Below, piece after piece: positions 1-64,000 of a stretch of 64,000 nt of DNA; within the stretch, counting starts at the first letter, position 1, and the number at the start of each line of letters is the position of its first letter. This DNA is from Prevotella sp. (lineage in GTDB: Bacteria; Bacteroidota; Bacteroidia; Bacteroidales; Bacteroidaceae). A program made the translations under genes and the position numbers. The DNA is taken from contig JAFYZT010000026.1 in assembly GCA_017548605.1 (NCBI GenBank), forward strand, positions 1-64,000, read 5' to 3'. The notes under the pieces were generated by a model. It was not told the DNA's origin. It worked only from the letters and a program-made list of their open reading frames with translations, and made no database searches.

Positions 1-1290
1 ATAGTCGAATCCGTAGCCGCCGTCATCGAATTTCGCTGCCAGTCCCGGCATGCCGCTCACCTCTTCAGCGATGGTGATGGCTTTCGGGTTCACCTCGTGT
101 ATAAGCAGGTTAGCCAACGTGAGGTAGCATATAGCGTTGTCATCCTGATGACCGTTGAAATAGTCGCCGTAGTTACAGAACGCCTCCCCCAGTCCATGGC
201 TGTAGTATAGCATCGACGTCACACCGTCGAAGCGGAAGCCATCGAAATGGAATTCCTCGAGCCAGTATTTACAGTTGGATAGCAGGAAATGGATTACATC
301 GTCCTTGCCATAATCAAAGCACAGTGAGTCCCATGCCGGGTGCTCATGTCTGTCGCCTTGGTAGAAGAACTGATTGGGATCGCCCGCCAGGTTGCCCAGT
401 CCCTCGACCTCGTTTTTCACCGCGTGTGAGTGAACGATATCCATAATCACCGCCACACCTTTCTGGTGAGCCTTGTCGATGAGCGACTTCAGTTCTTCGG
501 GTGTTCCGAACCGGCTTGAGGCAGCAAAGAACGAACTGACATGGTAGCCAAATGAGCCGTAGTACGGATGCTCCTGGATGGCCATAATCTGTATGCAGTT
601 ATAACCATCTTCGACGACACGAGGCAGCACATTTTCCTCAAATTCCTTGTATGACCCTACTTTCTCTGCATCCTGCCCCATGCCGATATGGCATTCGTAG
701 ATGAGCAGCGGGTTGATATTGGGCTTAAAATTGTTCTTTTTCCAGACGTATTGTTCTTTCGGGTTCCACACCTGTGCCGAGAAGATTTTCGTATCATCAT
801 CCTGTACCACACGCCGTGTCCAAGCAGGAATACGTTCTCCCTCGCCTCCGTTCCAATGCACATGCATCTTGTAGAGGTCGCCATGTTTCATGGCTTTTGA
901 AGGCAGTTTGAGTTCCCAGTTTCCTGTTCCCTCGATGCGTTTTGCCCGATATTTCTCTTCTTCCTTCCAATCGTTGAAGTCGCCCACAAGATAGATATCC
1001 GTGGCGTTAGGTGCCCATTCACGGAACACCCATCCCCGAGTAGTCTTGTGCAGTCCGAAATACTCATGTCCGCTAGCGAATTGAGAAAGTGTTAATTTCC
1101 CATTCCGCGTGATTTGGTTGAGTTTCCAGAGTGCGTGGTCGTGTCTTCCTTGGATAGCGTTTTCATAGGGTTCCAGGTATCCATCGTTTTTCACCAGTCC
1201 GATGTGTTTCGGTGTTCTTACCCTTTTCGGAGCAGCCATTTTTGCTGTCTTTGACTTGTTGTCGGCTGTTGTTTTCTTTGTTGTGTTCAT
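1..1290 (-). CDS. glgB: 1,4-alpha-glucan branching enzyme, 3' part cut by window edge
   Basis: Glycogen branching enzyme of family GH13 (subfamily 8 type), which makes alpha-1,6 branches in cytoplasmic glycogen. The first 430 residues are visible; the C-terminus lies beyond position 1 (family length is about 650-700). After a basic N-terminal tail there is a CBM48-like region (about residues 60-165), then the barrel. Catalytic motifs are readable: DIVHSHA near residue 285, DGFRFDGV near 350 (nucleophile Asp) and AEEVSGMPG near 405 (acid/base Glu). The start is the ATG at 1290; an alternative Met follows at codon 18. A run of 7-bp repeats lies just upstream. The assignment is firm; only the missing end is unknown. 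Confidence 0.93.
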   Translation of the reverse strand, partial: MNTTKKTTADNKSKTAKMAAPKRVRTPKHIGLVKNDGYLEPYENAIQGRHDHALWKLNQITRNGKLTLSQFASGHEYFGLHKTTRGWVFREWAPNATDIYLVGDFNDWKEEEKYRAKRIEGTGNWELKLPSKAMKHGDLYKMHVHWNGGEGERIPAWTRRVVQDDDTKIFSAQVWNPKEQYVWKKNNFKPNINPLLIYECHIGMGQDAEKVGSYKEFEENVLPRVVEDGYNCIQIMAIQEHPYYGSFGYHVSSFFAASSRFGTPEELKSLIDKAHQKGVAVIMDIVHSHAVKNEVEGLGNLAGDPNQFFYQGDRHEHPAWDSLCFDYGKDDVIHFLLSNCKYWLEEFHFDGFRFDGVTSMLYYSHGLGEAFCNYGDYFNGHQDDNAICYLTLANLLIHEVNPKAITIAEEVSGMPGLAAKFDDGGYGFDY

Positions 1291-1317
1291 TATAATGGGG
1301 TTTTAGATTTATTCAGG

Positions 1318-1422
1318 GGTGAGAGGTGAGGGGTGAGAGGTGAGAGGTGAGAAGTGAGAGGTGAGGGGTGAGGGGTGAGAGGTGAGAAGTGAGGGGTGAG
1401 AAGTGAGAGGTGAGAGGTGAGA
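1318..1422. repeat. Fifteen tandem 7-bp units, RGTGAGR
   Basis: Exactly fifteen heptamers of the form (A/G)GTGAG(A/G) stand head to tail between the MORN gene stop and the glgB start. The same heptamer recurs five times at 10257-10291 and, as GGTAAGR/GGTGAGA, three times at 48292-48312. There are no unique spacers, so this is a simple tandem array. Confidence 0.9.
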
Positions 1423-1442
1423 GCCCAATGTTCATTGCAATA

Positions 1443-2555
1443 CTATTGTGTGATGCGTTGTCCGTTGCGGTAGGAACCCCGGGCAGTGATTTGCCCGTTG
1501 CGGTCTTTTTCCACGAACTCGCCCGAACGAGTGCCGTTGTCGTAATTTCCTTCGAAACGTTTGCCATCACGTGACTCCTCAATAGCCTGTCCGTGTTTGA
1601 CTCCTTTCTTGTAGTATCCGCGGAATCTGGAGCCGTCGTGATAATGAATGGTCATTTGTCCGTCGAACAGTCCATTACGGAATTCCCCCTCGAAGACATC
1701 GCCGTTTTTCTTTACCAGTTTCCCATGACCATGCTGCTTATCGTTGGACCACGTCCCTGTGTATTGGTCGCCGTTGCTCCAGGTAAAGGTGCCTTGTCCC
1801 GACTTGTCACCATGGTTGAAATGGCCGTTGTACACGTCCCCGTTATGGAACTTGAACAGTCCCGTGCCCGTGCGTTCGCCACGGACGTAGTCGCCGTTAT
1901 ACTCATCACCATTTTGGAAGATGTATCGTCCACGCCCATTTTGCAGGTCATGGCTCCATGACCCTGTGTACATATCACCCTGAGCATATTGATTCATGCC
2001 CTGTCCTGAGCGTTCATTGTTTTCCCAGTTGCCACGGTAATAGGAGCCATCGCCCCAGTCGAAGGTACCCTGTCCGTTTTTCATGTCGTTTTTCCACATG
2101 CCGTCATAATACTGACCTGTAGCAAAGGTATAGCGTCCTTTTCCTTCCCGTTTGTCCTTGTTCCATCCCCCTTCGTACTTATCGCCGTTATAATAGTACA
2201 TCGTACCCGTTCCGTGCTGGTAATCGCGGTACCAGAAGCCATCGTAGCGGTTGTTGTTCAGGAAATAGAACACCCCTTTTCCATGTTGCTGGTCCTGGAA
2301 CCACTCTCCCTCATAGCGTTCACCGTCAGCAAAGGTATAAACTCCATACCCCTGACGTTTTCCCTTGACATACTCCCCCTCATAGGTGTCGCCGTTTTTG
2401 AATGTGGTGACGCCTTTTCCGTGCGGTTTCCCCGATGCCATCTCACCACTATATTGTCCTCCGTCTTTTGTGACGCAGGTGCCCAAGCTGATTTTCTGTG
2501 CGTTTCCCATCCACGGCAATAATGCGAGGATGAAAGTCAATATATACTTATACAC
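1443..2555 (-). CDS. Secreted MORN-repeat protein
   Basis: This 370-residue protein has an N-terminal signal peptide (residues 1-19, ending GNAQ) followed almost entirely by MORN repeats. I count fourteen consecutive 23-residue units beginning Y-x-G-x-(W/Y/F) and containing a G-x-G turn, plus a short fifteenth. They cover about residues 34-366, so the DNA is periodic at 69 bp. MORN arrays form elongated beta-meanders that bind proteins or lipids. The signal peptide places this one in the periplasm or outside the cell. Its substrate cannot be read from sequence. It precedes glgB on the same strand, separated by a heptamer array, so co-transcription is possible but a functional link is unproven. 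Confidence 0.85.
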   Translation of the reverse strand: MYKYILTFILALLPWMGNAQKISLGTCVTKDGGQYSGEMASGKPHGKGVTTFKNGDTYEGEYVKGKRQGYGVYTFADGERYEGEWFQDQQHGKGVFYFLNNNRYDGFWYRDYQHGTGTMYYYNGDKYEGGWNKDKREGKGRYTFATGQYYDGMWKNDMKNGQGTFDWGDGSYYRGNWENNERSGQGMNQYAQGDMYTGSWSHDLQNGRGRYIFQNGDEYNGDYVRGERTGTGLFKFHNGDVYNGHFNHGDKSGQGTFTWSNGDQYTGTWSNDKQHGHGKLVKKNGDVFEGEFRNGLFDGQMTIHYHDGSRFRGYYKKGVKHGQAIEESRDGKRFEGNYDNGTRSGEFVEKDRNGQITARGSYRNGQRITQ

Positions 2556-2660
2556 TATTCGATATACTTTTCAACCCACAAAAATACGAAAAAAAGGGTA
2601 TATCGTGAAATCCTTTTGCTTTTTTTTAGTTCTTCGGTGGTTATTCTTGATATATCACAG

Positions 2661-2689
2661 TTTAATTAATAAGATTTTTTATAATTTTG
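2661..2689 (+). promoter_or_regulatory. Putative promoter of kdsB
   Basis: A -7 element TAATTTTG (2682-2689) matches the Bacteroidetes consensus TAnnTTTG. A weaker -33-like TTTA lies at 2661-2664. The start codon is 27 bases further on. Confidence 0.5.
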
Positions 2690-2715
2690 CATCAAGAAAT
2701 GAAACTTGAAAGCAG

Positions 2716-3483
2716 ATGGAACGCACTTTTGCCATATTTATTCCCGCCCGTTATGCCTCTACCCGTTTTCCCGGCAAGCCTTTAGCCATGTTGGATGGTA
2801 AAACCATTATCCAGCGTGTGTATGAGCAGGCCCGTAAGGTGATGGATGCCGTATATGTAGCCACCGATGATGAACGGATTTTCAACCATGTGCTGTCGTT
2901 CGGAGGTCGTGCCGTAATGACTTCCTCCAATCACCGTAGCGGCACCGACCGCATCGAGGAAGCTGTGGAGAAGACAGGTGAGGCTTATGACATCATTATC
3001 AATATCCAGGGCGACGAACCTTTTGTCCTTCCCTCGCACATTGAGGCTCTCTGCCATTGTTTCGATGACGAGCGCACACAGATAGCCACTTTGGGGATAC
3101 CTTTTAAAAGTATGGAGGAGGTGGAGAATCCCAATTCTCCGAAAATAGTCACTGATTTGGACGGCTATGCCCTCTATTTCAGCCGCAGCGTGATACCTTA
3201 CGTCCGTGGAGAGGAGCGTGCGGAGTGGCTGGAGCGTTTCCCCTATGTTCGTCACATGGGTATCTATGCCTACCGTCGCAATGTGTTGCATGAGATTACA
3301 CAACTGGAGGCATCGCCGCTGGAGCAGGCCGAGTCGTTGGAACAGTTACGTTGGTTACAGCATGGCTATAAGATTCGCGTCGCCATGACCGAGTTTTCCA
3401 CCATCGGCATAGACACTCCCGAAGATTTGGAAAGGGCGAAGGAACTTTTAACCCACCCCATCCCTCCCCAAGGGAGGGTGTAG
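2716..3483 (+). CDS. kdsB: 3-deoxy-manno-octulosonate cytidylyltransferase (CMP-KDO synthetase)
   Basis: KdsB activates KDO with CTP to give CMP-KDO for the lipid A inner core; it is cytoplasmic. The 255-residue protein has the family N-terminus IPARYASTRFPGKPLA (about residues 9-24), the GTDR segment near 76 and QGDEPF near 100. The family normally ends shortly after the GIDTPEDLERA segment. Here the last ten residues (THPIPPQGRV) are encoded by a GC-rich palindromic repeat. The gene converges on tilS and overlaps its 3' end by 36 bases. The ATG at 2716 fits the family start. Confidence 0.95.
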   Translation: MERTFAIFIPARYASTRFPGKPLAMLDGKTIIQRVYEQARKVMDAVYVATDDERIFNHVLSFGGRAVMTSSNHRSGTDRIEEAVEKTGEAYDIIINIQGDEPFVLPSHIEALCHCFDDERTQIATLGIPFKSMEEVENPNSPKIVTDLDGYALYFSRSVIPYVRGEERAEWLERFPYVRHMGIYAYRRNVLHEITQLEASPLEQAESLEQLRWLQHGYKIRVAMTEFSTIGIDTPEDLERAKELLTHPIPPQGRV

Positions 3484-4827
3484 GACGTCCCCATATGCAA
3501 CAATTTCGACTTCCAATATTTTTGTGGTGTCGGCGGTGACACGGAAGTGATGGTCGATGCGTCGGTTGACTACCCAGAGGATGCGGTCGTCGGCATCAAC
3601 GAGTAGCCACTGATAACGTTTTTCCGCCGTTGTTAATTTGAGATCAGTGAGGAAATCGCTGAGCAACTTGGTTCCTTTCATACCTAACGGTTGGAAGCGG
3701 TCGCCATTTTTCACTCGTCGGAGCATGAGCGGGAAACGAACCTTTTCGGCATCGAGGTGAATGAGGTTGGTTGAAGTACTCCAAGAGAAGTCTGCTGGTT
3801 TGTCGAAGATTTTCAGGCGAATGCGTTCTTTCTCACTAATGATATACGTTCCCGTTTCTTGTATTTTCAGGGGTTGGGGGTGGTTATGATCAAGAGGTAA
3901 TACTTCCATCACTTCGGCATCCATCAGCAATTCGTGAGTAGGAGAAAGGAAACGTTTTCTCTGTGATGAAGACAGGTGCGAGAAAATATCCTCTATCTGT
4001 GTAGGGTTGAAGCCGTAGGGTGCAAGAAGTTTGAAGAGCACCCCCTCATTTTCTATTGCCTTCATTTGGAAACGCGCTACCATATAATCATCGTTGACCG
4101 GTAGTTGCGCCTTGACGGCCATCTCATCGATGGTTTTATCATATACAGCCTCCACTTCCTTAAGATAGCCCGCGCATCGCTCAATGTTTTCCACGAATGC
4201 CGGGTTCATTTCTTTCAACAACGGGAACACTTTGAGCCTTAAAAGGTTACGATTCACATCAGGCACGAAATTGGAACTGTCATCAACATAATCCTGGTTC
4301 TTCTCTTTCAGGTACTCTCGCAGCTCATTCCTGCGCATGCAAAGCAGCGGTCGGATAATGATGTCGCGTTTCGGTGCGATGCCCGTCAGACCATGGAGTC
4401 CCGTACCACGGATGAGATTGAGCAAAATGGTCTCCACGGAGTCGTCCATGTGATGCGCCACACACACGCCGTCGGCCCCGATGTCGCGGCAGAGGTTGTT
4501 GAAATGTGCATATCGTAGCTCACGTGCCCCCATCTCAATGCTCACCTTATGGACGTCGCAATATGTCTTTGTATCGAAATGTACCGTATGGAACGGTATG
4601 TTGAGGCGTTGACACAAATCACGACAGAACTGTTCATCACGCATCGACTCCTCCCCACGCAACATGAAGTTACAATGAATGGCTTCAATGTGGTAGTCCA
4701 TCTCCTGCAGCATGAGCAAAAGAGCCACGCTGTCGGCTCCTCCCGAAAGTGCTACGAGGTAGCGTTTATCGTGCTGGAGTAGTTGGTGCTGGGCGATGAA
4801 GGAAGAAACCTTTGTTAGATTGAACAT
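3448..4827 (-). CDS. tilS: tRNA(Ile)-lysidine synthase
   Basis: TilS attaches lysine to C34 of the CAU-anticodon tRNA-Ile so that it reads AUA. The ATP-binding PP-loop motif SGGADS is at residues 28-33 inside an N-type ATP pyrophosphatase domain (to about 210). Middle and TilS C-terminal substrate-binding domains follow. Length is 459 residues, normal for the family. The final stretch LHPPLGRDGVG is encoded by the palindromic repeat shared with the end of kdsB and is unlikely to be ancestral. The start ATGTTCAATC is itself like the TTGAACR heptamers that lie upstream. It follows the rRNA methyltransferase gene on the same strand. Confidence 0.95.
   Translation of the reverse strand: MFNLTKVSSFIAQHQLLQHDKRYLVALSGGADSVALLLMLQEMDYHIEAIHCNFMLRGEESMRDEQFCRDLCQRLNIPFHTVHFDTKTYCDVHKVSIEMGARELRYAHFNNLCRDIGADGVCVAHHMDDSVETILLNLIRGTGLHGLTGIAPKRDIIIRPLLCMRRNELREYLKEKNQDYVDDSSNFVPDVNRNLLRLKVFPLLKEMNPAFVENIERCAGYLKEVEAVYDKTIDEMAVKAQLPVNDDYMVARFQMKAIENEGVLFKLLAPYGFNPTQIEDIFSHLSSSQRKRFLSPTHELLMDAEVMEVLPLDHNHPQPLKIQETGTYIISEKERIRLKIFDKPADFSWSTSTNLIHLDAEKVRFPLMLRRVKNGDRFQPLGMKGTKLLSDFLTDLKLTTAEKRYQWLLVDADDRILWVVNRRIDHHFRVTADTTKILEVEIVAYGDVLHPPLGRDGVG
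3451..3483. repeat. GC-rich palindromic repeat, copy 1 (coding in both genes)
   Basis: An imperfect inverted repeat (CCCTCCCC, AA, then GGGAGGG at its centre) lies where kdsB and tilS converge. It supplies the C-terminal codons of both. Related copies are at 9427, 22506, 23702, 34334 and 37799. Confidence 0.75.
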
Positions 4828-4854
4828 TGAACGTTGAAGATTGAACGTTGAAGA
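4820..4854. repeat. Five tandem 7-bp units, TTGAANR
   Basis: Five heptamers (TTGAACA, TTGAACG, TTGAAGA, TTGAACG, TTGAAGA) run from inside the tilS start codon region to the stop codon of the upstream gene. Together they form essentially the whole intergenic gap. The same heptamer family is at 23673 and 39515. Confidence 0.85.
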
Positions 4855-6036
4855 TTATTCTACATAGAGGACGAGACCTTTGAGGTATTCACCTTCTGGG
4901 TGGTAGATGTTGATGGGGTGATCGGCCGGCTGATGCAGTTGGTGGAGTATGCGTACCCGTCGTCCACTCTGTGCCGCCGCCGTGAATACCGCCATGCGGA
5001 ACTGTTCTTTGCTGACCACCTGCGAGCAGCTGAAAGTGAAGAGGATGCCGCCGGGTTTAATTATCTCGAACGCCCTGGCATTCAGACGAGTATATCCTTT
5101 CAAAGCATTGTGCAATGCCCCTCGGTGCTTAGCAAAAGCCGGTGGGTCGAGGATGATGAGGTCGTAAGTATTGTCCGACTGGTTAAGGAAGCGGAACGCG
5201 TCGTCACAATATGCTGTGTGCCGTGCATCATCGGGAAAGTTCATTTGCACATTAGCATTGGTCAGTTCGATGGCCTTGGCACTGCTGTCCACCGAGTGAA
5301 CCAGTTTCGCCCCACCCCTCATTGCATAGAAAGAGAAGCCGCCGGTATAGCAGAACATGTTCAGCACCTTCCTATCCTTTGCATACTGCTCGAGTAAGGA
5401 ACGGTTCTCACGTTGGTCGACGAAGAATCCCGTTTTCTGCCCTTTGAGCCAGTCAACATGAAAACGGAGTCCGTTTTCCACAGCCACGTCAGCCGCACTG
5501 TCGCCTATGAGGAACTGGTTTTCCGTTTCCTGGGCCATTCTTGCCGTCAGCGTTGTCTCGCTTTTGTAATACACATTTCGAATGGAGCCTTCCATCACTT
5601 TCACCAGTTGTTCTGCGATGACCATTCTTTCACGGTGTATGCCCACGCTATGCGCCTGCATGACTGCCGTATCACCATAGCAGTCGATGATGAGTCCCGG
5701 CAGGAAATCACCCTCTCCATGCACCAACCGGAATGTGTTGTTGTCATCACGTTGCAGGTTCAGGCTTTTCCTCACGTCATAGGCCATCTGCAACCGTTGA
5801 TGCCAGAATGTCCTATCGATGATAGCATCTTCAAAGGACAGCACTCGCACCATGATGGTGCCCTGTTGATAATGCCCTACGGCGAGGAATGCCCCTTGGT
5901 TATCGAGCAGTCTCACCACATCTCCTTCCTGAATACCGTCGTCCATGTGGTCGATGGCCCCAGAGAAAATCCAGGGGTGGAAGCGGCGCAGGCTCTCTTC
6001 TTTTCCTTTTTTGAGGTATATGTTTTTATATGTCAT
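4855..6036 (-). CDS. RlmI-type 23S rRNA cytosine-C5 methyltransferase
   Basis: Class I SAM-dependent methyltransferase with an N-terminal PUA domain (about residues 3-75), of the RlmI/YccW family that methylates 23S rRNA (C1962 in E. coli). The SAM-binding segment is VLNMFCYTGGFSFYA near residue 225. The DPPAF motif near 310 and the FSCS segment near 350 carry the catalytic elements. I chose the ATG at 6036, giving 393 residues. A TTG ten codons upstream would also be open, but those codons lie in repeat-like AT-rich sequence and add nothing to the PUA domain. Base specificity is inferred from family. Confidence 0.88.
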   Translation of the reverse strand: MTYKNIYLKKGKEESLRRFHPWIFSGAIDHMDDGIQEGDVVRLLDNQGAFLAVGHYQQGTIMVRVLSFEDAIIDRTFWHQRLQMAYDVRKSLNLQRDDNNTFRLVHGEGDFLPGLIIDCYGDTAVMQAHSVGIHRERMVIAEQLVKVMEGSIRNVYYKSETTLTARMAQETENQFLIGDSAADVAVENGLRFHVDWLKGQKTGFFVDQRENRSLLEQYAKDRKVLNMFCYTGGFSFYAMRGGAKLVHSVDSSAKAIELTNANVQMNFPDDARHTAYCDDAFRFLNQSDNTYDLIILDPPAFAKHRGALHNALKGYTRLNARAFEIIKPGGILFTFSCSQVVSKEQFRMAVFTAAAQSGRRVRILHQLHQPADHPINIYHPEGEYLKGLVLYVE

Positions 6037-6066
6037 TTTAGGAGGATTATAGGATAATTTAGGCAA

Positions 6067-6169
6067 TCCTAGGAAAACCTATGTGATTCTAAGAAATACT
6101 ATATTATGTTGTTATAGGAAAACCTATGTAATTCAAGGAAATTCTATGTTGTTCTAGGTTATACTATGG
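6067..6169. repeat. About five degenerate units of 20 bp
   Basis: The gap between two minus-strand genes consists of units like TCCTAGGAAAACCTATGTGA. They start at about 6067, 6087 (25 bp), 6112, 6132 and 6152. Two units are nearly identical (6067 and 6112). A similar AGGAAATCC-rich block is at 56445-56520. Confidence 0.65.
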
Positions 6170-6820
6170 TTTTAGGTGTTGGGGGGTAGATGGTTGTTCT
6201 TCCTCGGGTACGATGCGGAGCTCGTAGTCACCAGTGGCTCGCAGACAGAGGTATTCGTTATAGATACGCAGGCAAGCCCATGCGTCGGTCGCTGCATACC
6301 GCTTCTGGCGTTCCGTGAACACATCGATGTCCCAGTTGGTGAGTCGTTGGTTCTTACTGATTTTCTGTTGAAAGAAGTTGGCATATATCTTTTGCAAGCT
6401 GAGGTCCTCAATGCCCAGCTCACGCATGTGGTCCTGCAGGTCGATGAACAGTCCCGGCGTGAACTCCTTTCTCCGTTGGAGTGAGAGAATGTCGTCGTGC
6501 AGGGACAATCCCACCTTAAGCACCGTCGTATCTTCAAGGAAACGGATGATTGGCTCAGACATCCCCAGTTGGTTCAGTCGGAAGAGGAAGCACTCTTCCA
6601 GTGTACTTACTTGAAGTAGTGACACCAAGTTTGTGCGTCCCTTTTTGAACGACGGTTTTGTTTCTGTGTCGATACCCAATAATGGTTGTCTGAGCAGGAA
6701 CTCCACTGCTTTTTTCGCCTCCTCCTGGGTATAGACCACCCGTATGGGTCCTTCGAAGATGACGCTTGGCAGTTCAGCGAGCCACGCCTTGTCGTATTTG
6801 TTGTATAATATTTTATTCAT
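6164..6820 (-). CDS. 3'-5' exonuclease of the RNase D / WRN-exonuclease type
   Basis: A 218-residue DEDDy-type exonuclease domain standing alone. Exo I is GIDTETKP with the metal-binding D and E near residues 51-53. Exo II is GLSLHDDILSL near 103-113. Exo III is YAATDAWACLRIY near 176 with the Tyr that defines the DEDDy group. The HRDC domains of E. coli RNase D are absent. Such proteins in Bacteroidetes are annotated as ribonuclease D or 3'-5' exonuclease; the RNA or DNA substrate cannot be decided from sequence. The last codons run into the 20-bp repeat block. Confidence 0.85.
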   Translation of the reverse strand: MNKILYNKYDKAWLAELPSVIFEGPIRVVYTQEEAKKAVEFLLRQPLLGIDTETKPSFKKGRTNLVSLLQVSTLEECFLFRLNQLGMSEPIIRFLEDTTVLKVGLSLHDDILSLQRRKEFTPGLFIDLQDHMRELGIEDLSLQKIYANFFQQKISKNQRLTNWDIDVFTERQKRYAATDAWACLRIYNEYLCLRATGDYELRIVPEEEQPSTPQHLKP

Positions 6821-6890
6821 AAATATCCATTAGGAATTGCAAAATTAGAAAAAAAAGGTGAAATTGTGGCCATTTATGAGTTTTTTCCTT

Positions 6891-6978
6891 TACTTTTGCA
6901 CTAAAATTAGATATGTTAGGCTGCATCTCGGAAATAAAGAGGTAACCCTTTTGAATTTCTCTCGATTTGCACTAAAAT
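6891..6978 (+). promoter_or_regulatory. Two promoter-like boxes upstream of ftsK
   Basis: TTTGCACTAAAAT occurs twice, at 6895-6907 and 6966-6978. The first copy belongs to a perfect -7 box TACTTTTG (6891-6898) and the second to TCGATTTG. Between them is an imperfect palindrome (GAAAT...AAGAGG TAA CCCTTT...ATTTC, about 6931-6959) bracketed by CTCGGAAA and TTTCTCTCGA. The same bracket occurs upstream of the GHL10 gene at 16955-17107. Confidence 0.5.
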
Positions 6979-6989
6979 AGACAACATTC

Positions 6990-9425
6990 ATGGCAAAGAA
7001 AAAGAATAAAGACAAGCAAAAAACATATTTCGAATCTTTGGGCTTTCACTTTTTCAATAGCGAGAAGACCAAGTTCGTTTTGGCCATCATACTCTTTGTG
7101 CTGGCCATCTACTTTATTATTGCTTTTGTGAGCTATTTCAGCACAGGTGGTGAGGACCAGAGTCTTGTGTTGGCTCCCAAGGATGGCGAGTTGCAAAATG
7201 CCAGTCGCAGTTTCCAGAATATCTGCGGTTCGATAGGTGCCTACATCTCTCATTTCTTCATTAGCCGCTGTTTCGGTATCAGTGCTTTTCTTATCCCGGT
7301 GTTCATGATTATGTGTTCGCTGAAGTTGAGCGGCACTTATAAGAACATCAATCTGCTAAAATGGTTTTTCGGTTTGACACTTACTTTGGTGTGGTGTTCC
7401 GTGGCATTCGCCAAATTTTTCACCCCCATATTCGGTGACAGCGTGTTCAATCCCGGCGGTGACCATGGTCAGTATTGTGCACGTTGGATAGAGAACATCA
7501 TCGGTTCGCCCGGTCTTATTGCTGTTCTCCTTATTATTGCCTTGGCCTTCCTCACCTACCTGAGTTCAGAGACCATCAATGTGGTGCGCAATATTCTCGA
7601 CCCTATGCGTCTGATACGCAAGATACCTTTTACCATCACCAACAACCAGCCACAGCCGGAGAGTGCCCTTGCCTATAACGTCACCCCCGATCCCGACACT
7701 TTTGAAGATCCCGAGGAGCAGACCGTGGAGTTTTCCGGAGATGATATCATCGTTGGTGGTCGTCATGACGGTTCCATTGCCAAGCCCTTACGTCGTCCGA
7801 AGCGAGGTGAACAGGACGACTTGGAAATGACGGTTGAAGTGGCCGGCGACGAAGCCAAGGCTAGCGGGAAGACTGTTACGCGCGATCATGACTTGAACAC
7901 GCCTATCAACCCCAAGGAGCCCTTTACGCGTTATAAATATCCTACGCTCAGTCTGTTAGACAAGAGCAGTGATGACAGCAAGCAATATATCGACGAGGCC
8001 GAGCAGATGGCTAACAAGAAACGCATCGTTGAGGTGTTGAACAGCTACGGCGTTCAGATTAGCGAGATTCGCGCCACTGTAGGTCCTACGATTACCCTTT
8101 ACGAGATAGTGCCTGCCGAGGGCGTTCGCATCAAACGCATCAAGAATCTGGAAGACGACATCGCCCTCAGCCTTGCCGCTCTGGGCATCCGTATCATTGC
8201 CCCCATCCCCGGCAAGGGAACCATCGGTATAGAGGTGCCCAACAAGAAGCCCAAGATTGTGTCGATGGAGAGTATTCTCAACTCGAAGAAGTTCCAGGAG
8301 ACCACGATGGACCTGCCCATCGCCCTTGGTAAGACTATCACCAACGAAGTGTATATGCTCGACCTGGCGAAGATTCCCCATCTATTGGTAGCCGGTGCCA
8401 CCGGTCAGGGTAAGTCCGTCGGTCTGAATGCCATTATCGCCTCGTTGCTCTACAAGAAACATCCCAACGAGCTTAAGCTGGTGCTGATAGACCCCAAGAA
8501 AGTGGAGTTCAGTGTCTATTCCCCCATCGCCGACCATTTCATGGCCTCGGTGGATTTTGATGAAGAGCCCATCATCACGGATGTTCAAAAGGTTGTCCGC
8601 ACGTTGAAGAGTCTTTGTACGTTGATGGACCATCGTTACGATATGTTGAAGATGGCCGGTACCCGCAACATCAAGGAATACAACCGTAAATATGTGAACC
8701 ATCAGTTGAACCTTTCCGACGGTCATGAGTACATGCCCTATATCGTAGTTATTATCGATGAGTTCGGTGATTTGATTATGACCGCCGGCAAGGAAATTGA
8801 GATGCCCATTGCCCGCATTGCCCAGTTGGCCCGTGCCGTGGGTATTCACATGATTATTGCCACACAGCGTCCAACGACGAACATCATCACCGGTACCATC
8901 AAGGCCAACTTCCCCGGTCGTATGGCTTTCAAGGTAAGTGCCATGATTGACTCGCGCACTATTCTTGACCGTCCTGGTGCCAACCAGTTGGTGGGTCGCG
9001 GCGACATGCTTATCATTAACGGCACGGAACCTGTACGTGTTCAGTGCGCCTTTATCGACACCCCCGAGGTGGAGCGCATTGCAGAGTATATTGAAGAACA
9101 GCCTGGTCCTGTTGAGCCGTTGCAATTACCTGAACCCGCCGTGGAAGAAGGCGAGGTTACTTTTGGTGATGGTGGCGAAGTAATGGTGAGCGGAGCCGAC
9201 AATTTGTTTGTGAAAGCCGCCAAGTTGATTGTCGCCACCCAGCAAGGAAGTACCAGTATGTTGCAGCGCAAGTTTGAGATTGGCTACAACCGTGCCGGTC
9301 GGTTGATGGATGACTTGGAAAAACACGGCATTGTAGGTGCCCAGCGCGGTGCCAAGCCCCGTGAAGTGCTCATTCAGGATGAAGCCCAGCTGGATGCGTT
9401 GCTGGCGAACCTGAGCAATGGGTAA
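6990..9425 (+). CDS. ftsK: FtsK/SpoIIIE DNA translocase
   Basis: FtsK pumps chromosomal DNA at the division septum and helps resolve dimers. This 811-residue form has four N-terminal membrane segments (about residues 27-48, 85-110, 125-144 and 175-190), a short linker, and the motor. The Walker A motif is VAGATGQGKS near 467-476, and Walker B is VVIIDEFGDL near 586. A gamma winged-helix domain, which reads orienting sequences, covers about residues 740-811. The linker is short compared with E. coli FtsK (1329 residues), as usual in Bacteroidetes. It stands alone with its own promoter region, followed by the LolA-like gene. Confidence 0.96.
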   Translation: MAKKKNKDKQKTYFESLGFHFFNSEKTKFVLAIILFVLAIYFIIAFVSYFSTGGEDQSLVLAPKDGELQNASRSFQNICGSIGAYISHFFISRCFGISAFLIPVFMIMCSLKLSGTYKNINLLKWFFGLTLTLVWCSVAFAKFFTPIFGDSVFNPGGDHGQYCARWIENIIGSPGLIAVLLIIALAFLTYLSSETINVVRNILDPMRLIRKIPFTITNNQPQPESALAYNVTPDPDTFEDPEEQTVEFSGDDIIVGGRHDGSIAKPLRRPKRGEQDDLEMTVEVAGDEAKASGKTVTRDHDLNTPINPKEPFTRYKYPTLSLLDKSSDDSKQYIDEAEQMANKKRIVEVLNSYGVQISEIRATVGPTITLYEIVPAEGVRIKRIKNLEDDIALSLAALGIRIIAPIPGKGTIGIEVPNKKPKIVSMESILNSKKFQETTMDLPIALGKTITNEVYMLDLAKIPHLLVAGATGQGKSVGLNAIIASLLYKKHPNELKLVLIDPKKVEFSVYSPIADHFMASVDFDEEPIITDVQKVVRTLKSLCTLMDHRYDMLKMAGTRNIKEYNRKYVNHQLNLSDGHEYMPYIVVIIDEFGDLIMTAGKEIEMPIARIAQLARAVGIHMIIATQRPTTNIITGTIKANFPGRMAFKVSAMIDSRTILDRPGANQLVGRGDMLIINGTEPVRVQCAFIDTPEVERIAEYIEEQPGPVEPLQLPEPAVEEGEVTFGDGGEVMVSGADNLFVKAAKLIVATQQGSTSMLQRKFEIGYNRAGRLMDDLEKHGIVGAQRGAKPREVLIQDEAQLDALLANLSNG

Positions 9426-9426
9426 G

Positions 9427-9458
9427 GGCCTCCCCCTTTCCCCCTAGGGGGGGGGGAA
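9427..9458. repeat. GC-rich palindromic repeat, copy 2
   Basis: A C-run then a G-run (TCCCCCTTTCCCCCTAGGGG and further Gs) lies immediately after the ftsK stop. It can form a hairpin and could slow transcription, but there is no clean T-tract. Confidence 0.65.
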
Positions 9459-9547
9459 ACTAACTGAAAAACAAGATTGAGAAGGTAGAGGAGAGAGGGA
9501 TAAGAAATATAAGGATCCAACACAAAGAACATAAAAACAGAACGATT

Positions 9548-10159
9548 ATGAAAAGTATAAGAATTATAACGATGGCTATGGCCATGCTTGTGAGCATGAG
9601 CATGATGGGACAGAACCCATCGAAGGCCAAGGAAATATTAGATAAGACAGCCGCCAACCTGAATAGTCAGGGTGGTGCCCAGGCTGACTTCACGCTTAGC
9701 AGTGATGGTGTGGGCAGTATTTCAGGTACCATCTTCATCAAGGGCAAGAAATTCCATGCCACCACTCCAAAGGCCTCCATCTGGTTTGATGGCAAGACTC
9801 AGTGGACTTACATGAAGAGTAGCGATGAGGTGAACGTGAGCACGCCCAACGAGAGCCAGCAGGCTCAGATGAACCCCTATAAGTTTATCACGCTGTACAA
9901 AAACGGTTACCGTTTGGGAGTGAAAGAACAAGGTAATGTTTGGGAAGTGCATCTCACCGCGTTGAACCGTGGCAGAAGCATCCAAGAGATGTACGTATAT
10001 GTGTCGAAGTCGTATCTTCCCACCAAGGTTCGTCTTTTGGAAGACCGTAAATGGAGTGAAATCAGTATACGTAATTTTAAGAACAGCCCCCAGCCCGACA
10101 GCATGTTCACTTTCAACGCCAAGGATTTTCCTGAAGCAGAGGTGATTGATTTGAGGTAA
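9548..10159 (+). CDS. LolA-like periplasmic lipoprotein carrier
   Basis: This 203-residue protein has a signal peptide (about residues 1-22, ending MMGQN). The LolA/LolB-like fold follows: an N-terminal helix (KAKEILDKTAANL), then beta strands with the G-x-I-F-I-K-G-K-K-F-H segment and WFDGKTQWTY. LolA shuttles lipoproteins from the inner to the outer membrane. Bacteroidetes homologues of this length are commonly annotated as LolA-like outer-membrane lipoprotein carriers, and their cargo is less well established. It follows ftsK in the same direction, as LolA does in other phyla. The C-terminus DFPEAEVIDLR is typical of the Bacteroidetes group. Confidence 0.82.
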   Translation: MKSIRIITMAMAMLVSMSMMGQNPSKAKEILDKTAANLNSQGGAQADFTLSSDGVGSISGTIFIKGKKFHATTPKASIWFDGKTQWTYMKSSDEVNVSTPNESQQAQMNPYKFITLYKNGYRLGVKEQGNVWEVHLTALNRGRSIQEMYVYVSKSYLPTKVRLLEDRKWSEISIRNFKNSPQPDSMFTFNAKDFPEAEVIDLR

Positions 10160-10171
10160 AAAGGGGTGAGG

Positions 10172-10249
10172 AAAATTAAAAAATTATAAGATTAAAAAAT
10201 TAAAATGGGGGGTGAGGAAAATTATAAAATTAAAAGATTTAAAAATTTA
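10172..10249. repeat. Two runs of AT-rich 8-bp units
   Basis: Two runs of four octamers each (variants of AAAATTAA, at 10172-10203 and 10218-10249) are each preceded by GGGGTGAGG. They lie between the LolA-like gene and the DUF5687 gene, directly before a heptamer array. Confidence 0.75.
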
Positions 10250-10256
10250 AAAGAGA

Positions 10257-10291
10257 GGTGAGGGGTGAGAGGTGAGAAGTGAGGGGTGAGA
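10257..10291. repeat. Five tandem 7-bp units, RGTGAGR
   Basis: GGTGAGG, GGTGAGA, GGTGAGA, AGTGAGG, GGTGAGA in tandem, the same heptamer as at 1318-1422. It ends 28 bases before the DUF5687 start codon. Confidence 0.88.
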
Positions 10292-10319
10292 GAATTGCAT
10301 TGAAGATTGGAAATAGAAG

Positions 10320-11822
10320 ATGACCAAGTTTGAGTTATTCAAGGCGTTGAGGCTTCACAAGAAGCTGTCGGAGCGTCGCAGTGTGGCATGGCAGCAAAAT
10401 AAGGCTGCCAAGATATTGTTAATGATAGGTGCCGGTTTCACCATCATGTATTTGATGTTTTTTGCCGTCATCATGGCCTTGGCCGCCAACAACAGCACCA
10501 CGGTTACCGCCTGTGAATTGATGTACGGTTTTACGCCTTTCATCCTTCTGATAGACTTCCTGATGCGTTTTCTTATGCAGCAGACTCCCTCGCAGTTGCT
10601 CAAGCCCTATTCGCTGTTGCCATTACGTAAATATGACTGTGTGGACTGTTTTCTGGCCACCTCGTTGCTGAGCAGCGGCAACCTCATCTGGTTTGCGATG
10701 TTCATCCCCTATGCCATCATGTCGATTGTCTTCGTCGAGGGCATCTGGGTGGCTCTTGCCTTTCTGTTGGGTTTCTACCTGTTGATACTCATCAACAGCC
10801 AGTGGTATCTGTTGATGCGCACGTTGATTAACCAGCACATCGCCTGGTGGGGTCTGGCCATCTTTGTCTATCTTCTTCTTTTCTCCCTTTGGATCATCAA
10901 CTTGCGTATTGACCCGATGATGGACACGTACGCTTGTTTCGGCGACCGTCTGTCACATGGCAACCTCCTCTTTTTTGCCTTGTTAGTAATCCTTTTGGTG
11001 ATACTTATCGCCATCAACCGCCGTGTGCAATACAAGTACACGTGGAAGGAGTTGACCCAGTCCAAGGCGACGAAGCTCAAGCATGTGTCACGCCTACCCT
11101 TCCTCGACCGTTTTGGAGAGACCGGCGAATATGTCAAGTTAGAGGTGAAGAGCATCATGCGCAACAAGAACATGCGCAATTCGTTCATTTTTGCCAATGT
11201 GATAGTTTTGATGTTGAGCTTGATTATCTCCTTCACCGACATATATGACAACCGTTTCATGAACACCTTCTGGGCCGTGTATAATTTTGCCATCTACGGA
11301 GCGATGATTCTTGTGAAGGTGATGTGCAACGAAGGTAATTACATTGACTGCCTGATTGTGCGCAAAGAGAACCTTATCTCGCTGTTGCGAGCCAAGTATT
11401 ATTTCTATTCCGCCATGTTGCTCATTCCTCTTATCCTGATGATACCCACATTGATAATGGGCAAATACACCCTATTGCAACTTCTTGCCGTGATGTTGTT
11501 CACCATGGGCGTGGAGTATTGCGTATTTTTGCAGATGGCCGTTTACAACAAGCAGACCATTCCATTGAACACGAAGTTTATTGGCAAGGGAGGAATGGAG
11601 AATAATTCCATGCAGGTAGTGGTGGAGCTGTTGGTGTTTTTCGTGCCCATCATCTTTATCATGGTGGCAACGGGGTTGTTTGGCGAGACTGGAGGCATGT
11701 TGGTTATTCTGGCTATCGGTTTGCTGTTTATCGCCACTCACCGAATATGGATACGCAACATCTACCAGCGACTGATGAAGCGTCGTTATGTGAATTTTGA
11801 GGGATTCCGCACATCGCGATAA
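10320..11822 (+). CDS. DUF5687 family polytopic membrane protein (ABC-2-like permease)
   Basis: This 500-residue inner-membrane protein has about ten hydrophobic segments spread over the whole length and a cytoplasmic basic N-terminus (TKFELFKALRLHKK). I recognise it as DUF5687, a Bacteroidetes family usually next to an ABC ATPase and therefore thought to be an exporter membrane component. No ATPase is adjacent here. One matching that partner type is at 37906, about 26 kb away. The substrate is unknown. The gene is followed by the terminator and tRNA-Asp genes on the opposite strand. The ATG at 10320 follows a repeat-rich leader. Confidence 0.75.
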   Translation: MTKFELFKALRLHKKLSERRSVAWQQNKAAKILLMIGAGFTIMYLMFFAVIMALAANNSTTVTACELMYGFTPFILLIDFLMRFLMQQTPSQLLKPYSLLPLRKYDCVDCFLATSLLSSGNLIWFAMFIPYAIMSIVFVEGIWVALAFLLGFYLLILINSQWYLLMRTLINQHIAWWGLAIFVYLLLFSLWIINLRIDPMMDTYACFGDRLSHGNLLFFALLVILLVILIAINRRVQYKYTWKELTQSKATKLKHVSRLPFLDRFGETGEYVKLEVKSIMRNKNMRNSFIFANVIVLMLSLIISFTDIYDNRFMNTFWAVYNFAIYGAMILVKVMCNEGNYIDCLIVRKENLISLLRAKYYFYSAMLLIPLILMIPTLIMGKYTLLQLLAVMLFTMGVEYCVFLQMAVYNKQTIPLNTKFIGKGGMENNSMQVVVELLVFFVPIIFIMVATGLFGETGGMLVILAIGLLFIATHRIWIRNIYQRLMKRRYVNFEGFRTSR

Positions 11823-11845
11823 GAAAAGAAAAGAAAGATATACTA

Positions 11846-11880
11846 CAGAAAAAGCCTTCCTACTCGGAAGGCTTTTTCTG
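11846..11880 (-). terminator. Terminator after the tRNA-Asp pair (probably bidirectional)
   Basis: A perfect 15-bp inverted repeat with a 5-base loop (stem CAGAAAAAGCCTTCC) directly abuts the 3' end of the first tRNA-Asp gene. T-rich arms on both strands would also let it end the DUF5687 transcript. Confidence 0.8.
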
Positions 11881-11955
11881 CGGTGCGTACGGGACTCGAA
11901 CCCGTGACCTCCTGCGTGACAGGCAGGCATTCTAACCAGGCTGAACTAACGCACC
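11881..11955 (-). tRNA. tRNA-Asp (GTC)
   Basis: A 75-nt cloverleaf read on the minus strand. The acceptor arms GGTGCGT / ACGCACC pair perfectly, the discriminator is G, and the T-loop is GTTCGAGTC. The anticodon stem CCTGC/GCAGG frames the loop CTGTCAC, giving anticodon GTC. CCA is not encoded. It is identical to the copy at 11993. Confidence 0.93.
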
Positions 11956-11992
11956 AATACTAACTTTATACAATGTGCTTATGATTACTTTG

Positions 11993-12067
11993 CGGTGCGT
12001 ACGGGACTCGAACCCGTGACCTCCTGCGTGACAGGCAGGCATTCTAACCAGGCTGAACTAACGCACC
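11993..12067 (-). tRNA. tRNA-Asp (GTC), second identical copy
   Basis: Sequence is identical over all 75 nt to the downstream copy. The two are separated by 37 bases and share one promoter (12096-12127), so they are very likely one transcript. Confidence 0.93.
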
Positions 12068-12095
12068 AGCGGCTATGCTTCTTGAATTGCGGATG

Positions 12096-12127
12096 CAAAG
12101 GTAGACAAAAAAAATGTCACTTCCAAA
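12096..12127 (-). promoter_or_regulatory. Promoter of the tRNA-Asp pair
   Basis: On the minus strand a -33 TTTG (12124-12127) is separated by 20 bases from a -7 TACCTTTG (12096-12103). Both match the Bacteroidetes sigma consensus. The tRNA-Cys gene has the same arrangement and the same GCGGATGCAAAGGTAG context. Confidence 0.75.
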
Positions 12128-12142
12128 AAAAAAGGCCGTTTT

Positions 12143-12646
12143 TTACAAAAAAAGTTGCATGAAGACAGCATCTTTGAAATCCTCGCCATCGAACAGCCAG
12201 TCTTTGACTATTGTAGGAGTGAATCCCAGGTTACGGAATAGTTTGATGGAAGGTTCGTTATCGGCAGGCACCCAAGAATAGAGTTGGTGCAAGTGCACTT
12301 TTGACCTGCAGTAATCCAAGAGTTGCCTTACTGCCTTTGCCGCGATGCCCCTACCCCTGTATTTTTCCAGGATGACGATGCCCAGTTCCGCCCTTCGGTG
12401 TTCAGGTTCAAAAGCCATGATATCAAGAATTCCTGCCACCTGCCCATCCGCTTCGACCACCAACCGCAGTTGTTTGTCGGTATAGATATCGTTTGTGGTG
12501 TTTGCGATGAACTCTTTTAGTGCGAAATGAGAATACAGCGTATTGGACAGGCCGACATTCCACAGTCTCGGATCATTTTCCACTTCATAAAGCACTTCAA
12601 GGTCTTCTGGTTCCAGTGCCCTCAAGGTTATCTGTTCATCCTTCAT
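12143..12646 (-). CDS. GNAT family N-acetyltransferase (RimJ/RimL-like)
   Basis: A 167-residue single GNAT domain. It begins ITLRALEPEDLEVLYEVEND, typical of the RimJ/RimL type. It carries an acetyl-CoA pyrophosphate-binding segment KYRGRGIAAKAVRQLLDYC near residues 94-112 and a C-terminal WLFDGEDFKDAVFMQL. The acceptor (protein N-terminus, amino sugar or other) cannot be read from sequence. Its ATG overlaps the stop of the upstream glycosyltransferase gene by 4 bases, so the two are translationally coupled. It is the last gene of a minus-strand run that includes recR. Confidence 0.85.
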   Translation of the reverse strand: MKDEQITLRALEPEDLEVLYEVENDPRLWNVGLSNTLYSHFALKEFIANTTNDIYTDKQLRLVVEADGQVAGILDIMAFEPEHRRAELGIVILEKYRGRGIAAKAVRQLLDYCRSKVHLHQLYSWVPADNEPSIKLFRNLGFTPTIVKDWLFDGEDFKDAVFMQLFL

Positions 12647-13839
12647 TTCAGCACTTCCTCCAATGTGATGATGGTTTTTGTATGTGGATTATAGGTGCCC
12701 ATCTGCACATTTTCGATAGTATTTTCGGCAAAAATATGCAAGATGGTCTCATAGGAATAGGAATCGGTGTCGTAGACCACTATCAATGTGTTTTTCACCT
12801 CTCTGTCTTCCATCAAAGCCACATGTCCTTCGGGTTGTTTTTTCTCATTTCCAACATGAAATTCGCTTGACAACCCTTTTTTCCTCGACAGTTTCCTACA
12901 TTGGGTGATGGCCGCCACCGAACCGATAAAGAGGTAGTCGGGTTCCTTTTTCCGTTTATGGCTGAAGAAGCCCAGCGCTTTCCTCATTTTTCTTGTCTGC
13001 ATTTTCACCAGAGCCAGTGTGGCGCTGAGATAAATGGCAAAATTAATAGGAATAGATATCAAGAGGCTGGAATTGCCGAAGTGTTTTTTGAAGAAGATGT
13101 ACATGGCCTCATAGAAGACATGGACATGGCGGAACGATGATTTCGACGTACTCTCCCCCTTATAATGCAGTATTGTCTCGGGCACATACCAATTCTTGAA
13201 TCCCCCTTTGAGCAGTCGGTAAGACAAGTCGATGTCTTCACCATACATGAAGAAATCTTCGTCGAGCAATCCTACTTTTAAAAGTGCTTCACGTCGCAGC
13301 ATACAGAAAGCCCCGCTCACCACTTCTATTTCGCATGCTTCATCCCACGGAAGGTATCCCATATAATACTTTCCAAGACGTTTGTTTTTAGGGAAACGGT
13401 TGCATAGTCCCGTCATTTTGTAGAATGCTGTCATGGGAGTGGGTATTCCCCTTCTTGACTCTTTCGCCTTCACCCCGTTAGCATTAAGCATTTTCACCCC
13501 TGCAGCCCCCGCCTCGGGGTGCTTGTCAAGGAATGACACCATCTTGTTGAGTGTCTGTTCACCCACAATGGTGTCAGGGTTCAGCAACAGCACATAATCG
13601 CCTGTGGACTGTCGTATAGCGATATTATTTGCTCTTGCGAACCCGAGATTATGGTTCATCTCGATGTAATTAACATCGTTGTACCTTCGTTGCAGGTATT
13701 CGACGCTTCCATCACGCGAATGGTTGTCGACGACGAACACCTCCGCCTCGATGTTACGCAAAGCCTTATATACGCTGTCCAAACATTGGTACAGATAATG
13801 CTTCACATTGTAGTTAACAATGATAACTGATAGTTTCAT
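12643..13839 (-). CDS. Family 2 glycosyltransferase (WbbL/rhamnosyltransferase-like)
   Basis: This 398-residue protein has an N-terminal GT-A fold: VIIVNYNVKHYLYQCLDSV near residue 5, the D-x-D equivalent in LLLNPDTIVG near 80, and YGEDIDLSYRLLKGGFK near 203. After the catalytic domain (to about 240) is an amphipathic or membrane-associated region (INFAIYLSATLALV, about 265-280). The remaining 120 residues are poorly recognisable. The family transfers sugars onto cell-surface glycans from nucleotide sugars on the cytoplasmic face. It overlaps genes on both sides by 4 bases, which indicates a tight operon. The acceptor is unknown. Confidence 0.88.
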   Translation of the reverse strand: MKLSVIIVNYNVKHYLYQCLDSVYKALRNIEAEVFVVDNHSRDGSVEYLQRRYNDVNYIEMNHNLGFARANNIAIRQSTGDYVLLLNPDTIVGEQTLNKMVSFLDKHPEAGAAGVKMLNANGVKAKESRRGIPTPMTAFYKMTGLCNRFPKNKRLGKYYMGYLPWDEACEIEVVSGAFCMLRREALLKVGLLDEDFFMYGEDIDLSYRLLKGGFKNWYVPETILHYKGESTSKSSFRHVHVFYEAMYIFFKKHFGNSSLLISIPINFAIYLSATLALVKMQTRKMRKALGFFSHKRKKEPDYLFIGSVAAITQCRKLSRKKGLSSEFHVGNEKKQPEGHVALMEDREVKNTLIVVYDTDSYSYETILHIFAENTIENVQMGTYNPHTKTIITLEEVLK

Positions 13840-14282
13840 TGCTGTTCGTCATTCTTCTTCTCCATCTCATTGGCACACCGTTCCCGTGTTGGGAAGACGA
13901 CCAAGAGACATAAAGCTGCTATGATGGCCAGATAGCCGAAAGCCACGTTAGCGAAGAGGTAGTAACATACAGTGTTTGCCAACATCAGGAAAGCCAGCAA
14001 TCCCAGTCTTAAGACCGCCCACGGCATATAATTCTGTTGCATTTTTGTCCTAAAGAACTTTATCCTGACCATTCCCACAGCAAAAGGGATGAGTGCCAAT
14101 GCCATCAGTTCAGCCACCGTAAGCACTACAAACTCCGTGTTTTTCTCACCCGCCAAATTTCCTGACGGCAGCACATGTGTCTCGAACAATATCACCAATA
14201 CAAGAGCCAGGAGAATATTTCCCCAGACTATCATTTTCAACACACGCCGCTTGTCATTATTATTCGTCATATTACTGAACAA
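13836..14282 (-). CDS. Small integral membrane protein of unknown function
   Basis: A 148-residue protein with four hydrophobic segments (about residues 18-36, 50-68, 88-106 and 110-128) and charged ends; the C-terminus is Lys/Glu-rich. I do not recognise a named family. It lies between recR and the GT2 gene, overlapping the latter by 4 bases. The ATG at 14282 overlaps recR by 11 bases. The ATG at 14270 (MTNNNDK) starts one base after the recR stop and is an equally good choice. Confidence 0.7.
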
Positions 14283-14883
14283 AAGGTATTCTATTTAGGA
14301 TGGAACGTCCCAATGTCACCTCATCCGTATATTCCAATTCATCGCCTACAGAAATGCCCCTTGCTATGATGGACATTTTCACCTCCAGCGGAGCCAGTTT
14401 CCTAGAGATAAAGAAGTTGGTAGCATCTCCTTCCATGGTACTGGACAGAGCCAGTATCACCTCGTCGATATCCTCCTGTTGCACACGTTTCACGAGTGAG
14501 TCAATGTTGAGGTCGCTTGGTCCTATGCCATCCATGGGAGAGATGACCCCACCTAGCACATGGTACCGACCGTGGTACTGTTGTGTATTCTCTATGGCCA
14601 TCACATCCTGGATATTCTCCACCACACATATTATGGAATCATCCCTGTTTTTATCCGCGCAAATGGGACATATATCGGTATCGCTGATATTATGGCATAT
14701 AGCGCACGTCTTCACCTCCTCTTTCATTGTAGCGATAGCCTGCAGGAAAGCGTCCACGTCTTTTTTGTCCTCCCTGAGCATATACAACACAAGGCGCAAG
14801 GCCGTCTTGCGCCCTATGCCCGGCAGTTGAGAGAAGGCCTGCACGGCCCTCTCCAACAATACAGAAGGATATTGGCTGGTCAT
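14272..14883 (-). CDS. recR: Recombination mediator protein RecR
   Basis: RecR loads RecA at single-stranded gaps together with RecO (and RecF). At 203 residues it is full length. It has a helix-hairpin-helix region ([15 protein letters not shown], near 17-31), a four-Cys zinc finger ([16 protein letters not shown], near 57-72) and a Toprim domain ([14 protein letters not shown] near 80). Its ATG directly abuts the stop of the upstream outer-membrane protein gene without a spacer, so it is probably co-transcribed with it. The C-terminus [10 protein letters not shown] is typical. Confidence 0.96.
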
Positions 14884-15369
14884 TTACGGCAGGTATATTC
14901 CCAGGCCGATTTTCAGTCCCACTGTAGAGTAGTTGCTATGGTCTTTGAACGACTGCTGGTAATACAGAGCCGGTTCGATGGTGACATATCGGTTGATGAA
15001 GAAGGCATATCCCACTTCCACACCCGGCATCACATCGTTGTAATCACTGTTGGAGTGCGTGTACTGAACGTTCGCACCGAGGAAGATACCGTTCTGAATG
15101 ATGTAGTATCGTCCGCCTACACCGAGCGTCAAGGCATCGGGCAATTCTCCGTTTCCGTTATAGCCGACATTGGCCATAGCCAAGATATTGTCCATAAGAA
15201 AATAGCCACCCTGTCCCTGCACGCCAAGGTTGAACTTGTCCATGCCGTTGTAGCTGAGATTCAATCCAGTGAGTGATGCGCCCACATACTTTTTACCTTG
15301 TTCAAACTGTGCGCTGGCAGTGAGTGTCGTTGCCAATACCACCAACAATAAAGCGATTTTCTTTTTCAT
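14884..15369 (-). CDS. Small outer-membrane beta-barrel protein
   Basis: A 161-residue protein with a signal peptide (1-20, ending ASAQ). Alternating hydrophobic/polar strands and many aromatic strand ends indicate an OmpA/OmpW-type eight-stranded barrel (porin-family, OMP_b-brl). It ends GLGIYLP without a terminal Phe. No ligand can be inferred. Its upstream leader is entirely an 8-bp repeat array; its stop codon touches the recR start. Confidence 0.78.
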   Translation of the reverse strand: MKKKIALLLVVLATTLTASAQFEQGKKYVGASLTGLNLSYNGMDKFNLGVQGQGGYFLMDNILAMANVGYNGNGELPDALTLGVGGRYYIIQNGIFLGANVQYTHSNSDYNDVMPGVEVGYAFFINRYVTIEPALYYQQSFKDHSNYSTVGLKIGLGIYLP

Positions 15370-15377
15370 ATTTAATT

Positions 15378-15431
15378 GAGTTTATGAGTTTTTGAGTTTA
15401 TAAGTTTAGAGTTTTTGAGTTGTGAGTTTTT
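15378..15431. repeat. Seven tandem 7-8-bp units, GAGTTTAT type
   Basis: Units GAGTTTAT, GAGTTTTT, GAGTTTAT, AAGTTTAG, AGTTTTT, GAGTTGT and GAGTTTTT fill the gap between the cstA stop and the start of the barrel gene. The cstA stop codon is inside the last unit. Confidence 0.85.
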
Positions 15432-16893
15432 ATGCATTATGGATTTTGCGGTACCATGCGAAGAACCACACTAATGCAATGACGAGAGCCACGGCCCCAA
15501 GGATATATCCAATGGTTTGTTCGAGTCCTAATGCCTGTGGGCTCACGAAAAGGAATGTGGAACATACCGTTGTCATAAACAGTGCCGGCACGAGTGTGAT
15601 GATGAAAGGCTTATGCTGTTGCACCAGGAACACCGTTATTGCCCATAACATGAACACTGAAAGTGTCTGGTTAGACCATCCGAACCAACTCCACAGCATA
15701 TTGAATCCCTCTTTGTCGTTCATCTGCCAGATGAGCAATGCCACCGCAGCAGCGAACATCGGAATACATACATACAATCGTTTACGTATGGTGCGTTGTT
15801 CCAGTCGCACGAAGTCGGCAATGATGAGTCGTGCAGAACGGAATGCCGTATCACCGCTGGTGATAGGTGCCGCCACCACACCCAGGAGTGCCAATATGCC
15901 ACCTACCACGCCAAGCCAGTCGTTACAGATGATATTGACGACAGACGGAGCATCGTTAATTGCCTTCGCTCCACCTGCTATCTGTTCATATCCCGGTGTT
16001 GGATTGTCGTAGAAAAAATACATGGCCACGGTGGCCCAAATCAGTGCCACGATGCCTTCAGTAATCATGGCTCCATAGAAGATGGGGCGTCCCATTTTCT
16101 CTTTCTTCATGCACCGAGCCATGAGCGGACTTTGCGTGGCGTGGAAGCCACTGATGGCGCCACAGGCGATGGTGATAAAGAGATAGGGGAAGATATTGTT
16201 CGCCGTGAGCGGTTCAGTGCTCAGCCCTTCCCACAATTCGGGAATGTCGGGCCGTTTGATGAGAAGCATGATGAGCAAAGCCGCTGCCATAAAAAGCAGT
16301 GAAAATGCAAACAGCGGATACACTTTACCAATGATTTTATCGATGGGCAGCAGTGTAGCGATGATGTAATACAAGAATATGATACATATCCAGAAGATAT
16401 ACTTTCCAACATTCTCAGTGAAAACTGCCGGTTCCCACATATCGCCCAATATTTTCGCCGGGCTGAACACAAAAACCGCACCCACCATCATCAGGAGGAA
16501 TACCGAGAAGATGAGCATCACCTGTTTCGTTGTCTTTCCGAGGTATCTACCAATGATTTCCGGTTGGTTCGCCCCACCCAGCCGTACGCTGAGCATGCCA
16601 CTTAAGTAGTCGTGCACTGCTCCTGCGAAGATACACCCCAGAACAATCCACAGGTAGGCAGAAGGTCCGAACTTCGCTCCCATAATAGCACCGAAGATGG
16701 GGCCCGTTCCTGCAATATTGAGGAACTGAATCATGAATATTTTCCATGAAGGCAATACGATGAAGTCAACTCCATCGGCTTTCGCTACTGCCGGTGTCGG
16801 TCTATCATCTGGGCCGAACACCCTTTCCACGAATTTTCCATAGAGGAGATAGCCCAGAACAAGGGCCACGAGGCTTATTACGAAAGAAATCAT
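15430..16893 (-). CDS. cstA: Carbon starvation protein CstA-type transporter
   Basis: This 487-residue polytopic membrane protein is of the CstA family. It has about thirteen hydrophobic segments and the signature stretches GPIFGAIMGAKFGP, GAVHDYLSGMLSVR and GFHATQSPLMARC. The family includes proton-driven importers of peptides or pyruvate induced by carbon limitation in E. coli. This protein is shorter than E. coli CstA (701) but is the usual length for the Bacteroidetes branch. The substrate here is inferred only from family. Upstream lies the regulatory region shared with the divergent GHL10 gene. Confidence 0.9.
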   Translation of the reverse strand: MISFVISLVALVLGYLLYGKFVERVFGPDDRPTPAVAKADGVDFIVLPSWKIFMIQFLNIAGTGPIFGAIMGAKFGPSAYLWIVLGCIFAGAVHDYLSGMLSVRLGGANQPEIIGRYLGKTTKQVMLIFSVFLLMMVGAVFVFSPAKILGDMWEPAVFTENVGKYIFWICIIFLYYIIATLLPIDKIIGKVYPLFAFSLLFMAAALLIMLLIKRPDIPELWEGLSTEPLTANNIFPYLFITIACGAISGFHATQSPLMARCMKKEKMGRPIFYGAMITEGIVALIWATVAMYFFYDNPTPGYEQIAGGAKAINDAPSVVNIICNDWLGVVGGILALLGVVAAPITSGDTAFRSARLIIADFVRLEQRTIRKRLYVCIPMFAAAVALLIWQMNDKEGFNMLWSWFGWSNQTLSVFMLWAITVFLVQQHKPFIITLVPALFMTTVCSTFLFVSPQALGLEQTIGYILGAVALVIALVWFFAWYRKIHNA

Positions 16894-16954
16894 GTCGTTT
16901 GTATATTTCTATTGCAAAGTTACACATTTAATTTGAAATAAGGAAAAAAAAGAA

Positions 16955-17107
16955 TAACTTTAATTTGTTGAAGTTACTTGCTCTCGGAAAAGCCTAAATA
17001 AATTTGGCTTTTCTCTCAAATATACGTAACTTTAACTTTGTTGAAGTTACTCCCTTTCGGAAAAGCCCAAATAAATTTGGCTTTTCTCTCAATTATCCGT
17101 AACTTTG
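16955..17107 (+). promoter_or_regulatory. Tandem promoter/operator-like modules (two 72-73-bp copies)
   Basis: Copy 1 spans 16955-17026 and copy 2 spans 17027-17099; they differ at about ten positions. Each starts TAACTTTAA, and contains GTTGAAGTTACT and a near-perfect palindrome GAAAAGCC(Y)AAAT-AA-ATTTGGCTTTTC followed by TCTCAA. A perfect -7 box TAACTTTG (17100-17107) ends the array, 57 bases before the GHL10 start codon. The palindrome covers the -33 zone, so it could be an operator. Confidence 0.7.
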
Positions 17108-17164
17108 CACGAAAATTACATAAACGCTCTTTTGTGTCGTCATTCGACCTTATATTATTTAGCA

Positions 17165-18817
17165 ATGAAGAAACTGCTTTTGAGCCTGTTATTCGTTACA
17201 CTTGCCATGACAGGCCAAGCTCAGCCCCCAAAGTATGAAGTACGAGCCGTTTGGCTCACCACGATAGGCGGTATTGACTGGCCTCGCACCCATGCCACCA
17301 GTTCATCGTCTGCAGCCCAGCAAAAGCGCGAGTTGTCGAGAATTCTCGACCAGTTGAAGAAAGCCAACGTCAATACCGTTTTATTGCAGACACGCGTGCG
17401 CGCCAGCACCATCTATCCCTCTCAATATGAACCATACGACGCCTGCCTGACAGGTCGTCAGGGCGGCAATCCCGGTTACGACCCTTTGCGTTACGCCATT
17501 GACGAGTGTCACAAGCGCGGCATGGAGTTGCATGCCTGGGTGGTAACCATCCCCGTGGGTAAATGGAACTCCCAAGGTTGCAAAGCATTGCGCAATCGCT
17601 ACCCTAACCTCATCCATAAGATTGGCGACGAGGGTTATATGAATCCTGAGATGGAAGAGACCGGCAATTATCTTGCCAAGGTATGTCAAGAGATTGTTGA
17701 CAAGTATGATGTTGACGGCATCCACCTTGACTACATCCGTTATCCCGAGAACTGGAAAATGAAGGTTGGCAAGGAGCAAGGCCGTCAATACATTACCAAT
17801 ATCGTGAAGAAGATTCACCGCGCTGTGAAGCAAAAGAAGCGTTGGGTGAAACTCAGCTGTTCCCCGATAGGTAAGTATTCCGACCTTTCGAGGTATTCGA
17901 GCAAAGGTTGGAACGCCTATAACACCGTTTGTCAGGATGCCCAAAAATGGTTGCGCGACGGTTTGATGGACGAGTTGTTTCCCATGATGTATTTCCGTGG
18001 AGACAATTTCTATCCTTTCGCCATCAACTGGAAGGAGCACACCTATGGTCGCATTATCGCCCCTGGGCTGGGCATCTGGTTCTTGTCGCGTTCCGAAGGT
18101 AACTGGCCCTTGATAGACATCACCCGGGAGTTGGAGTTTCTCAGGAGCAACGGGATGGGTCACACCTATTTTCGCAGCCGATTCTTTACTGACAACACCA
18201 AGGGTATCTATGATTATGCATGTAACCGCTTGGACACCTACCCTGCTTTGATTCCCGCTCTGACATGGGAGCACCGCACCGCTCCTCAACCTCCCCGTCA
18301 TTTGTTTATTGACAACAGTGGCGACAACATTACCCTTTATTGGGAAGGAGCTAAGGACAACAGTGACGGTGATTACCTGACGTACAATGTGTATGTCAGC
18401 AATAACGGAACAGTTGACATCCGTCAGTCGCGCAATCTTGTCGCCTGTCGTGTGATGGGCAATAGTATCTCCTTCCGTGGTTCATCGGCCCATAGCAACC
18501 TCTCTTTTGCTGTCACCGCCATGGACCGTTACGGCAATGAGTCAACGGCCTTACAAAGTGCTGCCGAGCCCCGCTCGTCGCAACAATTGCTTAAGAACGA
18601 CGGTCGTCGTCTGTATCTTCCTAAGAAAGACCCCGCTTTGGATGCCAATTTCGTGGTGATAGAGAGTATGGCTGGTAATATCGTAAAACGCGCGTATTAC
18701 AACAGTGACGTGATTGAGATTTACGACCTTCCCGAAGGCGTTTATTCCATCCACTCGATGAACCGCAATAAGAAGACCCACCGTATCGGCTATTTCATTG
18801 TGAAAAGAGGAAATTGA
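17165..18817 (+). CDS. GHL10-family glycoside hydrolase-like protein with possible T9SS tail
   Basis: This 550-residue secreted protein has a signal peptide (1-20, ending GQAQ). The GHL10 (DUF4015-type) barrel follows at about residues 24-340, with VRAVWLTTIGGIDWP, the GMELHAWV strand and DGIHLDYIRYP. A fibronectin-III-like region lies at about 375-470. The last ~60 residues (FVVIESMAGNIVKR ... IYDLPEGVYSIHS ... IGYFIVKR) resemble a type IX secretion sorting domain. GHL10 proteins are predicted to cut cell-surface or environmental glycans, with little biochemistry. I start at ATG 17165, not at upstream in-frame codons, because the signal peptide begins there. A paralogue is at 23740. Confidence 0.85.
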   Translation: MKKLLLSLLFVTLAMTGQAQPPKYEVRAVWLTTIGGIDWPRTHATSSSSAAQQKRELSRILDQLKKANVNTVLLQTRVRASTIYPSQYEPYDACLTGRQGGNPGYDPLRYAIDECHKRGMELHAWVVTIPVGKWNSQGCKALRNRYPNLIHKIGDEGYMNPEMEETGNYLAKVCQEIVDKYDVDGIHLDYIRYPENWKMKVGKEQGRQYITNIVKKIHRAVKQKKRWVKLSCSPIGKYSDLSRYSSKGWNAYNTVCQDAQKWLRDGLMDELFPMMYFRGDNFYPFAINWKEHTYGRIIAPGLGIWFLSRSEGNWPLIDITRELEFLRSNGMGHTYFRSRFFTDNTKGIYDYACNRLDTYPALIPALTWEHRTAPQPPRHLFIDNSGDNITLYWEGAKDNSDGDYLTYNVYVSNNGTVDIRQSRNLVACRVMGNSISFRGSSAHSNLSFAVTAMDRYGNESTALQSAAEPRSSQQLLKNDGRRLYLPKKDPALDANFVVIESMAGNIVKRAYYNSDVIEIYDLPEGVYSIHSMNRNKKTHRIGYFIVKRGN

Positions 18818-18856
18818 AAGGTTGAACATACTAGCGGTCTAGACCAAATACAATAA

Positions 18857-18892
18857 CGAATGTGGGGATGGCTGTTGCCATCCCCACATTCG
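18857..18892. terminator. Bidirectional terminator-like hairpin
   Basis: A perfect 16-bp stem (CGAATGTGGGGATGGC) with a TGTT loop lies between the converging GHL10 and DUF3127 genes. It lacks a T-tract, so termination is inferred from position and stability. Confidence 0.7.
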
Positions 18893-18913
18893 TATGGTTA
18901 TTGAAAGCGTTTT

Positions 18914-19366
18914 TCAGAACGGAAGGTCGTCAGTATTCTCGGCACCGCCGGCTGTAATATCTTCGGTTGTAGCAGCTGAAGCCGGGTTCGCTGTCGGAGC
19001 AGCGGAGGCGGGAGTTGCGGGTGCCGGAGGCACTGGCTGTGCCGGTGGGAAGGGTTGCGTGTCAGGCCCTGCCACCTGCGGAGGTGTGCCGAGCGACGGG
19101 TCGTAGGGTCGGACATCGTAAGCACGTACAGAGTTGTACCATTTTCCATTGTATTCTCGGGCATCAATATCAAAGAAGACATGCAGGTCCTGACCCTGTT
19201 GAATATTGAAGCGGCTGAGGCGATCAGCACCCCATACCGAGAACACCAATCTTTTAGGGAATTGTTCTATGGTTTCCAATACGAAATCGCATGCTTTCCA
19301 ATCACCACGAGCACTTGTTCCACTACGTTCAGGTAATACTTGTATAATTTTTCCTTGAAGGTCCAT
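18914..19366 (-). CDS. DUF3127 protein with SSB-like acidic C-terminal tip
   Basis: A 150-residue protein with an N-terminal DUF3127 domain (about residues 1-90, GKIIQVLPERSGTSARGDWK ... FDIDAREYNGKWYNSVRAYDV), a probable OB-type beta-barrel. A Pro/Ala-rich linker of about 50 residues follows, and the protein ends ENTDDLPF. OB fold, disordered linker and terminal DDxPF tip are the plan of bacterial SSB, whose tip recruits RecQ, RecO, PriA and others. I infer single-stranded DNA binding; family function is not established. A shorter paralogue is directly upstream, and dnaN starts divergently beyond that. Confidence 0.8.
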   Translation of the reverse strand: MDLQGKIIQVLPERSGTSARGDWKACDFVLETIEQFPKRLVFSVWGADRLSRFNIQQGQDLHVFFDIDAREYNGKWYNSVRAYDVRPYDPSLGTPPQVAGPDTQPFPPAQPVPPAPATPASAAPTANPASAATTEDITAGGAENTDDLPF

Positions 19367-19384
19367 ATATTTAATAAGGTATTT

Positions 19385-19412
19385 AGTTACGAGTTATGAG
19401 TTACGAGTTGTT
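19385..19412. repeat. Four tandem 7-bp units, AGTTACG type
   Basis: AGTTACG, AGTTATG, AGTTACG, AGTTGTT between the two DUF3127 genes; the last unit touches the stop codon of the upstream gene. Confidence 0.8.
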
Positions 19413-19761
19413 AGAAGGGGGTAACACTTGCGACGGCACCTGCAGGTGGGAACGGCTCAAGAGTCTGAGCAGCGTTGTCTAGTGGCTGCCCTGCCTGCAG
19501 CGGGCGTACATCGTAGGCACGGAAAGAATTGAACCATTTACCTTGGTATTCGTGGGCGTCAATATCGAAGTACACCTGTACTTCTTGTCCTTCCTGTATA
19601 TTGAATCTGTGCATTCTGTCCTCACCGAACACTTCGAAAGCGAACTTTTTGGGATATGCCTCCATTGTTTCCAGCACATAGCTACCTACTTTCCAGTCGC
19701 CCCTGGCTGAGGAGCCGCTTCTTTCCGGCAACACTTTGATTATCTTTCCTTGTATTTCCAT
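19411..19761 (-). CDS. DUF3127 protein, short paralogue
   Basis: This 116-residue protein is clearly homologous to its neighbour over the whole N-terminal domain (same GKIIKVLPERSGSSARGDWK start and DIDAHEYQGKWFNSFRAYDVRP block). It has only a short tail that ends SVTPF without the acidic residues. Tandem duplication followed by divergence of the tail is the simplest reading. If these proteins bind single-stranded DNA, this copy would lack the protein-recruiting tip. It is transcribed away from dnaN from a shared 208-bp region. Confidence 0.8.
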   Translation of the reverse strand: MEIQGKIIKVLPERSGSSARGDWKVGSYVLETMEAYPKKFAFEVFGEDRMHRFNIQEGQEVQVYFDIDAHEYQGKWFNSFRAYDVRPLQAGQPLDNAAQTLEPFPPAGAVASVTPF

Positions 19762-19763
19762 TT

Positions 19764-19797
19764 GAGTTTATGAGTTTGTTAGTTTTGTTAGTTCATT
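19764..19797. repeat. Four tandem 8-9-bp units, GAGTTTAT type
   Basis: GAGTTTAT, GAGTTTGTT, AGTTTTGTT, AGTTCATT directly upstream of the short DUF3127 gene. It is the same family as at 15378 and 53353. Confidence 0.7.
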
Positions 19798-19853
19798 ATC
19801 AGTTTGCGAAATTACTAAAAAAACTTCGGAATAAGAATTTTTTTCCTCTTTTT

Positions 19854-19885
19854 TTTGTTTAGAAGAATGGATTTTTGTAATTTTG
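19854..19885 (+). promoter_or_regulatory. Promoter of the dnaN gene cluster
   Basis: A -33 TTTG (19854-19857), a 20-base spacer and a -7 TAATTTTG (19878-19885) match the Bacteroidetes consensus. The 5' leader would be about 80 bases. Confidence 0.7.
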
Positions 19886-19969
19886 TATCGATATACGGCC
19901 CGTTGCGAAAGAACGAGCTGAAGTGCTTTATGCAATAAGCAAATAATAACTAAAATAACAATACCATCC

Positions 19970-21094
19970 ATGAGATTTTCCGTATCCAGCTCATCATTGA
20001 GCAACAATTTGATGTCGTTAGCCAAAGTGATCAACAGCAAGAACTCGCTTGCCATCCTGGAGTGCATCTTGTTTGACATCCGCAATGGTCAGTTGACGAT
20101 GACTGCCTCAGACAGCGAGAACACCATGAAGACAACCATGGCCCTTGAAGAGTGCGATGGTGAGGCTTATGTGGCCATTTCCAGCAGGAAGTTGCTTGAT
20201 GCCGTCAGGGAGTTGCCAGAGCAGCCATTGACTTTTGAGATAGACACGACAAATTATACCGTCATCGTTTATTATCAGAACGGCCAATACAATTTTATTG
20301 CTGAGAATGCCGACACATTCCCACAGGATCAGCCTATCAGCGAGGATTCGACCCTCATCACGGTGGGAGCCCCTGTTCTTTCGAACAATATCACCCGTTC
20401 CATTTTTGCAACGATGCAGGACAATCTTCATCCGGCGATGAATGGCATTTACTTTGACCTTACCGCGGAAGGTTTGTTCATTGTTGCCACTGACGGCAGA
20501 AAACTCGTCCGCAATAAGATTTTGAACATTAAGAGCGAGACACCCGCTTCGTTTATCCTTCCCAAGAAGCCCGCCTCGCTGTTGAAAAACGTGTTGCCGA
20601 AAGATGAAGGCGACGTGGTTATAAAATTCGACACCCGCAGTGCCATCATCAGTTATCCTGGAGGCACCCTCACCTGCCGTTTGATTGACGGTCGTTATCC
20701 TAACTACAACTCCGTCATTCCCAAGAATAATCCTAATCAGATTATGGTTGACAGGAAGACCTTGTTGAGTGCTTTGCGCAGGGTGTTGCCATTTGCCAGT
20801 GAAAGCAGTCAGCTCATCCGTTTCCATATTGAGATGGGCAAGTTGGAAATCTCCTCAGAGGATTTGGACTATGCTACTAGTGCCAAGGAAAGCATCATCT
20901 GCGACTATAACGGTCAGCCCATGAGCATCGGCTTCAAGGGCGGCAGCTTTGTGGAAGCGTTGAGCAACCTTGAGAGCGACGAGGTTTTGATTGAGTTAGC
21001 CGACCCCAGTCGTGCCGGTGTTATCCGTCCAGCCACCCAGCCTGACAATGAAGAGGTGTTGATGCTCATCATGCCGATGTTGCTGAACGACTAA
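19970..21094 (+). CDS. dnaN: DNA polymerase III beta sliding clamp
   Basis: The beta clamp encircles DNA and holds the replicative polymerase. At 374 residues it is full length, with the three clamp domains in order (about 1-120, 130-250 and 251-374). Recognisable segments are NSLAILECILFDI near the N-terminus, the ATDGRKLVR block near 177 and the C-terminal LMLIMPMLL. It heads a plus-strand run with an exonuclease, coaBC and a small acidic protein. The dnaN-exonuclease-coaBC order is common in Bacteroidales. Confidence 0.97.
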   Translation: MRFSVSSSSLSNNLMSLAKVINSKNSLAILECILFDIRNGQLTMTASDSENTMKTTMALEECDGEAYVAISSRKLLDAVRELPEQPLTFEIDTTNYTVIVYYQNGQYNFIAENADTFPQDQPISEDSTLITVGAPVLSNNITRSIFATMQDNLHPAMNGIYFDLTAEGLFIVATDGRKLVRNKILNIKSETPASFILPKKPASLLKNVLPKDEGDVVIKFDTRSAIISYPGGTLTCRLIDGRYPNYNSVIPKNNPNQIMVDRKTLLSALRRVLPFASESSQLIRFHIEMGKLEISSEDLDYATSAKESIICDYNGQPMSIGFKGGSFVEALSNLESDEVLIELADPSRAGVIRPATQPDNEEVLMLIMPMLLND

Positions 21095-21111
21095 CGGACA
21101 CGTTTATCGCC

Positions 21112-21960
21112 ATGACATTGCAGCTCACCCGTCCGCTCATCGTCTTTGACTTGGAGACTACCGGTTTGGATGTGGCCAAGGATCGCATTATCCAGATAGC
21201 CTATGTGAAGGTTTTTCCCGACGGCACGGAGAAGCGTGTAAATGAGAAAGTAAATCCTGGCATGCCCATTCCTAAAGAAGTGACCGCGATTACCGGCATC
21301 AGCGATGCCGACGTATCATCCTGTCCCACCTTCAAGGAGTTGTCGGTTACGTTGCGTAACGACATGGTTGACTGCGACTTTGCCGGTTTCAATTCCAACC
21401 ATTTCGACATTCCCATTTTGGTGGAAGAGTTTCTGCGTGCAGAGATAGACTTTGACTTCAGCAAATGTCATTTCATTGACATTCAGACCATTTACCATAA
21501 GATGGAGCCCCGCAATCTGTCTGCCGCCTACCGTTTTTACTGTGGACGTGAGATGGAGAGTGATTTCCGCGCCCACCATGCTGAGGACGATGCCGAAGCG
21601 ACGTACAGGGTATTATTGGGCGAATTGGCAAGATACTCCGAGGGTGAGAAACGACTGCCCGGCAGCGATGTGAAATCCTTGGCCGATTATTCAAAGACTT
21701 TTGACCGCATTGACTTTGCCGGTCGCATTGTCTGGAAGGAAGTGGTCGGCAAGGATGGTAAGGTGTTGAAGGAAAAGGACGGGCAGCCTATGCGTCAGGA
21801 AGTGTTCAACTTCGGCAAGTACAAGGGTCAGTCCGTGGTTGATGTTTTCCGTCGCGACCCCAATTATTACAATTGGATGATGGAGAAAGATTTCACGTTG
21901 AATACCAAGAACGTGCTCACGCGTATCCGTATGCGTGACATGATGGCAAAACCACGATAA
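21112..21960 (+). CDS. DnaQ-type 3'-5' exonuclease
   Basis: A 282-residue DEDDh exonuclease. Exo I is VFDLETTGLD (about 9-18), Exo II lies around the FNSNHFDIPIL segment (near 90), and Exo III is HHAEDDAEATY near 150 with the catalytic His. About 60 C-terminal residues form a separate small domain (FNFGKYKGQSVVDVF ... YYNWMMEKDF), also seen in other DnaQ-like exonucleases such as ExoX-type enzymes. It starts 18 bases after dnaN and is followed at once by coaBC. A proofreading or repair role beside dnaN is plausible but not proven. Confidence 0.88.
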   Translation: MTLQLTRPLIVFDLETTGLDVAKDRIIQIAYVKVFPDGTEKRVNEKVNPGMPIPKEVTAITGISDADVSSCPTFKELSVTLRNDMVDCDFAGFNSNHFDIPILVEEFLRAEIDFDFSKCHFIDIQTIYHKMEPRNLSAAYRFYCGREMESDFRAHHAEDDAEATYRVLLGELARYSEGEKRLPGSDVKSLADYSKTFDRIDFAGRIVWKEVVGKDGKVLKEKDGQPMRQEVFNFGKYKGQSVVDVFRRDPNYYNWMMEKDFTLNTKNVLTRIRMRDMMAKPR

Positions 21961-21961
21961 G

Positions 21962-23200
21962 ATGTTAGAAGGCAAGAAAATAGTGTTAGGCATTACAGGT
22001 AGCATAGCTGCCTACAAAGCCTGTCTGTTAATTCGCTTGTTAATCAAGTCGGGAGCCGAGGTGCAGGTAGTCATCACTCCGGCAGGAAAGGAGTTTATTA
22101 CCCCTATTACATTGTCGGCTTTGACGCACAAGCCCGTTGTGAGTGAATTTTTCTCACAGCGTGACGGCACATGGCATTCGCACGTTGACCTTGGTCTGTG
22201 GGCCGACGCCATGTTGATAGCTCCCTGTACAGCCAGTACGTTGGGCAAAATGGCCCATGGAGTGGCCGACAACATGTTGATTACCACCTATCTGTCGATG
22301 AAAGCCCCAGTGTTCATTGCCCCTGCCATGGATTTGGACATGTATGCCCACCCTTCCACACAGCGTAATATAGAGACGTTGACCGGTTACGGTTGCCATT
22401 TCATTGAGCCGTCGAGCGGTTTCCTTGCCAGTGGTTTGGAGGGCAAGGGTCGTATGGAAGAGCCCGAACGCATAGTCTCCGTACTTGAGGATTTCTTTCT
22501 TTCACCAACCACCCCTACCCCTTTGGAAGGGGATGGTTGCGCAGAGAAGGGCGATTTGAGCGGCAAGCGAATCATGATTACCGCTGGTCCCACTCATGAG
22601 AAGATAGACCCTGTCCGGTTTATCGGCAATTACAGTAGTGGCAAGATGGGTTTTGCCTTAGCCGAAGAATGTATGAGGCGCGGAGCCGAGGTCACGTTGA
22701 TAGCCGGTCCTGTAGCCCTCTCCTGTTCACCCTCCATCCATCGTATTGACGTGGAGAGCTGCATGGAGATGTATGACGCAGCCATGAAAGCCTTCCCCCA
22801 TCAGGATGCCGCCATACTCTGTGCCGCCGTGGCTGATTTCCGTCCTACGGAACAGTCAGCCACCAAGATTAAACGTGAAGGCGGTGACATGGTACTCCAT
22901 TTACAAGCCAATCCTGACATTGCCGCCTCTCTTGGGCAAAATAAATCCGACGGTCAGGTGTTGGTGGGTTTCGCTTTGGAGACGAATGACGAGTTCAGCA
23001 ATGCCCAGAAGAAACTGGAGAAAAAGAATCTCGACTTCATTGTCCTGAACAGTCTACGCAATGCAGGCACCTGTTTCCAGAGCGATGACAACCAAATCAG
23101 CATTATCAGTCGTCATGGCAAGAAAGATTTCGACAAAAAGTCGAAGTCTGCCGTCGCCGCCGACATCATCAATGAATTATCCAACATCCTTTGTTCATAA
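21962..23200 (+). CDS. coaBC: Bifunctional phosphopantothenoylcysteine decarboxylase / phosphopantothenate-cysteine ligase
   Basis: CoaBC carries out two steps of coenzyme A synthesis: ligation of cysteine to 4'-phosphopantothenate and decarboxylation of the product. The FMN-dependent decarboxylase domain (about residues 1-175) has GSIAAYKA and the PAMD block. The ligase domain (about 200-412) has TAGPTHEKIDPVRFIGNYSSGKMG and AAVADFRP. The linker around 179-195 (SPTTPTPLEGDGC) is encoded by a copy of the GC palindrome found between genes elsewhere, inserted without breaking the frame. The usual PAMN reads PAMD, and the decarboxylase Cys region reads LASG. Both need family alignment. Confidence 0.94.
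   Translation: MLEGKKIVLGITGSIAAYKACLLIRLLIKSGAEVQVVITPAGKEFITPITLSALTHKPVVSEFFSQRDGTWHSHVDLGLWADAMLIAPCTASTLGKMAHGVADNMLITTYLSMKAPVFIAPAMDLDMYAHPSTQRNIETLTGYGCHFIEPSSGFLASGLEGKGRMEEPERIVSVLEDFFLSPTTPTPLEGDGCAEKGDLSGKRIMITAGPTHEKIDPVRFIGNYSSGKMGFALAEECMRRGAEVTLIAGPVALSCSPSIHRIDVESCMEMYDAAMKAFPHQDAAILCAAVADFRPTEQSATKIKREGGDMVLHLQANPDIAASLGQNKSDGQVLVGFALETNDEFSNAQKKLEKKNLDFIVLNSLRNAGTCFQSDDNQISIISRHGKKDFDKKSKSAVAADIINELSNILCS
22506..22539. repeat. GC-rich palindromic repeat, copy 3, inside coaBC
   Basis: The arms CAACCACCCC and GGGGATGGTTG form an almost perfect inverted repeat around TACCCCTTTGGAA. It lies in the stretch encoding the linker between the two CoaBC domains. Confidence 0.8.
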
Positions 23201-23212
23201 AAGAAATTCCCA

Positions 23213-23662
23213 ATGAAGGCAACTCCCCAGACCATCCAACAGATTGAGCGTGTAATCAAGAAATTGTCACAGAAATTCCCGTTTGCCGACGAACCGACAA
23301 TGTTGACAGACATTCACCTGCGTCTTACCCAGGAGAGTGGTGAGTTGCTTGCCTTTGATGATGACGACAAGGAGATAACCCGTTGTGTTATTGAGGAATG
23401 GATAGATAACAAAGACAGTAGTTTCTATGATGATGCCACTGAAATCTTACGCCGTTGTTTTCAGAAGAATAATCAGGAGGTGGATAATTGGGGCATTTTG
23501 AAACCCTACAGTGTGGTGTTGGAGGATGAGGACGGCGAGTTTGTGGCCGAGTTGTATGTTGCTGATGACGACACATTCATCTTCGGCGGAGACTTAATGA
23601 AAGGATTGGATGAAGATTTGGACAAGTTTTTGAAGGACTTGTTCGGGGAAGAGAAGAAATAA
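23213..23662 (+). CDS. Acidic protein of unknown function
   Basis: A 149-residue, strongly acidic, soluble protein with no signal peptide. The N-terminal third is helical (QTIQQIERVIKKLSQKF). The middle and end are rich in Asp and Glu (DDDDKE, EDEDGEF, ADDDTF, DEDLDKFLKDLFGEE). I do not recognise a named domain. It starts 13 bases after coaBC and is the last gene of the dnaN run, in the place where other Bacteroidales carry DUF4835 and recN. A cytoplasmic accessory or regulatory role is all that can be suggested. Confidence 0.75.
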   Translation: MKATPQTIQQIERVIKKLSQKFPFADEPTMLTDIHLRLTQESGELLAFDDDDKEITRCVIEEWIDNKDSSFYDDATEILRRCFQKNNQEVDNWGILKPYSVVLEDEDGEFVAELYVADDDTFIFGGDLMKGLDEDLDKFLKDLFGEEKK

Positions 23663-23672
23663 GACAATCAGA

Positions 23673-23730
23673 TTGAACGTTGAACGTTGAACAGTAGAAG
23701 GCCCCTTTACCCCCCTCCAAAGGAGGGGGA
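23673..23730. repeat. Heptamer array plus GC palindrome (copy 4)
   Basis: Three heptamers (TTGAACG twice, then TTGAACA, 23673-23693) are followed by a palindrome (CCCCCTCC ... GGAGGGGG, about 23702-23730). They occupy the gap between two converging genes; the palindrome may act as a terminator. Confidence 0.75.
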
Positions 23731-23739
23731 ATTCTATTA

Positions 23740-25251
23740 TTACCTTTTTATCTTTTTCACGGCTCCCTTGCTCTCGTTACCCATGCGATCGAGAGCTGTC
23801 ACGACATAAGTGGCAGGTTGGTTTGAGGTCAGTTCATAGAATGTGTTAGGCGTGATAGCCACAATACGGTCAGGCCTTGATAAATCGGTCTTTTCGTTGG
23901 GAGAGAAACGATATACCACATATTGGTGGGCTCCATTCTTCCATCCCGAGCCTTTCGGTGCCGTCCAGAAGAGTACATTTTTTCCGTGCGTCTTCACCAC
24001 TGCCAATTTACGTGGCGCTTTAGGTGCATCATCGTCGATGAAAGGCATCAACGGTTGCAAGGCCGGGTATTTCCAATACGCATCTCTCAGTGTATGTCCA
24101 TAATTTCCCATATTGTCCGCCGCCGCCTTCGCATACCACAACACCGTTCCGTTGACATGTTGCATCTGACTGTGCAGACGGAATTTTGCCGGCATCTGGT
24201 TGATGGCAGGGTTGTCGACGTCCGCATTCTTCACCGTCCGTTCTATATCCTCGCCGATATACAGCGGTCTGTTTGCCGCATGCGCGTCCCACCACCTGAT
24301 GAGTGTAGCATAGTCAGCCGTTTTATGTCCTATCTGCCAATACAGTTGAGGCACGCAATAATCGACCCATCCTTTGTCCACCCATAGCAGCACATCGGCA
24401 TAGAGATCGTCATAATTTTGCAAACCCGCCGTTTCGCTTCCCCTTTGGGGATCGTTTCTTCTGTTTCGATAGATACCGAATGGCGACACGCCGAATTTCA
24501 CCCACGGTTTGCGTTTATGTATCGTTTCACCAAGTTGTTTGATAAACAGGTTGACATTCTCCCGACGCCAATCGTTTTTATCACGGAAGCCCTTATTGTC
24601 ACGTTGAAAGTCCGCATCGTCAGGTATTGACTGTCCCGCCGCCGGATATGGATAGAAATAATCATCGATATGTAATCCGTCGATATCGTAGCGTGCCACG
24701 ATATCGTCGACCACGAGGCAAATAAAGTCGCGGCATTCCTTTTTTGCCGGGTTCATGATTAATTGTCCATCATAGGGGAATACCCATCCGGGATGTTGTA
24801 TCGCCACGTGTTTGGAAGCCAAATCGTTCGTTGTTTTTGTCTTTGCTCTGTATGGGTTTATCCATGCATGCAGTTCCATGCCCCTTTTATGACATTCATC
24901 GACCATCCATTTGAGTGGGTCCCAATAAGGCTGCGGAGCCGCTCCTTGTCGTCCTGTGAGGAATCGGCTCCACGGTTCGAGGGTGCTTTCATAGAGTGCG
25001 TCACACTCCGGTCTTACTTGGAATATGATAGCATTGACGCCATCGGAACGCAACTCATCCAACTGCTGAGTAAGTGTGTTCTGCATCTGTTGTGTTGACA
25101 TGCCGAGGAACTGTCCGTTGACACATTGAATCCAAGCACCGCGGAATTCCCTTTTTTCCTTTGATGAAGGAGCATTAACCAGTTCCGATCCTTTACATGA
25201 GGCGAGCAACATGGCGCAGATAGCAAGATAGAGGAAGAGTTGTTTTTTCAT
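23740..25251 (-). CDS. GHL10-family lipoprotein
   Basis: This 503-residue protein has a lipoprotein signal peptide (ICAMLLASC, Cys near 18). The GHL10 barrel (about 34-345) contains EFRGAWIQCV, GVNAIIFQVRPECDALY, RGMELHAWINPYRA and IDGLHIDDYFYP. A C-terminal fibronectin-like region (about 400-503) follows. It is a paralogue of the protein at 17165 but is lipid-anchored and has no T9SS-like tail. Bacteroidetes lipoproteins of this type usually sit in the outer membrane. Conserved acidic residues in the DGLHIDDYF strand suggest catalysis; the glycan substrate is unknown. ATG 25251 was chosen because the signal peptide begins there; a longer in-frame extension reads through the promoter. Confidence 0.87.
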   Translation of the reverse strand: MKKQLFLYLAICAMLLASCKGSELVNAPSSKEKREFRGAWIQCVNGQFLGMSTQQMQNTLTQQLDELRSDGVNAIIFQVRPECDALYESTLEPWSRFLTGRQGAAPQPYWDPLKWMVDECHKRGMELHAWINPYRAKTKTTNDLASKHVAIQHPGWVFPYDGQLIMNPAKKECRDFICLVVDDIVARYDIDGLHIDDYFYPYPAAGQSIPDDADFQRDNKGFRDKNDWRRENVNLFIKQLGETIHKRKPWVKFGVSPFGIYRNRRNDPQRGSETAGLQNYDDLYADVLLWVDKGWVDYCVPQLYWQIGHKTADYATLIRWWDAHAANRPLYIGEDIERTVKNADVDNPAINQMPAKFRLHSQMQHVNGTVLWYAKAAADNMGNYGHTLRDAYWKYPALQPLMPFIDDDAPKAPRKLAVVKTHGKNVLFWTAPKGSGWKNGAHQYVVYRFSPNEKTDLSRPDRIVAITPNTFYELTSNQPATYVVTALDRMGNESKGAVKKIKR

Positions 25252-25310
25252 TATTTTTACAATTTTCTGCGAAGTTACGGAAAAAAAGGGATATGACAAA
25301 GAAAGTCATC

Positions 25311-25346
25311 AAAAAAGAGGACTTCCACAAAGAAGTCCTCTTTTTT
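25311..25346 (-). terminator. Terminator downstream of the PpiD-like gene
   Basis: A 14-bp perfect stem (AAAAAAGAGGACTT) with an 8-base loop and T-tracts on both sides lies 57 bases after the PpiD-like stop. Confidence 0.85.
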
Positions 25347-25403
25347 ATGGGTTATTTCAGTATTTCGTTATATCACGTTAATACAGTATTACGAAATTAA
25401 TGA

Positions 25404-27536
25404 TTACATGAAGAGATAGCGGTTGTCGGTAACGTTAGCACTCTTCATGAGTTCGTTTTGGAATGTCTGTCCAATCATGTTGAGGTAACGTTGGGCCGTC
25501 TTTTCCTGATACTGCTGCTTGTTGAACTTGCCTTCCAGCTGTCGACGGTCTTTCACAAGGAAGGTATATACAGCCACATTGCCTTTTACAGGATGTGCCG
25601 AGAACTTACCTTTCTCCGTTGCAGCCACAGCACCACTGAGTGCCGGTTCTTGAGCTTGCAGTTCAGGAACGAAAGCTGCAGAAGCCAGTGTTATCTGGTT
25701 CAGGTCCATGAGTTTAGCACCTTTCTGTTGTGCCTCGGCCACGCTCTTCACGCCGTTGAGTTTTTGCATGATGATTTCCGCCTTTTTATCGTTCATCACC
25801 TGCTCACGAACCATCTGGCTCACCTGCGGGTTAGAAAGCGGCATGAATCCCTTCGGATAGATGTCAGTCAATGCCATGACAATCAGTTCATCCTGATTGT
25901 TTCCACAAGTGATAACCTCGGATATATCGCCTTTCTTCGTGTCGCTGTTGAACACCCAGCGCAGCGCCTCTTTCGAATTGTTCACGCCCTGAATGCCCCC
26001 TGATGATGTTGTCACGTTGGTGAGTTCACGCACCTGATATCCAGCTTTCGCTGCATTTTTCTCCATTGCCTCCACCGACTGATTAGCTGCCACGAACTGT
26101 TTGAAAGCATCGCTGATGGCGTGTGATGTCTCGGGGGAGAATTCAATGGGTCGTTTAATCATGGCCACATTGTATTTTGTCACCATATTCTTACGGTCGA
26201 GCACCTGAACAACGATGCTTCCCTGAGCCATGTCGATTTGACGCAGTTCATTGACCGCCATGTTGTTCAACGCGTTAATGAGATCTACGTTATCCTTGCT
26301 TAGGTTTGCGGCACGCTCATAATCTCTTGAGGTGAGCCATACCTTTTCAGGTGTCTGTTCATATTTCTTGGCCAGCACATCAAATTCAGCCCCACCTTGG
26401 AGTGCTTTGAGGATACTGTCAGCTCTGGTCTTCGATTCATCAAGTGTCGTTCCATTTGCACCAATCAATCTATACTGGATGCTGTCGGGCAATGTAGACT
26501 TCGAGAGCAGTTTGATAACGTTGAATGAATTGTCCGTCTTGCTCTCCACCGGTCCTTTCACTGCTCCTACCGGCATAGAGTCGACGACGGCAAACATATC
26601 CGCTGCGAAAGCAGACTTTGACACCGGCACGCCGAGATAAGCCGTAACAGACTGGTATTTACGCACTGTGTTCTCCACACCTGCGCTATCGATTTCTGCC
26701 GCAGCTTTCTGCATGCTTTTATAGAGATTGTCGCGGTCGGCTGCTGAAGCCTCTTTCTTTACCTGGATGTATTTGATAGCCCTCATCTCTTGAGGCAGAG
26801 TGAAGTTAGCCTTCATCTCATCATATTTCTTCTGCAGGTCGGCATCAGCAATCTTAACGTCTTTGTCATCCACCGTGCGGTAATCGATGTAAGCCAGTTG
26901 CACGTCGCTTTCCTGTTTTTCCGCGTTAAAGTTGAATTCAGCCTCTACTGGGTTAGAGATTACACAAGCGGCGATGAGTGTCTGGTATTTCTGCATGAGC
27001 ACCGATGTGCGCAGTTGCTTCTCTTTGAACAACAGGTATTTATACACCTGTTCCAACTGCGGGTTCGCCATACGTGCCTGTTCATAATTGTTCATGAACT
27101 GCCTGTATGCGTTGATATCGAAGCGACCTGTCTGTTGGTTATGGAAATCGGGGATGGGAATACTCACCAGCAACGGGTTTGTGCCCTGCGTCATGATGTC
27201 CTGAATTTCCTGGTCAGTGACATCAAGTCCGAGTTTCTGTGCCTCTTTGGCGACGATTTTCTCTTGCAGATAATATTGCCACGCTGCTTCTCTGAGTTGC
27301 TCGTCGGTAGCCTGCTGTCCGTCCATTTTCATGCACTCAACAAACTCTTCGACATACTTCTGGTAGTCCTGTGCATTCACTTTTTCGCCCATCACTTCAG
27401 CCAATCGCTGGCTACGTTCAGCCCTTGTCGAGTCACAGGAGCGGAACATTTCTTCAGCCACGAATGCGAAGAGTGCGAAACCGATTACGCAAATCAGGAT
27501 AACCCCCTTACTTCTAATTTTTCCTAATGCTGCCAT
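25404..27536 (-). CDS. PpiD-like membrane-anchored peptidyl-prolyl isomerase / chaperone
   Basis: A 710-residue protein with one N-terminal membrane anchor (GVILICVIGFALFAFVAEEM, residues 13-32). The long periplasmic part has a SurA-N-like region (about 35-200), a parvulin-type segment (about 240-360, with YLGVPVSKSAFAADMFAVVDSMPVGAVKGPV) and a second parvulin-like region further on. This is the layout of PpiD/SurA-type foldases that help outer-membrane proteins fold. The isomerase active site is degenerate in many PpiD proteins, so chaperone activity may dominate. It follows lptC and the CNNM/CBS gene in the same direction, an envelope-biogenesis context. Confidence 0.88.
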   Translation of the reverse strand: MAALGKIRSKGVILICVIGFALFAFVAEEMFRSCDSTRAERSQRLAEVMGEKVNAQDYQKYVEEFVECMKMDGQQATDEQLREAAWQYYLQEKIVAKEAQKLGLDVTDQEIQDIMTQGTNPLLVSIPIPDFHNQQTGRFDINAYRQFMNNYEQARMANPQLEQVYKYLLFKEKQLRTSVLMQKYQTLIAACVISNPVEAEFNFNAEKQESDVQLAYIDYRTVDDKDVKIADADLQKKYDEMKANFTLPQEMRAIKYIQVKKEASAADRDNLYKSMQKAAAEIDSAGVENTVRKYQSVTAYLGVPVSKSAFAADMFAVVDSMPVGAVKGPVESKTDNSFNVIKLLSKSTLPDSIQYRLIGANGTTLDESKTRADSILKALQGGAEFDVLAKKYEQTPEKVWLTSRDYERAANLSKDNVDLINALNNMAVNELRQIDMAQGSIVVQVLDRKNMVTKYNVAMIKRPIEFSPETSHAISDAFKQFVAANQSVEAMEKNAAKAGYQVRELTNVTTSSGGIQGVNNSKEALRWVFNSDTKKGDISEVITCGNNQDELIVMALTDIYPKGFMPLSNPQVSQMVREQVMNDKKAEIIMQKLNGVKSVAEAQQKGAKLMDLNQITLASAAFVPELQAQEPALSGAVAATEKGKFSAHPVKGNVAVYTFLVKDRRQLEGKFNKQQYQEKTAQRYLNMIGQTFQNELMKSANVTDNRYLFM

Positions 27537-27658
27537 TACTTTTATTTAATTGATTTATTTATTTTTCCATGCTTTTTCATGCCTTCTGTAAAGCCTTTTC
27601 ACAAAAAGCGTACAAAATTACGAAGAAAAAGGCAAACAAGCGAATATTTCCTTGAAAA

Positions 27659-28924
27659 TTATTCTTTTTGCCCGACTTTTAGCCTTACCAGTTCTATTTT
27701 CGTCATGGTATTCTTCAGTATTTTGAATTCGAAATTGTCGATTTTCACCACCTCATGTAGCTTCGGGAAACTCTGAAATGCATTGAGTATGAGCCCTCCC
27801 ACCGTCATGTAATCATCGCTTTCCGGCAGTTCGAGATTGAAGAGTTCATTTACCTTGTCGATTTCCAGTCTTGCTGAAAGCACATACTCATTGTCAGCTA
27901 CTTTTTTTGCCACATAGCTGTTATTATCATGCTCGTCTTCTATATCCCCGAAAATCTCCTCTACAATATCCTCGAGCGAAACCAGTCCGCTTGTCCCTCC
28001 GTATTCATCAATGACCACGGCAAGACTTTTTTTCTGTTGTAACAGTATTCGCATCAGTTTTTTTGCCGCCATTGTTTCAGGCACAAACGGCATCTGTCTG
28101 ACACCCGAGAGCCAGTCATCCTTCTTCGTAAACATTTCTGAAGAATGGATATACCCCACAATATGGTCGATATCCTCGTGGTAAACGATAATTTTAGAGT
28201 TACCGCTTTCTATGAACCTTTGTTTGAGCACCTCCACATTGCAGTTATCCTCCACTGCATTAATCTCCGTCCTAGGCACCATGCAGTCTCGTACCTTCGT
28301 ATCTGAAAAATCGAGTGCGTTTTGGAAGAATTTCACCTCCTCCTCAATCTGTTCATCGTCTTTGGCATTGTCGATACTTGACTGCACCAAGTAGTCGAGG
28401 TCCACCTTAGTAAACTCTTCGTCATCCTTATTCTTTTCCATTCTCACGCCGACTATCCTGAGGAAACATTTGGACAAGAAGGAAGCGAATTTGGATATGG
28501 GCCAGAGCAGGATATAACACAAATACGCTGGAGGCGCGAAGAATGTGAGTAAACGATTCGGATTGCTTTTAAAAAACAGCTTCGGAAGGAACTCTCCCGT
28601 GAATAGAATAATGATAGTGGAGAGAATGGTGTCAGCTGGCACGGTGAATCCGGCGGCCATGCCATTGAAGATGGTATCGTCAAAGAATTTTGCTATAAGA
28701 ACGCCGTAGACGACCAGTGATATATTGTTTCCCACGAGCATCGTGCTGACGAAATCGTTAGGATGCTTGAAAAAGACATTAAGGCATTTCTGTGACATGC
28801 CGTTTTTTTCTTTCTCCACTTCCGCCAACAATCTGTTGCTGGAAACGAAAGCTATCTCCATGCCTGAAAAGAAGGCGGAGAAAGCCATCGATACCAATAT
28901 GCCTATGATAATAGAGACGCTCAT
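27659..28924 (-). CDS. CNNM / CBS-domain membrane protein (hemolysin C / CorC family)
   Basis: A 421-residue protein with an N-terminal CNNM (DUF21) transmembrane domain (three or four segments, about 1-150), a pair of CBS domains (about 205-330, with RDCMVPRTEINAV and AVVIDEYGGTSGLVSLEDIVEEIFGDI) and a C-terminal CorC/HlyC domain (about 345-415). Relatives include magnesium transporters (CorC/MpfA) and GldE of gliding bacteria. Magnesium efflux is the best-supported role for the family. Any toxin role suggested by the old name hemolysin is not supported. It starts two bases before the stop-proximal end of lptC, so it is co-transcribed with it. Confidence 0.87.
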   Translation of the reverse strand: MSVSIIIGILVSMAFSAFFSGMEIAFVSSNRLLAEVEKEKNGMSQKCLNVFFKHPNDFVSTMLVGNNISLVVYGVLIAKFFDDTIFNGMAAGFTVPADTILSTIIILFTGEFLPKLFFKSNPNRLLTFFAPPAYLCYILLWPISKFASFLSKCFLRIVGVRMEKNKDDEEFTKVDLDYLVQSSIDNAKDDEQIEEEVKFFQNALDFSDTKVRDCMVPRTEINAVEDNCNVEVLKQRFIESGNSKIIVYHEDIDHIVGYIHSSEMFTKKDDWLSGVRQMPFVPETMAAKKLMRILLQQKKSLAVVIDEYGGTSGLVSLEDIVEEIFGDIEDEHDNNSYVAKKVADNEYVLSARLEIDKVNELFNLELPESDDYMTVGGLILNAFQSFPKLHEVVKIDNFEFKILKNTMTKIELVRLKVGQKE

Positions 28925-28925
28925 G

Positions 28926-29609
28926 TTATTGTTGTCTGATCAGCGGTATTGAGGTAACTTTTCTTTTAGGTGAAGCAGGTTGCCGACCTATGCTCTTCAC
29001 GGAATCTGACCCTACGGAAGAGGACGACTTTTTCTTGTCGGAGTCGTCAATGTCATCTTTTTGGAACGACCCTTTCGTGGAGAACGCATAGTACTTTGTC
29101 ATGTTCTCGTCGCTTCTAAAGTTGGTCCCTTGCAACTCTCTGTCCGATGTGATGAGGTGGGCGAATTTAGTGGAATATATCTCATGTTTGCGTTCGTCCC
29201 AGAACAGTTCTTCGCTTCTGAATCGCAATCCGTTTTTCGACAGGATACGCACTCTTCCCCTCAGCTCCCAAAGTTTATCCACGTCATAGTAATATGCTGT
29301 ATCGCACTGTATGTAAGATTGTACATGCAGTGATGCATCGAACTGTTCCAAGAACAACCCTTTCTTGAATATCCATCGTGAGGGATTTCTTTTCTCGTTA
29401 ATCTCCCATTCCTCCGCCACGATGCGGTATTTGATGACTCCAGAGTCAGAAATAAGCGTATTCACCCCATAGGAGGTCATCATAGCGACGGAGTCTCTGT
29501 CGTAAATGGGCGGAGCGATATGTTCCTTTTCCTCGGAACATCCCGCCAAAGCCATGACGGCCAGTACTCCTGCAATTATCAGAATGCTTGCTGTCGGGTA
29601 TTTGTTCAT
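28926..29609 (-). CDS. lptC: LPS export protein LptC
   Basis: LptC is the bitopic periplasmic member of the Lpt bridge that passes LPS from LptB2FG to LptA. At 227 residues it has a lipoprotein-like N-terminus (MALAGCSEE, Cys near 23). The LptC jellyroll repeats follow (LISDSGVIKYRIVAEEWEI, GLRFRSEELFWDERKHEIYSTKFAHL). The start at 29609 was chosen because its ATG shares one base with the TGA of the upstream gene (TGATG), a sign of translational coupling, and the signal sequence begins there. The C-terminal ~35 residues are Ser/Lys/Asp-rich. Confidence 0.88.
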   Translation of the reverse strand: MNKYPTASILIIAGVLAVMALAGCSEEKEHIAPPIYDRDSVAMMTSYGVNTLISDSGVIKYRIVAEEWEINEKRNPSRWIFKKGLFLEQFDASLHVQSYIQCDTAYYYDVDKLWELRGRVRILSKNGLRFRSEELFWDERKHEIYSTKFAHLITSDRELQGTNFRSDENMTKYYAFSTKGSFQKDDIDDSDKKKSSSSVGSDSVKSIGRQPASPKRKVTSIPLIRQQ

Positions 29610-30904
29610 CAGTTCACCTTCCACTTCACGAACCATCGCTCATTGAAAGTCAAGCCGAGACTAATTCTGAAGACATCCTCGCGCAACAATCCTTTCGCCT
29701 CGTTTCTGACCCATTGTGCCGAGATATTGAGAAACGAACGGTTGTTCCAAGAGTTGACGATAGGTAGTGCCACACCGGCGCTAACCGCAATTTCCTTCGG
29801 TCCGTCGGCTTGGTTTATTTTATAATAAGGTGTGGTGTAAGAAGCTCCCAGCCTATATCTGATGCGTTGTGCGAATTTCCTGCCATACTCATCGCGGCAG
29901 TATTCCATACCCACATTGAACTTATGTCTGTCGAGGAAATAATCATTGTCAAGTCTATAAGAAGGAACGTCGTTGACCACCTCATAAATAGGGAAAGCCG
30001 ATTCCGTCCATTTCTGGTAAGTATAGTCAAATCCTATCTTCAGCTGATTGTTATGGTTCCAAGCAAGACCACCTCCAATCATTGTAGGCAATTTGTAGGC
30101 ATCAGCTACAGAATACTTCGTGGTATCGCTCACCGATGTCTGCGAGTTCATCGACACCACCAAGCACTGGGCATCAGCATTGAGCGAGTGTCCCAGTCCA
30201 TAGGTAGCACCCAGCGTCAATTTATCCTTTTTGGTGAACGGAACTGAGATTTGCACACCGAAATCAACCTTATAATTAGATACTTTGGCGGAATACTCCT
30301 TCAGCAGTCCGCTAATACTTGCGTCACTATAGACGTTTGTCACCATTTTCGTGGTTGATCCCCACAGGTATCCCCCATTTACACCAAGAGAGAATCCTTT
30401 AAAAGGTTCCCATCCAAATCCCAGGAAGACCTGAGAGAGAGCACCACTGCCTGTATATGTATTTGTATAGGTAGACTGCTCTTCAGAATCGAGGTCGCTT
30501 GTGAATGAATAGTCATATTTCGTCTTACTGAAGGGAAGGAAACCAAAGGACACACCAACATGTTTGAACGCTCTGAAACCAGCCAAGATATAGTCAACGG
30601 AACCACTTCTTGAGTTTTTCCGTTTGCCATTTTCCAGAAAACTTGTGAAAGATCCTGATGCACCAACATCAAAAAGGAAGGACAGCGAGTCGATGGCCGA
30701 ATAAGAAGCAGGGTTGGTTACATTCAGTTGGTTATGTTCCCTGAAGCCTAAACCCACACCATTCATGCCACGGTTATATCCCCCCGACTGTTCGGAGAGT
30801 GTTCCAAAGCCGTATTGGCTATAGGGAGAAATAGTGCCATTACCTTGTGCGAAAAAGGGCAGAGCCGCCATACAGGCCAGCCATACCATTAGGATTCGTC
30901 TCAT
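29609..30904 (-). CDS. Outer-membrane beta-barrel protein, FadL/PorV-like
   Basis: A 431-residue protein with a signal peptide (1-19, ending FFAQG). It has the N-terminal motif SPYSQYGFGTLSEQSG...RGMNGVGLGFRE typical of FadL-like Bacteroidetes barrels. Repeated amphipathic strands fill the rest, and the C-terminus FNERWFVKWKVN is aromatic/basic. It is the first gene of a run with lptC, a CNNM/CBS protein and a PpiD-like foldase. The same order, with this barrel before lptC, is familiar in Bacteroidales. The transported substrate, if any, is unknown. Confidence 0.8.
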   Translation of the reverse strand: MRRILMVWLACMAALPFFAQGNGTISPYSQYGFGTLSEQSGGYNRGMNGVGLGFREHNQLNVTNPASYSAIDSLSFLFDVGASGSFTSFLENGKRKNSRSGSVDYILAGFRAFKHVGVSFGFLPFSKTKYDYSFTSDLDSEEQSTYTNTYTGSGALSQVFLGFGWEPFKGFSLGVNGGYLWGSTTKMVTNVYSDASISGLLKEYSAKVSNYKVDFGVQISVPFTKKDKLTLGATYGLGHSLNADAQCLVVSMNSQTSVSDTTKYSVADAYKLPTMIGGGLAWNHNNQLKIGFDYTYQKWTESAFPIYEVVNDVPSYRLDNDYFLDRHKFNVGMEYCRDEYGRKFAQRIRYRLGASYTTPYYKINQADGPKEIAVSAGVALPIVNSWNNRSFLNISAQWVRNEAKGLLREDVFRISLGLTFNERWFVKWKVN

Positions 30905-31217
30905 GTATTTTATCTGACAATTATTATCGATATTTCAAAGAGGCATATTAGCCCAAACCGGGTGCAAAGATGGGCATTTTTTTCGAGATAGCCAAATCTG
31001 CCTCCCTTTACTCATCATAACAAAGTGCAAAATTATTGAAAAAAAACGAATAACGGGCATTATTTCACATTATTTGGGGGAGTTTGGCTGAATTAAACGT
31101 TATTCACTTCAGAATTTGGATTTTTTGTTGGATTATTTGGGCTTTTTTTATATTTTTGCAATGCTTCAATTTCTATCAATATGGCATTGCCATGTGAAAT
31201 CACCAAACTGAATCACC
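30905..31217. promoter_or_regulatory. 313-bp divergent intergenic region with promoter elements
   Basis: No gene is visible here. On the plus strand a -7 box TATTTTTG (31151-31158) with TTG at 31128-31130 (20-base spacer) could start the kinase transcript. On the minus strand a TTTGCAC element within CATCTTTGCAC (about 30970-30980) lies 70 bases before the barrel gene. It follows a TTTGGCT..TCTCGA stretch similar to the promoter modules at 6927 and 16955. Confidence 0.5.
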
Positions 31218-33005
31218 ATGTCAGACATCAACACCTCTTCTATGCTTGCTGTGGGCGCGATGCTTAATGGCAGATACCGCATTGAACGGCATTTATCATC
31301 GGGCGGCTTCGGAAACACATACTTGGCCAGAAACCTCATATTTAATGATTTAGTCGCAGTGAAGGAGTTTTTCCTCCGCGGCATTACGCAGCGCGATGGC
31401 GACAGCACCATCAGCGTAAGTAATTCCGATAACAAACTCCTATTCGATGAACAGTTGGAAAAATTCAAGAAAGAGGCGCAGCGCATACGCCAATTGCGTT
31501 CTCCCCATATTGTACGTGTTCACGACCTGTTCGAAGCCAACGGCACTGCCTATTACGTAATGGACTATATCGACGGGGAGAGTTTGGCCGCACGCATGAT
31601 ACGGACAGGTCTTCCCCTGACTGAGACAGAAACGAGGAAGTATCTTGGGCAGGTGCTTGAAGCCTTATCAACCATCCATAGTGTTGGTCTGTTGCACATG
31701 GACTTGAAACCCGACAACATCATGGTAGACAAGGATGACAATGCCGTGCTCATCGACTTCGGTGCAAGCAAGCGAAGTGCCAATGAACAACTGACATCGA
31801 CAGTGACAGCTGTGAGTTACACCAGCGGCTATGCCCCACCCGAGCAGATAGAGCAGGATAGCGACCACTTCGGGCCTTGGACAGACATCTACGCCTTGGG
31901 AGCCACTCTGTATCAGTTGCTTACTGACCGTAAACCTCCCATGCCCTCAGCCATCTATTCGGACCCGACGGCAGACAAGCACCATTCGCTAAAGTTTCCC
32001 GAAGTTGTAAGCGAACAGATGCGACAACTTATTACGAAGATGATGACTGTGGTGTGGCATGAACGTCCACAATCTGTGGAGGAAGTGCAGAGGTTGATAG
32101 GACAGAATGAGGCCCCACATGCAGTTCCTCCCACAGTTCCCCCCAGTTACGATCCACTCAACACAAGTGTCGAAACCTCCGATAATAATAATCATGGTTA
32201 TGGAGGAGGTTATGACGGTACATATGATGGAAATTACGGTAGCACCTATGATAGCAGTTATGTAGAGGCTTATGAAGAAGAGTCCTCTTCGTCACGCAAA
32301 TGGGTATATATGCTGATTGGTGTTCTTGCTGCGATATTATTAGGTGGCGGTATCGTTCTCTACGACAAACTGTCAAAAACGGAAAGTGAAAATGACATGG
32401 CTTCTGCAGAAAGTGTTCCCGACACCAATGACCTTCAAGATGAGGCTCCAAGCACACTCCAATTAGCCGAAGCATCTGAAACAAAGGACAAAGCAGGAAA
32501 AAAGGATGCAGACATGCTCGATAAAGGAAGTAAGCAAGAGCAGGTCGTTCAACCAGCCAAGGCGAAAGAAGGAGGGTATGAAGAGAAAACGTCTTCCAGC
32601 AAAGGACAGGTCACGTCTTCCTCTGAAAAAGCACTATCGTCCCCTGCTCCTGCACAGAATCCACCTACCCCTAAGAAAGAAGATAACAACAAGGTATATG
32701 ATGTCGTTGAACAGCAGCCCTCTTTCCCTGGAGGACAGGGAGCTATGTTCTCATGGCTCAGCCAGAACATCCGTTACCCTGCTGCGGCACAAAGGAATGG
32801 CATTCAAGGCCGTGTGATGGTATCGTTCGTCGTTGAGAAAAACGGAAGCGTTTCGGATGTACGTGTACTTAAAAGTGTAGACCCCTTACTTGACAATGAG
32901 GCCGTCCGTGTGGTGAAAGCCATGCCGAAGTGGTCTCCCGGCAAGCTGAACGGGCAAGCCGTTCGTGTGAAGTATACTTTGCCCATCAGTTTTAAAACAC
33001 AATAA
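31218..33005 (+). CDS. Ser/Thr protein kinase fused through one membrane segment to a TonB C-terminal domain
   Basis: A 595-residue three-part protein. Residues 17-290 are a Hanks-type kinase: glycine loop SSGGFGNTY, VAVKEF Lys near 56, catalytic HMDLKPDN near 159, DFG near 179 and PPEQ. HMD replaces HRD, so it is a non-RD kinase. A Gly/Tyr-rich linker (about 325-352) precedes one membrane segment (about 361-384). A charged Ser/Pro/Glu periplasmic linker leads to a TonB C-terminal domain (about 506-595, PSFPGGQGAMFSWLSQNIRYP ... LPISF). The topology implies a cytoplasmic kinase and a periplasmic TonB fold. Signalling to a TonB-dependent receptor or cell-wall sensing is inference. Confidence 0.9.
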   Translation: MSDINTSSMLAVGAMLNGRYRIERHLSSGGFGNTYLARNLIFNDLVAVKEFFLRGITQRDGDSTISVSNSDNKLLFDEQLEKFKKEAQRIRQLRSPHIVRVHDLFEANGTAYYVMDYIDGESLAARMIRTGLPLTETETRKYLGQVLEALSTIHSVGLLHMDLKPDNIMVDKDDNAVLIDFGASKRSANEQLTSTVTAVSYTSGYAPPEQIEQDSDHFGPWTDIYALGATLYQLLTDRKPPMPSAIYSDPTADKHHSLKFPEVVSEQMRQLITKMMTVVWHERPQSVEEVQRLIGQNEAPHAVPPTVPPSYDPLNTSVETSDNNNHGYGGGYDGTYDGNYGSTYDSSYVEAYEEESSSSRKWVYMLIGVLAAILLGGGIVLYDKLSKTESENDMASAESVPDTNDLQDEAPSTLQLAEASETKDKAGKKDADMLDKGSKQEQVVQPAKAKEGGYEEKTSSSKGQVTSSSEKALSSPAPAQNPPTPKKEDNNKVYDVVEQQPSFPGGQGAMFSWLSQNIRYPAAAQRNGIQGRVMVSFVVEKNGSVSDVRVLKSVDPLLDNEAVRVVKAMPKWSPGKLNGQAVRVKYTLPISFKTQ

Positions 33006-33041
33006 AACAAGGAGATTGCCAAATAATTCCGTTTTTTTGTA

Positions 33042-33049
33042 TACTTTTG
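33042..33049 (+). promoter_or_regulatory. -7 box very close to the DUF4105 start codon
   Basis: TACTTTTG ends four bases before the GTG start at 33054. Transcription would begin at or next to the start codon, suggesting a leaderless mRNA. No convincing -33 element is at ideal spacing. Confidence 0.4.
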
Positions 33050-33053
33050 CAGC

Positions 33054-34271
33054 GTGAAACGAAGAATATCTGTTTTATTCAGGCTGTCAGCACTGACGCT
33101 GCTATTATTAAATGCCTCCATTTTACGAGGACAGTTCCTGACCACCCCGGCCGACTCGTTGGAGTTCAGTCTGTTGACCTGTTCCCCCCATCAAGAGGTG
33201 TACAGCATCTATGGACATACGGCCATCCGTGTTCAGGATAAAAACAACGGTAAAGATTTCGTTGTAAACTACGGTGTGTTCGATTTCCACAGTCCCCATT
33301 TTATCTGGCGCTTCACCTTTGCGGTAGCCGACTATGAGATGGGCATTCTGATGATGCGCGACTTCATGGTTGAGTATATCCGACGCGGGAGTAGTGTTAC
33401 CGAGCAGGTGCTAAATCTGAACAGTCACGAGAAAGCTGTCCTTTTCGATGCATTGCGTGAGAATTTCAAGCCCGAAAATGTCAAATACCGTTACAATTTC
33501 TTCTATGACAACTGCACGACTCGTGCCCGCGACATGATAGTCAATCATTTAGACGGTACTGTTGAATATCGAGATACACTCCCAAATACTTCTTTCCGGG
33601 AATATGTGCATGAGTGCAGTCGTGACTATCCTTGGACAACTTTCGGTATCGACCTGTTGCTGGGAGTCAAGGCCGATTGCTCCACTACCCGTGACGAACG
33701 TCAGTTCCTGCCCTTTAACCTGCATGACGACTTTGCCAATGCCATTATCTGTGACAGCGATGGCAGCGAGCGACCTCTGGTGAAAGAGACTACCGAATTA
33801 TTGAAAGGCGGTCCTGTGATGACCGGTGCCAACCTACCCATCAGTCCACATACAACCATGATATTGTTTTCAGCCATCATCCTATTGGTCACCGCCATAG
33901 AACAGTTCTGGCTGAAACGCATCTTCTGGTGGTTCGATGCTCTGTTGATGCTGATTGTCGGTTTAGTGGGGCTTGTGTTATGCGCCCTATTCTTCTCCCA
34001 TCACCCTACGGTGAAAAGCAACCTGCAATGTCTGTTGTTCAATCCTCTACCCTTGGTAATGCTCTTCCCTGTGGTGAAGAGATTGCGTAAGGGACAAGGC
34101 CATTGGTGGTGGACGATGCAGCTCATCCTTATTGTCATGTGCGTCATTGGCTCTTTCTTCCAACATTATGCTACGGGCATGATTGTTTTGGCATGTGTTT
34201 TGCTGTATAGGTGTGTAACGAGGGTACAGTTAGGAAAAAATACCGCAAGGAGGGGTAGTAATTCAGAATAA
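33054..34271 (+). CDS. DUF4105 membrane protein
   Basis: A 405-residue protein with a signal peptide (about 1-26). A DUF4105 domain (about 35-190) has LLTCSPHQEVYSIYGHTAIRV and the Cys-containing YNFFYDNCTTRARDMI segment, which resembles the Cys/His arrangement of papain-like NlpC-type or lipocalin-associated enzymes. Four hydrophobic segments (about 262-395) follow. The start is GTG, because the signal peptide MKRRISVLFRL begins there. It lies 48 bases after the kinase gene. Function is unknown; a periplasmic enzyme domain with a membrane anchor fits what is seen. Confidence 0.8.
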   Translation: MKRRISVLFRLSALTLLLLNASILRGQFLTTPADSLEFSLLTCSPHQEVYSIYGHTAIRVQDKNNGKDFVVNYGVFDFHSPHFIWRFTFAVADYEMGILMMRDFMVEYIRRGSSVTEQVLNLNSHEKAVLFDALRENFKPENVKYRYNFFYDNCTTRARDMIVNHLDGTVEYRDTLPNTSFREYVHECSRDYPWTTFGIDLLLGVKADCSTTRDERQFLPFNLHDDFANAIICDSDGSERPLVKETTELLKGGPVMTGANLPISPHTTMILFSAIILLVTAIEQFWLKRIFWWFDALLMLIVGLVGLVLCALFFSHHPTVKSNLQCLLFNPLPLVMLFPVVKRLRKGQGHWWWTMQLILIVMCVIGSFFQHYATGMIVLACVLLYRCVTRVQLGKNTARRGSNSE

Positions 34272-34333
34272 ATTCGTATTTTTGCAAAATATTTTGAAAC
34301 CAAATGTTGTTTAGGAGGTGTAGTTTTTGATAA

Positions 34334-34370
34334 ACCACCCCTACCCCATCTTTGGAAAAGGAGGGGAAAG
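34334..34370. repeat. GC-rich palindromic repeat, copy 5
   Basis: ACCACCCCTACCCCATC, then TTTGG and AAAAGGAGGGG, downstream of the DUF4105 gene and 90 bases before secA. It closely resembles the copy inside coaBC. Confidence 0.7.
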
Positions 34371-34462
34371 ATACCAACCATTCATTTTATTAAAATTGAA
34401 AACATAAGGTTACCAAACAAACATAATAGAAAACATTAACTGAAATCATACATATTATAATA

Positions 34463-37400
34463 ATGAGTATAACAAGTATTTTCCAATCATTGTTCGGCAA
34501 CAAATACGCCAGAGACAAGAAACTGGTGCAACCTATTGTTGACAAGGTGAAAGCCATTTATCCCGAGATAGAAGCCTTGGATGACAACCAGTTGCGTGCC
34601 AAGACAAAGGAGATTCAGCGTTACGTTCAGGACTCCGCCACGGAACAAAAAGAAGAAATCAACCGATTGAAAGCCACCATTGAAGACACCCCCATCGATG
34701 AGCGTGAGGCCATCTTCAATAAGATAGATAAGATAGAGAAAGAAGTTCTCGAATTATACGAAGAGAAATTGGACGAGGTGTTGCCCATCGCTTTCAGTAT
34801 TGTGAAAGAGACCGCCCGTCGTTTCAAGGAAAATGACGAGATTGTCGTTGATGCCACAGACATGGACCGCGATTTGGCCACCACGAAGGATTTTGTACGC
34901 ATAGAGGGTGACAAAGCCATTTACACGACACATTGGGTTGCCGGTGGTAACGACCAGCGTTGGGACATGGTTCATTATGACGTACAGCTATTTGGCGGTG
35001 CCGTACTACACCAGGGTAAGATAGCTGAGATGGCCACCGGTGAAGGTAAGACCCTTGTGGCCACCCTTCCTGTGTTCCTGAATGCGTTGACCGGCAACGG
35101 TGTGCATGTGGTGACTGTGAACGATTATCTTGCCAAACGTGACTCTGAGTGGATGGGGCCGTTGTATGAGTTCAACGGTCTTTCCGTGGACTGTATTGAC
35201 AAGCACAAGCCTAACTCCCCCGAACGCCGCAGAGCATATCAGGCCGATATCACCTTCGGTACGAACAATGAGTTTGGTTTCGACTATTTGCGTGACAACA
35301 TGGCGATTTCGCCTGATGACCTGGTGCAACGTTCACATAACTATGCTATCGTCGACGAGGTTGACTCCGTGTTGGTTGATGATGCCCGTACTCCTTTGAT
35401 TATCTCTGGTCCCGTGCCCAAGGGTGATGACCAGATGTTTGAGGAATATCAACCATTGGTTGAAAAACTAGTAGGTGTACAGCGTCGTCTGGCTACCGAG
35501 TTTCTGGCCGATGCCAAGACCAAGATAGCCAAGGGCCGTGAAGCCAACGACCAAAAGCTCACCCAAGAAGGTTTCCTGTCGTTGTATCGCTCCCATAAAG
35601 CTCTGCCGAAAAACAAGCCGTTGATTAAATACCTCTCCGAAGAAGGTATCAAGGCCGGCATGTTGCAGACCGAGGAAGAATACATGGCCAACAACAACCG
35701 CCGCATGCCTGAGGCTGTCGAGCCGTTGTATTTCGTTGTTGATGAGAAGTTGAACTCCGTCGATCTCACCGACAAAGGTACGGATTGGCTGGCAGGACAG
35801 GTGAACGACAAGCAGCTGTTCGTGTTGCCCGACATCACCAGTGAGTTGTCGGAATTGGAAGCTCAAACTGGGTTAACCGATGAAGAGAAGATTAACAAGA
35901 AAGACGACCTGATGAGCCATTATGCTGTGCAGAGTGAGCGTGTGCATACCCTCCAGCAGCTGTTGAAGGCTTATACTATGTTCAATAAGGACGACGAGTA
36001 TGTCGTCATCGACGGTGAGGTGAAAATTGTCGATGAACAGACCGGCCGTATCATGGAAGGTCGTCGTTGGAGCGACGGTCTGCATCAGGCCGTGGAAGCT
36101 AAGGAACACGTGAAGGTTGAAGCTGCTACGCAGACCTTCGCCACCATCACCCTTCAGAACTATTTCCGTATGTACCATAAGTTGGCAGGTATGACCGGTA
36201 CCGCCACCACCGAGGCTGGTGAGTTCTGGGACATCTATAAGTTGGACGTGGTGGAGATTCCCACGAACAAGCCTGTCATCCGTAACGACATGAACGACCG
36301 CGTGTACAAGACCGCCCGCGAGAAGTACAATGCCGTTATTGACGAGATTGTCGCCATGCGCGAGAGTGGCCGTCCCACCCTTGTCGGTACCACATCCGTG
36401 GAAATCAGTGAACTGTTGTCGAGGATGCTCAATTTACGAAAGATTCCGCACAATGTGCTGAATGCCAAGTTGCACCAGAAGGAAGCCGACATCGTGGCCC
36501 AAGCTGGTAGGAGCACCGACGGTAAGGGTGCCGTGACCATTGCCACCAACATGGCTGGTCGTGGTACCGACATCAAGCTAACCCCCGAGGTGAAAGAAGC
36601 CGGTGGTTTGGCCATCATCGGTACCGAACGCCATGAGAGCCGTCGTGTGGACCGTCAGTTGCGCGGTCGTTCCGGTCGTCAGGGCGACCCCGGCTCATCA
36701 GTATTCTATGTGTCATTGGAAGACAAGCTGATGCGTCTTTTCGCCTCCGAGAAGATAGCCAAGGTGATGGATCGTCTGGGCTTTGAAGATGGCGAACGTA
36801 TCGAGCACTCGATGATTAACAAGAGCATCGAGCGTGCCCAGAAGAAGGTGGAAGAGAACAACTTCGGCATCCGTAAGCGTCTGTTGGAATACGACGACGT
36901 GATGAACAAGCAGCGTACCGTAATCTATGAGAAACGTCGTCACGCCTTGATGGGAGAGCGTATCGGCATGGATATTGCCAACCTTATCTGGGACCGTGTG
37001 TTCAGCTATATCAACAATAACGATTACGTGGGTTGCAAGGAGCAGTTCCTGAAGGTTCTGGCCATGGAATGTCCTTTCGATGAACACACCTTCAATAATA
37101 CCGACCGTGATGAATTGGCCGAGCAGGCATTCCAGGAAGCTATGGAGAGTTTCAAACGTAAGACCGACCGTATCCAAACCACTGCATGGCCCGTCATCAA
37201 GCGTGTCTATGAGGAGCAAGGTCAGATGTACGAGCGCATTGTCGTTCCCATCACCGATGGCAAGCATCCCCGTCCATATGCTATTCCCTGTAACCTCAAG
37301 GAGGCCTACGACACAGAATGTAAGTCAGTGGTGAAACAGTTTGAGAAAGTCATCCTGTTGCATGTCATCGATGACTGTTGGAAAGAAAATCTCCGTCAGT

Positions 37401-37795
37401 TAGACGAATTGCGCCACAGTGTGCAGAACGCTTCCTATGAACAGAAAGACCCGTTGTTGATTTTCAAGTTGGAAAGTGTGAAGCTGTTCGACACCATGGT
37501 TGACGAGATGAATGACCGTATTGCCAGCATCCTCATGCGTGGACAGATTGCTATCCAGCAGGATGACCGTGTGCAGGAAGCTGCTCCTGAGCAACACAGT
37601 CAGCGTTACAACGAGAGCAAGGGCGACGACCTGGTGGACCAGGACCAGAAGGCCGCCGCTTCGCAAGACACCCGTGAGACTGCCCAACAGCAACGCCGCC
37701 AGCCCATTATCAAGGATAAGCTACCTGGTAGAAACGAACCTTGTCCTTGCGGCAGTGGAAAGAAGTTCAAGAATTGCCACGGACGGGGACTATAA
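34463..37795 (+). CDS. secA: Preprotein translocase ATPase SecA
   Basis: SecA drives unfolded preproteins through SecYEG. This 1110-residue Bacteroidetes form is longer than E. coli SecA (901). It has the N-terminal DEAD motor with [14 protein letters not shown] near residue 190, [18 protein letters not shown] and [21 protein letters not shown] preprotein-crosslinking region with an extra insertion (about 320-500) follows, then the second motor domain with NMAGRGTDI and [16 protein letters not shown]. The scaffold and wing domains come next. The C-terminus is a SEC-C zinc-binding tail, [14 protein letters not shown] (about 1095-1108), that contacts SecB or ribosomes. It appears to be transcribed alone. 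Confidence 0.98.
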
Positions 37796-37798
37796 AAA

Positions 37799-37830
37799 GC
37801 CTCCCCCTTTCCCCCTCCGAAGGAGGGGAA
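37799..37830. repeat. GC-rich palindromic repeat, copy 6
   Basis: CCCCTCC-GAA-GGAGGGG (37812-37828) preceded by CCTCCCCCTTTCC starts three bases after the secA stop. It could form a weak terminator hairpin. Confidence 0.7.
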
Positions 37831-37905
37831 TGAAATGGAGGTGAGTGTTGAAGATGGTAGCTGTTACCCTGCAGGGGAATTGTTAATCATGAATTGTAAA
37901 TTGTT

Positions 37906-38685
37906 ATGCGGATAGACATTGAGCAGCTGACGAAGTGTTTCGGAGAAAAGAAAGCCGTTGACATCGACCATCTGTCGTTTGAAGGCAGCGGTATCATTGG
38001 TTTAGTGGGCAACAACGGAGCAGGTAAGACCACCTTATTCCGACTGATGCTCGACCTATTGAAGGCCGATACGGGACACGTCATGTACCAGTTTTCACCC
38101 ACAATGGAGGGGAATACAGATGGATTGGAGACAAGCGATGGAAGCCCAACTACAAATGAGGAAGGCATTGATCCCGCGCAAAGTGAGGAGTGGAAACACC
38201 ACACCGGTGCATATATTGATGACGGGTTCCTGATAGACTTTCTCACCCCCGAGGAATATTTTTCCTTTGTAGGCAAAGTGTCCGGCTTGACCGAGGCAGA
38301 GACCATGGAAAGGGTTCAACATTTCGAGACGTTGATGGCCGGAGAAATTATGGACCAGAAGAAACTCATCCGTGACTATTCTGCCGGCAACAAGCACAAG
38401 ATAGGCATCATTGCCTCCATGCTCAACCATCCTCAACTGGTAATTCTCGATGAGCCATTCAACTTCCTTGACCCTACATCGCAGAACGTGCTCAAACATA
38501 CTCTGGAACAATATGCCAAGGAACATGGTGCCATGGTATTCGTTAGTAGTCATAATTTGGCACATACAGTGGATATCAGCCACCGTATCATTCTGTTGGA
38601 GAATGGTTTTGCCATCAAGGACATCAACAACGAGGGCAAGGCTGCAGAGAAGGAACTGGAGGAGTATTTTGAGGTGGAGGGTTGA
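37906..38685 (+). CDS. ABC transporter ATP-binding protein (DUF5687-partner type)
   Basis: A 259-residue nucleotide-binding subunit. Walker A is GLVGNNGAGKTTL (about 31-43). The signature is degenerate (YSAGNKHKIGI rather than LSGGQ). Walker B is LVILDEPFNFLDP and the switch His is in SSHNLAHT. The stretch HHTGAYIDDGFLIDFLTPEEYF is characteristic of the ATPases that normally accompany DUF5687 permeases. Residues about 64-97 hold an extra Ser/Thr/Glu/Asp-rich insertion between the Q-loop strands. No permease is adjacent; the DUF5687 protein at 10320 is the obvious candidate. A tandem 8-bp repeat begins just after the stop. Confidence 0.87.
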   Translation: MRIDIEQLTKCFGEKKAVDIDHLSFEGSGIIGLVGNNGAGKTTLFRLMLDLLKADTGHVMYQFSPTMEGNTDGLETSDGSPTTNEEGIDPAQSEEWKHHTGAYIDDGFLIDFLTPEEYFSFVGKVSGLTEAETMERVQHFETLMAGEIMDQKKLIRDYSAGNKHKIGIIASMLNHPQLVILDEPFNFLDPTSQNVLKHTLEQYAKEHGAMVFVSSHNLAHTVDISHRIILLENGFAIKDINNEGKAAEKELEEYFEVEG

Positions 38686-38692
38686 TTGTTAG

Positions 38693-38732
38693 GAGTCTGG
38701 GAGTTTGAGAGTTTGGGAGTTTGGGAGTTTGG
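38693..38732. repeat. Five tandem 8-bp units, GAGTTTGG
   Basis: GAGTCTGG, GAGTTTGA and then GAGTTTGG three times. It lies between the ABC gene and the tRNA-Cys terminator. Confidence 0.88.
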
Positions 38733-38759
38733 ACAATAGTAATAGTATAAGATTATAAA

Positions 38760-38796
38760 CGATAAAGGGCGGGATTTATCATCCCGCCCTTTATCG
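38760..38796 (-). terminator. Terminator after tRNA-Cys (probably bidirectional)
   Basis: A 15-bp perfect stem (CGATAAAGGGCGGGA) with a 7-base loop ends two bases from the tRNA-Cys 3' end. It has A/T-rich arms on both sides. Confidence 0.8.
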
Positions 38797-38798
38797 TG

Positions 38799-38869
38799 AG
38801 GTGCGTAGCAGAGTCGAACTGCTCTATACGGTTTTGCAGACCGCCACCTAACCGCTTGGTTAACGCACC
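38799..38869 (-). tRNA. tRNA-Cys (GCA)
   Basis: A 71-nt cloverleaf on the minus strand. The acceptor is GGTGCGT/ACGCACC and the discriminator is T. The anticodon loop CTGCAAA lies in the stem GCGGT/ACCGT, giving anticodon GCA. The T-arm carries GTTCGACTC. CCA is not encoded. Confidence 0.93.
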
Positions 38870-38888
38870 CTGTTTTTGTTTGCGGATG

Positions 38889-38920
38889 CAAAGGTAGGGA
38901 TATTTTTCCAAGTCACCAAA
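38889..38920 (-). promoter_or_regulatory. Promoter of tRNA-Cys
   Basis: The -33 TTTG (38917-38920), a 20-base spacer and the -7 TACCTTTG (38889-38896) on the minus strand. The geometry is identical to the tRNA-Asp promoter. Confidence 0.75.
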
Positions 38921-39043
38921 TTTTTTTATCAGTTTTTTAAGAGAGGATAATGATGCTCGGTCGCAGAATGGAGATTAACGCTTTCTGAAGATGACGCTCA
39001 TAAATGGCAGGTTGAAATAATTTGACTTTTTTTGGCGTAATAC

Positions 39044-39131
39044 TTGTTATTTTGCAATATTCTTATTATATTTGCAATATCCTATTGAAAAAGGTTACTG
39101 ACGGCCTAAAGGGTTCCTTCCGTCAATAACC
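39044..39131 (+). promoter_or_regulatory. Promoter and leader hairpin of the Arg/His-rich protein gene
   Basis: The -33-like TTG (39044-39046) and -7 TATATTTG (39067-39074) have a 20-base spacer. In the predicted leader a hairpin pairs GGTTACTGACGG (39093-39104) with CCGTCAATAACC (39120-39131), 35 bases before the ATG. The rest of the gap from 38921 to 39043 shows no gene. Confidence 0.55.
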
Positions 39132-39166
39132 CCCTATCACCATGAGGAGCCCAAAGAATACAGCCT

Positions 39167-39463
39167 ATGAAACGTTTTCTGATGACCATCATCGCCATGC
39201 TTACCATGGTTTTGGCTGCCAATGCCATGACGGACATGGGGCCCCGCAAGAGGGTTCCTCGTCGCCACGCAGTTGCGCCGCGTCATCGTGCCCCACGCCA
39301 TTACCGTCATGCCTCGCCGAGGTTCAGGCATCAAGCTCCTCCTCCCCGTTACAGGAGACATCATGCACCCCGTTATAGGAAACATGCTGCTCCACCAAGG
39401 TACAGACGTCACGCTGTTCGTCCTAGGACACAAGCCAGGAGACATGCTCCCAGAAGGAGATAA
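39167..39463 (+). CDS. Small secreted Arg/His/Pro-rich protein
   Basis: This 98-residue protein has a clear signal peptide (1-20, ending LAANA). The mature part of about 78 residues is almost only Arg, His, Pro, Ala and Tyr. Motifs such as APPPRYRRH and APRYRKHA recur, and it contains no acidic residue after the first few. It must be extremely basic. I do not recognise a family. The signal peptide, promoter, leader hairpin and terminator argue it is a real gene. Binding of polyanions (LPS, nucleic acid, polyphosphate) or metals through His is possible, but this is only inference. Confidence 0.7.
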   Translation: MKRFLMTIIAMLTMVLAANAMTDMGPRKRVPRRHAVAPRHRAPRHYRHASPRFRHQAPPPRYRRHHAPRYRKHAAPPRYRRHAVRPRTQARRHAPRRR

Positions 39464-39479
39464 GCCCACGTGAAGCAAT

Positions 39480-39512
39480 AAAAACGGTTGACATAATTGT
39501 CAGCCGTTTTTT
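39480..39512 (+). terminator. Terminator of the Arg/His-rich protein gene
   Basis: AAAACGGTTGACA pairs with TGTCAGCCGTTTT (one G-T pair) around a short loop and is followed by a T-run. Confidence 0.8.
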
Positions 39513-39514
39513 AC

Positions 39515-39535
39515 ATTGAACGTTGAAAGTTGAAC
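39515..39535. repeat. Three tandem 7-bp units, TTGAANN
   Basis: TTGAACG, TTGAAAG, TTGAACA immediately after the terminator; the same family as at 4820 and 23673. Confidence 0.75.
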
Positions 39536-39642
39536 ATTGGAAGAGATTGGGACCGTGTTAGACAAACCTTCTCTACTCGAAGATTTTGTCCGCTTAAGGA
39601 CAAAATCGCCCTTGGGAAAAGAGAGTTTACGTAGGGAAAAGC

Positions 39643-40836
39643 TTAATGTCGCCAGATGCGTTGCATCTTGCGGTGAATGAGGAAGGTATTGATGACAGCT
39701 GTGGCTGCGAAGATGAGCAAGCCAGCTATGATTGTCGGCAAGAATGAGCCATCGTTAACTACCGGGAAGAGTTGTTGCAGTTCATCCATATAATACCGAC
39801 GGATAAAGAAAACTACGATGACAGCTATAATCAGTGATGCTCCATTAAGAATCAATGCCAGCAGTGTATATGGTTGCGACACCTTCTTGGGACTGTAACC
39901 AATGAGCATGAGGTTCTGCAGCTTTCCTTCGTTTTTCTGTATGAGGAGGAAGATGCTCAAAAAAAGGATATAACAGCTGAGTATGGTAACAATGATTCCT
40001 ATGGTTACCACGAGGAATACCAATAGTCGGAGGAAATGAGCAGTTTTCTGCATTTCCTCTTCGTCAGCACCCATCTCATAGCCCATCTCTTCCATGAACG
40101 GGGTTATTCGTTTGTCGGCTGGATTGTTGAGTTCCACCACCAGTCGGGTAGGATTATTATCCGCTTCGGGGGCAAATCTCTTCCTACTCCACTCCATGAA
40201 CGACTGAGGCACTAGTATGGAGCTCATGCGATTGGACAAGCTCACCACCCGTCCCTTGAACACTTCGTCGTTGTTGTTTCCTCGCAGTTGCAAAGCCAAG
40301 TCGATCATACCCAGTAATCCATCGCTCACCTTCGGCATTCCATGTGTCTGCGCATAACCAAAATTGTACATATTGATGTATGAGCGCGGCAATATAACTG
40401 GCACCTCATGGCTTCCCTCCACATATTGCCATTCACCTTCGGGGATGTCTAAAAATGCATCGGGTATGGCTTCGATGAATATTTCCGAGCTGAGAATACG
40501 ATGACCATTGATACCCATGTCCGCATTTACATGGTAAGGTGCTAATGTGAACGAGCCTACCTGCGCCACAAACGGCTGTTCCGCCACCTCGTCAATCTCG
40601 TCGTTGGCAAACGTCCCTGTCTGTCCTGACAGTACACTCCCCGACCCTATCTTCTTACTCATAATCATGTAATCCGCCTTCATGAACGAGTCTTTCTCAG
40701 TGAATACAGGTATCACGTCATGGTAAAACTGGATTCCCAGAAGTATGATTGTCAATCCTATGAGGTTAGCGAGGAAAAATCCAAGGGACTGAGATATGCT
40801 AACATGCTGTCGAAGGAGTTTCCAAAGGAGTTTCAT
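39643..40836 (-). CDS. FtsX/MacB-like ABC transporter permease
   Basis: A 397-residue protein with an N-terminal membrane segment (about 19-40) and a large periplasmic domain (about 45-265). Three more membrane segments follow near 272-300, 322-345 and 362-382. This is the FtsX/LolC/MacB topology of mechanotransmission permeases. Its first codons overlap the upstream ATPase gene by 4 bases, so the two form one transporter. FtsE-like ATPase plus FtsX-like permease systems move lipoproteins or peptides or activate periplasmic enzymes rather than importing solutes. The preceding DUF4836 lipoprotein gene is in the same operon. Confidence 0.82.
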   Translation of the reverse strand: MKLLWKLLRQHVSISQSLGFFLANLIGLTIILLGIQFYHDVIPVFTEKDSFMKADYMIMSKKIGSGSVLSGQTGTFANDEIDEVAEQPFVAQVGSFTLAPYHVNADMGINGHRILSSEIFIEAIPDAFLDIPEGEWQYVEGSHEVPVILPRSYINMYNFGYAQTHGMPKVSDGLLGMIDLALQLRGNNNDEVFKGRVVSLSNRMSSILVPQSFMEWSRKRFAPEADNNPTRLVVELNNPADKRITPFMEEMGYEMGADEEEMQKTAHFLRLLVFLVVTIGIIVTILSCYILFLSIFLLIQKNEGKLQNLMLIGYSPKKVSQPYTLLALILNGASLIIAVIVVFFIRRYYMDELQQLFPVVNDGSFLPTIIAGLLIFAATAVINTFLIHRKMQRIWRH

Positions 40837-41474
40837 AGACGAATGGTTTTATCATAGTCCAACATCATGTGCTTGCCGATACTCGTAACAATAAGTGCAG
40901 CACCCTGTCGTTCAACTTCTCCCATCATTACCTCACTCATGATGGCTGCATTACTGTCATCGAGGTGGCTGACAGGTTCGTCGAGAAGAAGGAAGTCGAA
41001 AGGCTGAGCCAAAGCGCGTATGAGAGCCACGCGCTGTTGCTGCCCGAAGGACATGTGCCCTACCTTTGCTTCTTTCTTATCCTCGATACCTAATTGTTCG
41101 AACCATCGGTTGATTTGTTCATCGGAAGCATGCGCAGACAATGAGTTTTTTATCTCCACATTCTCACGTGCTGTCAGCTCAGGGAAGAGGCGCAATTCTT
41201 GGAAGAGGTAGGCGATATGGTGTTGTCGGATGTTGCACCAATCATTGACCAAGAGCGTACGTATGTCTTTATCGTCAAAGGTGATGTCACCTGAGTAATC
41301 GCGACGATATCCCATGAGGAACCCGCACAAAGAACTTTTTCCTTGTCCACTATCTGCGATGACAAGGTATTTCTTACCTTTTTCGAAAGACACATCTTTA
41401 TTCCAAATATCACTTTCTATGTGTTGTTGTGCGAACACATCGGGTATGACATGATGTAGGGAGATGTTATGCAT
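40833..41474 (-). CDS. ABC transporter ATP-binding protein (LolD/FtsE-like)
   Basis: A 213-residue ATPase. Walker A reads VIADSGQGKSS (about 41-51), with Ala where the first Gly is usual. The Q-loop is LFQELRLFPELT. The signature is MSFGQQQRVALIRAL instead of LSGGQ. Walker B is FLLLDEPVSHLD. The H-loop is replaced: the expected His region reads IVTSIGKHMML. I use the ATG at 41474, since the upstream in-frame codons read through repeat-poor spacer and add an unrelated tail. It is coupled to the FtsX-like gene downstream and lies 22 bases after the DUF4836 gene. Confidence 0.83.
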   Translation of the reverse strand: MHNISLHHVIPDVFAQQHIESDIWNKDVSFEKGKKYLVIADSGQGKSSLCGFLMGYRRDYSGDITFDDKDIRTLLVNDWCNIRQHHIAYLFQELRLFPELTARENVEIKNSLSAHASDEQINRWFEQLGIEDKKEAKVGHMSFGQQQRVALIRALAQPFDFLLLDEPVSHLDDSNAAIMSEVMMGEVERQGAALIVTSIGKHMMLDYDKTIRL

Positions 41475-41496
41475 TATGGTGTTGAGTGACGAGTTA

Positions 41497-42876
41497 TTAT
41501 TGTAGGAAGAAGAGGATTTGACTAGTGTCGCCGAAAAAGGCATTGAGCATTGAGAGGACAAGCGAGGCTGTCTCGTCAGATGAACCGTTGAGCACCTTGT
41601 TATTGAGACAAAGCGCCAGTTTACGTCCCTTTATCAGTTCTGTTGTTTCCTTCGACAAAGAAGACGAACTGTTGTTGAGGAGGGAATGGGCCAATGCCTC
41701 TGAAGTCGCTGCGAAGAACATGCTGTTGTCGTCTGAGACGCCGAAGAAGAGTTCATACTCCCCCCCAGTGAAGAGGAAGGAGTTCTGACCTTTATTATCA
41801 ATATGCGTCCCTTTCGGGCACGATGTTTTCCAGTAGTCCACATCCTTGAGGAAGTCCGTATTCTTCAGTTGTGCCGCCATGGCGAACCGTTTTTCTTTCC
41901 CTTTTGACGGGAAATACGCTATAAAAATATCACCGTCCATAGAACGTATGATATTATCCATATCGATAGCCAGATTAGCCCCTGTAAGCACAGTTTCCAG
42001 CCCCTTGTTTGTATGAATCAATTCGAGGAATGACGGTCCTTCGACATGAGCGAAAGCCGTGGCCAAGGTTGAGTCGGGTACAGTACGTAAATATTTATCC
42101 CCGATTGGAAGAAGCTGTTTTTGTGTTTTTTGAATTTCTTCATTCAATTTCTCCTTGAATGAGAATGTGGCACCTTCGACCACCAACCTATTATCTTTTT
42201 TCGTTATTTCCGCTTTTAGGTAAGCATCGTTTTCACCTGCCGTTTTAGGTATGCCAAAGGCGAAGGGCATGGTGACCACAGGCGGCAGTGCCGACAGTCG
42301 TGCCACCAACCTTACCGGAGCCGCCATTGTATCGATAACCTCTGTGAGTCGGCTTTCCTTCATCCCTTTTTCTGCATCCTGAGAGAGGTATTTCACCATT
42401 TTCTGTTGCAGTTGCGCCATAGCCGCCGGTAGCACCGGTCCCATCATCAGAAATGCCTCGTCGGAACAACCTATGAGCCAATTGCCATCCCATTCTGCGA
42501 ATGTGAACCCTTTACGTTCTTCACGTTTTTTACATTTTCCACTTTTAGCAAGATCCTTATCCAACCAGTTCTTCACGTCATCGACATCGTCCACCTTCGC
42601 ACAAAAGCCAAAATCGCCGTCGCGCGACTCGAACAGATAGAACGGTGAAGAGAAGTCAAGACCACAGTGGTCCATATTGTCAACGTGGAAGATGTCTGCC
42701 ATTTGTCTTTGATCGCCCCCACCAAGGGCAGAAAGGGACTCCATTTCTAAGGCAGCCAGAGCCACACAATCCTTGGGTACAGCGTTCTGGTAGGCGTTGC
42801 CGGTACAGGAGGCGAGGATCACGCCGAACACGAATAACGCGAATGGACACGAATATTTATTTACTACGGATTTCAT
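41497..42876 (-). CDS. DUF4836 family lipoprotein
   Basis: A 459-residue protein with a lipoprotein signal (FALFVFGVILASC, Cys near 24). The DUF4836 domain follows (VPKDCVALAALEMESLSALGG near the start and the repeated ALCLNNKVLNG-like beta segments at the end). Function is unknown. The family is confined largely to Bacteroidetes and is predicted to be surface or periplasmic. ATG 42876 was chosen over an upstream TTG because it directly starts the signal peptide. It lies between rsmE and an FtsE/FtsX-like pair; co-transcription suggests it may work with that transporter. Confidence 0.82.
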   Translation of the reverse strand: MKSVVNKYSCPFALFVFGVILASCTGNAYQNAVPKDCVALAALEMESLSALGGGDQRQMADIFHVDNMDHCGLDFSSPFYLFESRDGDFGFCAKVDDVDDVKNWLDKDLAKSGKCKKREERKGFTFAEWDGNWLIGCSDEAFLMMGPVLPAAMAQLQQKMVKYLSQDAEKGMKESRLTEVIDTMAAPVRLVARLSALPPVVTMPFAFGIPKTAGENDAYLKAEITKKDNRLVVEGATFSFKEKLNEEIQKTQKQLLPIGDKYLRTVPDSTLATAFAHVEGPSFLELIHTNKGLETVLTGANLAIDMDNIIRSMDGDIFIAYFPSKGKEKRFAMAAQLKNTDFLKDVDYWKTSCPKGTHIDNKGQNSFLFTGGEYELFFGVSDDNSMFFAATSEALAHSLLNNSSSSLSKETTELIKGRKLALCLNNKVLNGSSDETASLVLSMLNAFFGDTSQILFFLQ

Positions 42877-42916
42877 AGTGTTTAACAACTACGAATTACA
42901 CGAATATCACAAATTA

Positions 42917-43684
42917 TTACAGTCGTCTAGCAAGGTGAGCCATCATGACAGCGGCAAGACCAGCTGTTTCAGTCCGAAGGCGGCTTGAGCCAAGAGATAC
43001 ACCTGTGAAACCGTTTTGATTTGCCTTATCTACCTCTTCGATAGAAAAGTCGCCTTCAGGACCTACAAGGATTGTGATGGAAGAGTCTCCTCCATGGAGG
43101 AGAGAACCAGACTGAGAGGAGAAGTCATTGCACATCTTTTCATTTTGAATGAAGGAGAAGTAATCAATGCGTGGCATTTCATCATAGCAATGGGCAATGC
43201 AACATGCCCCTTCTCGTTCACATTCTATGAACTTGTTAAACGGCATCATTGGATTGATTTTGGAAAGCCATGCCTTACGACTCTGTTTCATTGCCGCAAT
43301 GGCGATTTTTTCCAGACGGTCCGTGCGTATCACCTTTCTTTCAGTGAATGCTGTATCAAGGAATGATATCTCGTCAACTCCTATTTCTACTGCTTTCTCC
43401 ACCATCCATTCCATGCGGTCAATCATTTTCGTAGGTGCTATGGCCAGATGGATATGTCCCCGCCAGGTACGTTGCTGCGGTATTGTACGGGTGATGCCAT
43501 AAAACGCCTTTTTGTTCGTCACCAGCTCCACGACAGCAGCATGAAAACTACCTACCCCATCGATGAGGAATATTTCATCGCCTGGTTGTAGTCGAAGTAC
43601 ACGAACAGCATGTTTTGCCTCCTCCTCAGGCAGTTCGTTGGTGTTGGCTGCGTCGGGGACATAGAAGTATCGTTGTTCCTTCAT
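42917..43684 (-). CDS. rsmE: 16S rRNA (uracil-1498-N3)-methyltransferase
   Basis: RsmE methylates U1498 of 16S rRNA using SAM. The 255-residue protein has an N-terminal PUA-like domain (YFYVPDAAN, HAVRVLRLQPGDEIFLIDG) and a SPOUT knotted methyltransferase domain (about 75-255). Its SAM-binding knot reads ILVGPEGDFS near 211 and LGSSRLRTETAGLAA near 235. It starts three bases after the stop of the nuclease gene and ends 40 bases before the DUF4836 start, inside one long operon. Confidence 0.95.
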   Translation of the reverse strand: MKEQRYFYVPDAANTNELPEEEAKHAVRVLRLQPGDEIFLIDGVGSFHAAVVELVTNKKAFYGITRTIPQQRTWRGHIHLAIAPTKMIDRMEWMVEKAVEIGVDEISFLDTAFTERKVIRTDRLEKIAIAAMKQSRKAWLSKINPMMPFNKFIECEREGACCIAHCYDEMPRIDYFSFIQNEKMCNDFSSQSGSLLHGGDSSITILVGPEGDFSIEEVDKANQNGFTGVSLGSSRLRTETAGLAAVMMAHLARRL

Positions 43685-43687
43685 TTA

Positions 43688-44242
43688 TTATGATGGTTGG
43701 GAGTCACGTTTTTTCAGTTCATCGCGCAGGTGAGAAGCTTTTTCATAGTCTTCTCTGGCGATGGCTTTTTCCAGTTCCTTCCTCAGCAGTTCTGTGGGCA
43801 AAAGCGCCATGGGCATGACCACTCCCTTCCCCGAGGTGTCAACGGGAGCCGCACACCGTTCCATGACCCTTTGTTCAGCAGCCATCGGCAGCTTTGCCAA
43901 CGTGGCGAGGAGCACCGCATCGCTCGCCCTTATCGGCCATCGTTTGTCCAACTCCTCATCACAAAGAAAGACGATGTATTCCCCTTCGTGGAAATCAGCG
44001 AACAGTACAGACATTTTTTCTTTCTTCTCCCCGCCCAAAGCCGTCCAGAGCACCTCTGGCAGCAGTTTATGCCTTATGGGAACGTCAGACAATCTCATAC
44101 CAAATTGTCGTATCATCGTCCCCTCACATACCACAGCCAACTGCTTGAGCCCGTCGTCAGTGACGAGTTCAAGCAGTGCAAGGTCATCGTTTCCGATGAA
44201 CTGAGATATCCCTTTCAGTTGGAGAGGCACCACGTTCATCAA
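43688..44242 (-). CDS. Bifunctional nuclease (DUF151) with C-terminal UVR motif
   Basis: A 184-residue protein. Residues 1-135 form a bifunctional nuclease domain (DUF151, ending RASDAVLLATLAKLPM). A UVR motif (about 148-182, LRKELEKAIAREDYEKASHLRDELKKRD) follows, as in UvrB/UvrC and ClpC partners. The domain shows RNase and DNase activity in plant and mycobacterial relatives. The bacterial role is unsettled. The start ATG overlaps the stop of the nucleoside permease gene by 4 bases. The pairing of nuclease and nucleoside transporter suggests nucleotide salvage or stress. Confidence 0.88.
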   Translation of the reverse strand: MMNVVPLQLKGISQFIGNDDLALLELVTDDGLKQLAVVCEGTMIRQFGMRLSDVPIRHKLLPEVLWTALGGEKKEKMSVLFADFHEGEYIVFLCDEELDKRWPIRASDAVLLATLAKLPMAAEQRVMERCAAPVDTSGKGVVMPMALLPTELLRKELEKAIAREDYEKASHLRDELKKRDSQPS

Positions 44243-45555
44243 GCCTCTTTCTTCTTAGCGTCGAACACCAGCCAGAAAGACACACCTACGACGAGAGCGA
44301 AAGCCGAGAAAATGAACCAACACGCTTTCCAATCACCGACGAGGAATCCATTCTGCCACGAGCAGAAGTGGTTGACTATCTCTCCAGCTGCCAAAGTACC
44401 GATGGTAGCTCCCAGACCGTTCGTCATGAGCATGAACAGTCCCTGTGCAGACGCCTTTACTGACGGGTTACATTCCTGATCGACAAACATCGCTCCCGAA
44501 ACATTGAAGAAGTCGAATGCCACACCATAGACAATGCACGAGAGGATAAACAGCAGCACGCCAGGCATAGCCGGATTACCAACTCCGAAGAATCCGAAAC
44601 GGAATACCCATGCGAACATCGACATGAGCATCACCCCCTTGATGCCTACCTTACGAAGGAAGAATGGAATCATGAGGATGCACAAAGCCTCACTTATCTG
44701 TGATATGGAAGTGAGCAGTGTGGCATTATTTGCCGCGAACGACGTAGCCACTGCCGGGTCAGCACTTCCCTGGAAGCTCGTGATGAACGGTCCGGCGTAT
44801 CCGTTAGTCACCTGTAAGCACATGCCCAGCAGTGCCGAGAAGATGAAGAACAGCGCCATGCGTTTCGTCTTAAACAGTTTGAACGCTGTGAGTCCGAGTG
44901 TTTCGGCCAACGACTGCGCCTTTTTCTTTACCAGTTTACAAGAGGGCAGTGAGAAGGTATAGAGGAAGAGCACGAGGCTTAATATACCCGACACCGCGAA
45001 CTGCATGTAAGTGTATTGGAATTTGTATGCGCTTTGTCCAAGTGTAAATGAGAACGAGCCATTGTCGAGCGTGGCACAGTTGACGAACCACATGGTAGCG
45101 ATGAATCCCACCGTACCCAGCACACGGATTGGCGGGAAGTCTTTCACCGTATCATAGCCATTGTCTTTAAGGATGGTGAATGCCGTGGTGTTCGACAGAG
45201 CTAGCGTAGGCATATAGAACGCCACGCTGAGCGTATAGAGAGCGATGAACAAGCCCTTGTTCGGCAGTTCGTTGCCCACTCCAGCCGAGTAGCCCAGATA
45301 GAAGCATCCCAGCATAAATCCACCAGCTAACAGGTGGCATATACCCAACAGGCGTTGTGGTTGGATATATTTATCTGCTATGATACCCATAAGTGTGGGC
45401 ATAAAGATTGACACGATGCCCTGGATGGCATAGAACCACGATATATTATCGCCCAGTCCGGCAGTTCCGAGGTAATTACCCATACAGGTGAGATAAGCCC
45501 CCCATACGGCGAACTCAAGGAAATTGAGTATCGCCAAACGCACTTTTAGATTCAT
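44239..45555 (-). CDS. Nucleoside:H+ symporter (NupG/XapB-type MFS permease)
   Basis: A 438-residue protein with twelve predicted membrane segments and the nucleoside:H+ symporter N-terminus RLAILNFLEFAVWGAYLTCMG. GIIADKYIQPQRLL forms the loop after the second helix pair, and GAMFVDQECNPSVKASAQGLFM lies in the second half. It should import purine and pyrimidine nucleosides across the inner membrane; specificity cannot be assigned. It is the first gene of the operon running to 39643. Confidence 0.9.
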   Translation of the reverse strand: MNLKVRLAILNFLEFAVWGAYLTCMGNYLGTAGLGDNISWFYAIQGIVSIFMPTLMGIIADKYIQPQRLLGICHLLAGGFMLGCFYLGYSAGVGNELPNKGLFIALYTLSVAFYMPTLALSNTTAFTILKDNGYDTVKDFPPIRVLGTVGFIATMWFVNCATLDNGSFSFTLGQSAYKFQYTYMQFAVSGILSLVLFLYTFSLPSCKLVKKKAQSLAETLGLTAFKLFKTKRMALFFIFSALLGMCLQVTNGYAGPFITSFQGSADPAVATSFAANNATLLTSISQISEALCILMIPFFLRKVGIKGVMLMSMFAWVFRFGFFGVGNPAMPGVLLFILSCIVYGVAFDFFNVSGAMFVDQECNPSVKASAQGLFMLMTNGLGATIGTLAAGEIVNHFCSWQNGFLVGDWKACWFIFSAFALVVGVSFWLVFDAKKKEA

Positions 45556-45608
45556 AATAATGATTTTTGGTTTATATGCTTACAAAGGTACGACGAAAGG
45601 GATTAAAA

Positions 45609-45653
45609 ACCAAAAAAAACGGGCGGATTATTCATCCGCCCGCTGTATTTTTT
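45609..45653. terminator. Bidirectional terminator between permease and LEA-like gene
   Basis: CGGGCGGAT pairs with ATCCGCCCG (45620-45628 with 45634-45642) around TATTC. An A-run is on one side and a T-run on the other. Confidence 0.85.
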
Positions 45654-45676
45654 TGATTGTTGTTTACAATGTTATT

Positions 45677-46303
45677 TTAGAGTCCGAGAGCTTTCTTTGC
45701 GCCATCGACAGCCTTGTCGGCAGCTTCGCCCACTTTCTCAGCAGCCTTGGCACCAGCTTCCTTGGCAGCATCAACAGCTTTGCCAGCAGCATCCTTGGCA
45801 GCGTCAACAGCACCCTCTACCTTCTCTGCGGCAGCAGCTGCGGCACCTTCAACAGCACCTTCGGCTGCATCCTTGGCACCTTCTACGGCGTCAGCGGCAG
45901 CACCAGTAGCAGCTTCGGGAAGAGCTATAGCCTCAGCGGGAATAGCATTTACCTTGTCGAGCAGACCGGAGATTACAGAGTTGCCACCCACGAAAGCAGT
46001 GATCTTCTCAGCATTCTCTTTCAAGAAAGCCTGAGCCTTGGCAATATACTCCTTAGCTTTGTTGAGAGCGTCGCCATCGAGGTTTTTGAGAGCATCAAAT
46101 TTCTCAGTAACGGTGGTGATGATCTTCTGGAAAGCAGAAGAGTCGTTTGCCTCAAGAGCTTTCTGGAGGTCAGCTGCGGGATCTTCAACAACAGCCTCTA
46201 CAGAATCAGCGGGAGCTGCGGCGGGTTCGTTGGTAGCCTTGTCTTTGCAACTTGCGAAGCAGAGACCTACTGCTGCAATAGCAACAAAAAATAGTTTTTT
46301 CAT
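45677..46303 (-). CDS. Lipoprotein with LEA-like Ala/Lys/Asp/Glu repeats
   Basis: This 208-residue protein has a lipoprotein signal (AAVGLCFASC, Cys near 19) and a helical region (about 40-105). The C-terminal half is very Ala-rich (about 125-205), made of imperfect 11-residue-like amphipathic repeats such as AADAVEGAKDAAEGAV and AGAKAAEKVGEAADKAVDGA. This composition resembles group 3 LEA proteins and YtxH/apolipoprotein-like amphipathic helices that bind membranes or protect against drying. I know of no named family for it, so function is open. It has its own terminator and seems to be a single-gene unit. Confidence 0.78.
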   Translation of the reverse strand: MKKLFFVAIAAVGLCFASCKDKATNEPAAAPADSVEAVVEDPAADLQKALEANDSSAFQKIITTVTEKFDALKNLDGDALNKAKEYIAKAQAFLKENAEKITAFVGGNSVISGLLDKVNAIPAEAIALPEAATGAAADAVEGAKDAAEGAVEGAAAAAAEKVEGAVDAAKDAAGKAVDAAKEAGAKAAEKVGEAADKAVDGAKKALGL

Positions 46304-46486
46304 AATGTAGATTGATTTAGTAAAACATAAATTTTTTATAACGGGGCAAAGATAGTTGTTTTTATAATAGGTTGGTGCTTTTATTTTATTTTTTTAACGA
46401 AAAATATCACGAACAATCGTCCGTGATATTATATAGTGGATAGTTTCTATAGCTTCTATAGGTAAAAATAGTTGCTGAGTTATAAG

Positions 46487-46945
46487 CTATCTTATTCTGT
46501 CGGCGGCTCGGACCAGTTTTTCATCAGCAAGGATACGTGACCGTGCCATAAATAGCAATATCAAGGCCACCAAGGGCAGCGCAGCCAATATAGCAGGATA
46601 GAACTTCGTGTTTTTCGGTTCGAAAATGTATCCGAAAAAGACAAAGGCAATGTACCATGCCATGATGAGGAGAATAGCCACTACACACATCTTTGCCTGT
46701 TTTTTTCTATTTTTATATGCAAAGATGGTGAAGAATGTCACTGTGGTGGCCAACAGCAGCAAAGCAAACATAGGCCAATAGGAAAAGTCGTGTGTTCCGT
46801 CTTCCGGCATCACTGCCCACAAGTTATACACTTCAATTCCCGGTTTCAACCCATCAGGAACGAATATGCCCACGGCGTTGCACAAACAGACAGCCATGCA
46901 TACCACCGCGAGCAGTAGGAAGAGTGATTGTATTCTTTGTATCAT
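46487..46945 (-). CDS. DUF4293 integral membrane protein
   Basis: A 152-residue protein beginning MIQRIQSLFLLLAVVC, the hallmark of DUF4293. It has four membrane segments (about 5-25, 58-80, 88-112 and 118-135) and a basic C-terminus. Function is unknown. It follows rpoZ with a one-base overlap (rpoZ stop at 46945), in the bamD-rpoZ-DUF4293 order that is common in Bacteroidetes. Confidence 0.88.
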   Translation of the reverse strand: MIQRIQSLFLLLAVVCMAVCLCNAVGIFVPDGLKPGIEVYNLWAVMPEDGTHDFSYWPMFALLLLATTVTFFTIFAYKNRKKQAKMCVVAILLIMAWYIAFVFFGYIFEPKNTKFYPAILAALPLVALILLFMARSRILADEKLVRAADRIR

Positions 46946-47280
46946 CAGTACACTTGCTGGTTATCTTTTGAGGGGTCACGCCAATAGACATTACCTTCCA
47001 CAAATTCCTGTGTTGCGAGGAGCGACGGTTTTGGCAGTTTCTCGTAATAGCGAGAAATCTCAATTTGCTCACGGTTTTCGAACACCTCTTCGAGGCTATC
47101 ATTATAGGATGCAAACTCTTGAAGTTTCTTGCTGAGATCTTGTTTTATCTCTGCGGATATTTGATTTGCTCTTTTTGAGATAATTGCCACCGTTTCATAG
47201 ATGTTTCCTGTTTCTTCACACAGGTCCATGATGTTACGAGTTACAGTGTTAACAGGTGCTTTTGACTTTTTGTAATCCAT
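46945..47280 (-). CDS. rpoZ: RNA polymerase omega subunit family protein
   Basis: A 111-residue omega/Rpb6-family protein. The central helix segment NIYETVAIISKRANQIS carries the conserved ALxARA-like core. The N-terminus APVNTVTRNIMDLCE is typical of the Bacteroidetes form, which is often annotated only as a hypothetical or omega-family protein. Omega stabilises beta-prime during RNA polymerase assembly. It lies between bamD and DUF4293, and the tail SLLATQEFVEGNVYWRD is family-specific. Confidence 0.85.
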   Translation of the reverse strand: MDYKKSKAPVNTVTRNIMDLCEETGNIYETVAIISKRANQISAEIKQDLSKKLQEFASYNDSLEEVFENREQIEISRYYEKLPKPSLLATQEFVEGNVYWRDPSKDNQQVY

Positions 47281-47293
47281 TATTTTGTTTTTT

Positions 47294-47317
47294 AAGTTGA
47301 CAAGTTGACGAGTTATT
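47294..47317. repeat. Three tandem 8-bp units, AAGTTGAC type
   Basis: AAGTTGAC twice and GAGTTATT, just upstream of the rpoZ start on the coding strand. Confidence 0.6.
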
Positions 47318-47364
47318 AATCTATTTGTGGGATAATCTCGTAAACTCGAAAATTACTTAATAAT

Positions 47365-48198
47365 TTATGATTCTGATTCTGTATATTTTTTGCACACGGC
47401 GATGTATTTCTCAGCGAGTTTACGGAATTCCGAATCAGGATATTCATTGAGGAAACCGTAGCATTCGTCTTCTGCATCACGATATCTCTCCAGACGTTTC
47501 TCCTCGACGCTTCTTTCCGCCAGTTCAAATTTACTTTTCATGATAAGGACGGCGAAATCCTCTTTCTTCGGGCTGTAAGGATAGGTTTTGATGGCGTTCT
47601 GAGCAGTCACGATACAAGCCTCGTAATTGCTTCCACCACTACCTATGCAATTCAAGAAATACGACCCAAGGTTATAATACAATTTTGCCGAGAGCAGTTC
47701 TTTCTGTATCAGTTTGTCCTGTAATTCAAACAGTCGGGAATGAGTCAATTCCTTGAGAGAAGCGTCAGGGAAGAGATCGAGATATTCCTGATAAGCATTT
47801 ATAGCCGCCATGGTGGGGCTCTGGTCTAGTCGGGGTTCCGGCGTACTCTGGTACAGGCTCTCTCCTATGTAGAACGAAGCCATTTCCGCATACGTGCCCT
47901 TTGGATACGACTGGTAATACCGCTTAAAGTATTGTGCCGCCGTTTCGTAGTCTTTTGCCTTGTACGTGGCCATGGCGAGCATATACAGGCATTCCTGTCC
48001 GTTGTCGGTACCCTTCAGGGTAGTGACACACTGTTGCAGGAGCAGCGTTGCCCTTGTATATTTGCCGTGAACATATGCCTCTTTGGCATACTCATATTTA
48101 TAGTAGATGTCATTGGATTTATAGACCTTGTTGTACTCGCTTGCACAGCTCATCAGCAAGGTCGCGAGACACCATGTGAACAGAATCGTTTTTTTCAT
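47365..48198 (-). CDS. bamD: Outer-membrane assembly lipoprotein BamD
   Basis: BamD is the essential lipoprotein partner of BamA. This 277-residue form has a lipoprotein signal (CLATLLMSC, Cys near 18) and then TPR-like helix pairs (YEYAKEAYVHGKYTRATLLLQQC, YMLAMATYKAKDYETAAQYFKRYYQSYP, AINAYQEYLDLFPD). I chose ATG 48198 because the signal peptide begins there. The upstream in-frame codons fall in the promoter. Its -7 box TAATTTTG lies at 48217-48224 on this strand. Confidence 0.92.
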   Translation of the reverse strand: MKKTILFTWCLATLLMSCASEYNKVYKSNDIYYKYEYAKEAYVHGKYTRATLLLQQCVTTLKGTDNGQECLYMLAMATYKAKDYETAAQYFKRYYQSYPKGTYAEMASFYIGESLYQSTPEPRLDQSPTMAAINAYQEYLDLFPDASLKELTHSRLFELQDKLIQKELLSAKLYYNLGSYFLNCIGSGGSNYEACIVTAQNAIKTYPYSPKKEDFAVLIMKSKFELAERSVEEKRLERYRDAEDECYGFLNEYPDSEFRKLAEKYIAVCKKYTESES

Positions 48199-48216
48199 TT
48201 CACGCACTTTGACCTG

Positions 48217-48285
48217 CAAAATTAATGATATTTCGACAATTGACCAATTATTACGATTGTTTTTTGTATTTTTTATCTAATTTTG
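48217..48285. promoter_or_regulatory. Divergent promoters for bamD and uvrB
   Basis: Minus strand: TAATTTTG (48217-48224), with ATTG about 20 bases upstream (48245-48248). Plus strand: TAATTTTG (48278-48285), with TTG 18 bases upstream (48257-48259). The two cores are mirror-placed 53 bases apart. Confidence 0.6.
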
Positions 48286-48291
48286 CAGGAT

Positions 48292-48312
48292 GGTAAGAGG
48301 TAAGGGGTGAGA
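48292..48312. repeat. Three tandem 7-bp units, GGTAAGR/GGTGAGA
   Basis: GGTAAGA, GGTAAGG, GGTGAGA in the uvrB leader; a short relative of the array at 1318. Confidence 0.65.
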
Positions 48313-48373
48313 AGGAACCCGCTCAGGGAAGGAACATTGAGTGGCAAGGTCTTACTAGAAGATAAGGGAAAAG

Positions 48374-50422
48374 ATGGAATTTAAGTTGACATCCCAATAT
48401 AAGCCGACGGGTGACCAGCCCGAAGCTATACGAGAGTTGACTGACGGATTGTTACGCGGCGACCCGTCACAGGTGTTATTGGGTGTTACCGGCAGCGGCA
48501 AGACTTTTACGATGGCTAATGTGATAGCCAACGTTCAGCGCCCCACCCTCATCCTGAGTCACAACAAGACGTTAGCCGCCCAGTTGTACGAGGAAATGCG
48601 CGGTTTTTTCCCTGAGAATGCCGTGGAATATTATGTGTCGTACTACGACTACTACCAACCCGAGGCCTACCTCCCCCATACCGACACGTATATTGAGAAA
48701 GACCTCTCCATCAACGATGAGATTGACCGTTTGCGCCTGGCTGCGGTGAGCAGCCTTTTGAGTGGTCGTCGCGATGTCGTTGTCGTATCCTCCGTCTCCT
48801 GCATCTACGGCATGGGGGGTCCCGTAGCCATGCAAAACAGTATTATCTCTATCCGTCGCGGTGAGACATTGAACAGGAACATGTTCCTGCGTCGATTAGT
48901 CGATGCCCTCTATGTTCGCAACGACCTTACATTGGAGCGCGGTAATTTCCGTGTAAAGGGAGACACCGTTGACATCTTCATGGCCTATAGTGAGAACGTG
49001 TTACGTGTGACTTTCTGGGATGACGAAATAGATGCCATTGAAGAGTTGGACGCCATTACCTTCCGTCGTATGGCGAGTTTCGAAGAATACCAGATATACC
49101 CCGCTAACCTCTTCGTCACCACCAAGGAACAGCAGGAGCGTGCTATCCGTCAGATACAAGACGACCTCGTGGAGCGTATCGCTTTCTTTGAAGAAGTTGG
49201 TGACCCCATCAAGGCCCACCGCATCAAGGAGCGTGTGGAATATGATATGGAGATGATCAAGGAGTTGGGTCATTGCAGTGGCATAGAGAATTATTCACGT
49301 TATTTCGATGGTCGCAGTGCCGGTCAACGTCCCTATTGTCTGTTGGACTTTTTTCCAGAAGATTTCCTTGTAATGATTGATGAGAGCCATGTCAGTGTGC
49401 CCCAGATTCAGGCTATGTATGGTGGCGACCGTGCCCGCAAGACCAACTTGGTGGAATACGGCTTCCGTTTACCTGCCGCCTTCGACAACCGCCCTTTGAC
49501 CTTCGATGAATTTAACTCCATGGTCCATCATGTGATTTATGTCAGTGCCACGCCTGCCGACTATGAACTATCGTTAAGTGAAGGTGTTTATGTTGAACAG
49601 GTTATTCGTCCGACGGGTCTGCTTGACCCAGAGATAGAAGTCCGTCCGAGCGAAAACCAGATTGACGACCTGACGGAAGAGATTCTTGTCAGGGCTGAGC
49701 GCGACGAGCGGGTATTGGTCACCACTCTTACCAAGCGTATGGCCGAGGAAATGACCGAATATCTGTTGAACCACGGTATCCGCACCAATTATATCCACAG
49801 TGACGTAAGCACCTTGGACCGGGTTAATATATTGGGAGACCTTCGTGCCGGACGAATCGACGTGCTGGTTGGAGTTAACCTGCTGCGCGAAGGTCTGGAC
49901 CTTCCCGAAGTATCATTGGTGGCCATCCTTGATGCCGACAAGGAGGGTTTTTTACGCAGTCACCGTTCGTTAACCCAGACCGTTGGCCGTGCCGCCCGTA
50001 ATGTCAACGGCAAGGCCATCATGTACGCCGACACCATTACCAAAAGCATGCAGCAGACCATCGACGACACCCATTATCGCCGTGAGAAACAGTTGCGTTA
50101 CAACGAAGAGCATCATATCACCCCCACTCAGATTCGCAAGGCTTTGCATACGTCGTTGTCTGCCCACGGTGCGGAGCAGGCAGCCGTCAGCGGTTATAGC
50201 TATGGCGATGCTTATATCGGGCCAGATGTTGGCTACAAAGTGGCCGATCCCATCTTGGAGCACATGAGCGAGGAGCAATTGGCCAAGAGTATCGCCAATA
50301 CTGAGCGACTGATGAAAGAAGCCGCCCGCAACATGGACTTCCTGCAAGCCGCGCAATATAGGGATGAGCTGATGAGATTGAAAGAAAGGAGCCTCTTCCA
50401 AACATCTCCAAAAGAGGGTTGA
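48374..50422 (+). CDS. uvrB: Excinuclease ABC subunit B
   Basis: UvrB is the damage-verifying helicase of nucleotide excision repair. At 682 residues it is full length. Walker A is GVTGSGKTF near 37. The beta-hairpin YYVSYYDYYQPEAYLP is near 92. Helicase motifs include MIDESHVSVPQ and ATLTKRMAEEM-type motif IV. The C-terminal UVR motif (about 630-670, ANTERLMKEAARNMDFLQAAQYRDELMRLKE) binds UvrC. The gene appears to be a single transcription unit divergent from bamD. Confidence 0.98.
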   Translation: MEFKLTSQYKPTGDQPEAIRELTDGLLRGDPSQVLLGVTGSGKTFTMANVIANVQRPTLILSHNKTLAAQLYEEMRGFFPENAVEYYVSYYDYYQPEAYLPHTDTYIEKDLSINDEIDRLRLAAVSSLLSGRRDVVVVSSVSCIYGMGGPVAMQNSIISIRRGETLNRNMFLRRLVDALYVRNDLTLERGNFRVKGDTVDIFMAYSENVLRVTFWDDEIDAIEELDAITFRRMASFEEYQIYPANLFVTTKEQQERAIRQIQDDLVERIAFFEEVGDPIKAHRIKERVEYDMEMIKELGHCSGIENYSRYFDGRSAGQRPYCLLDFFPEDFLVMIDESHVSVPQIQAMYGGDRARKTNLVEYGFRLPAAFDNRPLTFDEFNSMVHHVIYVSATPADYELSLSEGVYVEQVIRPTGLLDPEIEVRPSENQIDDLTEEILVRAERDERVLVTTLTKRMAEEMTEYLLNHGIRTNYIHSDVSTLDRVNILGDLRAGRIDVLVGVNLLREGLDLPEVSLVAILDADKEGFLRSHRSLTQTVGRAARNVNGKAIMYADTITKSMQQTIDDTHYRREKQLRYNEEHHITPTQIRKALHTSLSAHGAEQAAVSGYSYGDAYIGPDVGYKVADPILEHMSEEQLAKSIANTERLMKEAARNMDFLQAAQYRDELMRLKERSLFQTSPKEG

Positions 50423-50468
50423 ACGTGGGATGGAGAAAAGTAAAAGAGGGATAACAGAAATATAATTA

Positions 50469-50502
50469 GCGGGACCGGCATATTATCATGCAACGGTCCC
50501 GC
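50469..50502. terminator. Hairpin between converging uvrB and M16 genes
   Basis: GCGGGACC pairs with GGTCCCGC, with an inner GCAT/ATGC stem. There is no clear T-run, so it is a putative bidirectional terminator. Confidence 0.55.
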
Positions 50503-50532
50503 CATTGTAAGGTTATTCGAAACTAAAGGTGA

Positions 50533-53352
50533 TTATTCAGCGCGTGGGATGGGGTTCATGACCACTTCGGCATGATGACCCGTGCTGAGGATGTTTTTGC
50601 GAACAAATTCGCTCACCATCTGCGGTGTGATGGACTGTACAAACTCCTTGTAACCGTTGTGGCAGTCAACACCGAATTTATTCCAACGATACATCATGTT
50701 CATCCAATAGGCATTCTCTCGCAGATTGGTATCCGCATTCTTAAGCAGAGCCTCTTTCACCTTAGCCAGTATATCCGGGTCAACAGTCTGTTCGAGCTGT
50801 TGCATACCCTCTTTGAGCAGTCGTTCAGCCAGTTCCGCCTTATCTGGGTCACAGGGGCAAACACCGCCAACAGTAAAGACGCAGCCAGGTCCGTCGGTAT
50901 CCACGTCAGCCGATGCCTGTACGGTGTAAGATGCGCTATATTCTTCACGAATCGTCTTAAGATAGACATTCATGAGCACATCCTGTACCACCTGAAGCAA
51001 CGTGCGGTTCTGCATGGTATAATCGATGTTGTTGGTGCGCCACATCTCGGCGATCATTGTCTGAGCGTCCTGCATCTCCTGCTTAAAGCGATTTTCCACA
51101 TGTCCATTCCAAAGGGAACGAATATCCTTCGCCTTTGTCACCTCTTTCTTTGTAGGTAGAGAAGCGATGTATTGCTCCACATATTCCTTGAGTTGTGCTT
51201 CATCGAAGTTACCCACGAAGACAAACTTGTAGTCACGTGCATTGGCCAGTCTCTCCTGTACGATTTTCACCATACGTTGGTAATCCATGCCATCGAACAT
51301 CTGTGCATCTGGCAGTTTCGACAAAGGGTTATGGCATGACGTAGTAGCCTGCAATGAGTCGGCAAAGACGAGTCTCGGGTTGAGACTGCTATTCAGGAAC
51401 AGCTGTTTGTACATTCCCGCCATCTGGTCGTGAGAAGGCTGGTCTGGTGTGGCCGCTGTGAACTGGAGGTATATCAATTGCATGAGTGTTTCGAGGTCTT
51501 TCGGTGTTGAGCTACCTGAAAGAGTCTGATCCGTTGAAGAGATAGAGAAGTCGACATCGGCATTCTTACCTGCGAGCATCTTCTCCAGTTGGTTATTAGT
51601 GAATCCACCCTTTCCTGTAACACCCAGTTGCATAGCTAAGCCCCTCAGGTTTTGCAGGTCGTTTTTCCCATAGAGCGAAAGACCGCCATTTCCCACGGCT
51701 TGGAAGCGCACCTCATCGTCTTTGAAATCTGTCTTCTTGGTGTACACCTTCACGCCATTGGACAATTCCCACTCTTTGAATCCCAATTTGTCGAAGTTCG
51801 ACTCCTTGACGATTTTACCTTTCTGTGGCAATGTGGCGATGAGCGGTTCATTACTCACCTCATCGACATACGGTTCAATTTTCTCTGTCCTCACCCCTTT
51901 GATGGCTGCGAGCACTTTCTCAGCAGTAGGTATAGTCACCCCCTCTTTATCCTGGAGGAATCCCATCACCACCAAATTGGTGTCGCTGACAGTGATATAC
52001 TCCGAAGCCATTTCATTGGCGAGGTCAACGGGTAACATGGGCACAAACTGGCTCATGATCTGGTATTCGTCTTCTACAGAAGGTATAGGTTCATTGTGCA
52101 AGAAATGCTCGATGTATCCGTTTGCATAGACATCAGTTTTCATCTTTGCACGGTTCGTATATTTCTTCTCCAATGCGGCAAGGTAATCTGCCCTGGCTCT
52201 TTCGTATTCAGAAACGGTAAATCCATATTGACGAACACGCAGCAGTTCCCGCATCACCTGCTGTATGGCCTCGATATCTTTTCCCTCTTTGGGTAGGATA
52301 GTTGTCGAGAATGCATCCTTTGTCTTGGCATAAAGGAACAATCCGTTGTCTGCTTGCGCGGCGGTAAACGCGCTTTCTGGAGTCTGAGCCACATCCTGCA
52401 GTCGGGTATTGATCATCGATGCCATTATTTCTTCACCATATTTCATGATAAGGTAAGGCATTTGGTCTTTCACCTCGTCGGGAGCCCCATCATGTTTCAT
52501 CATGATCTGGTACTGGTTTTGCGACATTTCCTTATCCTTTTCCACCACGATGATGGCCTCATTGTTGTCGGGCACCTCCTCGGTTGGAATCTTTGCTGCA
52601 TTGGGGTCAACGGTCACGCCCGCCCACAGTTTTTTGATGGTCTGCTCCACCTTATCTACATCTATGTCACCAACGATAATCAAACCTTGGTTGTCGGGTC
52701 TGTACCATTTCTCATAGTAAGCACGCAATGTAGCAGGTTTGAAGCTGTCGATGATACTCATCAGACCGATGGGCAAACGGTTTCCGTATTTGCTCCCTTT
52801 TAAGAGTTGGGGCCATGCCCTGTCCTGCATACGCTGGCCCGGGCCGCTTCCCAGTCGCCATTCACCGTGTACGACACCCCTTTCCTTATCAATTTCTTGC
52901 GGCACGAGGAGCAATCCATTAGACCAGTCTTTGAGGATAAGCAGACAAGAGTCTACTGCCGTTTGCCGGTACGTGGGCACGTTGTCGATGTTATATACCG
53001 TCTGATCGATAGATGTATAAGCGTTGAGGTCACGTCCAAATTCCACGCCCAATGAACGGGTGTATTCGATGATGCCATTTTCAGGGAAATGCTCCGAACC
53101 ATTGAACGCCATGTGCTCGAGGAAGTGAGCCAATCCACGCTGGTTGTCATCCTCGTTGATGGAACCTACCTTCTGTGCGATATAGAAGTTGGCCACATGT
53201 TCCGGGTTGTTGTTGTGACGAATGTAATAGGTCAGCCCATTGTCGAGTTTACCTATCCTTACCTCCGGGTCGATGGGCAGTGTGGTTGACTGCGCCATGG
53301 CTGTTGTGCAAAGCAGCACCAAAACAGCGCTGAGAATTTTTCTTAGTTTCAT
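50533..53352 (-). CDS. Periplasmic M16 zinc metallopeptidase
   Basis: A 939-residue protein with a signal peptide (1-20, ending TAMAQ). Two M16 halves are present. The active N-terminal half carries the inverted zinc motif HFLEH near residue 82 and the downstream Glu in KERGVVHGEW. The C-terminal half (about 510-930) is an inactive partner domain. Family members digest peptides inside a closed chamber. Bacteroidetes versions are exported and thought to trim periplasmic or imported peptides. The leader between its start codon and the GntR gene is an 8-bp repeat array. Confidence 0.92.
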   Translation of the reverse strand: MKLRKILSAVLVLLCTTAMAQSTTLPIDPEVRIGKLDNGLTYYIRHNNNPEHVANFYIAQKVGSINEDDNQRGLAHFLEHMAFNGSEHFPENGIIEYTRSLGVEFGRDLNAYTSIDQTVYNIDNVPTYRQTAVDSCLLILKDWSNGLLLVPQEIDKERGVVHGEWRLGSGPGQRMQDRAWPQLLKGSKYGNRLPIGLMSIIDSFKPATLRAYYEKWYRPDNQGLIIVGDIDVDKVEQTIKKLWAGVTVDPNAAKIPTEEVPDNNEAIIVVEKDKEMSQNQYQIMMKHDGAPDEVKDQMPYLIMKYGEEIMASMINTRLQDVAQTPESAFTAAQADNGLFLYAKTKDAFSTTILPKEGKDIEAIQQVMRELLRVRQYGFTVSEYERARADYLAALEKKYTNRAKMKTDVYANGYIEHFLHNEPIPSVEDEYQIMSQFVPMLPVDLANEMASEYITVSDTNLVVMGFLQDKEGVTIPTAEKVLAAIKGVRTEKIEPYVDEVSNEPLIATLPQKGKIVKESNFDKLGFKEWELSNGVKVYTKKTDFKDDEVRFQAVGNGGLSLYGKNDLQNLRGLAMQLGVTGKGGFTNNQLEKMLAGKNADVDFSISSTDQTLSGSSTPKDLETLMQLIYLQFTAATPDQPSHDQMAGMYKQLFLNSSLNPRLVFADSLQATTSCHNPLSKLPDAQMFDGMDYQRMVKIVQERLANARDYKFVFVGNFDEAQLKEYVEQYIASLPTKKEVTKAKDIRSLWNGHVENRFKQEMQDAQTMIAEMWRTNNIDYTMQNRTLLQVVQDVLMNVYLKTIREEYSASYTVQASADVDTDGPGCVFTVGGVCPCDPDKAELAERLLKEGMQQLEQTVDPDILAKVKEALLKNADTNLRENAYWMNMMYRWNKFGVDCHNGYKEFVQSITPQMVSEFVRKNILSTGHHAEVVMNPIPRAE

Positions 53353-53408
53353 GAGTTTATGAATTATTGAGTTTATGTTTTTTTTAGATTATAAGTTTAT
53401 GAGTTGTG
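53353..53408. repeat. Seven tandem 8-bp units, GAGTTTAT type
   Basis: Seven consecutive octamers (GAGTTTAT, GAATTATT, GAGTTTAT, GTTTTTTT, TAGATTAT, AAGTTTAT, GAGTTGTG) begin the base after the M16 start codon. They run into the GntR gene, encoding its last residues and stop codon. Confidence 0.8.
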
Positions 53409-53756
53409 GGATTGGATGCTATCTATCAGTTCCTGTTCTGATATTCCCAACAGTTCCATCTGCCTGATGATTTGTGGGACAGAGACCTGTAAGAATTCCT
53501 CTTTTCGGGCTTTGAGAATAGCCTCTTTAGCGCCGGGGGTGACGAAATAACCCAATCCCCGTTTGTTGTAAACTATTCCATCGCGTGCCATTTGCTCATA
53601 TGCCTTTACCGCAGTGTTAATATTCACTTGCAGCAACACAGCATATTCCCGTACAGAAGGAATCCTCTCATCGTCGGCATATTTGCCTGAAAGAATTTCG
53701 TCTTCCATTCGTTCGGCCATTTGCAAGTAGATAGCTTTATCGTTTGTGAAGTTCAT
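53397..53756 (-). CDS. GntR family repressor, YtrA type
   Basis: This 119-residue regulator has an N-terminal winged helix-turn-helix (about 8-75, AIYLQMAERMEDEILSGKYADDERIPSVREYAVLLQVNINTAVKAYEQM in blocks typical of GntR). The C-terminal helical tail is only about 40 residues, as in the YtrA subfamily that represses ABC transporter operons without a large effector domain. It is the last gene of the ABC operon, overlapping the previous gene by 4 bases. A candidate operator overlaps the operon promoter at 56341-56374, so autoregulation is likely. Its last three residues and stop lie in the octamer array. Confidence 0.88.
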   Translation of the reverse strand: MNFTNDKAIYLQMAERMEDEILSGKYADDERIPSVREYAVLLQVNINTAVKAYEQMARDGIVYNKRGLGYFVTPGAKEAILKARKEEFLQVSVPQIIRQMELLGISEQELIDSIQSHNS

Positions 53757-54634
53757 ACGTTAAGCAGTTTATTATTTATAACTTGTGTTTTCTTGAAAAT
53801 ATTGTATGCCAGGCATATAAATAACACGGATAATACCGTCAAGAGTACAGCCAGTCCTCCCATACCTAACGGTACGAAGAAGTCGAAGACAATAAGTATG
53901 GCTGAGAATACCAGCGATGCCAAGAACGCAAATATCCATGGAACGTTTCTGAACAATGCACCGCAGAGCAGGCAGTACGATATATTGAATGCCATTGATG
54001 ACAGTCCGTAAGCCAGTGAACCCCATCCCGCCTCAGCAAATGATTGTACTCTGAGCGAATTTTCCGTTATACCCATCATCGACGATTGAAGAGCCTGAAT
54101 GGAATCAGGCGACATTGTTTGGTTATTAGACATGTCGATGGCATTTACCACCGCAACAACAGCCTGTCGTGGTGTTTCAGTAGGCAATAACATCCGTTGT
54201 ACATTGTCGGCCATAGCCGGAGTAGCCCAATTACCCTCGTTTCCTGTGAATATATAGGAAATAAGTACCTGCAATGCATCGGCGAGCAGGAATCCCATTA
54301 CCCATACCACGCCGCAGATGACGACGAGAAAGAACACACGCATCCAGAATTTGCCTGCATGTGATGCCGGCAACATCATAAACGCCACACTGCGTTGGCG
54401 CGACACCTTCGGAGCATTCAGTCGCGTTATCACGTATAGCATGGTCAGTTCGAGTATCGACAAGTTGAACGACACTGCCATGAACTTCGACATACTTTCC
54501 GAATAAGCCTCTTCTGCATTTACGACAATCTGTTGTCCAGCAATAAGCAGCACCAAATTTATTAAGAACGAAGCCGCAAACCATTTAAACAGTTTGCCTT
54601 TATCCTCGTTTATTTGCCATTTTAGAATATTCAT
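53753..54634 (-). CDS. ABC-2-like membrane protein (second permease of the YtrA operon)
   Basis: A 293-residue membrane protein with six hydrophobic segments (about 20-38, 52-70, 98-120, 195-220, 228-250 and 255-280) and a cytoplasmic N-terminus MNILKWQINEDKGKLFKW. It is similar in layout, and in the C-terminal KKTQVINNKLLNV motif, to the upstream protein, which ends KRSQVINNTFVNI. The two look like paralogous permease subunits. Together with the ATPase at 55488 they should form one exporter; the substrate is unknown. Confidence 0.78.
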   Translation of the reverse strand: MNILKWQINEDKGKLFKWFAASFLINLVLLIAGQQIVVNAEEAYSESMSKFMAVSFNLSILELTMLYVITRLNAPKVSRQRSVAFMMLPASHAGKFWMRVFFLVVICGVVWVMGFLLADALQVLISYIFTGNEGNWATPAMADNVQRMLLPTETPRQAVVAVVNAIDMSNNQTMSPDSIQALQSSMMGITENSLRVQSFAEAGWGSLAYGLSSMAFNISYCLLCGALFRNVPWIFAFLASLVFSAILIVFDFFVPLGMGGLAVLLTVLSVLFICLAYNIFKKTQVINNKLLNV

Positions 54635-54636
54635 TT

Positions 54637-54664
54637 GGTTTGAAATTTGAGGTTTGAAATTTGA
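54637..54664. repeat. Four tandem 7-bp units (two copies of a 14-mer)
   Basis: GGTTTGAAATTTGA occurs twice between the two permease genes, ending near the start codon of the second. Confidence 0.8.
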
Positions 54665-54678
54665 GGATTATACTTTCC

Positions 54679-55482
54679 TCAGATATTGACGAATGTATTA
54701 TTGATGACCTGTGAACGTTTGAAGAAACGAAAGGAAAGCCAGTAGTTAATTACCGTAAAAATGGCTAATGCCACGTGGACGAGTACCATATTGTTTTTCA
54801 ATTTCAAAAGCCATTCAATATCAAAGCCCTCAACTTTTCCTTTCACCCAAAATCCAAGGACGAACAAAAAGATGAACAATATTACTGTAACAATGAGCCA
54901 CTGGAACTTGCGGAAGAAAGTACCGCCCAAAGCATATAATGATTGAGCCCATAATAAGAACATCACGCCACCTGTCACGGTCATCGTCCAAAATTGCATA
55001 TCAGAGGATGGTTCAAAAGCTTTAAAGAAGCCATCTGTAAACAGATGTACGGTAGCCCATTCAGCATGTCCTGGTAGAAAAATGAACGCAAAAAGGTATT
55101 GCAGAATGTCGAAAGCGAAGAAGCCGACGAAGAAAGCCAACAACCCTCCTATTACCACGAAAATCCACGAAGCAATGTATTTTTCGCTCAGCGAAGCGGG
55201 TAATGAGAAGAATTCCACCGCTTTATTTGTCTTGTCTAATTTACGCATGATGAAAGAAGGAGACATGAAGAGCAAAACCGTCATCATAAAGAATGCCATA
55301 GAAGCAGCCTGCACCACCACTAAATGGTATGAACGCTGCATCGATCCTCCCAACAGGTTCATCAATGATTCGAAGCCCAGCACACCCAACATGATGCCGG
55401 CGAGTGTTCCCAATCGACGGCTGTTGTTCAACACCAACCATTTCAGCAGTTGTGTGAGGCGTGAAATTTTAAAATTTGCCAT
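54679..55482 (-). CDS. ABC-2-like membrane protein (first permease of the YtrA operon)
   Basis: A 267-residue protein with six hydrophobic segments (about 22-42, 56-78, 105-130, 155-180, 190-212 and 235-255). The N-terminus LTQLLKWLVLNNSRRLG is amphipathic, and its tail (RSQVINNTFVNI) matches the next permease. It starts five bases after the ATPase stop. By context it is a membrane subunit of a YtrA-controlled ABC exporter. I do not recognise a more specific family. Confidence 0.78.
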   Translation of the reverse strand: MANFKISRLTQLLKWLVLNNSRRLGTLAGIMLGVLGFESLMNLLGGSMQRSYHLVVVQAASMAFFMMTVLLFMSPSFIMRKLDKTNKAVEFFSLPASLSEKYIASWIFVVIGGLLAFFVGFFAFDILQYLFAFIFLPGHAEWATVHLFTDGFFKAFEPSSDMQFWTMTVTGGVMFLLWAQSLYALGGTFFRKFQWLIVTVILFIFLFVLGFWVKGKVEGFDIEWLLKLKNNMVLVHVALAIFTVINYWLSFRFFKRSQVINNTFVNI

Positions 55483-55487
55483 GACTG

Positions 55488-56312
55488 TTAGGAATTAAGT
55501 TTACCTTGTGTTACCGCATTGAAGAGCAGTTCGAGATTCACCGCTGTTTCCTCTTCATCCTTTTGGCGACGAGCCACCACTGCTGTACCTTGTATAGACG
55601 GTTCGGCATAGAGCACATCGTCGGTCATTTCCGAGGGATGACGGAAGGAGAAAGCATATTTGTCGGTGATTTCTGCCACCGATGCATCGAGCAACAGTTG
55701 AGAACGATCAAGAATGACCACGTGGTCAAGCAATGCCTCCACATCATGTACCTGATGCGTAGAGATGATAATGGTACGATCTTCGGCCATACACTGTGCG
55801 ATGACCTTTCTAAACTGTGTCTTCGACGGGATGTCGAGTCCATTTGTAGGTTCGTCCATGAGCAACCATTTGGTGTTTGCGGCGAGCGCAAAGCTCATAA
55901 ACACCTTCTTTTTCTGTCCCATGGAGAGAGCATTGAGTTTGAGGTCGGAAGAAAGTTCAAACTCCTTGAGACACTGTTCGAGCAGTTCCTCGCTGAATCG
56001 GGGATAGAATACCTTATTCAGTTTGACATATTTGCGCAGCGTCATGGCAGGAAGGTTGAACTCTTCCGGCACGATGAACATCTCTCGCAGCATGTCCGGA
56101 TTACGATCAGCGGAAAGGAAGTTGTCAACATGAGCCTCGCCTTTCGACGGATGTAGCAATCCTGTGATAAGATATAAGAGCGTAGACTTGCCCGTTCCAT
56201 TCTTACCAAGCAGTCCGTAGATGCAATTTTCAGAAAGTGTGAGGTTAAAATCTGAAAAAACCTCTTGTTTCGAACCTCCATATTTGAAGGTTAAATTCTT
56301 GACTTCCAACAT
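55488..56312 (-). CDS. ABC transporter ATP-binding protein of the YtrA-regulated operon
   Basis: A 274-residue ATPase. Walker A is GLLGKNGTGKSTLLYLI (about 33-50). The signature is LSMGQKKKVFMSFALAAN. Walker B is WLLMDEPTNGLDIPSK and the switch His is in ISTHQVHDVEAL. The ISTHQV form and the VPEEFNLPAMTLRKYV segment place it among YtrB/ABC-2 exporter ATPases. About 60 C-terminal residues are extra and poorly conserved. It is the first gene of a four-gene operon and lies 55 bases after a promoter with an operator-like palindrome. Confidence 0.88.
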   Translation of the reverse strand: MLEVKNLTFKYGGSKQEVFSDFNLTLSENCIYGLLGKNGTGKSTLLYLITGLLHPSKGEAHVDNFLSADRNPDMLREMFIVPEEFNLPAMTLRKYVKLNKVFYPRFSEELLEQCLKEFELSSDLKLNALSMGQKKKVFMSFALAANTKWLLMDEPTNGLDIPSKTQFRKVIAQCMAEDRTIIISTHQVHDVEALLDHVVILDRSQLLLDASVAEITDKYAFSFRHPSEMTDDVLYAEPSIQGTAVVARRQKDEEETAVNLELLFNAVTQGKLNS

Positions 56313-56332
56313 AATACCTTTGTTTTTATCGT

Positions 56333-56374
56333 TTGTGTAATAGTGTAATACTTAAATAGTACACTGCAAAGGTA
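56333..56374 (-). promoter_or_regulatory. Promoter and candidate GntR/YtrA operator
   Basis: On the minus strand the -7 box TACCTTTG (56367-56374) would start transcription near 56360. That start lies inside the inverted repeat AGTGTA-ATACT-TAAAT-AGTACACT (56342-56365). A further TGTGTAATA copy lies beside it. Overlap of palindrome and start site is what a repressor site would show. Confidence 0.6.
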
Positions 56375-56444
56375 TATTGTTTTTTTTAATCTGCAAATTT
56401 TTTCGTGATTTTTTTATTTTTTTTTGATGAAAGGGGTAAAAATT

Positions 56445-56520
56445 AAAAAATCCCAGGAGGATCTGGGAATTTTAGGTTCACTTAGGATAACCTGGAAATC
56501 CCAGGAAATCCTAAGCTGAC
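56445..56520. repeat. About seven degenerate 10-bp units
   Basis: Units resembling AGGAAATCCT and CCCAGGAGGA follow each other between the trpG stop and the ABC operon promoter. The composition resembles the 20-bp array at 6067. Nothing gene-like is present here. Confidence 0.5.
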
Positions 56521-56539
56521 CAAAAATGGGTAAGAGATG

Positions 56540-57103
56540 TTAGAGAGCGAGCCAGTTGGAGATGATTTGAGCACCATCGGGTGTAAGAACACTCTCTGGA
56601 TGAAATTGGATGCCACGAATATCGAATTGGCGATGACGAAGTGCCATGATTTGTCCTTCAGGACTACGTGCCGTCACTTCGAGGCAGTCAGGGAACGGGC
56701 TGTCATTCACTACCCAGCTGTGGTATCGTCCCACGGAGAAGGTGTCGGGCAATCCTTTGAAAATGTCGTCGTCCACCGTTTTTTGGCATGGTGTAGCCAC
56801 CCCATGAAAGACCTCAGAGAGATTTCCCAACGTTCCGCCAAAGACCTCGGCGATGGCCTGATGGCCGAGACAGACCCCCAGCATCGGTTTTTGACCCGCG
56901 TAATAACGAATCGTTTCCAATAGTTTTCCTGCTTCTGATGGTATCCCTGGACCTGGGGAAAGGATTATTTTATCAAAAGACTCTAACTGTGTCATTTCGA
57001 ACTGGTCGTTCCTATATACAATCACCTGTGCACCCAATTGTCTAACTAGATGTGCGAGGTTATAGGTGAAAGAATCGTAATTGTCGATGATACCTATTTT
57101 CAT
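56540..57103 (-). CDS. trpG: Anthranilate synthase component II (glutamine amidotransferase)
   Basis: TrpG supplies ammonia to TrpE by hydrolysing glutamine. At 187 residues it is a standalone class I amidotransferase. The N-terminus is IIDNYDSFTYNL, the nucleophile elbow is GVCLGHQ (Cys near 81) and the His/Glu pair is in FHPESVLTP. PabA is almost identical in type, and one protein often serves both pathways. Position at the end of the trp operon, 17 bases after trpE, favours TrpG. Confidence 0.93.
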   Translation of the reverse strand: MKIGIIDNYDSFTYNLAHLVRQLGAQVIVYRNDQFEMTQLESFDKIILSPGPGIPSEAGKLLETIRYYAGQKPMLGVCLGHQAIAEVFGGTLGNLSEVFHGVATPCQKTVDDDIFKGLPDTFSVGRYHSWVVNDSPFPDCLEVTARSPEGQIMALRHRQFDIRGIQFHPESVLTPDGAQIISNWLAL

Positions 57104-57119
57104 ATTGTTTCAGCTTCTT

Positions 57120-58544
57120 TTATGTTGTTTCAGCTTGTCGGATGGCCTTTACAAGTGCACCCAGTTTATGGTTACATTCCTCGAGTTCATATTGGTCATT
57201 GCTTTTGGCCACAATGCCACTCCCCGCCTGGAACCATAACTCTCCGTTGCGGGCTATGAAAGTACGTATGACGATGGCCTGATTGAGAGAGCCATCGAGT
57301 CCGATAGACCCGATACATCCACCATACGCACCACGGTTATGCGGTTCCAGCTCGCTAATTATTTGCATGGCCCTCACCTTTGGTGCCCCGCTGAGTGTTC
57401 CAGCCGGGAAAGTATCGATGAATGTCTCAATAGGATTGGCATTTTGCAGTAGTGTTCCACTCACGCGGCTTACGAGATGTATGACATGCGAGTAGAACTG
57501 CATGTCTTTGTAAAAGTCTACCTTTACGCCATCACAGTTTCTGGACAAGTCGTTTCGAGCCAGGTCTACAAGCATGACATGTTCCGCATTTTCCTTCGCA
57601 TCGTTGCGCAGGTATTCCGCGTTACATCTGTCTTTTTCAGGGTCTCCCGTTCTTGGTGTCGTTCCTGCTATGGGATCGATGTACGCCCTACCCTTTTCTA
57701 TGCGGCAATGTGTTTCCGGCGATGAACCGAAGATACGGAATCCCCCGAAATCAAAATAGAAGAGATATGGCGATGGGTTGATGCTTCGCAGGGTGCGGTA
57801 AAGTTTGAAGTCATCACCCTCATATCGTTGTATGAACCGTCGTGAAATGACTATCTGGAACACATCCCCCCTAAGGCAATGGTCAACGCATTTTCGGATG
57901 TTTTCTTTATGCTGTTCATCGGTAAGTGGCGATGACACGCCCCCTATCGTCTTGAAATCATAGGTGTTAACATTGGTCTTGTTGATTAGTTTTTCCAACT
58001 CATCAAGTTGCAGACAACCCATATCGTCCTGACCATTTGGCACGAGAGTCACTAATGTCATTACATTATTATAATGGTCGAAGACAATGATGTCGCGGAA
58101 GAAGATATAATAGATATCCGGCGCATCGTTGCTGGCCATTGTTTCATCTTTCACATCTATATCCTCGAAGTAACGCACCGCATTAAAAGTAGTGTATCCA
58201 TTCAGGCCACAGTATTGCGCATGTTCTCCTTCCACTTTGAATTGTGAGAGGAAAAGGTTGAACGTCTCTATCAACTGTTGCTTTGTTTTTCCTTTCACAG
58301 AGGAGATAATGTCAGTTGAGCGTATTGTACCGTCGGGAAATAATTCCTTTACCGTCCCATGGTCAACAGCTATTGATGCAAGGGGATGGACGCCTATAAA
58401 CGAACGTGAATTGTCGTTGGAATGATAATCCGAACATTCCATGAGTACACTTTGCGGATGGACATCACGCAGTCGCATGTAAATGCCCACCGGCGTGTGC
58501 AGGTCGGCGAGGATTGTCTTTGAAATTGCTTTATAATAGTACAT
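57120..58544 (-). CDS. trpE: Anthranilate synthase component I
   Basis: TrpE converts chorismate to anthranilate with TrpG. The 474-residue protein has the N-terminal tryptophan-binding region with LMECSDYHSNDNSRSFIG near 34, comparable to the LLES feedback motif. The chorismate-binding domain contains PIAGTTPRTGDPEKD, EHVMLVDLARNDLSR and FPAGTLSGAPKVRAM. The presence of a feedback motif and the trp context argue against PabB. It is followed by trpG and preceded by trpB with a 44-base gap. Confidence 0.95.
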   Translation of the reverse strand: MYYYKAISKTILADLHTPVGIYMRLRDVHPQSVLMECSDYHSNDNSRSFIGVHPLASIAVDHGTVKELFPDGTIRSTDIISSVKGKTKQQLIETFNLFLSQFKVEGEHAQYCGLNGYTTFNAVRYFEDIDVKDETMASNDAPDIYYIFFRDIIVFDHYNNVMTLVTLVPNGQDDMGCLQLDELEKLINKTNVNTYDFKTIGGVSSPLTDEQHKENIRKCVDHCLRGDVFQIVISRRFIQRYEGDDFKLYRTLRSINPSPYLFYFDFGGFRIFGSSPETHCRIEKGRAYIDPIAGTTPRTGDPEKDRCNAEYLRNDAKENAEHVMLVDLARNDLSRNCDGVKVDFYKDMQFYSHVIHLVSRVSGTLLQNANPIETFIDTFPAGTLSGAPKVRAMQIISELEPHNRGAYGGCIGSIGLDGSLNQAIVIRTFIARNGELWFQAGSGIVAKSNDQYELEECNHKLGALVKAIRQAETT

Positions 58545-58588
58545 AATGGGAATAATAGTATAAATGTAAATGTTGGGAGTGATGGGAA

Positions 58589-59794
58589 TTATAGATTGTT
58601 GGCATATTCACCGGCCATTTGTTTATTGTCGAGGTAGGTGTTGATGTCTTTATCGCCACGTCCGCTGACTGTGAGGACAACAATCTCATCATTATGGAAT
58701 TGTATTTTGGGGAGCGCCGCTATGATATGTGCACTTTCAATGGCCGGGATGATTCCTTCGAGTCGTGTCAGTTCATAACCCGCGCGTATAGCCTCATCGT
58801 CGTTGATGGCCAAAACGGTGGAACGTTTTTTCTCCGCCATGTTGGCATGCATGGGACCAATACCTGGATAGTCCAGTCCCGCCGAGATAGTAAATGCCTC
58901 TTCTATCTGCCCGTCTTCATTTTGCATGACCAGCGTCTTTGCCCCGTGAATGAATCCCAAGGTTCCCCGATGTATGGTAGCAGCCGTATAGTCAGTGTCG
59001 ATACCCTTTCCTCCCGCTTCCGCCAGGATGATTCGCACCCGATCATCGTTCATATAATGATAGATTGTACCCGCTGCATTGCTTCCGCCTCCGATACATG
59101 CCATGAGCGTGTCGGGGTAGTCGCGTCCCGTCTTTTCCAAGAGTTGTTCCTTTATCTCCTCCGATATGATGCTCTGCATACGCGCCACGATGTCTGGATA
59201 CGGATGAGGTCCCATGGTTGACCCTACGATATAAAACGTATCGTCGGGATGGCAGCACCAATCACGAATTGCTTGTGAGCACGCATCGCTCAGCGTCATA
59301 TTTCCCGTTGTTACGGGATGAACCTGTGCTCCGAGCATGCGCATACGCTGTACGTTGGTATATTGCCGTTCCACGTCCGTTTTTCCCATGAACACCTCGC
59401 ATTGCATGTCCATAAGCGCACATACCGTAGCCGTTGCCACGCCATGTTGCCCTGCCCCCGTTTCGGCGATGATTCTTTTCTTTCCCATCTTTTTAGCCAA
59501 GAGAATCTGTCCGACTGTATTGTTTATTTTATGCGCCCCGGTATGGTTGAGGTCTTCGCGTTTGAGGAACAGCCGGCAGCCATATTTTTCGCTCATACGC
59601 CGAGCATAGTAGAGCGGTGATGGCCGTCCTACGTAGTCACGGAGCAGCGCATGGTATTCGCGCTTGAACTCTTCGCTTTCCAATATGGGGATGTACGCCT
59701 CTTGCAAGTCGTGTACACACTTATAGAGTATTTCCGGAATATAGGCTCCTCCGTACTGTCCGTAGAAGCCACGATTATCGATATTGTAATTCAT
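58589..59794 (-). CDS. trpB: Tryptophan synthase beta chain
   Basis: TrpB joins indole and serine using PLP. The 401-residue protein has KREDLNHTGAHKINN with the PLP-binding Lys near 88, the phosphate loop CIGGGSNAAGTIY near 232, and EDGQIEEAFTISAGLDYPGIGP. It is the TrpB1 type that pairs with TrpA, whose gene directly precedes it. The start codon is touched by a 14-bp tandem repeat that also contains the trpA stop codon. Confidence 0.97.
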   Translation of the reverse strand: MNYNIDNRGFYGQYGGAYIPEILYKCVHDLQEAYIPILESEEFKREYHALLRDYVGRPSPLYYARRMSEKYGCRLFLKREDLNHTGAHKINNTVGQILLAKKMGKKRIIAETGAGQHGVATATVCALMDMQCEVFMGKTDVERQYTNVQRMRMLGAQVHPVTTGNMTLSDACSQAIRDWCCHPDDTFYIVGSTMGPHPYPDIVARMQSIISEEIKEQLLEKTGRDYPDTLMACIGGGSNAAGTIYHYMNDDRVRIILAEAGGKGIDTDYTAATIHRGTLGFIHGAKTLVMQNEDGQIEEAFTISAGLDYPGIGPMHANMAEKKRSTVLAINDDEAIRAGYELTRLEGIIPAIESAHIIAALPKIQFHNDEIVVLTVSGRGDKDINTYLDNKQMAGEYANNL

Positions 59795-59822
59795 GTTGAG
59801 GGTTTAGTGTTGAGGGTTTAGT
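59795..59822. repeat. Two copies of a 14-bp unit (four heptamers) between trpA and trpB
   Basis: GTTGAGGGTTTAGT occurs twice, from the base after the trpB ATG through the trpA stop codon. It makes up the entire spacer. Confidence 0.85.
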
Positions 59823-60594
59823 GTTCTAATGCTTCGTAGAGAGCGTCGAGCGCATCGGAGGGATTCTGGTGTTCGCTGAGCAGTGTAACGAATTTTGAGC
59901 CAATGATGGCCCCTGCAGCATTATCCTGGGCACTTTGGAGTGTCTGTCGGTTGGATATACCGAATCCTATCATTCGTGGAGTTTTCAGGTTCATGCTGTT
60001 GATTCTTTGGAAATATGCTTGTTTCGTTTCGTTGAACTGTTGTTGTGCCCCCGTGATACTGGCGGATGACACCATATAGATGAACCCATCGGTATGTTGG
60101 TCGATAAGACGGATTCGCTCTTCCGACGTTTCCGGAGTAATCATCATGATGACACGCACATCGTATTTGTCGGCCAATGGCTTTACATCTGCTATATAGT
60201 CATCGAAGGGCAAATCAGGAATAATGGTTCCGCTGACCCCACATTCGACACACCGTTGGAAGAAATGTTCAAGACCATAGTGCATGATAGGATTGAGATA
60301 ACTCATGATGACCAATGGGATTTTCACTTTATCATTAATGTCGTGAAGCTGTGAGAGGAGGATATCTAGCGTCATACCATTTTTCAAGGCTGTCGTGGCA
60401 GCTGTTTGTATGACCGGGCCATCTGCCAGTGGGTCACTGAAGGGCATTCCCACCTCGACCATATCGATACCTTTATCTTGCATGGCAAGGATTACCTCAC
60501 CGGTGCCATCAAGAGTAGGACATCCCGCACAAAAATAGAGCGACAACAGTTTTCTATTATCCCGTTGAGAGAAGAGTTGGTTGATTTTGTTCAT
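59818..60594 (-). CDS. trpA: Tryptophan synthase alpha chain
   Basis: TrpA cleaves indole-3-glycerol phosphate to indole, which is channelled to TrpB. The 258-residue TIM barrel has VEVGMPFSDPLADGPVIQ near 47-64, containing both catalytic residues (Glu and Asp), and GFGISNRQTLQSA near 208. It is placed after trpC and before trpB. Its stop TAA is part of the 14-bp repeat. Confidence 0.96.
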   Translation of the reverse strand: MNKINQLFSQRDNRKLLSLYFCAGCPTLDGTGEVILAMQDKGIDMVEVGMPFSDPLADGPVIQTAATTALKNGMTLDILLSQLHDINDKVKIPLVIMSYLNPIMHYGLEHFFQRCVECGVSGTIIPDLPFDDYIADVKPLADKYDVRVIMMITPETSEERIRLIDQHTDGFIYMVSSASITGAQQQFNETKQAYFQRINSMNLKTPRMIGFGISNRQTLQSAQDNAAGAIIGSKFVTLLSEHQNPSDALDALYEALEH

Positions 60595-60620
60595 AACAGT
60601 TGTTTTAAGAGTTATTGGGG

Positions 60621-61415
60621 TTAGAGGAGTTGTTGTATGAACTGCTTGAGTGCAAGACCCGGGTCGGGCATTTTCATGAATTGTTCTCCGATGAGGAATC
60701 CCCGGTAGCCCACTTCACGCAGTTGTTTTACCGTTAATGGGTTTGAAATGCCGCTTTCGCTAACCCAACATGCCCCTTTTGGCAATTTCTCTGCCAATCG
60801 AAACGAGTTTTGCACATCAGTGACGAAAGAGCCGAGATTTCTGTTATTGATTCCGAACATGTCAGGCTCCAATTCCGCGTAATGCAACTCCTCTTCACCA
60901 TGCATCTCCAATAACACCTCCAGTTGTAATTGGTGAGCCTCATTGAGGAGTGTCCTGCATTCGTTTTTTGACAAATCGGCCGCTATGAGCAGAACCGCTG
61001 AAGCTCCGCAGAGACGCGCCTGCAACAGTTGATACTCGTCGATAACGAAATTTTTGTAGAGCACAGGCGCAGAGACTCCTGATTCTCTTGCCACGGTGAT
61101 GAAAGCATCGTCACCCCCGAAGAAATGGCTGTCGGTTAAAATGCTGATAGCAGTTGCCCCATTTTGTTGGTATTTCATTGGCACGACTTCAGCACTTGCA
61201 TCTTTGTTGATCCACCCTTTAGATGGTGACTTTCTTTTAAATTCGGCGATGATACCTGTTGGAGAATCGAGCAATGCCTGTCGCATGGAGATTATTGGAG
61301 CGTTGTCAATCTTTCTTTCTACCAGCGTCAACAGTTCTTTATAAGGAAGTCGCTGTTTTATTTCCATCAGTTCCTTCCGTTTATGTGCTACTATGTCATT
61401 AAGGATGTCTGTCAT
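60621..61415 (-). CDS. trpC: Indole-3-glycerol phosphate synthase
   Basis: TrpC closes the indole ring from carboxyphenylaminodeoxyribulose phosphate. The 264-residue barrel has IAEFKRKSPSKGWI near 55 (catalytic Lys residues), FGINNRNLGSF near 193 and VSESGI near 218. It is a single-domain enzyme: no phosphoribosylanthranilate isomerase (TrpF) domain is fused to it, and no separate trpF is present in this operon. It follows trpD after one base. Confidence 0.96.
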   Translation of the reverse strand: MTDILNDIVAHKRKELMEIKQRLPYKELLTLVERKIDNAPIISMRQALLDSPTGIIAEFKRKSPSKGWINKDASAEVVPMKYQQNGATAISILTDSHFFGGDDAFITVARESGVSAPVLYKNFVIDEYQLLQARLCGASAVLLIAADLSKNECRTLLNEAHQLQLEVLLEMHGEEELHYAELEPDMFGINNRNLGSFVTDVQNSFRLAEKLPKGACWVSESGISNPLTVKQLREVGYRGFLIGEQFMKMPDPGLALKQFIQQLL

Positions 61416-61416
61416 A

Positions 61417-62421
61417 TCACGAATTGATTTCTACGAATTTTTTGAATACTTTCAATGCCGCTCCACTCTCTATGGATGTACGGGCGATGTCAAGACATTC
61501 CTCAATGGTTTTTTCTCCCCTTTCGAGCACCTGTATACCAAACGCCGCGTTAGCCATAACGATTTCTTTCTGTGCCTGCAAGCATCGGTTTTCGAGTACG
61601 CTATCGAAGATATCTGCCGCCTCTTCTTCCGTTGCCCCTGCCACCAATTCGTGAGGTTGGGCAATGGATAGTCCCAGCTGTTGCGGTGAGAACACCCTTT
61701 CGTAGTTGTTAGTAGTCACTTTGAAGTCGCCAGTGAGTGATATCTCATCATACCCGTCGATGCTGTTGACGATGGCGTAGTCAATACCCATTTTCTGATA
61801 TACATTATTATATAGGCGCATCTGGTCGAGATTAGCCACCCCAAGAAGTTGGCATTTTGGCTGTGACGGATTGACGAGTGGACCGAGGAGGTTGAAGAAT
61901 GTTGGAAACTGTAATGCTTTCCTGATATGTCCCACAAATTTCATGGCTTTCGCGAAGAGTTGAGCGTGAAGGTACACGATACCACATTCGTTGAGCGAGC
62001 GGTTGAGCAAGTCGCTGTCTGCCGTGAACTTCACGCCATGTTGTTGTATGACGTTAGAAGCTCCGCTTGTTGATGTAGCTGCGTAATTGCCATGTTTAGC
62101 CACTTTGTATCCCGCGCCGGCAATGACGAAACACGCTGTTGTAGATATGTTAAACGTGTTTTTACGGTCTCCTCCCGTTCCCACCACGTCGATGTACCTG
62201 TCGGCTGATAAGATGGCGGGAACTCCCGTTTCAAGAATGCCATCGCGGAATCCTAACAGTTCATCGACGGTAATGCCACGCATCTGGATGGCTGTAAGCA
62301 GTGCCGCTATTTGTTCATCAGGAATTTCCCCTCTAGTAATGGCAAGAAGGATGTCATGTGTCTCATTACGCTGCAGTTTTTCCTGGTTGAGAATTCTGCC
62401 TAAAATTTCTTTCATTTCCAT
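61417..62421 (-). CDS. trpD: Anthranilate phosphoribosyltransferase
   Basis: TrpD transfers phosphoribose from PRPP to anthranilate. The 334-residue protein has the PRPP motif VVGTGGDRKNTFNIST near 83 and the KHGNYAATSTSGASNV anthranilate/PRPP loop near 112. It is the first structural gene of the operon, 38 bases after the attenuator terminator. Two Met codons (62421 and 62415) could start it; I keep the first. It is not fused to trpG, unlike the enterobacterial form. Confidence 0.96.
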   Translation of the reverse strand: MEMKEILGRILNQEKLQRNETHDILLAITRGEIPDEQIAALLTAIQMRGITVDELLGFRDGILETGVPAILSADRYIDVVGTGGDRKNTFNISTTACFVIAGAGYKVAKHGNYAATSTSGASNVIQQHGVKFTADSDLLNRSLNECGIVYLHAQLFAKAMKFVGHIRKALQFPTFFNLLGPLVNPSQPKCQLLGVANLDQMRLYNNVYQKMGIDYAIVNSIDGYDEISLTGDFKVTTNNYERVFSPQQLGLSIAQPHELVAGATEEEAADIFDSVLENRCLQAQKEIVMANAAFGIQVLERGEKTIEECLDIARTSIESGAALKVFKKFVEINS

Positions 62422-62459
62422 GATTGCTATGTTTTTTGATTTTAATTGATTTTTTTGAA

Positions 62460-62491
62460 TAAAAAAGGGCCTGTCGTGGAACGACAGGCCT
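62460..62491 (-). terminator. trp attenuator terminator
   Basis: On the minus strand GGCCTGTCGT pairs with ACGACAGGCC around a 3-base loop, followed by a run of T. It lies between the leader peptide and trpD, where readthrough decides expression of the operon. Confidence 0.85.
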
Positions 62492-62531
62492 CAGTGTATC
62501 TTTTTTTCGATTACGCACACGGCTACGTTAC

Positions 62532-62594
62532 TCACGACTTTTTGAATCTTGAGTAGCGCCACCACCATGCGTTAAAGTTCGAAAATGTCATCAT
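62532..62594 (-). CDS. trpL: trp operon leader peptide
   Basis: A 20-codon reading frame, too short for usual gene finding, codes for MMTFSNFNAWWWRYSRFKKS with three consecutive Trp codons (62559-62567) and ends with TGA. It lies 18 bases after a consensus -7 box and 40 bases before the terminator stem. Downstream of the Trp codons, GGCGCTACTC (62551-62560) can pair with GAGTAACGTAGCC (62521-62533). GCCGTGT (62517-62523) can alternatively pair with ACACTGAGGC (62488-62497), which would break the terminator stem. This is the classical arrangement for ribosome-mediated attenuation: stalling at Trp codons would favour the antiterminator. The control mechanism is inferred, the frame is seen. Confidence 0.85.
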   Translation of the reverse strand: MMTFSNFNAWWWRYSRFKKS

Positions 62595-62611
62595 ATCCTT
62601 GAATTTGGTTG

Positions 62612-62642
62612 CAAAGTTAATGATAAAAATTGATTCTGCAAA
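62612..62642 (-). promoter_or_regulatory. Promoter of the trp operon
   Basis: The -33 TTTG (62639-62642), a 19-base spacer and the -7 TAACTTTG (62612-62619) on the minus strand. Predicted transcription start is near 62606, giving a leader of about 185 bases before trpD. Confidence 0.8.
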
Positions 62643-62703
62643 TAAAATGTAAGTTTTTTGCTAAAAAAAGATGAAATACTATGCTTTTCCAATAAAATCC
62701 AGG

Positions 62704-63114
62704 TTATGGTTGCTGAAGTGGCGTATCTTTGCGGTATGAGGTGCCCGTGAGGACACAGATGAGTTCACCCTTCTGGTTGGTTACTCGAACCTCAGCGTAG
62801 GGAATGCGGTGATGGTTGAATATTTCGCAGGCTTCAGCCGTCAAGCTATCGCCTTCTTTTGCTGATTTCAAGAATGAGATAGAGTTATTGATGCCGAAGG
62901 TGAGTTTACCGTGACTGTTCATGACCGCCGCTAATGCCAAGTCAGCCAGAGTGAAGAGTGCTCCTCCCTGACAAACGTTGCCACCATTGAGGTGTCGATG
63001 GCTGACAATCATGGTAGCTTTAGCATATCCTTCACTTATTTCAACAAGTTGGGCTCCGTTTTCTGCAGCGAAACGATCGTTTTTGTTGAGGAAATCCATG
63101 AGTTTCATATCCAT
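62704..63114 (-). CDS. PaaI-type hotdog thioesterase
   Basis: A 136-residue single hotdog-fold protein. The core RHLNGGNVCQGGALFTLADLALA (about 40-62) matches the PaaI/YdiI thioesterase motif, with Gln where many members have His before the double Gly. The catalytic Asp equivalent is in TLAD. Members hydrolyse acyl- or aryl-CoA thioesters. No pathway context is visible; it lies between the trp promoter and the susC region on the minus strand. Confidence 0.87.
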   Translation of the reverse strand: MDMKLMDFLNKNDRFAAENGAQLVEISEGYAKATMIVSHRHLNGGNVCQGGALFTLADLALAAVMNSHGKLTFGINNSISFLKSAKEGDSLTAEACEIFNHHRIPYAEVRVTNQKGELICVLTGTSYRKDTPLQQP

Positions 63115-63223
63115 TGAATATAAAGAGTTGAGTTATGCTGTGCAAAGGTAAGAAATAAATGAAAGGAATACGACAGTTTACGATAACGTTTTCAACATTA
63201 ATGAGATTATTTTTCATGAAAAA

Positions 63224-63436
63224 TTTGTTTAATATTCAAAAAAAAATGCTATATTTGCAAAATCAAACAATTGGCAGTTGGTAATAAGTTGATATGCTGC
63301 TTTGTCCTTTTGTCACATTGTTTCTATGTGAACCAAGCCCGCGAGGGTGTTACGAACTACTTAAAACAGGAACTTACCATCATTGACATTCAAGCGGTAA
63401 TAAACCTAAGACAATTTTAACTAAACCTAAATATTT
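63224..63436 (+). promoter_or_regulatory. susC promoter and long leader with a possible upstream ORF
   Basis: The -7 box TATATTTG (63250-63257), with TTTG at 63224-63227 (22-base spacer), gives a leader of about 175 bases. Within it a 30-codon frame (63294-63386, beginning MLLCPFVTLFLC and ending TYHH) and a small hairpin (TCACAT/ATGTGA, about 63313-63330) are visible. The rest of the 322-bp gap holds no gene. Confidence 0.45.
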
Positions 63437-64000
63437 ATGTCTGGAAAATTTAAAATCTTTCGGATTGCGCTCATGTTCATTCTGGCCATGGTGGCTGGAG
63501 GCATGTCCGCGCAAAACATCACAGGTAATGTGACCGATTCGAGCGGAGAACCCATTATCGGTGCCACGATTATGGAGACCGGCACCAGCAATGGCACCGT
63601 GACCGACATTGACGGAAACTTTACCTTGAGCAATGTGAAAGGCAATCAGATTACCGTCTCGTACATCGGTATGAAGACACAACAGGTGAATATTGCCGGC
63701 AAGTCAACCGTGAACATCACCCTCGAAGACGAGTCGACCACGTTGAACGATGTGGTGGTGATTGGTTACGGTACAGTGAGAAAGAAAGACTTGACAGGTG
63801 CCGTCAGCACCGTCAAGGGTCAAGATTTGGTCAAGGTACCTGTGACCAATGTCGCCGAAGCCTTGACCGGTAAGTTGGCCGGTGTTCAGATTACCACCTC
63901 CGACGGTTCTCCCGATGCCGAGATGTTGATTCGCGTGCGTGGTGGCGGTTCTATTACCGGTGACAACTCACCTCTATATATTGTTGACGGCTTCCCCGTA
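63437..64000 (+). CDS. SusC/RagA-type TonB-dependent outer-membrane protein, 5' part
   Basis: Only the first 188 residues are in the window; the family is about 1000 residues long. A signal peptide (1-25, ending GMSAQ) is followed by the carboxypeptidase-D-like N-terminal domain (about 27-105, ITGNVTDSSGEPIIGATIMETG). A TonB-box-like LNDVVVIGYGTVRKKDLTGAV comes next, and then the start of the plug domain (VAEALTGKLAGVQI ... YIVDGFP). Such proteins form nutrient importers with a SusD lipoprotein, which would be expected to the right. The substrate cannot be assigned. Confidence 0.95.
   Translation, partial: MSGKFKIFRIALMFILAMVAGGMSAQNITGNVTDSSGEPIIGATIMETGTSNGTVTDIDGNFTLSNVKGNQITVSYIGMKTQQVNIAGKSTVNITLEDESTTLNDVVVIGYGTVRKKDLTGAVSTVKGQDLVKVPVTNVAEALTGKLAGVQITTSDGSPDAEMLIRVRGGGSITGDNSPLYIVDGFPV

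Follow-up and report, generated by a model that had tools for sequence, protein, structure and literature searches.

The tryptophan operon at the end of a Prevotella sp. contig raises the question of how its transcription is controlled. A preliminary description of the window (the whole 64,000-nucleotide stretch analysed here) proposed a ribosome-mediated attenuator in front of trpD, built on the logic of the enterobacterial trp leader. Here, we consider whether the element is such an attenuator and, if so, which parts of the RNA would pair to switch it. On sequence and modelled folds, the element very probably attenuates transcription of the trp operon through the ribosome and is of the Bacteroid-trp type; its antiterminator would grip the apex of the terminator.

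Anatomy of the putative trp leader

The whole element lies on the minus strand (62642–62461), ends 39 nt before trpD and comprises the following features:

62639..62642, minus strand: promoter −33 element TTTG, read from the sequence
62612..62619, minus strand: promoter −7 element TAACTTTG, read from the sequence
62532..62594, minus strand: leader peptide frame MMTFSNFNAWWWRYSRFKKS followed by TGA, 20 codons; a frame of the same design is present in each of 48 distinct genus leaders
62559..62567, minus strand: three Trp codons TGGTGGTGG, the putative regulatory codons
62545..62561, minus strand: strand 1, left side of the 1:2 hairpin, within the leader frame
62520..62539, minus strand: strand 2, right side of the 1:2 hairpin, holding the leader stop codon; from folding and pairing conservation, the alternative partner of the terminator apex
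62473..62490, minus strand: predicted antiterminator target of strand 2, comprising the terminator 5′ arm, the loop and the first five bases of the 3′ arm (fold −19.1 kcal/mol)
62468..62490, minus strand: terminator hairpin GGCCTGTCGT-TCC-ACGACAGGCC
62461..62467, minus strand: terminator tail CTTTTTT, read from the sequence

The promoter, the 20-codon frame with WWW, the 1:2 pairing and the terminator with its T-run just before trpD are all present as first described. The 2:3-type alternative pairing also exists, but it extends beyond the apex of the terminator and takes in bases of the loop and the descending arm. TTTG and TAACTTTG, separated by a 19-nt spacer, are what we take to be Bacteroidetes-type promoter boxes, and transcription presumably starts near 62605. 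The 1:2 hairpin (62561–62520) has a left side that starts inside the third Trp codon, and approximately 30 nt separate it from the 10-bp terminator. The Trp codons overlap strand 1, and by sequence and predicted folds the 1:2 hairpin, the antiterminator and the terminator are mutually exclusive.

The leader RNA of the window has a folding z of −3.65, with 0/200 shuffles equally stable, and its 10-pair terminator stem is the longest among 10 terminator-like sites in 56000–64000. Runs of TGGTGGTGG occur three times in the window against 0.49 expected, a number reached by 3/100 shuffles; TGGTGGTGG by itself is weak evidence, and a Trp run alone would not suffice.

Relationship to known leader elements

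The preliminary description knew of no experimental account of trp attenuation in this group. Our literature search, which covered little subscription literature, found no experiment on trp attenuation in Bacteroidetes, but a leader of this kind, RF01692 (Bacteroid-trp), had been predicted in 2010, according to the consulted part of Weinberg et al. (PMC2864571), and is mentioned before the trp operon of Flavobacterium psychrophilum in the consulted part of a second paper (PMC6414381). The excerpts of a third report 'strong clues' that amino-acid operons of F. psychrophilum are attenuated through leader peptides, with pheA and hisG elements that have no Rfam hits (PMC9723704). That proposal shares the phylum and the leader-peptide type with ours but, in the excerpted passages, comes with no mechanism or pairing model (PMC9723704, PMC6414381). 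The existence of the attenuator is not new; what appears to be new is the apex wiring and the extent of the family. Vitreschak et al., in 2004, reportedly also had the Bacteroidetes/Chlorobi group among their attenuation candidates.

An ordinary Rfam scan of the whole window did not report RF01692, and a permissive scan placed it at 62614–62483 with 39.5 bits (E 0.0024 for the 321 bases searched). As this score is below the curated gathering score of 49, we call the window leader a homologue of the Bacteroid-trp leaders and not an Rfam-listed member. Both belong to Bacteroidetes, stand before trp genes, carry a short frame with Trp codons and have the same hairpin, and the alignment to the window is full-length; the RF01692 model differs in stopping in the terminator 5′ arm, with the loop, the 3′ arm and the antiterminator outside it. 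Four loci of the genus that pass the RF01692 cut-off (L002–L005) align with the window from the Trp codons to the terminator. The E. coli trpL family (RF00513) gave no match in the window in either the ordinary or the permissive scan.

Distribution in the genus

A genus leader model, built from 17 aligned leaders and run on 60 genomes of the genus, matched 46. We discounted as spurious the weak match in G017, a genome without TrpB, which scored 38 bits and fell on both strands; the remaining 45 genomes are identical to the 45/60 with a true TrpB, defined as a TrpB match better than 1e-200. The preliminary description had looked to relatives for a Trp-rich frame with a terminator, and all genomes with a true TrpB carry the leader. 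RF01692 found 5/60 of these genomes at E ≤ 0.001, four of them above its cut-off. A chance Trp run was rejected, as the arrangement recurs in exactly the genomes with true TrpB. One genome (G042) has a divergent TrpD and trpF, with neither TrpB nor leader. Several of the 15/60 genomes without true TrpB are rated 99 % complete, and the missing enzyme makes Trp auxotrophy probable in part of the genus.

Loss or substitution of the Trp codons, which would have spoken against attenuation, was not what we found: WWW is present in 47/48 distinct genus leaders, the remaining one having WW, and in 8/10 further loci, with WW in the other two (three of these ten repeat leaders already counted). The motif TAnnTTTG lies no more than 90 nt before the leader ATG in 44/48 distinct leaders, against 4.2 % of shuffles, and TTG lies 18–22 nt upstream of it in 42/48.

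The leader is not tied to one gene. Within the genus, 17 leaders have trpD as the first trp gene that follows on their strand, and 29 have trpB or a TrpB-like gene; in G012, trpF sits between leader and trpB. When 79 TrpD loci and the window were searched, the leader stood ahead of trpD in 11 loci and the window, where trpD heads the operon, whereas in 60/68 leaderless TrpD loci an ORF with a TrpG C-terminal end lies directly before trpD. The leader therefore marks the head of the operon, and an ordinary between-operon terminator was rejected on this account.

Distribution in the order and phylum

The genus-built model was also run against 198 Bacteroidales genomes, each at least 90 % complete, and matched 65 of them, in 73 match rows. 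We inspected the window, the 29 loci that the search itself supplied and, among the 43 remaining rows, 40; two opposite-strand second matches (in G225 and G139) and one match inside L193 were left out. Those 40 loci comprised 25 Trp leaders, two His leaders, one Cys-rich leader and 12 judged to be generic terminators. In all, 54 Trp leaders besides the window were identified in 54 genomes; L165 is absent from the numerical tests because the terminator finder failed there. The first gene behind them is trpE (29), trpB (21), a TrpB-like gene (2), trpD (1) or none recognised (1), and WWW is present in 44/54, the rest having WW or WCWW. RF01692 recognises 10/40 tested Trp-leader loci of the order. 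Across 296 genomes of the phylum it returned 29 matches, 28 of which belong to a further two families within the class (probably Flavobacteriaceae); all 28 have trpE as first gene.

Trp leaders were also seen before genes for TrpB-like PLP enzymes, at L147 (genome G046; TIGR01415) and at L190 and L212 (both by tblastn). The leader at L147 is a second copy in its genome and reads Trp-Cys-Trp by eye. From this placement, the TrpB-like enzyme would seem to be part of the Trp response.

Conservation of the three pairings

Pairing was counted in an alignment of the 48 distinct genus sequences, made with a model that contained only the 1:2 hairpin and the terminator. Standard pairs fill 98.6 % of cells in the 1:2 hairpin, 95.5 % in the terminator and 87.0 % in the antiterminator, against at most 58.5 % for any of the three structures in slid controls. 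Antiterminator cells changed on both sides number 19 against 10.5, and the antiterminator covariation score is 0.173 against 0.152, both exceeding nearly all shuffles; doubly changed antiterminator pairs in the genus (4 against 3.7) are not above shuffles. Columns 20, 36 and 107 read A-U-A or A-U-G in most sequences and G-C-G in ten, and pairs 20–36 (1:2) and 36–107 (antiterminator) are both standard in 48/48 rows. With the operon-head position, the Trp codons and all three pairings kept, the proposal of a ribosome-mediated trp attenuator stands.

Proposed wiring of the antiterminator

Enterobacterial attenuation provides the reference for the pairings. The E. coli trp leader resembles the window leader in having Trp codons in a short frame, a 1:2 hairpin, a terminator and a stop codon within reach of strand 2; in E. 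coli, however, strand 2 has the terminator's ascending arm as its partner, whereas window-type leaders covary with the loop and descending arm. The enterobacterial logic claimed in the preliminary description thus holds for attenuation as such, and the antiterminator wiring appears to differ.

The covariation was measured by a permutation test in which each leader was scored against its own and foreign terminators (5000 permutations). The order-wide set (n=35) held one leader per family with distinct apices, the window's family being counted twice; taking one leader per family removes relatedness only partly. Pairing of the leader to its own loop and five 3′-arm bases reached −9.93 kcal/mol against −7.73 with foreign terminators (z −6.6, 0/5000), whereas against the terminator 5′ (ascending) arm no covariation was seen (z +0.4). 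The apex signal is unchanged without the window (z −6.6) and persists among leaders without the common TCGTGAG core (z −6.3, n=24). The base of the 3′ arm gave z 0.0 to 0.6, the loop letters alone only z −1.7 to −2.2, and the control with reversed leaders is also slightly negative (z −1.2 to −2.1). A replicate set from the other families of the class, found with RF01692 and little diverged, gave z −2.5 (72/5000) without the Bacteroidales locus L265 and z −4.3 with it included.

Individual leaders match strand 2 to the loop and 3′ arm with different letters: ACCGUGAGU:ACUCACGGU in L186, UCGGGAG:CUCCCGA in L179, UGUCGUAAG:CUUACGACA in L166, UUGUGUUAAG:CUUAGCACAA in L211 and CUUAACACAA in L213. 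In Bacteroidales leaders, the pairing of strand 2 runs through the ascending arm and the loop into the descending arm.

The same attenuator could instead be wired as in E. coli, with strand 2 pairing with the ascending arm only and its complementarity to loop and descending arm being a by-product. The ascending arm is indeed also predicted to be leader-paired when the ribosome stalls (mean 0.57 in the order and 0.71 in the genus; 0.76 in the window), and the GCC:GGC pairs of the antiterminator are nearly invariant. This arrangement would nonetheless leave the lack of leader–ascending arm covariation among families beside the strong signal at the apex. The permutation test is able to see classical wiring, since it detects a 5′-arm match in 23 Bacteroidales His leaders before hisG (z −4.8), though these have an apex signal too (z −3.3). 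In the stalled fold of E. coli trpL, our single proteobacterial comparator for wiring, the leader pairs with the ascending arm at 0.69–0.71 and with the apex at 0.01–0.02, provided that no more than 4 bases of the 3′ arm are present; some apex pairing (up to 0.41) appears in the absence of a ribosome, and with strand 1 masked the terminator wins once 6 bases of the 3′ arm are included. We regard the textbook wiring as unlikely for the Bacteroidales leaders.

We somewhat favour the reading that the Bacteroidota trp antiterminator is wired 2:(loop+4) and not 2:3, with strand 2 mimicking the ascending arm and capturing the emerging loop and descending arm, and the loop serving as a toehold through which the terminator is kept from nucleating. 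Amino-acid attenuation would then have a second wiring.

Predicted switch by ribosome position

For the switch, we folded RNA that stopped after 6 bases of the 3′ arm and compared three states: a ribosome stalled at the last Trp codon, no ribosome, and a ribosome at the stop codon. Predicted pairing between apex and leader averaged 0.64, 0.17 and 0.00, respectively, in the 54 order leaders and 0.77, 0.35 and 0.08 in the 48 genus leaders; for the window the values were 0.87, 0.24 and 0.00. The alternation between two folds expected at the outset is seen in these predictions, the antiterminator being favoured on stalling at Trp and nearly absent with the ribosome at the stop codon. Stalled apex pairing was 0.5 or less in 8/54 order leaders and 3/48 genus leaders, and apex pairing above 0.5 was predicted without any ribosome in 10/54 and 14/48. 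At equilibrium, masking strand 1 does not prevent a complete terminator from prevailing (pair probabilities 0.90–1.0 in the window; mean 0.98 over 54 leaders). Since it prevails in each of the states, the antiterminator would have to win kinetically, by forming first.

These folds are consistent with the following sequence of events. With ample Trp, the ribosome would reach the stop codon and cover strand 2, and the terminator would form before trpD. With scarce Trp, it would stall on TGGTGGTGG, covering strand 1 and freeing strand 2, which could then pair with the emerging terminator tip (the upper 5′ arm, the loop and the start of the 3′ arm). The loop emerges before the 3′ arm and may offer strand 2 its first hold, a kinetic step that we infer. 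With its tip occupied, the terminator stem would be unable to nucleate, and RNA polymerase would continue into trpD-C-A-B-E-G.

The operon behind the leader

The genes were assigned as follows, in the order trpD-C-A-B-E-G:

61417..62421, minus strand: trpD (TIGR01245, 293.5 bits, above cut-off)
60621..61415, minus strand: trpC (NF001377, 281.2 bits, above cut-off)
59818..60594, minus strand: trpA (TIGR00262, 218.6 bits, above cut-off)
58589..59794, minus strand: trpB (TIGR00263, 565 bits, above cut-off)
57120..58544, minus strand: trpE (best TIGR00564, 409.4 bits, below the cut-off of 517.7; named from context)
56540..57103, minus strand: trpG (TIGR00566 trpG_papA, 190.3 bits, above cut-off)

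The operon lacks trpF. A search with PF00697 gave 0 matches in the window's genome (92 % complete), while the gene is present in 14/14 control genomes, and the gap between trpC and trpA (60595–60620) is only 26 nt; relatives hold trpF between trpD and trpB. The species may lack the trpF step, so that the pathway may be incomplete, or it may use another enzyme or carry the gene in the missing part of the assembly.

The absent trpF and the short gap could mean that the operon is decaying and the leader a relic, making attenuation irrelevant in this strain. With an assembly that is 92 % rather than fully complete, six open trp frames and an intact leader and terminator, we consider this very improbable. 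That Trp is sensed by other means (a T-box, a riboswitch or an RNA-binding protein), with the Trp frame incidental, is extremely improbable: beyond the general existence of such systems, nothing was found in its favour, no T-box or riboswitch matched at Rfam cut-offs in the window or in a permissive scan of 62400–62720, and the Trp codons, the stop position and strand 1 are conserved jointly.

In TrpD searches, the closest named relatives are Prevotella and Xylanibacter from the rumen or other ruminant sources; one of the searched loci (L007), from a Prevotella MAG of water buffalo, has a TrpD 100 % identical over its 320 residues. Elsewhere in the window, a tandem pair of tRNA genes with equal scores (68.6 bits each) lies on the minus strand at 11881–12067 and is possibly a recent duplication.

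Leaders for other amino acids

A His-rich leader frame with a terminator was found by script before hisG in 21/30 Bacteroidales hisG loci (L231–L260); L238, seen by eye, and L204 and L224 are further His leaders. No Rfam match was returned for 20 hisG loci scanned, 18 of them with a His leader, and no His leader was seen at the hisG locus of the window's own genome (L240). On the minus strand of L199, a Cys-rich leader frame (MKISAYISINCCWCCENTSKCKQFVNM) and a terminator precede a cysteine-synthase-like gene, whose best family is cysK, the partial protein scoring below cut-off. We regard L199 as a candidate Cys attenuator.

Implications for Bacteroidales

What is known of attenuation, a textbook form of regulation, comes mainly from Proteobacteria; here a putative attenuator of a catalogued family stands at the head of the trp operon in the 45/60 genus genomes with a true TrpB and in many other Bacteroidales, a fraction of which the public RF01692 model reports. 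If the apex wiring is true, the antiterminator has a different part of the terminator to hold, the use of the loop as a toehold being a kinetic hypothesis. That wiring would also have survived the leader's moves between trpE, trpB, trpD and TrpB-like genes, beside His leaders of mainly classical wiring. The leader would then also be a natural means of making gene expression in gut and rumen Bacteroidales respond to Trp.
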